From: Candidatus Peribacteraceae bacterium
GTDB lineage: Bacteria; Patescibacteriota; Gracilibacteria; Peribacterales; Peribacteraceae
Assembly (NCBI GenBank): GCA_022843885.1
Contig: JALHMU010000004.1
Span: 1 to 37,512 of the forward strand
Direction: 5' to 3'
DNA: 37,512 nt
In this document: positions 1 through 37,512 of the stretch, in pieces
How the letters are laid out: each line of letters begins with the position of its first letter
How positions within the stretch are numbered: position 1 is the stretch's first letter
Program-made: the position numbers and the translations under genes
Notes under the pieces: generated by a model
What the model saw: the letters and a program-made list of their open reading frames with translations, nothing else
Database searches by the model: none
What the model was told of the DNA's origin: nothing

Positions 1-3000
1 TCGATGCAGTCAATGTGTAGGTGGCAAGTCCACCGGCAACGACAGATGCTGGACCCGTTTTCTGGATCGCGAGGTCAGCGTTGACGATTGGACATGTAAC
101 CGTCGTGGAGACGATCGAACTCTGGTTGTTTGCTGGGTTTGGATCCGTTGTCGTTGCAGAGATTGCAGCGCGGTTCTGGATGACAGATTGTGTGCATTGC
201 GCAGGGTTCGGGACATTGAATGCCACCTGAACCGTCTGGCTCTGACCTGCTGCGAGCGTGATGTTGTCACAAAGGATGTTCGGACCGTTCTGGACACAAC
301 TTGTAGAGGACTGAGCGGCGTTGAACGTAAGACCTGCTGGGATCACATCGCTGAACGTCACGTGTTCAGCAGTTGCTGGACCAGCGTTCGTTGCAGTGAG
401 GTTGTATGTCACAACTGTACCGGCAACGACCGTTGCTGGACCAGACTTGATGATCGAAAGATCAGCAGTCATTGGAGCTGGGCATGTCACGTTCGTCGTA
501 ACAACTGAGCTCGTGTTGTTACCTTGGTTTGGGTCGTTCTGACCACCGGCAACAGATGCTGTGTTCTGAATTGTCGTTGGGACACACGTGTTTGGGTTGA
601 CTGTTGGGAGAGCGAAGACAAGCTTCACAGGGCGGCTCTGACCAGATGCAAGAACGAAGTTTCCACATGTGATCGCGTTGCCGTTCTTCGTGCAGGATGC
701 ATCGGATTCAGCAGCGACAAATGTGAGACCGCTTGGGATCTGATCCGTGATCGATGCATTCTGCACCGTTGCTGGACCGGCGTTGGAGACCGTCAATGTG
801 TACGTAATCTTTTCACCGGCGAGGATCGATGCTGGACCAGACTTCATAATCGAGAGATCAGAAGCGGTTGGCTGAGGACATGTGACCTGTGTGAAGACGA
901 TCGTGCTTGCGTTGTTCGAAGGATTTGGATCCGTCTGTGACGTGTTCACGAATGCTTGGTTTGCAACCGTGCGTGCGACACATGTGTTTGGATCGGCAGC
1001 TGGAGCATTGAAGACAACCGTTACCGTGCGGCTTGCGCCGGATGCGAGGGTGATGTTGTCACACAAGATGTTCGCACCGTTCTGCACACAGTTCGTAGAA
1101 GACTGTGCAGCGTTGAAGGTGAGACCAGCTGGTGTTGGGTCGATAATGTTGACGTTCGTTGCGATACCAGGACCAGCGTTTGAAGCTGTGAGCGTGTATG
1201 AGATTGTCGAACCAGCGACCGCAGTTGCAGGACCAGTCTTCAAGATAGAGAGGTCAGCACCGAGTGGCTCAGGACACAACACATTTGTTACAACGATCTG
1301 GCTCGTGTTGTTTGATTGGTTCGAATCAGACTGTGCAGCTGCGACAGATGCGCGGTTCTGGATCGTGGTTGGCGTGCAGTTGTTTGGAGCAGCAGGAACG
1401 TTGAAGGCCAAGTTCACTGTGCGGCTCTGACCAGCAGCGAGGTTCATGTTGTTACACACGATGCTTCCACCGTTCTGCGCACAGATCGTATCGGACTGTG
1501 CAGCGTTAAACGTGAGACCGGATGGGATCTGGTCGGTGATCACAACGCTCGTTGCGGATGCTGGACCCATGTTCGTAGCGGTCAACGTGTAGAGCACGAT
1601 GCCACCGGCTTGGACGGAGTATGGACCAGACTTGATGATTGCGAGATCAGCGTTTGTTGGCGTCGGACAGTTCACGGTTGTCGTGACAACGGAGCTCTGG
1701 TTGTTACTTGGATTTGGATCCGTCTGTGATGTGTTTACGTAGGCCTGGTTTGTAACTGTGCGTACGAAACAATTGTTTGGATCAGCGACCGGTGTATTGA
1801 AAGCGACCTGAACCGTGCGGCTCTGACCGGCTGCGAGTGTGATGTTGTCACACAAGATGTTCGCACCGTTCTGGACACAGTTTGCAGATGACTGAGCAGA
1901 GTTGAATGTCAGACCTGCTGGAGTTGGATCGATGATGTTTACGTTGGTTGCAGTTGCAGGACCAGCGTTCGTCACCGTCAATGTGTAGACGGCTACAGAA
2001 CCAGCTTGGACAGTTGCAGGACCAGACTTCGTGATGGAGAGATCAGCACCTTGTGGTGTTGGGCAGTTGACCATCGTGTTCACGATCTGACTTTGGTTGT
2101 TCGAAGGATTTGGATCCGTCGACGAGGATGAAACCGATGCGCGGTTCTGGATCGTCGTTGGCGTACATGCGTTTGGATCGACAGCAGGAACATTGAAGGC
2201 GATCTGGACTGTGCGTGACTGACCAGAAGCCAACGTGATGTTGTTACACTGAATGTTCGCACCGTTCTGGACACAGCTGTTGTCAGACTGTGCAGCGTTG
2301 AATGTAAGACCAGCTGGGATGACGTCATTGATCGTGACGTGTTCAGCAGTCGCAGGACCAGCGTTCGTAACCGTCAATGTGTAGGAGATTGTCGAACCTG
2401 GAGTGACAGTTGCAGGACCAGACTTCGTGATCGAAAGATCAGAACCTTGTGGCTGTGGACATGTCACGTTGGTTGTCACAACGGAGCTCTGGTTATTTGA
2501 AGGATTTGGGTCCGTCTGTGATGTGGAAACGGAACCGCGGTTTTGAATCGTTGTTGGGGTGCAGTTATTTGGATTCGCTGCAGGAATGTTGAAGGCAACC
2601 TGAACCGTGCGGCTCTGGCCTGGCGTCAACGAGAAGTTGTTACACTGAATGTTTGGACCGTTCTGCACACAGTTCGTAGAAGACTGTGCAGCGTTGAAGG
2701 TCACACCGGCAGGGATAACGTCGTTGATCGTGACGTTGGTTGCAGTTGCTGGACCAGCGTTTGTTGCAGTCAAGTTATAGACGGCAACACCACCAGCTTG
2801 AACAGTCGAAGGACCAGTTTTCTGGATCGAAAGGTCAGCACCTTGTGGCGTTGGGCATGTCACGTTTGTGACAACAGTCTGTGAAGTGTTGTTTCCTGGA
2901 GTCGTGTCACCAGGGGCAGACACTGTTGCAGTGTTTTGAAGCGTTGTTGGGACACACTGGTCACCAGTTGCTTGCGTGTTAAATGCGATAGAGAAGTTAC

Positions 3001-3240
3001 GTGACTGACCTCCAGTCAATGAGATACCGGAACAGACAACTGCGTTTCCTTGAAGCGTACACTGTGAGGAAGACTGAGCAGCGTTGAACGTTGTTCCTGC
3101 TGGAACTGGATCCGTGATCGAGACGTTCTGAACCGTACCCTGACCTTCGTTCTTCACCGTCACTGTGTAGACAGCAACGTTTCCTGCTTGAACGTTCGTA
3201 ACACCAGTCTTCTGGATGGAAACGTCCGTTGGGAATTCAC
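1..3240 (-). repeat. Tandem DUF11-like coding repeats, about 390-400 bp period, 9 units (last one partial)
   Basis: D(L/V)(S/A)I-x-K-(S/T)G start motifs recur near 3230, 2840, 2440, 2045, 1645, 1265, 860, 460 and 75 on the minus strand. A more divergent unit lies near 4215. Confidence 0.9.
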
Positions 3241-4909
3241 AGGTAACGACTGCAAGGTTGTATTCGGAGTGGTACTGCCACGTTCCACAGATATCGCGGA
3301 AGGTGGAGTTGATCTGACGAGATTCTTCAGACTGCTGACCATTGCGGACGAACAAGTTCGTCACATCAACTGGGTCGTACAATTTTGGAACGTTGTTGCA
3401 GCTTGCGTCGTAACGCAGCGTGCGGTTTCCGACAGATGTGACAAGATCGACAGCGTCATCTGTGACGTGGTAACGATTGTCACCTTCCGTTGGACCTTGA
3501 AGGAAGACGCGCTGACCTGGCTTCACATTGAGTGTTGCGGAGGTCGTATCAAACGTTGCACCAACTGTTCCGACTTGCTGGACCGGGTAGTTGTTTGCAA
3601 TGCGTGTGTAACGCACGTCTGGCGTGGCACCGTTCGTACAAATGTAGTTGTCCTTTTCCGTGTTGTCCTGCGTACCTGCACATCCTGGATCCTGACCGAA
3701 GTCGACTTTTCCGTCGCCATCGTTATCGATTCCATCGCTGCATTGCGGCTTCGGGAAGGTTTCGTCGTCATCGTTTGGACCGGAACAGCTGAAGTCATCT
3801 GGATGATCGATAGCACCGTCGCCATCGTTATCTTTTCCATCAGAACACTGTGGAGCACACTTCACCTGGGTAGGCGTCGTGGACACCGTCACTTCATCAG
3901 CGAACTGACCGTGCGCCTTCACTGTATTCACGATGGTCGTGTTACATGCAAAGGTCTGTGGGATCTGGAATGTAAGAGTAAATTCACGCGTTTCGTTGAT
4001 TGCAAGATTCGGAACGTCGCAGGAAACCATAGCTCCCTGAAGCGCGCATTCCTGGCTGCTTTCCTGTGGAATGTACGTGAGTCCGTTTGGGATCGTGTCG
4101 ATGACACCAGCGCGGAACGTTGCAAGATTTCCCGTGTTTTTGACGGTGACCTTGTACGAAATTTTTCCACCGACGGCTGGGTTGTTCGTCGTCACAGTTT
4201 TCTTCAATTCAAATTTTGCTTTGTTCACTGGAGACTCATCATTGTCATCTGGGTTTGTACAACCTGGATCATTTGGATAGTCGATCAAACCGTCGCCGTC
4301 GTTATCCTTGCCATCGCGGCACTGTGGAATATGAGCAGGCGTGACTTCGATGTTGAACGTACACTTTCCATGGTTGTCATCGTAACGTGAGTCCGTGTAG
4401 CCCCCCACGAGCTTTACGGCACCAGCTGGAACTTGAATGCCTCCTTCGAAGGAGCGCATCAAGATCGCAGCGCGATTACTTGGTGTCGGAACATTCGGAC
4501 GAACAACGTTGCCGCTGGCGTCAACGAACTGACCGACGATTGCATGCTTTGGAAGATCGTTGGTTCCCTCTTTTGCACCGTCGCGGCACGTGTGTGGATT
4601 TTGCAATCCACTTGCACCACCGAAGTCGATCTTGCCACTAATATTTGTGACTTTGATCGTGTCTCCCGCTTGCAGTCCATCGACCAACACACGTGGGTCT
4701 CGGGAACCGCTTCCGCGCCACCAGTAGTTACATCCTTCACTGCCGGAGTAACCCGGACACTGATGGATGACACCATCTTTGGCGTCAATGTATGAGTTCA
4801 CCACCTGGGCAGCATCAGCTGCGACAGGGAAGTTGAACGCAATAACGCCGAGTTGCGTGGCTGAGCCAGCAAACACGACGAGGAGAAGCACGGCAATCGG
4901 CTTCTTCAT
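1..4909 (-). CDS. Giant secreted surface protein with tandem DUF11-like repeats, C-terminus truncated by the left window edge
   Basis: Manual reverse-complement translation from ATG at 4909 (MKKPIAVLLLVVFAGSATQLGVIAFNFPVAADAAQ..., signal-peptide-like) gives 1636 uninterrupted codons to position 2. Repeated units of the type ADLSIxKSGPATVxAGxxxxYTLTxTNAGPAT...IPAGLTFNAAQS...NNxSxVVT. The ORF is absent from the supplied track, presumably because it has no stop inside the window. Confidence 0.93.
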   Translation of the reverse strand, partial: MKKPIAVLLLVVFAGSATQLGVIAFNFPVAADAAQVVNSYIDAKDGVIHQCPGYSGSEGCNYWWRGSGSRDPRVLVDGLQAGDTIKVTNISGKIDFGGASGLQNPHTCRDGAKEGTNDLPKHAIVGQFVDASGNVVRPNVPTPSNRAAILMRSFEGGIQVPAGAVKLVGGYTDSRYDDNHGKCTFNIEVTPAHIPQCRDGKDNDGDGLIDYPNDPGCTNPDDNDESPVNKAKFELKKTVTTNNPAVGGKISYKVTVKNTGNLATFRAGVIDTIPNGLTYIPQESSQECALQGAMVSCDVPNLAINETREFTLTFQIPQTFACNTTIVNTVKAHGQFADEVTVSTTPTQVKCAPQCSDGKDNDGDGAIDHPDDFSCSGPNDDDETFPKPQCSDGIDNDGDGKVDFGQDPGCAGTQDNTEKDNYICTNGATPDVRYTRIANNYPVQQVGTVGATFDTTSATLNVKPGQRVFLQGPTEGDNRYHVTDDAVDLVTSVGNRTLRYDASCNNVPKLYDPVDVTNLFVRNGQQSEESRQINSTFRDICGTWQYHSEYNLAVVTCEFPTDVSIQKTGVTNVQAGNVAVYTVTVKNEGQGTVQNVSITDPVPAGTTFNAAQSSSQCTLQGNAVVCSGISLTGGQSRNFSIAFNTQATGDQCVPTTLQNTATVSAPGDTTPGNNTSQTVVTNVTCPTPQGADLSIQKTGPSTVQAGGVAVYNLTATNAGPATATNVTINDVIPAGVTFNAAQSSTNCVQNGPNIQCNNFSLTPGQSRTVQVAFNIPAANPNNCTPTTIQNRGSVSTSQTDPNPSNNQSSVVTTNVTCPQPQGSDLSITKSGPATVTPGSTISYTLTVTNAGPATAEHVTINDVIPAGLTFNAAQSDNSCVQNGANIQCNNITLASGQSRTVQIAFNVPAVDPNACTPTTIQNRASVSSSSTDPNPSNNQSQIVNTMVNCPTPQGADLSITKSGPATVQAGSVAVYTLTVTNAGPATATNVNIIDPTPAGLTFNSAQSSANCVQNGANILCDNITLAAGQSRTVQVAFNTPVADPNNCFVRTVTNQAYVNTSQTDPNPSNNQSSVVTTTVNCPTPTNADLAIIKSGPYSVQAGGIVLYTLTATNMGPASATSVVITDQIPSGLTFNAAQSDTICAQNGGSIVCNNMNLAAGQSRTVNLAFNVPAAPNNCTPTTIQNRASVAAAQSDSNQSNNTSQIVVTNVLCPEPLGADLSILKTGPATAVAGSTISYTLTASNAGPGIATNVNIIDPTPAGLTFNAAQSSTNCVQNGANILCDNITLASGASRTVTVVFNAPAADPNTCVARTVANQAFVNTSQTDPNPSNNASTIVFTQVTCPQPTASDLSIMKSGPASILAGEKITYTLTVSNAGPATVQNASITDQIPSGLTFVAAESDASCTKNGNAITCGNFVLASGQSRPVKLVFALPTVNPNTCVPTTIQNTASVAGGQNDPNQGNNTSSVVTTNVTCPAPMTADLSIIKSGPATVVAGTVVTYNLTATNAGPATAEHVTFSDVIPAGLTFNAAQSSTSCVQNGPNILCDNITLAAGQSQTVQVAFNVPNPAQCTQSVIQNRAAISATTTDPNPANNQSSIVSTTVTCPIVNADLAIQKTGPASVVAGGLATYTLTAS

Positions 4910-4971
4910 GCGGAAATAAAGGGATGCAACGGCCTGCATAAGAAAGTGGGGTAGATACAAGAAAGTTGCTT

Positions 4972-5000
4972 ACCTTAACCGAACTTTCACATCTTGTCAA
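4972..5000 (-). promoter_or_regulatory. Sigma70-type promoter for the DUF11 protein
   Basis: Minus strand TTGACA (5000-4995), 17-nt spacer, TAAGGT (4977-4972); predicted leader about 55 nt. Confidence 0.5.
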
Positions 5001-5105
5001 CTTTATTCTTTTATTGCATTTCGTACAGTTATCTTTCCACTCTGAATAGGAGAAATCGGCTTCAGAAAGGGCTCAAGAGGACGTAGCGACCCCTCGTAAA
5101 GTCTG

Positions 5106-5111
5106 TATAAT
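5106..5111 (+). promoter_or_regulatory. -10 element of alaS (TATAAT), near-leaderless
   Basis: TATAAT ends 12 nt before the ATG at 5123; no convincing -35 and no Shine-Dalgarno. Confidence 0.5.
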
Positions 5112-5122
5112 CGCCTTAGATT

Positions 5123-6943
5123 ATGTCTAGGACGACAAACGAGCTTCGGCAGGCCTATTTGGACTTCTTCAAGTCTCACGGCCATACGGTCATTCCTGGG
5201 GCATCCTTGGTACCTGAGAACGACCCGACAGTGCTCTTCACGACGGCTGGAATGCACCCTCTCGTCCCCTACCTCCTCGGGGAGCCACATCCAGGCGGAA
5301 AACGGCTTACAGATGTGCAATTGTGCGTGCGTACCCAAGATATCGACGAAGTCGGAGATATCAGCCACCTCACGTGTTTCGAAATGCTCGGAAACTGGAG
5401 TTTGGGTGACTACTTTAAGGAGGGCGCTATTTCGATGAGCTTTGAATATCTGACGAAAGTCTTGCAGCTTCCGATCGAGAAACTCGCCGTCACCTGTTTC
5501 GAAGGTGATGATGACGCGCCAAAGGACACGGAATCCGCAGCAATTTGGGAAAAACTCGGCATGCCTAAGGAACGTATTGCGTTCCTTCCCAAAGCCAAAA
5601 ACTGGTGGGGCCCTGCGGGTCTCACGGGGCCATGCGGTCCGGATACGGAAATGTTCTACTGGGTCGGTGATGGTGAACCGAAAGGTAATCCGAAAACGCA
5701 TGAGAATGAATGGCTGGAGATCTGGAACGACGTGTTCATGCAGTACTTCAAAAAAGAGGATGGAACGTTTGAGCCCTTAGCACAGCAGAACGTTGATACC
5801 GGTATGGGCTTGGAACGCGTTGCAGCAGTGATTCAAGGCGTAGAAAGCGTGTATGACACAGATGCATTCACACCAATCATCGAAAAAATTACATCGATGA
5901 GTACGGCAAAAAGTGACAATGATGTTCGTCACAAACGCATCATTGCGGATCACATCAAAGCTGCCGTGTTCATGATCGCCGATGGAGTTGAACCGTCGAA
6001 TGTCGACCAAGGGTATGTCTTACGAAGACTCATTCGCAGGGCTATTCGCTCGGCTCGAACGCTTGGCATCGAGCATGCAGGAACCTTCGGAAGTACAATT
6101 GCGGATGTCGTGATTGCGCAGTATGGAAGCCATTATTCGCATCTCGTGAAGAAGCAATCCGGCATCAAAGAGTCGCTGAAGAAAGAAGAAGAACAATTCA
6201 AAAAAACGCTTGAAGAAGGGCTGAAGCAGTTCTCAAAAATGGTCGAAAAAATCGAGGGAAAAATGATCGATGGAAAAACGGCATTCCATCTGTATGACAC
6301 CTATGGTTTCCCATTCGAGCTTACAAAGGAGTTAGCGGCCGAACACGGATTTTCGATCGACGAAGCCGGCTACAAAACTGCATTTGAAGCCCATCAAAAT
6401 CTCTCGCGTGCAGGAGCAGAAAAACGCTTTGCCGGAGGGCTCGCCGACCATTCTGCTGAGACGACAAAACTACATACTGCCACGCATTTATTGAATGCCG
6501 CTCTGCGCACCGTTCTCGGTGATCACGTCTACCAGAAGGGCTCCAACGTGACTGCAGAACGTCTGCGTTTTGACTTCCCGCATCCGGAAAAAATGACACC
6601 GGAGCAAATCAAACAGGTTGAGGATCTCGTGAACAAAGCCATCAAAGACGATCTTCCCATCGCCTACCACGTCACGACTGTCGACGGCGCAAAGAGTGAA
6701 GGTGCGATCGGCGTGTTCGATGATCGCTACGGTTCTGAAATCAAAGTCTATGTGATGGGCGACGACAAGAAAGGCGTGTTTAGTAAGGAGATCTGCGGCG
6801 GTCCGCACGTGTCACATACAGGCGTTCTTGGCACATTTAAGATTCAGAAAGAAGAAAGTTCCAGTGCTGGCGTTCGCAGAATCAAAGCTGTTGTCTCTGG
6901 TGGTCCAGCAGACATTGACACTGCAGGAGAGGCACAAGGATAA
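5123..6943 (+). CDS. alaS: Alanyl-tRNA synthetase, compact form lacking the C-terminal domain
   Basis: 606 aa; class II AlaRS motifs (LRQAYLDFFKSHGHTVIPGASLVPENDPTVLFTTAGM, CFEMLGNWSLGDYFK, NVDTGMGLERVA); editing-site motifs HTATH and CGGPH. Confidence 0.97.
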   Translation: MSRTTNELRQAYLDFFKSHGHTVIPGASLVPENDPTVLFTTAGMHPLVPYLLGEPHPGGKRLTDVQLCVRTQDIDEVGDISHLTCFEMLGNWSLGDYFKEGAISMSFEYLTKVLQLPIEKLAVTCFEGDDDAPKDTESAAIWEKLGMPKERIAFLPKAKNWWGPAGLTGPCGPDTEMFYWVGDGEPKGNPKTHENEWLEIWNDVFMQYFKKEDGTFEPLAQQNVDTGMGLERVAAVIQGVESVYDTDAFTPIIEKITSMSTAKSDNDVRHKRIIADHIKAAVFMIADGVEPSNVDQGYVLRRLIRRAIRSARTLGIEHAGTFGSTIADVVIAQYGSHYSHLVKKQSGIKESLKKEEEQFKKTLEEGLKQFSKMVEKIEGKMIDGKTAFHLYDTYGFPFELTKELAAEHGFSIDEAGYKTAFEAHQNLSRAGAEKRFAGGLADHSAETTKLHTATHLLNAALRTVLGDHVYQKGSNVTAERLRFDFPHPEKMTPEQIKQVEDLVNKAIKDDLPIAYHVTTVDGAKSEGAIGVFDDRYGSEIKVYVMGDDKKGVFSKEICGGPHVSHTGVLGTFKIQKEESSSAGVRRIKAVVSGGPADIDTAGEAQG

Positions 6944-6954
6944 TCATCGACTTT

Positions 6955-7161
6955 ATGAAACTTCAGTACGATCCAATAGAGGATTTTGAAACTGCCGATG
7001 TGCGGATTCGTGCACAGCGTGCGTTACAACAAAAAATTGATGGTCCGCTTCGTCGAACGCTCGAGGCACGTATTCCCGAAATGGATACATATAAACAGTT
7101 ACAGCGCTTTCTGCAGCAATGCGGGATGTTGCAGGACCAAATGGTTGACCGGGCATCCTAA
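6955..7161 (+). CDS. Small hypothetical protein (68 aa)
   Basis: ORF immediately downstream of alaS on the same strand. Confidence 0.5.
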   Translation: MKLQYDPIEDFETADVRIRAQRALQQKIDGPLRRTLEARIPEMDTYKQLQRFLQQCGMLQDQMVDRAS

Positions 7162-7173
7162 ATACGTACAATG

Positions 7174-7202
7174 CGGCCTCCTTTTGGCCTTATTTGAGGC
7201 CT
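7174..7202 (+). terminator. Possible hairpin/terminator after the alaS operon
   Basis: GGCCTC-(loop)-GAGGCC stem without a clear T-tract. Confidence 0.3.
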
Positions 7203-7213
7203 GAATGACACTA

Positions 7214-7241
7214 TTGACATTTATTAGTAATATATTACAAT
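7214..7241 (+). promoter_or_regulatory. Sigma70-type promoter
   Basis: TTGACA (7214-7219), 16-nt spacer, TACAAT (7236-7241); ATG of the next gene at 7251. Confidence 0.65.
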
Positions 7242-7250
7242 TTCATTTCT

Positions 7251-7475
7251 ATGATTCAACGCAATCCAAACTCTGAGATCTTCGATCGCGATTCCGTCGA
7301 TTATCACATCGGCTATACGCTGATGCGCGCTCAACAGAAAGCAATCGAGGGAAATATTGATGACGCTCGCGCATTGTATTACTCCATCTTTGAACATCCG
7401 GAATTCAATGGAACGTATCCTGGATATAATGGGTATGAGGAACGTGTCGAAAACTATCTTAAGTCGCAGGCATAA
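7251..7475 (+). CDS. Small hypothetical protein (74 aa)
   Basis: ORF with a good promoter directly upstream; MIQRNPNSEIFDRDSVDYHIGYTLMRAQQKAIEGNIDDARALYYSIFEHPEFNG... Confidence 0.65.
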   Translation: MIQRNPNSEIFDRDSVDYHIGYTLMRAQQKAIEGNIDDARALYYSIFEHPEFNGTYPGYNGYEERVENYLKSQA

Positions 7476-7594
7476 AGAATGACCATCGTTTTTTTGAGAC
7501 AAAAGGTTCTTTCTGCATGCAGAAACCAATCTTGATTCCAAGCAAGCGCTCATCGAAGCGGAAAAAATGAGTCGGCACTATGCTATGGGCCATC

Positions 7595-8803
7595 ATGCAT
7601 TCGTACGTTGCTCAACTTGGACATCAGCCGCTTATTGCTCGCGCAGAACTTCTCGCGCTCCTTCCGGATATGGAACCGGGGCGCATGGTCAGTGCCGTGT
7701 ATTTCATGTTCAAGACGAAAGAAGAGCTGAACCAAGCATTTTTAGATAGTTTAGGAGGAACGATTTTGATCGCAAAGTGCATTCACAGCGCTGCTGATCT
7801 GAAAGATATTCCTGCGATGCTTGAAACCGAACTGCAAGGCAGCAAAGGAAAGGTGTCCTTCGCGTTGCGCATCGTCGGACTCTCTCCTGCGCGCGGTCGT
7901 GAGTTTTACAAAGCATCGAAAGATCATTTGAAAAAGAAGGGCATGTCTAGCCGCTACATCGGCAACGAGCGCTCCCCTGCTTTGCCGATTCAATTGCACG
8001 ATGAAGGGCTTCTGGATGCCAAGAAAGGAGCAGAGCTGCTGATACTGCACGGTGAGCATGGCACGTGGGTGGGACGCACGATTGCGGCACAAAATGTGAA
8101 GGCATACACGAAGCGTGACATGGATAAACCGGTCCGTGATACGACGGTCGGACTCCTTCCTCCGAAACTTGCACAAACATTGCTCAACTTCGGAATGTTC
8201 CTCGTGCGCGAACAACGCGGCGAGCTTCCGAAGACACTCACGATCTTCGATCCATTTTGCGGAACGGGTGTGATCCCGATGGAAGCATTGCATCGCAAGT
8301 GGCCGGTTTTGGCATCGGATATTTCCCCAAAAGCAGTGACAGGAACAGAAAAAAATTTGGAATGGATGCGCAAGCACTGGAGTATTGGGAAACGTGATGT
8401 CGCGTCTACAGTCTGGAAACAGGATGCGCAGAAACCTTTCAAATTAGAGACGAAACCGGATGTCATCGTGACGGAGACAACGCTTGGACCATCACTCCGC
8501 GCACGACCGCAGATCAAAGATGCTGAGCGATTCAAACGTGAGGCGGAGAAAATTGAATCGGAATTTTTGAAGAACGTACATGACACGCTCCCGGGCACCC
8601 CGATCGTCGCAACATGGCCGGTCTGGTATGCAAAAAAATATCCACTCACGTTGGAAAAGATGGAGAAAGCGATCGAAAAAGCAGGATACAAGTTGGTCCT
8701 TCCACCGCATGTGCACGCCACGACGCCGGAACGGCACTCTCTGATCTACAGACGGAATGATCAATTCGTAGGCCGAGAAATTGTTCTGCTTCTACCAGCA
8801 TAA
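7595..8803 (+). CDS. Trm11/TrmG10-like class I SAM-dependent RNA methyltransferase
   Basis: MHSYVAQLGHQPLIARAELLALLP N-terminus typical of the family; R.MD.PVRDTTVGLLPPKLAQTLLN and DPFCGTGVIPMEAL. The ORF track begins at 7580, but the in-frame ATG at 7595 fits the family N-terminus better. Confidence 0.8.
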   Translation: MHSYVAQLGHQPLIARAELLALLPDMEPGRMVSAVYFMFKTKEELNQAFLDSLGGTILIAKCIHSAADLKDIPAMLETELQGSKGKVSFALRIVGLSPARGREFYKASKDHLKKKGMSSRYIGNERSPALPIQLHDEGLLDAKKGAELLILHGEHGTWVGRTIAAQNVKAYTKRDMDKPVRDTTVGLLPPKLAQTLLNFGMFLVREQRGELPKTLTIFDPFCGTGVIPMEALHRKWPVLASDISPKAVTGTEKNLEWMRKHWSIGKRDVASTVWKQDAQKPFKLETKPDVIVTETTLGPSLRARPQIKDAERFKREAEKIESEFLKNVHDTLPGTPIVATWPVWYAKKYPLTLEKMEKAIEKAGYKLVLPPHVHATTPERHSLIYRRNDQFVGREIVLLLPA

Positions 8804-8808
8804 CCCTG

Positions 8809-9345
8809 ATGCGCATCCGGCTCCTCCATTGGGGTATCATTGTGTTTTGCGTATGGCACATGTTCAGCGTGCTGATATTCATCATTCCTGATGAAGTCCG
8901 AACAAAACCGATTCGATGGACGATCGACGCAAGCATGCCCTATGTCCGTCCCTATATGTATGTCACCAGTCAGTGGCAAAAATGGAATATTTTCTCTCCA
9001 GATCCGATTCGACGTGTGTCCGCATATGAATTGCAGATCGAACAGAACGGTGTATGGCAGCGACATGCATTATTTCGCGGACAGTCGATGCAGTGGCAGT
9101 TCCGCACGAAGGAATTGAAAATTCTGCGACAACTGGAAGACAGCAAACAGATCGTACCGTTGTATCTTGCGGATTATTGTCGTACAGGCAAAGCGCCTGC
9201 GAATGCACGACTCAAACTGAAAGCAATTTCGTACGTCATTCCGACGAAGAAAGAACTGGAGGAACAAGGAGGCTGGCCAAGCATGAAACGCAACTATTGG
9301 ACGACCGATCTTGGTGAATATACGTGTCCCCCAGCTCATTCATGA
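8809..9345 (+). CDS. Membrane-anchored protein, possibly DUF5819-like, partner of the downstream HTTM protein
   Basis: 178 aa, one N-terminal TM segment, W..WNIFSPDPIRR motif; stop/start overlap (ATGA) with the next gene. Confidence 0.65.
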   Translation: MRIRLLHWGIIVFCVWHMFSVLIFIIPDEVRTKPIRWTIDASMPYVRPYMYVTSQWQKWNIFSPDPIRRVSAYELQIEQNGVWQRHALFRGQSMQWQFRTKELKILRQLEDSKQIVPLYLADYCRTGKAPANARLKLKAISYVIPTKKELEEQGGWPSMKRNYWTTDLGEYTCPPAHS

Positions 9346-10664
9346 AACGCGCACTCAATCGTTTTGAACGGTTTTGGTTTGATCCGGTCGGTGTAACCGG
9401 ATTCGGGCTCATGCGTGTCGCATTTGGGCTCTTGGCCTTGGGATCGTTTGTCCCGCAATGGTCACAAATCGAACGTTTTTATGGCGGTTCCGGACTTCTT
9501 CCCATTGATGTAACCAATGATTTTTTACGCAGTGAATTTCGACTGACTGTTTTTAACTACATCGGCGAACCGAACATGGTTTTTGCCGTCTATCTCCTTT
9601 TGATCTTCTGCTTGGTGTGCGTGACGCTGGGTATTTTCACGCGCACGACCATGATCACATCGGCGATCCTCATCTTCTCATTTCATGAACGACAACCCAT
9701 CATCTTAGCCGGTGGCGACACGCTGCTCCGGAATCTTGCCTTCATATTGGCAGTGTCACCGTGTCACCGAAGTTACTCGTTGTGGAACGTGAAACGTCGG
9801 TACAAGGTCTGGAAAGAAAAACAGAAGGAAGCACCTGCGTTGACAATGCCTGCCTGGCCGTATCGATTACTACTGTGGCAAATCATCATGATGTACGTGG
9901 GTTCTGTCTGGACCAAAGCGATAGGAACCATGTGGTGGGACGGATCAGCAGTGGGCATCGCTGTGCATCATGAACATTTCGCCCGTTTCTCACGACCTAT
10001 CGCCAATGCGATCTCCAGCCTCGGTGTCTTTGAAGCAGCATTCGTTCTGGTGAGCCAATCCTTGTGGCCACTCCTACTCCTCATTCCCGTTCTTCATACC
10101 GTTCTCCCCTATTCAAAGCGAATCATACAAACGCGAATCGTGCGACGTGCCGCCGTTGTGTGTGACAGCATGGTCCACATCGGCATTTTGATAACCATGG
10201 AAGTGGGTATTTTTTCTTCAGCGGTCCTTACGGGTCTCATCGGCACGCTGAAAGATGAAGATTTCGTCGCACTGAGACGATTTATCAATCGCTGGTCTCG
10301 GGGAAAAACAGTCGTGTTGTACGACGGACACTGCGGCCTCTGCCTTCGTTCTGTGTTCGTACTCAGAACACTAGATAGCTTGGATCGACTGAAGCCCGTC
10401 GACTTCCATGAAGATACGCTACGGAAAAAAATCGCACCAAAAATAACACTCCAGGCCTTGGATAAAGCACTGCATGTAAAACTTCCGAATGGGACCTTCC
10501 GAATGGGCTTCCGGGCTTTCCGTGCCATCAGCTGGAGCATCCCGTGGTTATGGGTGTTCGCACCGTTTTTGTATCTCCCCGGAGCGGTATTTATAGGCGA
10601 CAGGGTCTATGACCGCATCGCAAAGAGACGAAAGAAATGTCGTCATGGACACTGTCTACGGTAG
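9342..10664 (+). CDS. HTTM-domain (vitamin K-dependent carboxylase-like) membrane protein fused to a C-terminal DCC/DUF393 thiol-disulfide oxidoreductase-like domain
   Basis: N-terminal FERFWFDPVGVTGFGLMRVAFGLLALG...ERFYGGSGLLP..., multiple TM segments; C-terminal VVLYDGHCGLCLRSVFVL (DxxCxxC, DUF393). Confidence 0.82.
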   Translation: MKRALNRFERFWFDPVGVTGFGLMRVAFGLLALGSFVPQWSQIERFYGGSGLLPIDVTNDFLRSEFRLTVFNYIGEPNMVFAVYLLLIFCLVCVTLGIFTRTTMITSAILIFSFHERQPIILAGGDTLLRNLAFILAVSPCHRSYSLWNVKRRYKVWKEKQKEAPALTMPAWPYRLLLWQIIMMYVGSVWTKAIGTMWWDGSAVGIAVHHEHFARFSRPIANAISSLGVFEAAFVLVSQSLWPLLLLIPVLHTVLPYSKRIIQTRIVRRAAVVCDSMVHIGILITMEVGIFSSAVLTGLIGTLKDEDFVALRRFINRWSRGKTVVLYDGHCGLCLRSVFVLRTLDSLDRLKPVDFHEDTLRKKIAPKITLQALDKALHVKLPNGTFRMGFRAFRAISWSIPWLWVFAPFLYLPGAVFIGDRVYDRIAKRRKKCRHGHCLR

Positions 10665-10689
10665 CGCTGTTTTAGAGCCCTAAACACGC

Positions 10690-10695
10690 TATACT
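10690..10695 (+). promoter_or_regulatory. -10 element TATACT, leaderless
   Basis: TATACT ends 7 nt before the first base of the ATG at 10702. Confidence 0.55.
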
Positions 10696-10701
10696 GCATG
10701 C

Positions 10702-11028
10702 ATGGATCTGACGAATGTTTCCAGCAACATGCAATTTATCGGCCAAGTGTATAACTTGGAGATTCTTGCGATGCTCATCCCTTTTTTGATGGCACTCCTT
10801 TTGTGGGAACTCGTATGGAAAGGATTTGCATTGTGGCGCGCTGCACGCCTGGGCATGACACCATGGTTCATCACGATGCTCGTGGTCAACTCCGTCGGCA
10901 TTCTGCCGATTACATTTCTACTGATGACACGAAAGAAGTACCGCGATTTCCAGCGAAAATCAGACCATGAAGAAATCGTCGCAATCGCCGAAGAAGTTAT
11001 GGAAAGTCATGTTACGCACCACGAATGA
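10702..11028 (+). CDS. DUF5652-like small membrane protein
   Basis: 108 aa; WELVWKGFALWRAARLGMTPWFITMLVVNSVGILPITFLL pattern. Confidence 0.65.
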   Translation: MDLTNVSSNMQFIGQVYNLEILAMLIPFLMALLLWELVWKGFALWRAARLGMTPWFITMLVVNSVGILPITFLLMTRKKYRDFQRKSDHEEIVAIAEEVMESHVTHHE

Positions 11029-11894
11029 AGGTTCTCTTGTACTACAAATACGTGGCACTTCCCGATGCGGAAGCCGAGAAACTGGCCCACCGCGAATTGT
11101 GCGAGCGTCTAAATCTGAAAGGTCGCATCATTCTCAGTCAGGAAGGAATCAATGGAACGTGTGCCGGAATGCCTGCAGATATCGTCGCATACAAAGCGTA
11201 TATGAACGCACATCCACAGTTTGCAGGGATCCATTTCAAAGAGTCAGAAAGTGTCGATCAGCCCTTTCCAAAGCTCTCCATCAAGGTTCGCGCTGAACTC
11301 GTCACACTGCGTCATGACGTCGACGTGAAAAATGCTGCACCGTACATTACGCCGGAAGAATTGCATGCGTCTCTTGAACGTGGTGATGCATTGATTCTGG
11401 TTGATATGCGTAACGAGTACGAAGCGAAGATCGGACGCTTCAAGAATGCGGTGATTGTTCCGACTCGCTACTTCCGTGAGCTACCGACGCAGGTGCAGAA
11501 CCTGCTCCCCTACAAAGATATGCCCGTTGTGACGTATTGCACCGGCGGCATCCGTTGTGAGAAAGCGAGCGCACTATTGCACGAACACGGATTCACGAAT
11601 GTACGACAGCTGGAAGGAGGCATCGTGACCTATGCCGAAAAATATCCGAATGGATTCTTCGAGGGCACGTGCTTCGTGTTCGATGATCGCATGGATCTGC
11701 GATATCAGACCGAGAAAAAGATTCTCAGTCAGTGCACACATTGTGTCGAGCCATGTGATCGATACATCGACTGTGCGGATGTGACCTGCAATGCACTATT
11801 TTTGTCGTGTGAAAGCTGTGAACGCGCGACTGCAGCACATTGTCCGACGTGTCAGGCGCTGCGTGCCAGACGATCGGAGTTACAGCCAGCTTGA
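11025..11894 (+). CDS. trhO: tRNA uridine(34) hydroxylase, rhodanese family (TrhO/YceA)
   Basis: 289 aa; GRIILSQEGINGTCAG, rhodanese loop YCTGGIRCEKAS, LEGGIVTYAEKYPNGFFEGTCFVFDDR; ATGA overlap with upstream gene; Cys-rich C-terminus. Confidence 0.93.
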   Translation: MKVLLYYKYVALPDAEAEKLAHRELCERLNLKGRIILSQEGINGTCAGMPADIVAYKAYMNAHPQFAGIHFKESESVDQPFPKLSIKVRAELVTLRHDVDVKNAAPYITPEELHASLERGDALILVDMRNEYEAKIGRFKNAVIVPTRYFRELPTQVQNLLPYKDMPVVTYCTGGIRCEKASALLHEHGFTNVRQLEGGIVTYAEKYPNGFFEGTCFVFDDRMDLRYQTEKKILSQCTHCVEPCDRYIDCADVTCNALFLSCESCERATAAHCPTCQALRARRSELQPA

Positions 11895-12031
11895 GTCCCG
11901 CCATCGCAACAGGTTTCCGCTAATTGACCGCATTGTGTGCAGAAGTATTTGAGTTTTTTCATCGTAAGTGTGCCACCACAACACATGCAGTGGTTTTGCA
12001 CTTTTGCCTCAAGGTCAGCAGCTGCCAACAT
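11852..12031 (-). CDS. Zinc-ribbon microprotein (59 aa), not in the ORF track
   Basis: Manual translation: MLAAADLEAKVQNHCMCCGGTLTMKKLKYFCTQCGQLAETCCDGGTQAGCNSDRLARSA*; CxxCG...CxxCG pairs; tail-to-tail overlap with trhO. Confidence 0.6.
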   Translation of the reverse strand: MLAAADLEAKVQNHCMCCGGTLTMKKLKYFCTQCGQLAETCCDGGTQAGCNSDRLARSA

Positions 12032-12049
12032 GGAAAAACTGTAGCATGT

Positions 12050-12055
12050 TATGAT
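12050..12055 (+). promoter_or_regulatory. Extended -10 (TGTTATGAT)
   Basis: TATGAT ends 12 nt before the ATG at 12067. Confidence 0.4.
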
Positions 12056-12066
12056 CCACGCAATCT

Positions 12067-13056
12067 ATGTTTCAACTTTTTCTCCTGACTATCGGCTTTA
12101 TCACACTTTCGGGTGTGCTGGCCATGATCGATGCCGCGATTTTGAGTGTGACACCGGGCGAGGTGGAAGAATTGATCGGCCAAAAGAAAATCGGCGCTCG
12201 TGCACTCAAGCGACTCGTGCGACATATGACCCGTGCAATCAGTGTGATCGTCGTGCTCACGAACATTACGAATATTTTAGGGCCGATCTTGGTTGGCCAG
12301 AAGACTGTGCAGCTGTTCGGCAGCACGGCAATCGGCATTATTACAGCGCTTCTGACGCTGCTTACGATCATCTTCTCGGAAATCATCCCTAAGGCGATCG
12401 GCAGCCATTACGCCCCAACTATCGGACGTTTTGTCGCCCCGTTCCTGAACGCAATGATCATTATCTTGTTCCCATTCGTATGGCTCCTTGAACGTGCGGT
12501 GCGATTGTTTAAATCCGGAAAGCGTCGTGTCGGGACGGAGGAACAAATTCGTGCGCTCGCGAACATTGGCGGCAAAGCAGGGCACATCGATATCGACGAG
12601 AAAGAACTGATTCACCGCGCCTTCATCCTCAATGACAAACGCGTCCGTGAAATCATGACCCCGCGTGATCGCATCATTGTCGTGCCGGATAAAGCGACCG
12701 TACGTGAAGCGGCGCAATTCGTGTTTGATCATTCGTATTCACGCTACCCCGTCTTTAAGGAATCATTGGATGATATTCACGGCTTCATTTTAAGTCGTGA
12801 TGTGTTGGCCTCGCTTGCCAACGGTCATGATAGTGAGCCGATCACAGCGCTGATTCGACCGATTGCCAGCGTCGCTGCGTCCCGACGATCGGATGATCTG
12901 CTGAATATTCTCCGCAAGAAGCAGGCGCAAATCGCACTCGTAAAAGATGAGGAGAAAACTGCAGGCATTGTCACCTTGGAAGATGTGCTGGAGGAACTTG
13001 TCGGTGATATCGAAGACGAGGGCGACGTCGCAACGCGATCATCACCCTCGGTCTAA
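12067..13056 (+). CDS. CNNM/DUF21 transmembrane protein with CBS pair (CorC/HlyC-like)
   Basis: 329 aa; N-terminal TM domain, VREIMTPRDRIIVVPDKATV, YSRYPVFKESLDDIHGFILSRDVL, TAGIVTLEDVLEELVGDIEDE. Confidence 0.92.
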   Translation: MFQLFLLTIGFITLSGVLAMIDAAILSVTPGEVEELIGQKKIGARALKRLVRHMTRAISVIVVLTNITNILGPILVGQKTVQLFGSTAIGIITALLTLLTIIFSEIIPKAIGSHYAPTIGRFVAPFLNAMIIILFPFVWLLERAVRLFKSGKRRVGTEEQIRALANIGGKAGHIDIDEKELIHRAFILNDKRVREIMTPRDRIIVVPDKATVREAAQFVFDHSYSRYPVFKESLDDIHGFILSRDVLASLANGHDSEPITALIRPIASVAASRRSDDLLNILRKKQAQIALVKDEEKTAGIVTLEDVLEELVGDIEDEGDVATRSSPSV

Positions 13057-13071
13057 GAATATTTTCGATGA

Positions 13072-14619
13072 TTATTCTCCGCGTGGAGCTGGAGCAACAG
13101 CCGTATCAGCTGCATCTACTCCTGCTGCTGGCGTTTCCATCATGAGCGGAATCGGCATGCCACCGCGGCGTTCCTTGAACGTATCAAGGACTTCCTGTGC
13201 GAGTGGAACCGTGACGTAGTTACCGTAGTAGTACGAACCTTCTGGCTTCACGACCGTGAAGATCATGGCTGGAACGTAGAGTTCCTGATTCGTATTTTTC
13301 TCGTAGCTGTAGTAGCGGACGAAGCCGATCGTTGGGTTCTCAAGTTTCACCTGTTCGATTTTCACTTCAGCATCCTCCGTATAGAAACCGTCCGGCATTT
13401 TGCCGAAGTCCTTGAGATAATCCGTAATGACTTGTGCGCTTGCGACTGCTGCGTAGTCAGACTTGCGGTACTGCTCGTTCTGGAGACCCCAGACATCGCT
13501 GACGCGCTTCTGACGGTTGTTCACAGAGATCGAGACACCGGCAACCGTTCCACCTTCGTCGTAGACCTTCTGGCCTTCGATCATGATCGGGAAGATCACG
13601 GTGACTGCGTCTGGAACGTAGATGTCGACTGGGCGAGCGGAACGCATCAGATCCATGCGCCACATGTCTTGCACTTCAGGCTCACCGAAACGTGAGAGAT
13701 CGATGCCGTAATCGTTTGCGAACTGCTTGGCGATGGAAATCGCTTCTTCATCCGGGAGAACGTCTTCAGGCTTCAAGCGATACTGAGCCCAGCATGCTTC
13801 GGTCTGACAATCATTTTCTGGATGTGGCCACTTCTCCCAGTTCTGGTTGATGGAGAGGGTGCCTTCTTTAAGCATGAGGTTAATCATGTACCCGAACTGT
13901 GTGTTCTGGCTGAAAGAAATGGAATCAACACTCGCACCGCCGAATTTATTCAAGTCCATAAGACCGACGTTGAAATTCTTCGAGAGCGTTGCAAGGCTAA
14001 CATTATTCATACTCTTCTGACGTTCAAACACGGAGACCGTGCCTTCAGGCAATGCTGGAAGTTCGCCATCGAAAATGAATTCATAATTCGTAAAACTTGG
14101 TGGGTAGATGTCTGGAGCAATCAACTTGCTGTCCGTTGCTACAGGAGCAACCGGATTGGAAACACCACCGCCACCGCCCATGCCCATTTCGGCACTGCCG
14201 CCACCGGCTTGTGTACGTGCATTGGACTGGATCGCTGCGACATTAAAAGCGTTTGGTGCAGCCTCTTCTACGGAGTACGTGAAGAGTGGTGTGCCAGGTG
14301 CGTCTGGGATCGCGGATTGGTTCATGACGACCACTGCGGTCGGCACGGCAATCACTGCAGTCACAACGGCGCCGGCAATTGCGTAGGTAAAGTTATTCAT
14401 AGTGAGGAAGGAAAAGAATGAAGGAGAGGGGAAAGAAGTGAGAGTTGTGGCGCGGATGTTCAAGCGCTTGCGGAGCTCTTCGACGAAGTGTTCATCCGGA
14501 AGGCGTGCTGGATCATTGGCCAGGAGATATTCGATGAGGGGACGTAGATCTTTTTCGTGATTGCGGAGATCTGGATCGATCTCGTAGAGCTCGCGTAGTA
14601 TCGCCTGAATGTTTTTCAT
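13072..14619 (-). CDS. Single-pass membrane protein, putative anti-sigma factor paired with the upstream ECF sigma
   Basis: 515 aa; cytosolic N-terminus of about 70 aa, TM (FTYAIAGAVVTAVIAVPTAVVV), Gly-rich linker, large extracytoplasmic domain; start codon overlaps the sigma stop (CTATGA). Confidence 0.6.
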   Translation of the reverse strand: MKNIQAILRELYEIDPDLRNHEKDLRPLIEYLLANDPARLPDEHFVEELRKRLNIRATTLTSFPSPSFFSFLTMNNFTYAIAGAVVTAVIAVPTAVVVMNQSAIPDAPGTPLFTYSVEEAAPNAFNVAAIQSNARTQAGGGSAEMGMGGGGGVSNPVAPVATDSKLIAPDIYPPSFTNYEFIFDGELPALPEGTVSVFERQKSMNNVSLATLSKNFNVGLMDLNKFGGASVDSISFSQNTQFGYMINLMLKEGTLSINQNWEKWPHPENDCQTEACWAQYRLKPEDVLPDEEAISIAKQFANDYGIDLSRFGEPEVQDMWRMDLMRSARPVDIYVPDAVTVIFPIMIEGQKVYDEGGTVAGVSISVNNRQKRVSDVWGLQNEQYRKSDYAAVASAQVITDYLKDFGKMPDGFYTEDAEVKIEQVKLENPTIGFVRYYSYEKNTNQELYVPAMIFTVVKPEGSYYYGNYVTVPLAQEVLDTFKERRGGMPIPLMMETPAAGVDAADTAVAPAPRGE

Positions 14620-15185
14620 AGCTTAGGGGGCGAAAGAAGTAAGAGCAGGAAGACAGTGAGAGGAACAGTGAGTTTTAATTCGGCCATCGTGCGGGAATAA
14701 ATGACTTTGCAGTTACTTTCGGTCTTTCCGACGATGTCGGAGATTTCCTTGTAACTGAGCCCGTCCCACAAGCGCATCAGGATGATGTCGCGTTTCAAGG
14801 GATCCAGATCTTGAATTGCGGACGAGAGCTTTTCGTAAGTGATTCGATCATCGACTTTTTCATCCACACGTTCGGTCGATGACAAATCCCAGACGTCGTC
14901 GATGTTTTTCACGTCACGGCGCGAGCGGTAGTGGTCTGTGATCGTATTCCGCGCAATGCGATACAACCATGCCGCAAACGCACCTTTCCGTGGCGAGTAG
15001 GTGTTGATCTTCTCAAGCGCCTTCATGAAGGTAACGCTCGTCAGATCTTCAGCCGTGCCTCGCGACATCGTGCGACGGTAAATGAAACCGTAAATAGGCT
15101 TCACATACTCGCGATATAAAGGATCAAAATTCGTAAGGTCTCCGGCTTGGCAAGCGGCGACGAGTGCGGATTCATCGACTGACAT
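14616..15185 (-). CDS. ECF-type RNA polymerase sigma factor
   Basis: 189 aa; region 2 (YREYVKPIYGFIYRRTMSRGTAEDLTSVTFMKALEKI...FAAWLYRIARNTITDHYRSRR) and region 4 (LDPLKRDIILMRLWDGLSYKEISDIVGKTESNCKVIYSRTMAELK). Confidence 0.92.
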   Translation of the reverse strand: MSVDESALVAACQAGDLTNFDPLYREYVKPIYGFIYRRTMSRGTAEDLTSVTFMKALEKINTYSPRKGAFAAWLYRIARNTITDHYRSRRDVKNIDDVWDLSSTERVDEKVDDRITYEKLSSAIQDLDPLKRDIILMRLWDGLSYKEISDIVGKTESNCKVIYSRTMAELKLTVPLTVFLLLLLSPPKL

Positions 15186-15310
15186 GAAAGTGGAGGATAC
15201 AAATACAGATCACGTGTTCCTGCATAGAGTACTACGGCACGGCCCGTGAAACGTAACAGATTTTTTTGTTCGGATTGACTTCTGGCGGCAAAAACGTCTC
15301 TACTACGGCT

Positions 15311-16345
15311 ATGCCGACCTTTAAAGAAATACTGGCTGCGTACGATTATTCCTTCCCAAAGGAGCACATTGCAGAAAGCCCCGCGAGCCCCAGGGATAGC
15401 GCGAAATTACTCGTGTATGACCGCAAAAAGAAGAAGGTTCAAACCGCCATCTTTAAAGATATTCTCGATTTCCTGCCAAAGAATGCTGTTTTGGTTGTGA
15501 ATCGAACGAAAGTGATTCCGGCGAATTTGCATCTCACGAAAGCAACGGGTGGCAAAGTATCGGCATTGATCCTCAACCAAGAAAAGGGACTCGAAGTGAT
15601 GGCGAATAAGAAACTGACAATCGGTGAAACCCTCACGCTCACAAAGAAACATCGCTTTACCGTGACGAAGTCGAATGGCAAGAGTTGGCTGCTCAAACCT
15701 GATTTTCCTGCGAAAGATCTGCATGCGGTGATCGAAAACTACGGATCGACGCCACTGCCACCGTATCTCAAACACTCCCCGCTCTCGGAAGCCAAACGCA
15801 AACGTGAATACCAAACCGTGTTTGCAAAAGACGAAGGTTCGATCGCGGCACCAACTGCTTCACTGCATTTTACAAAACCGCTCCTGAAGAAATTGCAGAA
15901 GAATGGCATCAAGATCGTGGAAGTAACACTGCATGTGCACCTTGGAACATTCGCACCGCTGACAGAAGAACAATGGAAGCAACAAAAGCTTCATAGTGAG
16001 TATTTTGAGATAAGTGAAGCATCGCAAAAAGCCCTGAATGAAGCCAAAAAGCAGAAGCGATCGGTCGTTGCCGTCGGGACGACTGTTGTGCGCACACTTG
16101 AATCTGCAAGCGACGCAAAAGGAAAGATCCAAAAGCGTTTTGGCGACACGAAATTATTTCTCACGGAAAAAAGTACGATCAAAGTCGTCGATGGGCTCAT
16201 CACAAACTTCCATGTACCGAGATCATCACTCTTGATGCTTGTGTCCGCATTTGTGGGGCGAAAAAAGCTTATGGAGCTGTATACGTTTGCGATGAAGAAG
16301 AATTTTCGCTTCTTCTCCTTCGGCGATGCGATGCTGATCATCTAA
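15311..16345 (+). CDS. queA: S-adenosylmethionine:tRNA ribosyltransferase-isomerase
   Basis: YDYSFPKEHIAESPASPRDSAKLLVYDR, LHVHLGTFAPL, GTTVVRTLES, ITNFHVPRSSLLMLVSAFVGRK. ATG at 15311 preferred over the track start at 15266. Confidence 0.95.
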   Translation: MPTFKEILAAYDYSFPKEHIAESPASPRDSAKLLVYDRKKKKVQTAIFKDILDFLPKNAVLVVNRTKVIPANLHLTKATGGKVSALILNQEKGLEVMANKKLTIGETLTLTKKHRFTVTKSNGKSWLLKPDFPAKDLHAVIENYGSTPLPPYLKHSPLSEAKRKREYQTVFAKDEGSIAAPTASLHFTKPLLKKLQKNGIKIVEVTLHVHLGTFAPLTEEQWKQQKLHSEYFEISEASQKALNEAKKQKRSVVAVGTTVVRTLESASDAKGKIQKRFGDTKLFLTEKSTIKVVDGLITNFHVPRSSLLMLVSAFVGRKKLMELYTFAMKKNFRFFSFGDAMLII

Positions 16346-16389
16346 GCGTGTCATTGCATCGATCATAAACGTCTTCTACTGTGGGCATC

Positions 16390-16947
16390 ATGTTAGAAAT
16401 TTTCCTCCTCTTGATCCTCAGCCTGTTCTTAAAAGCTGTGCAGCCAGGGATTTTCGTTACTCTCTTCCTGGTGGGACTGTGGATCATTTTGGCGCTGCCG
16501 GGCGCGATGATGATCTTTAAACTTGCGCCGCCACTGGTGCCAACACCTAATAGAACAGTGAAAAAGATGCTGGAATTTGCCAACATTAAAACCGGCACAT
16601 TGGTGTACGACCTCGGTTGTGGTGATGGTCGCATTGTGCGGGCTGCAGCGAAGCAGGGTGCCACTGCCATCGGGTATGAAATCTCTTTGCCGACATATTT
16701 CCTTGCATGGCTCTGGTCGCTTCCACAGCGAAATGTGCAGATCCGTTTTGGCAATTTCTGGAAGAAAGATTTCACCGATGCGGATGTTATTTTTTGCTAT
16801 CTCATGCCTGATCAAATGAAAAAATTCATGACTGAAGCGTGGCCAAAATTGAAAAGTGGCACACGTGTGATCTCGCATGGATTCCGCATGAAAGATTTGA
16901 AAACAGATAAAGAAGAGGCAGGGGTTTTCCTCTACGTACGGATGTAG
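16390..16947 (+). CDS. Membrane-anchored SAM-dependent methyltransferase
   Basis: N-terminal hydrophobic segments followed by VYDLGCGDGRIVRAAAKQGATAIGYEIS; an alternative GTG start lies at 16381. Confidence 0.8.
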   Translation: MLEIFLLLILSLFLKAVQPGIFVTLFLVGLWIILALPGAMMIFKLAPPLVPTPNRTVKKMLEFANIKTGTLVYDLGCGDGRIVRAAAKQGATAIGYEISLPTYFLAWLWSLPQRNVQIRFGNFWKKDFTDADVIFCYLMPDQMKKFMTEAWPKLKSGTRVISHGFRMKDLKTDKEEAGVFLYVRM

Positions 16948-16955
16948 AATTACAA

Positions 16956-16987
16956 AAAGGGCGCAAGTCATGCGACTCACGCCCTTT
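16956..16987. terminator. Bidirectional Rho-independent terminator between convergent genes
   Basis: AAAGGGCG-CA-AGTC-ATGC-GACT-CA-CGCCCTTT hairpin, A/T rich flanks. Confidence 0.8.
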
Positions 16988-16999
16988 CAAAGATCATTG

Positions 17000-17959
17000 T
17001 TAGCCTCCGAATGGAATCGGAGTCTTGATGCGACAGGCAGACGTACACGTGCTCGCTGGAGTACCGTTTTCGGCACCGAAGTCACATTGTTCACCGTTAT
17101 CCATCACACCGTCACCACATGAGATGTGCAAGGTACAGACGCTTGGATTGCCAGCACAGGTATAGCGGTTTTCAATAACGCACGAAGTGTTACAACCGTC
17201 ATTTGCTGCCGTGTTTCCATCATCACATTGTTCTGTTGGAGCCTTCCATGCATCGCCGCAGAGAGGCGTATCATGCAGATTGATCTGTGCGCCACCGGAT
17301 TCATTTACGATGATTGCGTACAACGCGTTCGGCTCGAAGCGAATACCTGTGGAAACATTTCCTGTTGGAAGGAATGTAATACCACGTGTCGACTGGAACG
17401 AGGAAAGTGCGTTGCCGTGTGCAGCTTCGTTGGCCCATGCTTGTGCCGAAGCGGCGAATGGACCAGGGAAACGCTGAGCGAACGTCGCAGCAGTTTTGTT
17501 TGCAATTTCCTGTGTCGCATCAGCATCGCTGTACTTATAGAAGAAGTAGTCCGGCATCGAACCTGTGCCTGCGGCACCGAATGCGAAATCGAATGGAACT
17601 GTTTCTGCAGTTGCTGATGTACGTACCAAATATACTGCGTCTTCCGAAAGTTGCTGGAATGTATCTGCAGTCGTTGTGTCCGAAAGTTCTACCATATACA
17701 CCTTAATAGCACCCGTCTGAAGCTGTCCGACTTCGACAATGGATGCGCCAACAGGGACCGTAATGTCACCCGGACGTACGAATGGGTTCGGGATACCAGC
17801 CGCGCCTTCACGCTGGACGATGTCGGCGAATGATTCAATCGGCTTCTGCATGGTCATGCGAACGTAGCCGGCTGTAATGCCAAGGAAGATGGCAGCCAGA
17901 GCAAAAACTCGGACTGAAGAACGGGAAGTGGACATAGGTGATGTTGGTATTTGGGACAT
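17000..17959 (-). CDS. Exported protein with DUF4215/Myxococcus-type cysteine-rich repeats at the C-terminus
   Basis: MSQIPTSPMSTSRSSVRVFALAAIFLGITAGYVRM...; CGDAWKAPTEQCDDGNTAANDGCNTSC and CGDGVMDNGEQCDFGAENG. Start at 17959 supported by TATAAT 7 nt upstream. Confidence 0.8.
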   Translation of the reverse strand: MSQIPTSPMSTSRSSVRVFALAAIFLGITAGYVRMTMQKPIESFADIVQREGAAGIPNPFVRPGDITVPVGASIVEVGQLQTGAIKVYMVELSDTTTADTFQQLSEDAVYLVRTSATAETVPFDFAFGAAGTGSMPDYFFYKYSDADATQEIANKTAATFAQRFPGPFAASAQAWANEAAHGNALSSFQSTRGITFLPTGNVSTGIRFEPNALYAIIVNESGGAQINLHDTPLCGDAWKAPTEQCDDGNTAANDGCNTSCVIENRYTCAGNPSVCTLHISCGDGVMDNGEQCDFGAENGTPASTCTSACRIKTPIPFGG

Positions 17960-17965
17960 CGAATC

Positions 17966-17971
17966 ATTATA
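17966..17971 (-). promoter_or_regulatory. -10 element TATAAT, leaderless
   Basis: Minus-strand GGTATAATGATTCGATG: hexamer ends 7 nt before the ATG at 17959. Confidence 0.6.
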
Positions 17972-18018
17972 CCTTTTTTTGCGTCTTTTTGAAAGAGCTG
18001 TTTTGGCTCTAAACACAC

Positions 18019-18048
18019 AAAAAAGCCCCTTCCGGATAGAAAGGGGCT
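18019..18048 (-). terminator. Rho-independent terminator of the 1008-aa lipoprotein gene
   Basis: Minus strand AGCCCCTTTCTATCCGGAAGGGGCTTTTTT: 8-bp stem followed by T-run. Confidence 0.88.
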
Positions 18049-18062
18049 GATTGATGTTGGGA

Positions 18063-21000
18063 TTATCCAGCGTACTGCGTGCTGTTGATCGTTGTTTCAG
18101 GATAGTCGATCCACAAGAATTGCGTGGATGTCACATTATCACGATCGAACCACTTGATATGGCTTCCCGTAGGGCTGAATTCCGCAGCAGTCTTGGCCTC
18201 AAAGTTATTGAGACTCACCTTGAGGATCGAAAGTTGTGCAGCATTGATCTTTGGATTCAAAATAGCTGCCTCCAAAACAAGCGTTACATCTTCTCCCGAG
18301 TCCACACTCGTATCGACCGGATGATCGATCAGGTCGGTACAGAGCACGGTCAGATTACCTGTCTCACCTCCAGCGACAACGCTGCAGGTAGCTTTGATCG
18401 ACACATTCGCTTTGTTGTAGACGCGGAAGGAACCGCTATGCACCAGTACATTCGTGGCAGTCACATTGAAGATGATGCCGTAGATGTCTGCATCGTTCGT
18501 GCCATTTTTGCTATTGTTGTTCATTGCAGCACTGAATTTGTACTGACCGATTGGGCGATTACTTCCAGTTGGGATCGCTGTACCGTCTGCATCCGGGTTT
18601 GCATTCGTTATCGAGACAAACTTCGAGTACGTTACAACGTGTGATGTTCCATTGATCGACATATTTGGACCTGCGTCCCATGCTCTGCCGATGAAGACTT
18701 CACCTTCAGCGAGTGTGTCATTGTCGTTCGCAACAAGATTGCTCGAAGAGACGAGACCGCGGGCGCTCACTCGGCTCGCATCTTTATCGATAGAGATCGT
18801 GATATTCTGCCCTGAGATCGAACCTTCTGTATCAGAATTCAAACGTGGTCGAACAAGTACATCTGCATCCGATCCTTTCTGAAGAACGAGTTGCTTATTA
18901 TTCATGTTGGCACACATAGAGTTGGCATGAGCACCACCGCAGCCCGTAGGCGTCGCAACAGCGAATGGTGTTGTCGCACCGGCTTTGTAGAGTTCAAGCT
19001 GTTGAACGTTGGTCGAGAATGTTCCTGCGTTTGCACCCGATGCGGTGAAAACAAGCTTCGTGACATCGATTGCTTCATATTCCGCATGCAGTTTGAGACG
19101 CAGTATTTCATTTTCTAATGTTCCTCCAAGAAGCTGACGGTTTCGAATCGGTGTTATCGATTTCGAAACGTAGAGGTCACCGCTTTTACGCAATGTGTAG
19201 ATCGTTGCGTCTGCCGTCGAGACCCAGAATCCACATGTACTCGGGCAATTGCCGTTTACAGCGACTCCGGCATCCAGACTTTCGCCTGAAAGTATTTCTT
19301 CCGCTGCGATATCGCCATTTGTTGTTCCAAGGATCAACTGGAAGGTCGACTGTGCGAATGAAGTGTTGACTGTACCTTTCACTTCCATGGTTTTAATAGG
19401 CCCATTTTGCATGTCATATCCATCCATGAAGAAGGTTAGGATGCCGAAGGAAATTGTCGGATTCGATGCAATGATGGTATCTACATATCCATCCGAATTT
19501 TCGTCGGACCACAGCTGATAATTACTCATGCTATGCAGCGTGTTACCTGCAGGTCCACGGAATTTCATATGTGTGAGTCTAATAGGTTTATTGGATGCAC
19601 GAACTTCAAAACGCATAAGTGTTACACCTGTTTGATTTGCAACAACCGTATCCGTGATAGGTCCATGCAGCTGCATGATGTTCACACGCGGCGTTGTCTG
19701 TACGCTTGATTGCGCACTCATCTGAGACGAGGATGACCAGACGCTGGATGGCTGGGAGGTCATGGAGCTTTGCGCTGAGGAAGAGCTCGTAGGTGAACCA
19801 CCGACGTATCTGGTCGATATAATGGTATTGCCACCATTCAGATCAATATCTGCCCAACGCTGACCTGTAAAGCTTCCGCCGTTATCGCGGTCATACCATT
19901 GAATGTGACTGTCATGGATGCCAAATGTATCAGCAGTACCTTCTCTGTATGTATGGACGTTGTAGAGGGATACATCCAAGCTCGAAGGCGCGGTAGAATC
20001 CACCTGTGCATCAAACACATCTGCCTCAAGTACGAGTGTAATGTTCTGAGCGGGGTTGATGCTCGTATTGATCGGACCACTTTCCATACTGGCACAATGG
20101 ACCTGAAGCAGACCGTTGGTCGCATTGAAAATGCCGACACTACTCGTATCACCGATTGGACCACCAGAACTACTTGAACTACTCACCGTTCCCGGAGGAC
20201 CCGCGATCACGGAACAGGACTTTTTGGCTGTGGGATTTGCCTTGTTGTAGATGAAGAAAGAATTCGTTCCAAGAGAAACGTTTTGTGCCGCAACACTCAG
20301 AAGCAGATCGGAAATCTGCGCCTGATTCACTCCATTCTTTGCATTGTTGTTCGCCGCAGCAGTAAATTTGAACTGACCAATTGCACGATCAGTACCGACC
20401 GGAATAGCTGTGCCGTTTGCGTCAGGACTTGCGTTCGTGATTGATGTAATTTTGGAAAGAACAATTTTGTTCTTGCTTCCGACGATGTTGACGTTCGGGC
20501 CAGCATTGCTGCGTCCGACAATGATTTCTCCGGAAGCAGTGCTGTCGCCATTGTTTTGCAAAAGCGGAGTATTTTGAACGGTTGCAACAATGCTGTTGGC
20601 GAGATTGGAAACCATGAATTGCGCATACGCCGCCTGCATGGACTGGGCACCCTCCGTATCGGTATTGATGACCGGTTTTACAAGAAGGCGTGCAGTACTT
20701 CCTTTCGAAAGAGACAAGATGCTACTTGGGAATTGCGCACAAAACGTATGCGGCATTGCCTGGGGACAGGCCGAACGACTCGCGAGGGCAATTGGATTGT
20801 TCGTCGCGAGCAGTGAACCTGTGAGGTATATCGCAAGTGACTGAACACTATCCGTCGTACCGTCAGCTGACGGGCCGACTGCTGTAAACGAAAGTCGCTC
20901 TACATTCACATTTTTTCCTTCTGCATGAAGCTTCAAATCCAGAACAGGTTGTCCTGTGGTTCCACCGAGAAGTTGCTGTGGCTGAGGAATAATATTATTT

Positions 21001-21089
21001 TCGATATAGAGAACGGCCGGACCATCCTTGGCGTTGCAAGCGCTCAAGAGAAACGCTGGCACAGCGAGGAGGAGAAGAAACTTCTTCAT
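18063..21089 (-). CDS. Large surface lipoprotein with an internally duplicated module of about 370-400 aa
   Basis: 1008 aa; MKKFLLLLAVPAFLLSAC lipobox; two homologous halves separated by a Ser-rich linker (SSSSAQSSMTSQPSSVWSSSSQMSAQSSVQ). Confidence 0.88.
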   Translation of the reverse strand: MKKFLLLLAVPAFLLSACNAKDGPAVLYIENNIIPQPQQLLGGTTGQPVLDLKLHAEGKNVNVERLSFTAVGPSADGTTDSVQSLAIYLTGSLLATNNPIALASRSACPQAMPHTFCAQFPSSILSLSKGSTARLLVKPVINTDTEGAQSMQAAYAQFMVSNLANSIVATVQNTPLLQNNGDSTASGEIIVGRSNAGPNVNIVGSKNKIVLSKITSITNASPDANGTAIPVGTDRAIGQFKFTAAANNNAKNGVNQAQISDLLLSVAAQNVSLGTNSFFIYNKANPTAKKSCSVIAGPPGTVSSSSSSGGPIGDTSSVGIFNATNGLLQVHCASMESGPINTSINPAQNITLVLEADVFDAQVDSTAPSSLDVSLYNVHTYREGTADTFGIHDSHIQWYDRDNGGSFTGQRWADIDLNGGNTIISTRYVGGSPTSSSSAQSSMTSQPSSVWSSSSQMSAQSSVQTTPRVNIMQLHGPITDTVVANQTGVTLMRFEVRASNKPIRLTHMKFRGPAGNTLHSMSNYQLWSDENSDGYVDTIIASNPTISFGILTFFMDGYDMQNGPIKTMEVKGTVNTSFAQSTFQLILGTTNGDIAAEEILSGESLDAGVAVNGNCPSTCGFWVSTADATIYTLRKSGDLYVSKSITPIRNRQLLGGTLENEILRLKLHAEYEAIDVTKLVFTASGANAGTFSTNVQQLELYKAGATTPFAVATPTGCGGAHANSMCANMNNKQLVLQKGSDADVLVRPRLNSDTEGSISGQNITISIDKDASRVSARGLVSSSNLVANDNDTLAEGEVFIGRAWDAGPNMSINGTSHVVTYSKFVSITNANPDADGTAIPTGSNRPIGQYKFSAAMNNNSKNGTNDADIYGIIFNVTATNVLVHSGSFRVYNKANVSIKATCSVVAGGETGNLTVLCTDLIDHPVDTSVDSGEDVTLVLEAAILNPKINAAQLSILKVSLNNFEAKTAAEFSPTGSHIKWFDRDNVTSTQFLWIDYPETTINSTQYAG

Positions 21090-21131
21090 AGAAAAGAATG
21101 GGAATGGAAGTGAATTTTTATGTAATACCTT

Positions 21132-21160
21132 ATTATACCTGTTTTAGAACATTTTTACAA
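21132..21160 (-). promoter_or_regulatory. Sigma70-type promoter of the 1008-aa lipoprotein gene
   Basis: TTGTAA (21160-21155), 17-nt spacer, TATAAT (21137-21132) on the minus strand. Confidence 0.65.
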
Positions 21161-22330
21161 CTACCGACTTGCCTCAATGAGAGGCCCTGTTCCCTGCCCG
21201 GCAATGCCTTCAGATTCAGCTAAACAGGCCCGAGCAGTGTGCGTGCCGCCATTCCTATTCACAACATAATACGTCTTCATTTCTTCGACATCTGCAGCAG
21301 GATCGAATGGTATGCGACCGAGGCGTCCGTTCCCCACCAGTTCGTCTTCCAGATCAATACATTCAGAAAGAATGAAGAGTGTGCCCTGGCCGTTGAGTAC
21401 CGAGGGCGTATCTTCGATTTGTTCGACTGTGCCGGATGGGATCAATGTGACACCCGCGATACTGTCAGTCCAGGGATCGCCGGAGTTTTCAAAATTCCAA
21501 TAGCCGAGGATTCCTTCACGAAGATCTTTTCCGATAGCGAGCCCGCGAATGGAATCGGACGAGAGAACGTTGTCGTAAAGACGCACATCATCAAGAATAC
21601 CGTCGAGATATATCAACGGATTATCTCCTGTGCCGAATGCAAATGCGCCCGTTGTTCCAAAAGTTCCAAGAATGCCGTTTAGCGTTGTTGTCGTTGCGAT
21701 TTCTTGCCCATCCACATACAGCTTGATCCGATCTTCGGAATCGGAAATTGTTCCATCATATGTTGCTGCGATGTGATGAAATGTGCCGTCCGATGTCGTG
21801 GCATCTCCTTGCGCAATAAGTTCCGCACTCGACGTTCGAAGCACAAGCCGAACTGCCTGATTTGGCATAAGCATCAGATCGATGCCGTCGTCGTTGTCAT
21901 CATGTAGTGAAACGAGCGGGTTGGCACCGACTTGAACATTGGCCCATGCAGCAACGGTGAATGTGCTTGTAGGCTGAAACGGAAAAGGAATCGTGCCAAT
22001 GCGCAAATGACCGAGGCCGTTAAAAGATGCAGCCTGAGAAGAAAGAATGCCATCCGATCCGGCTGCACAATTGAGGATTCCACACTCGTTTCCCGAGCCA
22101 AGCATTTGCCATGTTCCTGGGTCGCTGTCGATTTTTTCAATATTGCCGGCGCCAACGAGATGCAGGGAAATCGCCGAGACTATTGCCGTTACATCGGCAC
22201 GTCGACGTGTGTTGCGACTGGCATTCAAGCGTTTCACGGGATCAAGCGCGACGAAGACGACGGACACGATCACCGCGATGATCGCGATGACGATAATGAG
22301 CTCAATGAGGGTGAAACCTTTCTTCTTCAT
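21161..22330 (-). CDS. Type IV pilin/pseudopilin with an inserted LamG/concanavalin A-like domain
   Basis: MKKKGFTLIELIIVIAIIAVIVSVVFVALDPVKRLNASRNTRRRADV class III signal; middle SFNGLGHLRIG...FTVAAWANV...HHIAATYDGT...IKLYVDGQEI...LDGILDDVRLYDNVLSSDSI (LamG); pilin-like C-terminus. Start at 22330 preferred over the track start at 22342. Confidence 0.85.
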   Translation of the reverse strand: MKKKGFTLIELIIVIAIIAVIVSVVFVALDPVKRLNASRNTRRRADVTAIVSAISLHLVGAGNIEKIDSDPGTWQMLGSGNECGILNCAAGSDGILSSQAASFNGLGHLRIGTIPFPFQPTSTFTVAAWANVQVGANPLVSLHDDNDDGIDLMLMPNQAVRLVLRTSSAELIAQGDATTSDGTFHHIAATYDGTISDSEDRIKLYVDGQEIATTTTLNGILGTFGTTGAFAFGTGDNPLIYLDGILDDVRLYDNVLSSDSIRGLAIGKDLREGILGYWNFENSGDPWTDSIAGVTLIPSGTVEQIEDTPSVLNGQGTLFILSECIDLEDELVGNGRLGRIPFDPAADVEEMKTYYVVNRNGGTHTARACLAESEGIAGQGTGPLIEASR

Positions 22331-22366
22331 TTGTCCGAGCATAGCGAAAGACAGATGGAAAGAAAA

Positions 22367-22396
22367 AGCCGCTCCACCCGAATGGATGGAACGGCT
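22367..22396 (-). terminator. Rho-independent terminator downstream of the SpoVG-like gene
   Basis: Minus strand AGCCGTTCCA-TCCATTCGGG-TGGAGCGGCT-TTTT; 10-bp stem with one G:U. Confidence 0.8.
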
Positions 22397-22424
22397 GGTG
22401 CGCGCGGATCAAAAGTCAGAATTG

Positions 22425-22871
22425 TCAGGCTGCGTCTCCGCGCCGAATGATAATGGGTTCAGGCGGAGTGTACGTAGGCTCTTGTGAGAGCTGCAACGCT
22501 TGTTCATAGGCCTCCAAAATAACGTTAGTCATGTATTGTCTGACAGACATTTTCAGCGGGTGCACGATGTCGAAATAAATCAGATCATCATGGGGCCGCT
22601 GCAGAAATTCTTCTGACGCGAGTTCCAAACCGCAATGATTGCAGAATCGCACTCGCACAGGATTACCTCTTCCGCATTGAGAACAACGTTCCCGCCTCCG
22701 AAGGTCGGGCATGACGATCGAGAGTCCTCGAGCAGATGTCAGGATCCGTAATTCGTGGATCGCAAATTCATCATCCAAGGTGATCGAACAAAAGGCTTTC
22801 AATCGATTTTGGCCAGCAGTTTTCCGAATGCTGGGCCGCATGAGTCGAATTGTGACTTCGGTGATTTCCAA
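22425..22871 (-). CDS. SpoVG-like protein with an inserted CxxC...CxxC zinc ribbon
   Basis: 148 aa; MEITEVTIRLM...RLKAFCSITLDDEFAIHELRILTSARGLSIVMP and FDIVHPLKMSVRQYMTNVILEAYE match the SpoVG pattern; CSQCGRGNPVRVRFCNHCG in between. TTG start with AAGGAG 7 nt upstream. Confidence 0.78.
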   Translation of the reverse strand: MEITEVTIRLMRPSIRKTAGQNRLKAFCSITLDDEFAIHELRILTSARGLSIVMPDLRRRERCSQCGRGNPVRVRFCNHCGLELASEEFLQRPHDDLIYFDIVHPLKMSVRQYMTNVILEAYEQALQLSQEPTYTPPEPIIIRRGDAA

Positions 22872-22955
22872 GAGACATCTCCTTATGGCTAACTGGATGT
22901 GAAAGATCCGCGCAGAACCGATTCTACGCCGGGATGTAAAGGAAACAATGCAGAC

Positions 22956-23807
22956 TTATTTTTTATATTTTCGGACCTTAACCAGCTGTTTTTCGGCTTC
23001 AGGCTGGGCTGTTTGATGTGAAGCCAGATGTGGCCGTCGGACGTAGGCGTGTGATTTTATTTCTTCAAAATGTGCACCGTTCCATGCTCGGATACCCACC
23101 GTAATGCTGTGGTCATCGATCGAGATTACATTGAATGTATTCGGCTCACCTTTTAAGCGATTGGAGATCGTCGTGCCGGATTGCACTGCGATGATCTGTT
23201 TCTCAACAATCGAGTATGCAGTACGCACATCGGCGACATGTCCCAAATGCAAATGCCCAGCCATGACAAGTTCTACGCCGCAATTATCCATCTGCTGTAG
23301 CGCGTTCGTCGCGCCACCGACAATACGACGCATTGGTTCTGGTGATAGAAATGCATGATGCGATACAACGAGACGACATGCATTCGGGTGAGCTTGTTCG
23401 AACGCCTTACACATATGTGTCAGTTGCTTTTTGGAAATGCGACCATTATGCAGAGCCAAGCTTCGTGCCGTATTGAAGCCAACCATCGCGATTTCATCGT
23501 CCAGATAGACGGGATTCACATCTTCGCTGATGTAAAACCGATACCGTGTGAGCGGAAAGAAGAATCGACGTGCCAAATTGACCGACGCGATGTCGTGGTT
23601 GCCCGGGACGACGAAGAGAGGGAACGGGATAGCCTGAAGATAACTTCGAGCCTGCTCAAATTGGCTATGGTGTGCGCGTTGCGTGAGGTCGCCACTGATC
23701 ACAACCATCGACGGTTCCAATGCCTTCAATTCATCGAGAAGAGCATGTTGCACCGCAAGATTCTCGCGGCCGAAATGAAGATCGGAAATGTGTGCGATTG
23801 TGCGCAT
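22956..23807 (-). CDS. Calcineurin-like metallophosphoesterase (CpdA-like)
   Basis: AHISDLHFG, VVISGDLTQRA, VVPGNHD, VVSHHAF, VMAGHLHLGH motifs. Confidence 0.92.
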   Translation of the reverse strand: MRTIAHISDLHFGRENLAVQHALLDELKALEPSMVVISGDLTQRAHHSQFEQARSYLQAIPFPLFVVPGNHDIASVNLARRFFFPLTRYRFYISEDVNPVYLDDEIAMVGFNTARSLALHNGRISKKQLTHMCKAFEQAHPNACRLVVSHHAFLSPEPMRRIVGGATNALQQMDNCGVELVMAGHLHLGHVADVRTAYSIVEKQIIAVQSGTTISNRLKGEPNTFNVISIDDHSITVGIRAWNGAHFEEIKSHAYVRRPHLASHQTAQPEAEKQLVKVRKYKK

Positions 23808-23876
23808 GCAGGCTCATTTTTCAGGTCGGCGTGAAGAATAGCAAACAATTCCGGAAGTGCCAGAAGGTTCCGGAGA

Positions 23877-24755
23877 TTATTGTGTCATATCGACGACATC
23901 TTCCGTACTTCGCTCTAAACGAATACCCTGTTTCATGCTCCCAACGAGCTGCCATCCCGTGAAGCGCAATCGATAGCTTTTTGCATCAAGGAGGAATCGA
24001 TTGATTGTGCTTCTCCCCCCTTTTATATCGAGCTTGGTAACGAGATCGTCAATTGCGACAAAGCAGGACGGATTCTCAAAGTACTGCTGTAAGAGCTTAG
24101 CGAAAAAAATTCGTTCCCTGGGCGTGAGGCCTGATGGTTTCTGCTTATTAAAATGATGTGCTTTTCGAACGTCATCAATATGTTTTAAGGCAATAGTTGT
24201 AGGTGTTTCGTCTATTTTTTCTTCAATCATAGAAGCATCCACGATCGTCTGCTTTTCAGCCAGCTGCGCTTCTCGGATCTTGAGAATAGTGATCATAATT
24301 TCTTGCATTGGCTCTGCAATTTCTTCGGACTCGGGCTCAAGGGCAATCGACCTATAGATTTCTTCCAAAGATAATGATGCTGGTGGCTCGAGGATCGAAA
24401 GTATTTTTCTGCGTAAGAGTTCGATTTTCATCGCTTTTTTATGCTTTTGTTTTTCTCGAGCTTCACGCACTGCTATTTGCATGTGTCCATCGAGAAGCTC
24501 CATGTAGGAGGTTTGTGCCGGCTCAATCAGATTGCAAATTGTTTTGTATGCTCGTTTCAATTTTTTCTTTTTCGCATGCATACATTTTCGCGCTTCTTCC
24601 GCAAACCGAATTTGCTGTTTTGCGATCTTGCTCGCAGGGTGATCGATATATCGAATGAGATTCTTTGCTTCCTTCATTTCCCGTGCAGCGATCATCTCTA
24701 AACATGCGTCGTAGGCATTTCGATTCTCCAGTGAAGACGATGATACTTCTGGCAC
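23877..24755 (-). CDS. Uncharacterised protein: charged N-terminal region plus C-terminal winged-helix-like domain
   Basis: 292 aa; C-terminus GLTPRERIFFAKLLQQYFENPSCFVAIDDLVTKLDIKGGRSTINRFLLDAKSYRLRFTGWQLVGSMKQGIRLE resembles OmpR/PhoB-type winged helices. Confidence 0.6.
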   Translation of the reverse strand: MPEVSSSSLENRNAYDACLEMIAAREMKEAKNLIRYIDHPASKIAKQQIRFAEEARKCMHAKKKKLKRAYKTICNLIEPAQTSYMELLDGHMQIAVREAREKQKHKKAMKIELLRRKILSILEPPASLSLEEIYRSIALEPESEEIAEPMQEIMITILKIREAQLAEKQTIVDASMIEEKIDETPTTIALKHIDDVRKAHHFNKQKPSGLTPRERIFFAKLLQQYFENPSCFVAIDDLVTKLDIKGGRSTINRFLLDAKSYRLRFTGWQLVGSMKQGIRLERSTEDVVDMTQ

Positions 24756-24861
24756 TGAAAGGAGGAAAGTGCACTACAGTACTATATTAAAACTGTTTTG
24801 CAATCCTCACTTTGTGGCGAATCTACGTGCAAAAGTCGAACAAGACGATTAGAGTACTGTC

Positions 24862-25272
24862 ATGCCTTTCATGATGAACTCCACACACAAGAAACTTCTC
24901 CTCTTTCTTTTCGCACTACTCTTGGCAATCGGTATCGGTGTGTATGCGATCAAACCGATGTTCGAAAAACCAACGGAAGAAGTGCCCAATGACATTCCTC
25001 CATTGACCATGTTCACCGGAACGACGGTCTGTTTGCCACACCGTGATACGGATGGTCCGCAAACGATGGAATGTGCGTTCGGTTTGCATACGGATGACGG
25101 CAAGTATTACGCGTTGGATCTGAATTTAGAATTGAGTGGCAATGTAGAAACGACGAAACGCGTGACGGTCGAAGGACTTTTCATTCCTATTGAAGCAATA
25201 AGCACAGACATGTGGCAGAAATACGATGTCGAAGGAATCATGCAGGTCGTGACGCTAACGGAACTCGAGTAA
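24862..25272 (+). CDS. Hypothetical membrane-anchored protein (136 aa)
   Basis: N-terminal TM (KLLLFLFALLLAIGIGVYAI); TAGAGT -10-like hexamer 7 nt before the ATG. Confidence 0.65.
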   Translation: MPFMMNSTHKKLLLFLFALLLAIGIGVYAIKPMFEKPTEEVPNDIPPLTMFTGTTVCLPHRDTDGPQTMECAFGLHTDDGKYYALDLNLELSGNVETTKRVTVEGLFIPIEAISTDMWQKYDVEGIMQVVTLTELE

Positions 25273-25276
25273 TTCT

Positions 25277-25681
25277 ATGCAACAACTCATTGTCAGCACG
25301 GGTCTCTCCTTTCTGCTCTTAGTCGGCATTGATGGCGTCTGGCTTGGACTCATTGCAAAAAGTTTTTACCAGAAGCACATCGGCCATTTGATGGCAGATA
25401 CAGTGCAATGGTGGGCAGCAGGAGTGTTCTATCCTTTGTATGCATTCGGCATGGCATACTTTGTCATTGTGCCCGGATTACAAAGCAACGCGCCGATCCT
25501 GTCCGTGGCTCTCCGAGGAGGACTGCTCGGACTCATCGCATATGCAGCATATGATTTTACCAATCAAGCGACACTCAAGAACTGGCCAGTCATCATGACC
25601 ATCGCCGATCTTGCCTGGGGCACGTTCGTCACGGCAGTCGTCAGTGCACTGACAGTATTTTTACTCAGGCAGTTCGCGTAA
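25277..25681 (+). CDS. DUF2177 family membrane protein
   Basis: 134 aa; GIDGVWLGLIAKSFYQKHIGHLM and LRGGLLGLIAYAAYDFTNQATLKNWP...DLAWGTF pattern. Confidence 0.85.
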   Translation: MQQLIVSTGLSFLLLVGIDGVWLGLIAKSFYQKHIGHLMADTVQWWAAGVFYPLYAFGMAYFVIVPGLQSNAPILSVALRGGLLGLIAYAAYDFTNQATLKNWPVIMTIADLAWGTFVTAVVSALTVFLLRQFA

Positions 25682-26921
25682 GCGCGGCCTGTTCCCCTGC
25701 GAGGTATCCCGTGCTCCAGCACACTTGCAGACTGAATCCACCGGAAGGACGATCAAAATCAAGAATATCTCCCGCGAAAAAGAGATTGGAGAATTTTTTC
25801 GAACGCATGGAACTGAAATCGACCTCATCAAGCGCAACACCACCACTCGCAACGATGGCATCCTCTGGGCCTAGGAGCCCTGAGACATGCAGTGGAATGT
25901 GCTTCAGCATTTTTCCAAATACGATGCGTTCGTCGCGGCTGAGATGTGACAGTTTTGTTTCCGGATCGATCTGCGCGAGTCGCAGAAGTTCGTGACCCAG
26001 CCTCGGCTGTACCAGTTCTCCGATATGATTTTTGATCATTTTACTTTTTCCCTCGGCGAAGATCGCTTGGATTTTGCGGTCGAGCGCACCATGATCAAGG
26101 GTTGGGAAAAGATCGATGGAGAGCTCTACGTCTCCGCCATGCAAAAGGTCACCGATGACACGACTCATGTTGAGGACCAGTGGACCGCTGAGTCCTTTGT
26201 GCGTGAAGAGAAGTTTTCCCGTCTTCGCTTCGTGCTTCTTTCCGTGTTGCCAGATGATCAGCTTCACACCTTTCAAGCTGATGCCCGCAACATCGGAAAT
26301 CCATGCATCTTTCAGCGTGACAGGTACGAGCGCACTATCCGGTTCGACGACCGTATGACCGATGGTTTTGAGCCACACAAAGCCATCGCCGGTGGATCCC
26401 GTTTCCGGATGTGAGGTGCCACCCGTCGCAAGGATGACGTTTTTTGCCGTGATGTCGCCTGTGGATGTTTGGACAGAAAGAATATTGCCGTCTTCGATGG
26501 TGAAACCTTTGACAGATGTTTTTGTGAGGACGTTCACACTATGTTCGTGCATATAGTTCTGCATCGTGCGTTGCACGTCTTCAGCGTTATCACTCACGGG
26601 AAACGCGCGCTTCTCCGCTTCGACTTTGATCTTGAGTCCCTGTGATTCGAAGAATGCGATTGTCGCTTCGACATCGAACCGAGAGAAAACCGAAAGCAGT
26701 GACTTGCCTTTCTTGCCATATTTTTCCGTGAGCAAACGCGTATTAAATTCGGCATTGAGAATATTGCAGCGTCCGCCGCCGGTGATCATCAATTTCTTTC
26801 CGAGCACGGCATTTTTCTCGAGCAATGCGACAGACGCACCACTCTCCGCAGCCCTTCCTGCAGCCATCATTCCTGCTGGACCGCCGCCGATGACAAGGAC
26901 ATCAAAAGACCGTGCACTCAT
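25665..26921 (-). CDS. HI0933-like NAD(P)/FAD-dependent flavoprotein oxidoreductase
   Basis: VLVIGGGPAGMMAAGRAAESGASVALLEKNAVLGKKLMITGGGRCNILN; ILATGGTSHPETGSTGDGF; LFFAGDILDFDRPSGGFSLQVCWSTGYLAG. 3' end overlaps the convergent DUF2177 gene by 17 bp. Confidence 0.93.
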   Translation of the reverse strand: MSARSFDVLVIGGGPAGMMAAGRAAESGASVALLEKNAVLGKKLMITGGGRCNILNAEFNTRLLTEKYGKKGKSLLSVFSRFDVEATIAFFESQGLKIKVEAEKRAFPVSDNAEDVQRTMQNYMHEHSVNVLTKTSVKGFTIEDGNILSVQTSTGDITAKNVILATGGTSHPETGSTGDGFVWLKTIGHTVVEPDSALVPVTLKDAWISDVAGISLKGVKLIIWQHGKKHEAKTGKLLFTHKGLSGPLVLNMSRVIGDLLHGGDVELSIDLFPTLDHGALDRKIQAIFAEGKSKMIKNHIGELVQPRLGHELLRLAQIDPETKLSHLSRDERIVFGKMLKHIPLHVSGLLGPEDAIVASGGVALDEVDFSSMRSKKFSNLFFAGDILDFDRPSGGFSLQVCWSTGYLAGEQAALTRTA

Positions 26922-26927
26922 GCGCTG

Positions 26928-26933
26928 AGTATA
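26928..26933 (-). promoter_or_regulatory. -10 element TATACT, leaderless
   Basis: Minus-strand TATACTCAGCGCATG: ends 7 nt before the ATG at 26921. Confidence 0.6.
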
Positions 26934-26960
26934 CGGTCTTACGAAGAGAAAAGGAGTGAT

Positions 26961-27392
26961 TTACTGCCAGAGCGAGATCACCGTACCCATCAGACAGAGT
27001 GCTACGAGGTAGTAGCTCGTATTGATGAACCAGAGTTTCCACGGTTTCATTTCCCAAAGAACAATGCTCATTGTGACCGGCATGACAAATCCGAGCCAGT
27101 TCCAGAAGGCACCCTGAAGTCCTGCATTGAGGCCTGAGATCTGCAAGTAACTTGAAGCAAACGCAATGGAATGTGCGAGAACGAACGCCATGATGAAGGA
27201 CGTGATCGCAGCAAGGATCATGGAGATCGTCACTTTCTTGGCCATATCCGGTGTCTTAGCCATTTTCTCTTGGCTGATGCCAGACATGCGCATCCACGGT
27301 TTGCCGAAGAGCGGTCCGTACCAAAGCATGCCGAGAACCATGTTGATGATGACGCACACAAGGAGCGCCCAGTAGTTGATGGGGACTGTCAT
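26961..27392 (-). CDS. DUF1761-like membrane protein
   Basis: 143 aa; INYWALLVCVIINMVLGMLWYGPLFGKPWMRMSGIS. Confidence 0.85.
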   Translation of the reverse strand: MTVPINYWALLVCVIINMVLGMLWYGPLFGKPWMRMSGISQEKMAKTPDMAKKVTISMILAAITSFIMAFVLAHSIAFASSYLQISGLNAGLQGAFWNWLGFVMPVTMSIVLWEMKPWKLWFINTSYYLVALCLMGTVISLWQ

Positions 27393-27447
27393 AAAGAATG
27401 GGGAAATTACCCAGTATTAAACTCTCTTTTGGCTTCGCTGTGAATCT

Positions 27448-28266
27448 CTACTCCCCCTTTGTGACTCCTATCGCCAGCGGCAACGTGCGTAGGGTCGGAT
27501 TCTTCATTCCGGGGATCAGCAATTCGCCTTGATGAATCAGCTGCGTGGAACCTCCGCCATCCAGCATCATGATGCGGTCACGCTTGGCGCCGAAGGCAGT
27601 GAGAATGCGTGTCGCATATCGCTGTGTTGCTGCAGGCGTCGTGAAGACGAGGAGATTGCCATTCGCCATCGTTCCGACAAAGGTGCGACCTCGACGAATA
27701 TTTCCCTGCTTACTCACGTCCGGTTTCAATCCGACGATGATGTTCGCTTCCGGAAAGTCATACAAACTTGAGGCGTCATCATTAAATGGTTCGACCGTTG
27801 CATGACGATCCCCGATGCGAAGCAGCATCTTCTTGTTTTGATATTCACTTTCATCGCCGTAGCCAACGTAGACGATGCCGTCAATCTTGGTCGAGAACGC
27901 GAGTGGAGATTTGTCCGGATTCGCGGTGTTGAAGAACTGTCCGTTTGCGAGCGTGAGTGCATCCGGTTCACTGCGGCGCCATTCCTTCCACCACTGGCGC
28001 AGGTCTTTGCGTGAAAAGTTCGTCCCGACGCCGTCGGATGGAATCATGTCTCCTTTGAGAAGGGCAAGCGTCGCGCCACGATGCGGAGAAATGACCTGCA
28101 TGTATTCATTACGCTTCTGCCACATCGTGACTCCGGGTTCGCTCAAAATTTCACGAAATCCAAGCGGTGCGATGCGCGTATCCGCTGTTTCTTGCGCAAA
28201 CACAGGTACTACAAAGGAAAAACAGAGAGCGCCCAGTACTATCGGAAAGGCTTTTTTCCAGAACAT
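27448..28266 (-). CDS. Secreted phosphodiester glycosidase (NAGPA/DUF2233)-like protein
   Basis: Signal peptide MFWKKAFPIVLGALCFSFVVPVFA; DALTLANGQFFN; GLKPDVSKQGNIRRGRTFVGT; RIMMLDGGGSTQLIHQGE. Confidence 0.83.
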   Translation of the reverse strand: MFWKKAFPIVLGALCFSFVVPVFAQETADTRIAPLGFREILSEPGVTMWQKRNEYMQVISPHRGATLALLKGDMIPSDGVGTNFSRKDLRQWWKEWRRSEPDALTLANGQFFNTANPDKSPLAFSTKIDGIVYVGYGDESEYQNKKMLLRIGDRHATVEPFNDDASSLYDFPEANIIVGLKPDVSKQGNIRRGRTFVGTMANGNLLVFTTPAATQRYATRILTAFGAKRDRIMMLDGGGSTQLIHQGELLIPGMKNPTLRTLPLAIGVTKGE

Positions 28267-28320
28267 GGAAGTACTGTCGCATGTGAAAATTCAGACTGCA
28301 AGAAAGTTGTTGCGTTTGGG

Positions 28321-29286
28321 CTACTTTCCAAAGACCCAATGACTGACTGTTTCCCATTTTTTTTGCCCCTGATCATCGAAACGACCGGTTGTTAATTGAT
28401 CCAAGTTCAACGTGTATGTTTCGGATAATTTAAGTGTTGTCGATGTTCGAAATTTTTCGATCAGAGACGCAAGTGCCTCCTCTCGGGGTAGTCCGGATAT
28501 TTTTTGATAGTCAAAATTCGACTGTGCATACTGATGTCCGTTGATATCGAGCGAATTGTTGCAAATGCTGTGTGCCAACCATAAATCATCCTGTGCTTTA
28601 TGCAGCCACACACATGTAACATGTGCTTTCGTTTGATGAGGATCTTGCACATGCATCATTTTTGCGTCAATGCCCCATTCTTGTAAGATTCGCTGGGCCA
28701 TCAAGGTAAAATCATCACAGTCTCCCTTCATGCGACCGGCCCAAATACGTGACAGTGTTTCATCAGGCGTTTGCCAGTGATCTGCCTCCCCATCCGGCGT
28801 GTAATACATCATATTGTCCAGAAATACCGCAAGACGTTCGTACGGATTGTGTTCACCGTGACCGATATGAAGAACCGATGCGAGTTTTTTGAAATATGCG
28901 TCGGCGGTCAGCGTCGGATCAAGACGTTTTTCTTCAGGATAGGTGCTAAGAGTACGGCCATCCGCAGCGACCATATGAAGACGAGCCTGTTTCTTGTTAC
29001 GAATCTGTGACCCCTGGAGTAATAGTGTCCCCTGATTACTAAAATATTCGTATGTATCTTTTTCAAATTCGGTACGCGTGCGCACGCATCCGTTTGACCA
29101 ATAATTTTCCGATCGGAGAATGACTTCTTTTCCCTGACGCATTCCAAGAAGATCCTTTTTCTCGATGAATCCATCTTCATGCTTTGTTTCCACAATTCGC
29201 TCTGATGATGCGGTAACTGTCGTCACTGTCGATTCCTCTGCGGAGAGTCCTGATGCAGGCAAGAGAGAAGCCACGGCAAATGACAC
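28321..29286 (-). CDS. Secreted transglutaminase-like cysteine peptidase-fold protein (start uncertain)
   Basis: GRMKGDCDDFTLMAQRILQEWGIDAKMMHV...HVTCVWLH: Cys/His pattern of transglutaminase-like proteins. GTG start at 29286 gives an atypical signal peptide. Confidence 0.7.
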   Translation of the reverse strand: MSFAVASLLPASGLSAEESTVTTVTASSERIVETKHEDGFIEKKDLLGMRQGKEVILRSENYWSNGCVRTRTEFEKDTYEYFSNQGTLLLQGSQIRNKKQARLHMVAADGRTLSTYPEEKRLDPTLTADAYFKKLASVLHIGHGEHNPYERLAVFLDNMMYYTPDGEADHWQTPDETLSRIWAGRMKGDCDDFTLMAQRILQEWGIDAKMMHVQDPHQTKAHVTCVWLHKAQDDLWLAHSICNNSLDINGHQYAQSNFDYQKISGLPREEALASLIEKFRTSTTLKLSETYTLNLDQLTTGRFDDQGQKKWETVSHWVFGK

Positions 29287-29413
29287 ACCGCTTGCAAGCC
29301 GCGTGAGCCGGTTGGAACGCGGCGCCTCATGTGGCGTAGGAAGTGCTTCCCGATCTGGGATGCATTCGCGTATGCGACTATGAAAGCAAAATATATATCC
29401 TGCGTCTACACTG

Positions 29414-29441
29414 AAAAAACCGACTGCACATTGCAGCCGGT
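29414..29441 (-). terminator. Rho-independent terminator of the 229-aa gene
   Basis: Minus strand AACCGGCTGCA-ATG-TGCAGTCGGTT-TTTT; 11-bp stem with one G:U. Confidence 0.82.
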
Positions 29442-29465
29442 TGATCTTTACGCGTCACGATACAG

Positions 29466-30155
29466 TCACAGCTGGACATTGAGTCGAACGGACATGCAGT
29501 AATCCCAATGCCCTTCGCCTCGCAGGAAATCTTCCGTCATGAGCTGCAATGTCTTGATCCGATCTTTGTGTGCTGGACTTTCGACGCGCAAGCCTTCGAC
29601 ATATGCGCGTTTTTCACGCAGGTCGGATTGCCTCACGATCATCACGCGCATTTTTCCCTGGCGCATGCCGGGGTAGCGTTCATAGGTGATCGCAAAGATG
29701 CAATCGATCGCTTCGAACTTCGCTGTTTGAGAGAGTTTTGCAACGGTTCCGTATTTGAACGGTTCCGCGATCGCAAGACGTACCAAATTCAGGATGTACC
29801 ACCTGTCGTCCGGATCGAAATCCAGAAACGGCTGTTTTTCGGTCGTTTTCTTCGCCGCTTTGCGCAGGAGCCGTCGTGCCATGGGGTGCGGGAAATCTTC
29901 TTCGAGCGTGTTTTCGCCATGCACATCCAAAATAAGCCAATGCTCGTTCTCGCCTTCGGTTCCCGTGTTGCGAGTGACAAACGTATTCTGCGAATAATGG
30001 ATGATATCCATGTCCTGACGTGCACGCCATTTCTTCCGTGCGAAGAAAAACGTACACGTGCTGGAAACCAAACCGAGCAGAATCGTCAGAAAAAACTTCA
30101 CGCCGTGTTCGCGGAAAAATTCCACGGTTTCATTCAGTATTTCCGTCCAATCCAT
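29466..30155 (-). CDS. Hypothetical single-TM protein (229 aa)
   Basis: Full-length ORF with TM (FFLTILLGLVSSTCTFFFA), terminator and upstream promoter. Confidence 0.75.
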   Translation of the reverse strand: MDWTEILNETVEFFREHGVKFFLTILLGLVSSTCTFFFARKKWRARQDMDIIHYSQNTFVTRNTGTEGENEHWLILDVHGENTLEEDFPHPMARRLLRKAAKKTTEKQPFLDFDPDDRWYILNLVRLAIAEPFKYGTVAKLSQTAKFEAIDCIFAITYERYPGMRQGKMRVMIVRQSDLREKRAYVEGLRVESPAHKDRIKTLQLMTEDFLRGEGHWDYCMSVRLNVQL

Positions 30156-30226
30156 GTGTCACAGTCCTTTCTCAATATCGTGCCGATTGCGTAAAGATCA
30201 CATCCGCAAAATATCTGCGGCTGAGT

Positions 30227-30254
30227 ATTATAAAATGAATATAAAAAAACGCAA
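30227..30254 (-). promoter_or_regulatory. Sigma70-type promoter for the 229-aa gene, leader of about 65 nt
   Basis: TTGCGT (30254-30249), 16-nt spacer, TATAAT (30232-30227) on the minus strand. Confidence 0.55.
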
Positions 30255-30259
30255 TGGAG

Positions 30260-31153
30260 CTACTTTCCCTCATATGCCTTCTGAATCGGCTCGATGTCGA
30301 GCTTCTGCATCTTGAGCATTTGCGTCATGGCACGCTTTGCTTTGACGGGATCTTTGTCCATGAGCATGCTGTACAGCACGACCGGTTCGACCTGCCAGGC
30401 GACACCGAATTTGTCGATGACCCAGCCACATGGCTGCTTCTCGCCACCTTCGGAAAGACCGTCATAGAAATGATCGATCTCTTCCTGCGTGTCACAGGAT
30501 ACATCGAAGGAAATGGCCTGACTGAAACCGAACTTGTGATCCATATCGCTGTCCATGACCACCATGTGATAGCCATTGAGGACCATCTCACCGTAGTTCA
30601 ACTTTCCTTCGGACTGCGGCATCTCTTTGCCGTACCGACTCTTTGTTCCGACCGATGAATTCGGAAACATCGACACATAAAAATCCATCGCCTCTTCGGC
30701 TTTGCCGCTCATCTCTTTCACAAAGAGCAATGATGGACGAATTTTTTGCTTCGCTTCGCCCACGCCGATCTGCCACGAGACGCCGTACTTGTCCTGCAGC
30801 CAGCCGTACTTTTCGCTGAATGGATACTTTTGTAATTCCATGAGCACCGATCCGCCTTCGATCAGCTTGTTCCAATAGGACTCAACTTCAGCGGCGTCCT
30901 TGCAGCTGACGAAGAATGACGTGGCTGGAGTGAATTTGAAGATGGGTCCGCCGTTTAAAGCTGCGAAGGGCTGCCCTTCCAATGTAAAAGCAATGGTGAG
31001 GATGCTGCCTACAGGCATGCCCGAAGGAACCGCGCTGACTTCATCGTATTTCAGCATGTCGCCGACGGAAGAGTTCTTGAAAATCGACGTGTAAAACGTC
31101 ACGGCTTCTTCTGCATTGGAATCGAACCAGAGGTACGGGAAAATTGTTTTCAT
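30260..31153 (-). CDS. Tandem VOC/PhnB-like protein (two glyoxalase-fold modules)
   Basis: 297 aa; FPYLWFDSNAEEAVTFYTSIFKNSSVG and RPSLLFVKEMSGKAEEAMDFYVSMFPNSSVG; DKYGVSWQIG / DKFGVAWQVEP. Confidence 0.92.
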   Translation of the reverse strand: MKTIFPYLWFDSNAEEAVTFYTSIFKNSSVGDMLKYDEVSAVPSGMPVGSILTIAFTLEGQPFAALNGGPIFKFTPATSFFVSCKDAAEVESYWNKLIEGGSVLMELQKYPFSEKYGWLQDKYGVSWQIGVGEAKQKIRPSLLFVKEMSGKAEEAMDFYVSMFPNSSVGTKSRYGKEMPQSEGKLNYGEMVLNGYHMVVMDSDMDHKFGFSQAISFDVSCDTQEEIDHFYDGLSEGGEKQPCGWVIDKFGVAWQVEPVVLYSMLMDKDPVKAKRAMTQMLKMQKLDIEPIQKAYEGK

Positions 31154-31312
31154 ATAAAAAAGAGTCTACCAAAGAATTGATCCCTCGCGCGAGGAATTCT
31201 CAAAGATTCTCCTTAAGAACATGATGGGAATTGTTGCACCGTCTTTGTGAGAGTGGAGATGCTGGCCGCATGTGCATGTACCCCCACAAAGACGGTATGT
31301 CGTTCTTCGCGA

Positions 31313-31843
31313 TTATTCTGCATATCCCCAATCTCGCTGCCATTGCCACATCTGCTCGATCTCTGCTTGCTGAGAATCGATAATGTCACGAGCGAGTTGC
31401 TTGATCTCTTCATGCTGCGCATTCTCGAGTGCATCTTCTGCCATATCGATGGCGCCCTGATGATGCGGGATCATCATTTGGATAAACGCACGGTCGAAAT
31501 CATCACCTGTTTTTCCTTCAAGCATCATCGACATTCCCTGCATGGACATGCCCATGCCATTTCCACTCTTGGATTCGACATCAACCTTGTTTCCCATCAT
31601 CCAGCGAGCATTTCCCGCGCCCCACGGTTTGCCGAGAGCGGAAATTGTGAGGAAGCAGACGAGCGCACCGCCGATGACCAGGGCTAGTCCCCATTGTTTC
31701 AATTGTTTTGCGGAAAGGTGCTTGTATGCCCATACGAGGAGAAAAAAGAGACCGACGAGAAACGCGAGAACAGCGAGACTGTGGAGTCCCCAGAGAAATA
31801 TAAAGCCGAATTGGCTGCCGGTGGTGTGCGTCATGTGCATCAT
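31313..31843 (-). CDS. DUF305 family membrane protein with Met-rich segments
   Basis: 176 aa; FDRAFIQMMIPHHQGAIDMAEDALENAQHEEIKQLARDIIDSQQAEIEQMWQW; Met-rich MMHMTH and GMGMSMQGMSMM. Confidence 0.92.
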   Translation of the reverse strand: MMHMTHTTGSQFGFIFLWGLHSLAVLAFLVGLFFLLVWAYKHLSAKQLKQWGLALVIGGALVCFLTISALGKPWGAGNARWMMGNKVDVESKSGNGMGMSMQGMSMMLEGKTGDDFDRAFIQMMIPHHQGAIDMAEDALENAQHEEIKQLARDIIDSQQAEIEQMWQWQRDWGYAE

Positions 31844-31863
31844 ATAAAAATGGGAAAGAAATA

Positions 31864-32133
31864 TTATCGGCTAGAAAGGCCGATGGTGCGGATGATCTCC
31901 GCAATGAATCCGTTGTAATCCTTCTCCTTCTTGATCTTGTCCTTCGCGCAGGTTTGCAAATGACTTTCGAGCACTTGTGCTTGAACGTGTTTGATGTGCC
32001 CCTGCAGCGCAAGGAGGTTCTCGAGAATGTGAGGGCAGTATTCGTCCTTGTCGATCATGGAATGTACTTTTTTCGTCAGGCCTTCCAATCTTTTCATACC
32101 TTGCAGTGCCTTCTTTTTATAATCATCTCGCAT
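31864..32133 (-). CDS. csoR: CsoR/RcnR-family metal-sensing repressor, CsoR-type residues
   Basis: 89 aa; RLEGLTKKVHSMIDKDEYCPHILENLLALQGHIKHVQAQVLESHLQTC (C...HxxxC copper-site pattern). ATG at 32133 preferred over the track start at 32220. Confidence 0.85.
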   Translation of the reverse strand: MRDDYKKKALQGMKRLEGLTKKVHSMIDKDEYCPHILENLLALQGHIKHVQAQVLESHLQTCAKDKIKKEKDYNGFIAEIIRTIGLSSR

Positions 32134-32162
32134 ATATAGGGGTAGGGGGTAGAGGTAGTATA
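32134..32162 (-). promoter_or_regulatory. csoR promoter/operator candidate with TACCCC direct repeats
   Basis: Minus strand TATACTACCTCTACCCCCTACCCCTATATATG: TATACT followed by C-tract repeats abutting the start codon. Confidence 0.5.
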
Positions 32163-32206
32163 GACACTTGAAGAAAACATGCAAGATGTGTTGCGTGAAA
32201 ACGGAG

Positions 32207-32212
32207 TATAAT
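32207..32212 (+). promoter_or_regulatory. -10 element TATAAT, leaderless
   Basis: TATAAT ends 7 nt before the ATG at 32219. Confidence 0.6.
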
Positions 32213-32218
32213 ACGTAC

Positions 32219-32476
32219 ATGAACTGGAAAAGAACTCTGAAACGGGAAGGTTACGTTGCATTACGTGCGCAGACGCTTCGATTTCGATTGATCAAATATT
32301 CTGTGCTCATCGTGATCTGGGTCATCACATATGAGCTCGGTGGCTGGAATGCGATCGGAATTGTCTTTCTCACGTTACTTGTCTTGGCGCTCTGCGTGCA
32401 TTTCTTCTATCGCTATAAAACGAATGTATGGACCAAATCGTGGGGCGGATATAAGAAACTCGATCTTCCGGAGTAA
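32219..32476 (+). CDS. Small membrane protein (85 aa)
   Basis: MNWKRTLKREGYVALRAQTLRFRLIKYSVLIVIWVITYELGGWNAIGIVFLTLLVLALCVHFFYRYK...; start set by the upstream TATAAT. Confidence 0.7.
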   Translation: MNWKRTLKREGYVALRAQTLRFRLIKYSVLIVIWVITYELGGWNAIGIVFLTLLVLALCVHFFYRYKTNVWTKSWGGYKKLDLPE

Positions 32477-32746
32477 TTACATCTTTACGCCAATGACCAT
32501 ACGGCCGTTTTCGATGGTGCCCTTCGCTTTGTGTGTCGTACCTGCCGGGAAGTCGACACGATCGCCGGGATGATAGGTATGCGTGCCGGCGTGATCGGTG
32601 ATGATCAAATCCCCTTCCAGAATGATATGCACGGTGTGCTCGTCATGCGTGTGCTCAGGCAAATCCTCTGGTGGCGGAATCGGACAGACGCGAACGTCCG
32701 TGAATCCTTCCGATTCCAACTGTGAGATGAGCGTTGATTCGTCCAT
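32477..32746 (-). CDS. Cupin-domain protein
   Basis: HTHDEHTVHIILEGDLIITDHAGTHTYHPGDRVDFPAGTTHKAKG. Confidence 0.9.
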   Translation of the reverse strand: MDESTLISQLESEGFTDVRVCPIPPPEDLPEHTHDEHTVHIILEGDLIITDHAGTHTYHPGDRVDFPAGTTHKAKGTIENGRMVIGVKM

Positions 32747-32749
32747 ACA

Positions 32750-33595
32750 CTATCTGGTTTGCTCGCGGATGATGTCCGCAAGCGTCGTGAGGATATCCTG
32801 GCCGATCTCCTCTTTCTGCTTTCCGCTCGCGAGGAACGACCACCATGGGAAATGCACTTCCACTTTTTCCTCAGCATCGATTTCCACGTCTGCAGATGTA
32901 TCGACAGGAATGAAACCGAAGAGTTTCACTGAGTGACGGACCTTCACTTTGATCTTCTCGAAATTCATGGACACTTGTTCCACAGGTTTTCCTTTTGCCT
33001 GCGCCTCCTTCAAAAGAACATCCGAAATCAGAAGACGATTTTCTTCTTTCTTTGCTTCATCAGATGCTCCGCCGCCGCCAAGGAGGATGCCGAAGTCCGG
33101 CATGAGAGGTTCAGGATCGACCGCAACATCAATCTCATCCGGTTCGACTCCTTCCTGCGGGGCGGTTTGAATGGTTTTCTCACGTTCGACGGATGCTTGA
33201 GAAGCGGGCTTCGACGATGTTTCTTTTGATTCGCCTTTGATCGTGTCGAATTCCATGAATGCAGGACCTGCTTCCGTATCATCATCTTCTTCCATCACGT
33301 CGATCTCGTCTGGCTCGACTCCTTCTTGCTCTTGCATGACATCGATCTCATCCGGTTCCACACATTCTTGAGGCTTCGTCTGAATTGCTTTTGAGGATGT
33401 TGCGCGCGCAGGCTGTGACGATGTGCGAGATTCCCCTTCGATGTCGTCCAGTTCAAGGAGTGCAGGTGATGCGGCCTGTTCGTCGGCTGTCGCACTATTT
33501 CCTTTGACGCCTTCATATTTCATATACACAGCTGCTTCTGCCGTGGAGGCAAAAAGAAACGCTGCGAGTACGGTGGTGATGAGTGGTGTTTTCAT
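32750..33595 (-). CDS. Secreted acidic protein with short internal repeats
   Basis: 281 aa; signal peptide MKTPLITTVLAAFLFASTAEA; three VEPDEIDV motifs and (F/L)(M/L)E(F/L)D(T/D)I(K/E)GES motifs. Confidence 0.75.
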   Translation of the reverse strand: MKTPLITTVLAAFLFASTAEAAVYMKYEGVKGNSATADEQAASPALLELDDIEGESRTSSQPARATSSKAIQTKPQECVEPDEIDVMQEQEGVEPDEIDVMEEDDDTEAGPAFMEFDTIKGESKETSSKPASQASVEREKTIQTAPQEGVEPDEIDVAVDPEPLMPDFGILLGGGGASDEAKKEENRLLISDVLLKEAQAKGKPVEQVSMNFEKIKVKVRHSVKLFGFIPVDTSADVEIDAEEKVEVHFPWWSFLASGKQKEEIGQDILTTLADIIREQTR

Positions 33596-33702
33596 AGAAT
33601 GGGAGAATACGTGGCGTCCTGAGAAGGGTCAAAGTGATCTGGAGTATGGGCACGGCAAAAGCGTACAAAAAACGTTACTGATTGACGCTGATACGATGCG
33701 AT

Positions 33703-35607
33703 CTATTCTTCCCAAAAACTCTCTTCACTCCCAAAAAGCAAATCTTCTGCGTTTTCTACTGATTTTGTTTGCTCCGTACCGATATTTTCGACATGAAAAT
33801 CTTCCGTGCTCTCAGCTTCATCAAACGCAAAAGAAGTGACAGTATTTTCTGGAATAGCAGACTTGCGAGGAGCCAAATGAGGCGCAATCTCAGGCTTTTT
33901 GGTGAGGAGTTCATCTAAATAGGCAATATCCTCAGACATGGTTTTTCCGCCGTTTTTTGCCATGCGCATGAATATTCTTAGATATTCAAGAAAACGATTC
34001 ACATGTTCATGATAGTCACGCATATGCTCTGCATATTTTTCACGGTCTTCTTCTGTTTCTGCTGCAAGCCATTTTTGCGCAGCAAACTCCATGGATTTTG
34101 CAAATTTGTGTACGATGTCTGCGCCCTGTACAAACGCACTAAGAATCTTTGGCGGCAGCAATGATTCACGTACATGCTTTCGTCTTTTCATGTTTTTCAT
34201 GTACGTGGGAAAACCAAATTCCTCTACAACGACGATGTGCGTACGTGGGAGGAATTGCAAATAATCTTCAAATAACCGTGGTTCAAGCATTTCTGGCGTT
34301 GTCGTACCGGACTGAAAGTGCGCTCCTCCATAGACCAAACTGCCAACGGTACCCGGTTGCATTGTTTTTGCCATACGCATCAAAACATTTGCCTGCGGCT
34401 CTTCGAAGAGTTCAGCATTTTCTTTTTTACTCACATCGGTGATTCCTGCGGCAGCACCAGACTGCCCAAAGAATGTGAGTGACATCTCAAGTTGTCGCTC
34501 TCTCATTTGCTCATTTTCTTCATGGATCTCATATGCCTCATATCTTCCATCGCCATTGATGATGTGCATCGCATCTTTTTCCAAGCAATATTTGATGGCA
34601 TTACCGGTGGTATCGACCATGCTTACCTCTTTCAAGTCTTCGATGGGAAGCGGAAAATCTTCTGGAACAGGCACTGCCCCTGAGAGCATGTCATTCAACA
34701 GAACTCTTGCCTTATACAGTCGGTTCAGTTCTTCAGAAATTCCTTCTTGCGTCAGCGGGAATGATTCGGCGAAAATGCGCGTTTTTTCTGGCCCAAACGT
34801 CTTCAGGAGATGCAGTTGCGCCTCCGAAATATGATGTTGGTGCTCAAGCAAATCCGTGGACTCATTTCCCTCTAATATTGCAGTAGTCTGTCTGATACCG
34901 CTTATTCCGTGCACGTGTTTGAAGCACACCAGCAATCTATCGGTGTCTTTTGGATCACTTTCATACACGATCTTTCCCATCGCACTGAGATATTCTCGGA
35001 GTTCAGGAGTCAGAAGTTCTGTTCCTTGGATCTGTCCTTCTTGACGTCGATCGATCACGTTTGTTTCAGGAGTATGACCATCTTCAATCCTCGTGATTTC
35101 TTGATACACTACTTTTTTTGCAGGGAGCTCCAATACATGGGCAATACCTACCCGGGTAATGGATGTATATGGTGCAAAATCAGAGAGATTTCCGGTATTT
35201 GCCGTCCTCTGCGGGAATACCAGCAATCCATTCTTCGTATCGCCTGGAATTTTTTCAAACTCTTGCCACTCTCTGTTTCCGTGGAAATCTCGATACAAAG
35301 ACTGATACTTTTTCGTCTCATTTTTTTTCGCTCCAAACAGCCTTAGGACAGACTTATGTATCGTTCTCTGATACTGAGAAATCTTCACTGGAACGCCATA
35401 CATTCCCCCAAGTTCCAATAAGAGCTTGTCATCCATTGCATCCATGCGCATCCACGATTCAATAGTCGCACGATCTACTGACTGCATGCCTTGAAGTAAC
35501 CACAATTCTTCGTGATCACGTTCACGAGCGACCTCCACATTCGGTTGCGGAGCAATGTTTGCATGAACAGCATCATGAAATTCCCTTTTTTGAACAACGA
35601 ATGACAT
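33703..35607 (-). CDS. Large uncharacterised protein (634 aa), possibly ChaN/TraB/EreA-like
   Basis: Long ORF; short motifs LLVCFKHVHG..., RIFAESF, LVYGGAHFQSG. Confidence 0.75.
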   Translation of the reverse strand: MSFVVQKREFHDAVHANIAPQPNVEVARERDHEELWLLQGMQSVDRATIESWMRMDAMDDKLLLELGGMYGVPVKISQYQRTIHKSVLRLFGAKKNETKKYQSLYRDFHGNREWQEFEKIPGDTKNGLLVFPQRTANTGNLSDFAPYTSITRVGIAHVLELPAKKVVYQEITRIEDGHTPETNVIDRRQEGQIQGTELLTPELREYLSAMGKIVYESDPKDTDRLLVCFKHVHGISGIRQTTAILEGNESTDLLEHQHHISEAQLHLLKTFGPEKTRIFAESFPLTQEGISEELNRLYKARVLLNDMLSGAVPVPEDFPLPIEDLKEVSMVDTTGNAIKYCLEKDAMHIINGDGRYEAYEIHEENEQMRERQLEMSLTFFGQSGAAAGITDVSKKENAELFEEPQANVLMRMAKTMQPGTVGSLVYGGAHFQSGTTTPEMLEPRLFEDYLQFLPRTHIVVVEEFGFPTYMKNMKRRKHVRESLLPPKILSAFVQGADIVHKFAKSMEFAAQKWLAAETEEDREKYAEHMRDYHEHVNRFLEYLRIFMRMAKNGGKTMSEDIAYLDELLTKKPEIAPHLAPRKSAIPENTVTSFAFDEAESTEDFHVENIGTEQTKSVENAEDLLFGSEESFWEE

Positions 35608-35675
35608 AGCGTGGCATTTTAGAATATTAGTTTAAATTGTCAACCAAGGCCTAATCGTAAAACAATACTTTTTTA

Positions 35676-35704
35676 TTGATATTCGATAAATCCTCATGTA
35701 CAGT
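35676..35704 (+). promoter_or_regulatory. Sigma70-type promoter of the DUF2975 pair
   Basis: TTGATA (35676-35681), 17-nt spacer, TACAGT (35699-35704). Confidence 0.5.
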
Positions 35705-35730
35705 ACCTCCGATTTCTTCATTCTTTTTCT

Positions 35731-36216
35731 ATGAAACAAGTCTCTACACTCCTTCTGAAGGCCGTTCTCGTCGTGATCGGCGCCATCGTTCTCATCGGGT
35801 GCGTCTGGTCCTTCCCATACATGTGGGCAGGAGCAGCAACCGAAATTCCGGCAGAAATCCTCCCGATCGTCTACATCGGCATCCTCGGGATCTACGCTGC
35901 GATGTTTCCCTTCCTCTTTGCTCTCTTGCAAGCATTCACGTTGCTTCAGAATATCGATCGCAATCACGGATTTTCGGTCTCATCGGTGAAAGCTCTGAAG
36001 ATCATAAAATACTGCGCAGTCGCCATGACCTTTTGTTACGCGTTCGCACTGCCGTTCGCGTTCCTCTTCGCAGAAGCCGATGATGCGCCGGGTGTCATCC
36101 TCATCGCCACGGCACTCGCAGGTGCACCGTTGATCGTCGCCACGTTTGCAGCCGTGCTGCAGATGCTCATTCAAAGCGCCATTGATATGAAAACTGAACA
36201 CGATTTAACCGTCTAA
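35731..36216 (+). CDS. DUF2975-like membrane protein
   Basis: 161 aa; four TM segments, LLQNIDRNHGFSVSSVKALKIIKYCAVAMT. Confidence 0.82.
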   Translation: MKQVSTLLLKAVLVVIGAIVLIGCVWSFPYMWAGAATEIPAEILPIVYIGILGIYAAMFPFLFALLQAFTLLQNIDRNHGFSVSSVKALKIIKYCAVAMTFCYAFALPFAFLFAEADDAPGVILIATALAGAPLIVATFAAVLQMLIQSAIDMKTEHDLTV

Positions 36217-36229
36217 TTCCCCTTCTCCT

Positions 36230-36712
36230 ATGACTACTCTCACGAACACTGTCATGCCTGCTCCGCTCCACCATGCAGCAACGATCTTCTTGAAGCTTGT
36301 GCTTCTTCTGATCGGCGCCGGGACGCTTGCTGCCCTGCTCATCGAACCTCACTTCGAAGGAAGAAATGTAGGTGCGACCTTCACGGAGATCTACTTCCAA
36401 GATCCCTTCCTCGCGTATGTGTACATTGCCTCGATTCCCTTCTTCGTCGCGCTCTACCAAGCAGGTGTCTTCTTTGGTCACATCGAGAAAAAGAATTTTC
36501 CGAGTGCCGCACGCGCAGCGCAGACGATCAAATACTGCGGCATGGCTCTCATTGTTGGGGTCATTGGCGCAGAAGCGTTCATCATTCTCATGCACGATGG
36601 AAAAGATGATATTGCCGGCGGTATTGCGATGGGTGTACTTGGATTGCTTGTCTCTATCGTCATTACAACAGTTGCGGCTGCATCTGAAAGACACGTACAA
36701 AAGAAAATCTGA
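36230..36712 (+). CDS. DUF2975-like membrane protein, paralogue
   Basis: 160 aa; same architecture, GHIEKKNFPSAARAAQTIKYCGMALIV. Confidence 0.8.
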   Translation: MTTLTNTVMPAPLHHAATIFLKLVLLLIGAGTLAALLIEPHFEGRNVGATFTEIYFQDPFLAYVYIASIPFFVALYQAGVFFGHIEKKNFPSAARAAQTIKYCGMALIVGVIGAEAFIILMHDGKDDIAGGIAMGVLGLLVSIVITTVAAASERHVQKKI

Positions 36713-36741
36713 GCAGAATGTAACCGTATACCCCCGACTCT

Positions 36742-36957
36742 ATGTCTATCCTGATCAATCTCGATGTCATGCTGGCCAAGCGAAAAATGAGTGTCACCGA
36801 ACTCGCGGAGAAGGTGGGCATCACGATGGCCAACATCTCGATCCTCAAAAACGGCAAAGCCAAAGCAATGCGATTCTCAACGCTTGAGGGAATTTGCAAA
36901 GCACTCGACTGTCAGCCGGGAGATATTTTGGAATATAAGACGGAGAAGAAACGATAG
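36742..36957 (+). CDS. YozG-like Cro/CI-family HTH regulator
   Basis: MSILINLDVMLAKRKMSVTELAEKVGITMANISILKNGKAKAMRFSTLEGICKALDCQPGDILEY. Confidence 0.93.
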   Translation: MSILINLDVMLAKRKMSVTELAEKVGITMANISILKNGKAKAMRFSTLEGICKALDCQPGDILEYKTEKKR

Positions 36958-36959
36958 AA

Positions 36960-37325
36960 TTACTCTTTCCGCAAAATCTTTTCCATCGGGCGGCCCTTCG
37001 CGAGCTCATCGATGAGCTTATCCAGATAGCGCATAGCCTGCATCGTGGGATCTTTGATGTCTTCTACGCGAACACCGCAGATAACACCCTTGATCAAAGA
37101 TCGTGAAGGATGGAGTTTCGGTGCTTCCGCGATGAATGTTTCCAAATCCTTCTCTTTCTTCAGTTGGCTTTCCAATTGTTTCTGACTGTATCCAAAGAGC
37201 CATCGAATGATCTCATCGACTTCTTTTTTCGTGCGGTCTTTTTTCTCCGCTTTTTGGATATACATCGGGTAGATCCGCGCGAAGCTCATGCTATAAATAC
37301 GATGTTTTTTCGCGGTCTCTTTCAT
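36960..37325 (-). CDS. DUF2200-like protein
   Basis: [52 protein letters not shown]...; ATG at 37325 set by TATGAT 7 nt upstream. Confidence 0.85.
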
Positions 37326-37331
37326 GTGTAT

Positions 37332-37337
37332 ATCATA
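37332..37337 (-). promoter_or_regulatory. -10 element TATGAT, leaderless
   Basis: Minus-strand TATGATATACACATG. Confidence 0.55.
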
Positions 37338-37382
37338 CACGAGGGTGGCTCAACGAGCAGTTTGTGCCGTGAAATCCTTTGA

Positions 37383-37388
37383 TATACT
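37383..37388 (+). promoter_or_regulatory. -10 element TATACT, leaderless
   Basis: TATACTAGGCACATG: ends 7 nt before the ATG at 37395. Confidence 0.55.
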
Positions 37389-37394
37389 AGGCAC

Positions 37395-37512
37395 ATGAAA
37401 GTACTGGTTTGGCATCCTCGGGCTGCACTTCTCGGCTTTTTGATTTCCCTGCCGTTCGTCATCATCAATTTCATTGTGTCCTTACGCATAGAACCTTTCT
37501 ACGGAGTACTAG
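37395..37512 (+). CDS. N-terminus of a membrane protein, truncated by the right edge
   Basis: MKVLVWHPRAALLGFLISLPFVIINFIVSLRIEPFYGVL..., open to the window end. Confidence 0.6.
   Translation, partial: MKVLVWHPRAALLGFLISLPFVIINFIVSLRIEPFYGVL

Follow-up and report, generated by a model that had tools for sequence, protein, structure and literature searches.

Type IV prepilins with additional modules have been described in several systems. In Streptococcus sanguinis, PilB and PilC are modular pilins (PMC8179133, PMC9934059); PilC is a lectin with proven glycan binding and a modelled tip position, in which a short pilin moiety comes first and the Ig-like and lectin modules make up the C-terminal part (PMC9934059). 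In a survey of modular pilins, PF13385 ranks with the most frequent additional modules, several of its representatives being from candidate phyla (PMC8179133). Insertion of a domain into the pilin fold itself was reported for ComZ of Thermus thermophilus and for GspK of type II secretion, where the insertion points lie between late β-strands, the inserts are a β-solenoid or an α-domain, and a location at the fibre tip was argued (PMC6561018). In Patescibacteria, the minor pilins PilX1 and PilX2 of Nanosynbacter lyticus TM7x carry extra C-terminal domains (a jelly roll in PilX1, a β-propeller in PilX2), and PilX2, an extended-domain minor pilin, is needed for normal host binding of this episymbiont (PMC12206443). 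Partner recognition by ultrasmall host-dependent bacteria is still largely open; pili have been implicated, and host-specific receptors on them are hardly known.

Here, a prepilin gene of a Candidatus Peribacteraceae bacterium was analysed. It is located in the window, i.e. the whole 37,512-nucleotide stretch, which is contig C4 of a draft genome (861 kb, 75 contigs, 66% complete). Like PilC, its product is a type IV prepilin with a concanavalin-A-like module (PMC9934059), and it combines the same two domain families as the PF13385 modular pilins in the InterPro architectures of the survey (PMC8179133). Unlike in PilC, the LamG domain interrupts the pilin. Judged by sequence, placement of a domain inside the pilin fold is shared with ComZ and GspK; the insert here is LamG, it is framed by conserved cysteines, and it probably lies in a loop before the C-terminal sheet. 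PilX1 and PilX2 likewise are pilins of Patescibacteria with extra domains, theirs, in contrast, being C-terminal. By analogy, the closest functional parallels would be PilC of S. sanguinis (PMC9934059) and PilX2 of TM7x (PMC12206443). The survey records domain content, and its entries may include cases like the window pilin (PMC8179133); catalogues of modular pilins that rest on domain content alone do not tell whether a module was appended or inserted. Pilins with LamG and modular pilins from candidate phyla are already known (PMC8179133), and ComZ and GspK are precedents for a domain inserted into a pilin. What is new is LamG combined with insertion, the cysteine-framed slot and its swapped contents. 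No description of LamG in a cysteine-framed pilin loop, with other carbohydrate-binding-type domains at this place in relatives, was found among the open-licence papers searched.

Prepilin gene and insertion site

The gene occupies positions 21161–22342 (minus strand) and encodes 393 aa in a frame open throughout without stops, as delimited by the reading frame together with Pfam and TIGR02532 matches. A preliminary description of this DNA had assigned it to 21161–22330; the end was retained, and the start was moved, position 22330 being the second in-frame ATG (residue 5) of a frame that reaches 22342. A short basic leader remains with either start. The protein begins with MLGQMKKKGFTLIELIIVIAIIAV, a textbook prepilin signal. 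The class III signal (residues 1–30; 22253–22342, minus strand) comprises the short leader MLGQMKKKG, followed by FTLIEL and a hydrophobic helix, with Gly before FTLIE and with E5 in place (GFTLIEL). N_methyl (PF07963) was matched at residues 5–30 with E = 4.5e-8, above the Pfam cut-off, and TIGR02532 with 32.5 bits (cut-off 16.3).

The N-terminal pilin segment (residues 1–92; 22067–22342, minus strand), delimited by a pilin-only HMM matched to about position 103 and by alignment with insert-free pilins, ends with Cys87 and Cys92. It is followed by a stretch without cysteine, residues 93–327 (21362–22066, minus strand), which lies between Cys92 and Cys328 and is absent from insert-free homologues. 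The C-terminal pilin segment (residues 328–393; 21164–21361, minus strand) contains Cys328 and Cys373. Within the inserted stretch, a Laminin_G_3 core with the concanavalin-A-like jelly roll was located at residues 121–265 (21548–21982, minus strand) by Pfam (PF13385; E = 8.1e-22, 78 bits against a cut-off of 27.6), by the predicted model and by Foldseek, so that the LamG domain on which the preliminary description hinged is present.

The pilin-only HMM was trained on 14 LamG-free pilins, all from genomes other than that of the window. Residues 1–95 alone scored 100.7 bits against this HMM and residues 326–393 alone 41.4 bits (best of 300 segment shuffles: 4.3), and the full-length protein gave two matches (5–112 and 319–393) with a break near model position 103. 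After excision (1–95 joined to 322–393), one match of 152.4 bits was obtained over HMM positions 10–174, a range that at the level of sequence takes in the globular pilin head after the helix. Given one continuous match after excision and two in the full protein, both flanks belong to one pilin module that is interrupted by a LamG stretch of ~235 aa.

Insert-free counterparts occur naturally. Two pilins of ~170 aa were found in genome G025, one of which (186-aa frame) shares 56% identity with window residues 7–93 and 49% with residues 341–392; similar ones are encoded in G026, G003 and G016, and contig C12 of the own genome carries a 196-aa insert-free relative. These proteins align to both flanks, and LamG falls exactly in the alignment gap. 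The splitting of the pilin module by LamG at one site is hereby confirmed at the level of sequence. It had been proposed beforehand that both termini jointly resemble one pilin, that ~230 aa of LamG (about 21365–22060; measured here as 21362–22066) are an insertion and not a C-terminal fusion, and that an in-silico deletion should leave a recognisable pilin. All of this held in the excision, in the insert-free homologues and in two paralogues of the same layout. Modular pilins in the sense of PMC8179133 carry the module after the pilin via a short linker; here, pilin sequence resumes past LamG, and the extra domain, judged by sequence, sits within the pilin fold as in ComZ and GspK.

Predicted structures

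For the full-length AlphaFold model, which had also been suggested beforehand, the relatives in the alignment (viral contigs) covered LamG only, with none for residues 61–103 and 279–393. A helix at residues 12–57 (weaker toward its end) and a jelly roll at about 105–275 (pLDDT mostly 85–96) were predicted with confidence; the pilin-head segments 61–103 and 279–393, where the alignment contained no relatives, stayed below pLDDT 50, so that the model speaks neither for nor against the insertion. The complete jelly-roll fold was recognised in the model and by Foldseek, with which the inserted domain matched pentraxins, sialic-acid-binding CBM40 and LG domains (E = 1e-7 to 1e-6) and also arabinan-binding domains. 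The concanavalin-A-like fold class includes many lectins; the class alone gives no ligand.

The insert-free pilin L116 was modelled at pLDDT 77 with a helix (11–63) and a small sheet, and a Foldseek comparison of this model with the PDB returned no significant match. The slot corresponds to a loop between strands 80–83 and 102–104, before three C-terminal strands, parts of this loop having low pLDDT.

The slot in related genomes

Other LamG pilins, a search for which had been proposed in the preliminary description, were found with LamG in the same slot, two in the own genome and one in G023. The own-genome pair is encoded by adjacent genes of the same layout on C12 (424 aa, C12:16833–15562; 409 aa, C12:15555–14329) and directly follows a 315-aa pilin whose extra sequence is C-terminal. 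Among the three own-genome paralogues, the inserts share 27–30% identity versus 35–51% for the pilin segments. A scan of genome contigs yielded pilins similar in their N-terminal part but no additional LamG insert, and none turned up in a viral scan with the whole window protein. Some genomes of the same class have in-frame TGA within the matched sequences, which is expected for Gracilibacteria/Absconditabacteria that recode this codon. As a separate observation on C12, the insert-free pilins are preceded by a sequence that resembles PilM weakly (E = 6e-7, well short of the family cut-off).

Eight pilins with an insert were identified in the family's genomes, and the pilin profile is interrupted at about the same point in each of them (103–106 where the cut is sharp). 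The C-terminal motif of the pilins reads C-x-L...IPxDP...C. Seven of the eight show the arrangement C-x(3-4)-C-insert-C-x(42-44)-C with an insert without cysteine, i.e. four conserved cysteines outside the leader, which are Cys87, Cys92, Cys328 and Cys373 in the window pilin; the spacing between the second and third is mostly about 8–10 residues in insert-free relatives versus 235 in the window. The slot holds LamG in half of the eight, namely the window pilin, its two paralogues and the G023 protein (604 aa), the last with one cysteine only before the insert and a weak C-terminal pilin part (14 bits). In the G194:C9 pilin (L167:1609–2646) it is filled by CBM96 (PF24517, E = 1.7e-15), and in the G032:C20, G194:C77 and G023:C21 pilins by an unnamed domain with marginal similarity to CBM96.

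This unnamed domain (~196 aa; inserts of L165:1314–2345, L166:1367–2434 and L168:2035–3072) has no Pfam match, occurs in three genomes at 41–74% identity and may deserve a family of its own. Genome G194 encodes two pilins with different domains in the same slot, CBM96 (L167:1609–2646) versus the unnamed domain of ~197 aa (L166:1367–2434).

LamG appended after a complete pilin module is the commoner layout in the same genomes and insertion the rarer one; C-terminal LamG fusions in relatives were clearly told apart by the same pilin-only profile. An appended architecture is also seen in a 609-aa pilin of the own genome (contig C10, L041:1769–3595) with C-terminal PKD domains and LamG.

When a tree was computed from the pilin modules after removal of the inserts, at least four changes were required to explain the insert-bearing pilins, two of them being forced by well-supported branches. 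In AU tests, a single clade of all eight insert-bearing pilins was borderline and not rejected (p = 0.055), and grouping the four LamG inserts in one clade gave no significant deviation (p = 0.20); a shared origin of the three own-genome LamG pilins is compatible with the data. As LamG and CBM96 belong to separate Pfam families, either several insertions took place at the slot or one content replaced another. On both readings it looks like a reused insertion site, independent origins being not formally proven at AU p = 0.055. We put it at slightly under an even chance that four-cysteine pilins of Patescibacteria possess a general cysteine-framed plug-in slot, into which unrelated glycan-binding domains are repeatedly inserted or swapped, so that host recognition changes with pilus assembly untouched. 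If true, a pilin with an exchangeable recognition module at a fixed cysteine-framed site would be a concrete and testable receptor candidate.

Proposed function and alternatives

Machinery for type IV pilus assembly is encoded in the draft genome (three PF00437, three PF00482 and one PF01478 match), including a PilB/GspE-type ATPase and a PilC-type platform protein on C41 and a PilD-type prepilin peptidase on C36. The protein is probably a minor type IV pilin that carries LamG inside its head, where the loop from the second to the third conserved cysteine would be an exchangeable slot for a displayed recognition module. In this scheme the leader would be cleaved by the PilD-type peptidase and the hydrophobic helix would pack into the pilus; disulfides of the conserved cysteines may staple the base of the inserted domain, and LamG would project from the fibre and attach to another cell by way of a glycan or a surface protein. 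Recognition modules could change via the slot (other LamG, CBM96, unnamed domains) while the assembly part stays. A position at or near the tip, or a sparse one, is likely by analogy with ComZ, PilB and PilC, for which it was argued that the tip best accommodates such bulky modules (PMC6561018, PMC8179133, PMC9934059).

A lectin or host-binding role, and with it a part in episymbiosis, is suggested by analogy, given the concanavalin-A-like fold class, to which the proven lectin PilC of S. sanguinis also belongs (PMC9934059). The group as a whole is likely to live in dependence on hosts. Against the proposed role, the pilin gene does not adjoin pilus machinery genes, and the LamG family is not always sugar-binding.

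Alternatively, the protein could be a type II secretion-like or competence-type pseudopilin whose LamG binds a secreted substrate, a DNA-associated polymer or the cell's own envelope glycan rather than a host, which we consider unlikely. The main assembly ATPase on C41 scores high against both GspE and PilB, and the inserted domain of ComZ serves DNA uptake (PMC6561018). On the other hand, further ATPases on C13 and C19, assigned to the level of the PilB/GspE superfamily, would fit a retractable pilus, and the inserts include carbohydrate-binding-type domains of two families.

A further alternative is that LamG binds nothing specific and serves only as a spacer or decoration of the structure, having spread since the domain is abundant in these genomes; this we regard as rather improbable. 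LamG exceeds the cut-off in 58 of the family's 74 genomes, mostly in very large frames, and the own genome and its relatives are rich in it in other surface proteins, so that it may serve generic adhesion. The inserts of the three paralogues moreover diverge more than their pilin segments. Opposed to this are the complete, confidently modelled jelly roll, intact in all three paralogues, and the unrelated CBM96 in the same slot of a relative, as expected if binding is selected.

It is very improbable that the N- and C-terminal parts are separate sequential domains, the latter merely resembling pilin C-termini. Although residues 279–393 are unfolded in the AlphaFold model, they had no aligned relatives there; the C-terminal part reaches 41 bits against at most 4.3 for shuffles, its match begins at the model position where the N-terminal one ends, and in insert-free homologues it directly follows the N-terminal part. 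An assembly artefact or decayed gene, for which nothing speaks beyond the 66% completeness of the draft, is refuted for practical purposes by the open frame, by two paralogues of the same layout on another contig with 27–30% insert identity, and by inserts at the same place in other genomes, i.e. by recurrence in independent contigs and genomes.

Gene surroundings

The upstream neighbour of the pilin gene is SpoVG-like and closes with a strong intrinsic terminator (22367–22396, minus strand), a 13-pair stem followed by TTTTCTTT. With this terminator between the two genes, the pilin gene is probably transcribed separately and, judged by its DNA context, looks monocistronic. In the gap that separates it from the lipoprotein-like gene downstream, a consensus scan gave the promoter-like site TTGTAA-17-TATAAT (21132–21160, minus strand), of a kind whose regional frequency is not above chance. 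Co-transcription with the downstream lipoprotein gene was weighed as an alternative and rejected in view of the upstream terminator and this promoter-like site.

In the SpoVG-like protein (22425–22871, minus strand), the SpoVG match (profile 1–82) is stretched over residues 1–124, with a zinc-ribbon-like insert (CxxC...CxxC near 63–84) as another domain insertion adjoining the pilin gene; no counterpart came up in a comparison with 39 related genomes at E = 1e-3. Downstream of the pilin gene, 18063–21089 (minus strand) encodes a 1008-aa lipoprotein-like surface protein with an LSAC signal and an apparent internal duplication, for which no Pfam or NCBIfam match was obtained. It is followed by a 338-aa, probably exported protein (17000–18016, minus strand) with two DUF4215/myxo-type cysteine-rich repeats, which fits the cysteine-rich surface proteins reported for Peribacteria (PMC4736985). 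At the contig end, a secreted-looking protein of at least 1653 aa (2–4960, minus strand) with many similar repeats (‘ADLSIxKSGPATV...’) runs off the sequence; the mechanical open reading frames on the opposite strand over the same positions are a shadow of this repeat protein.
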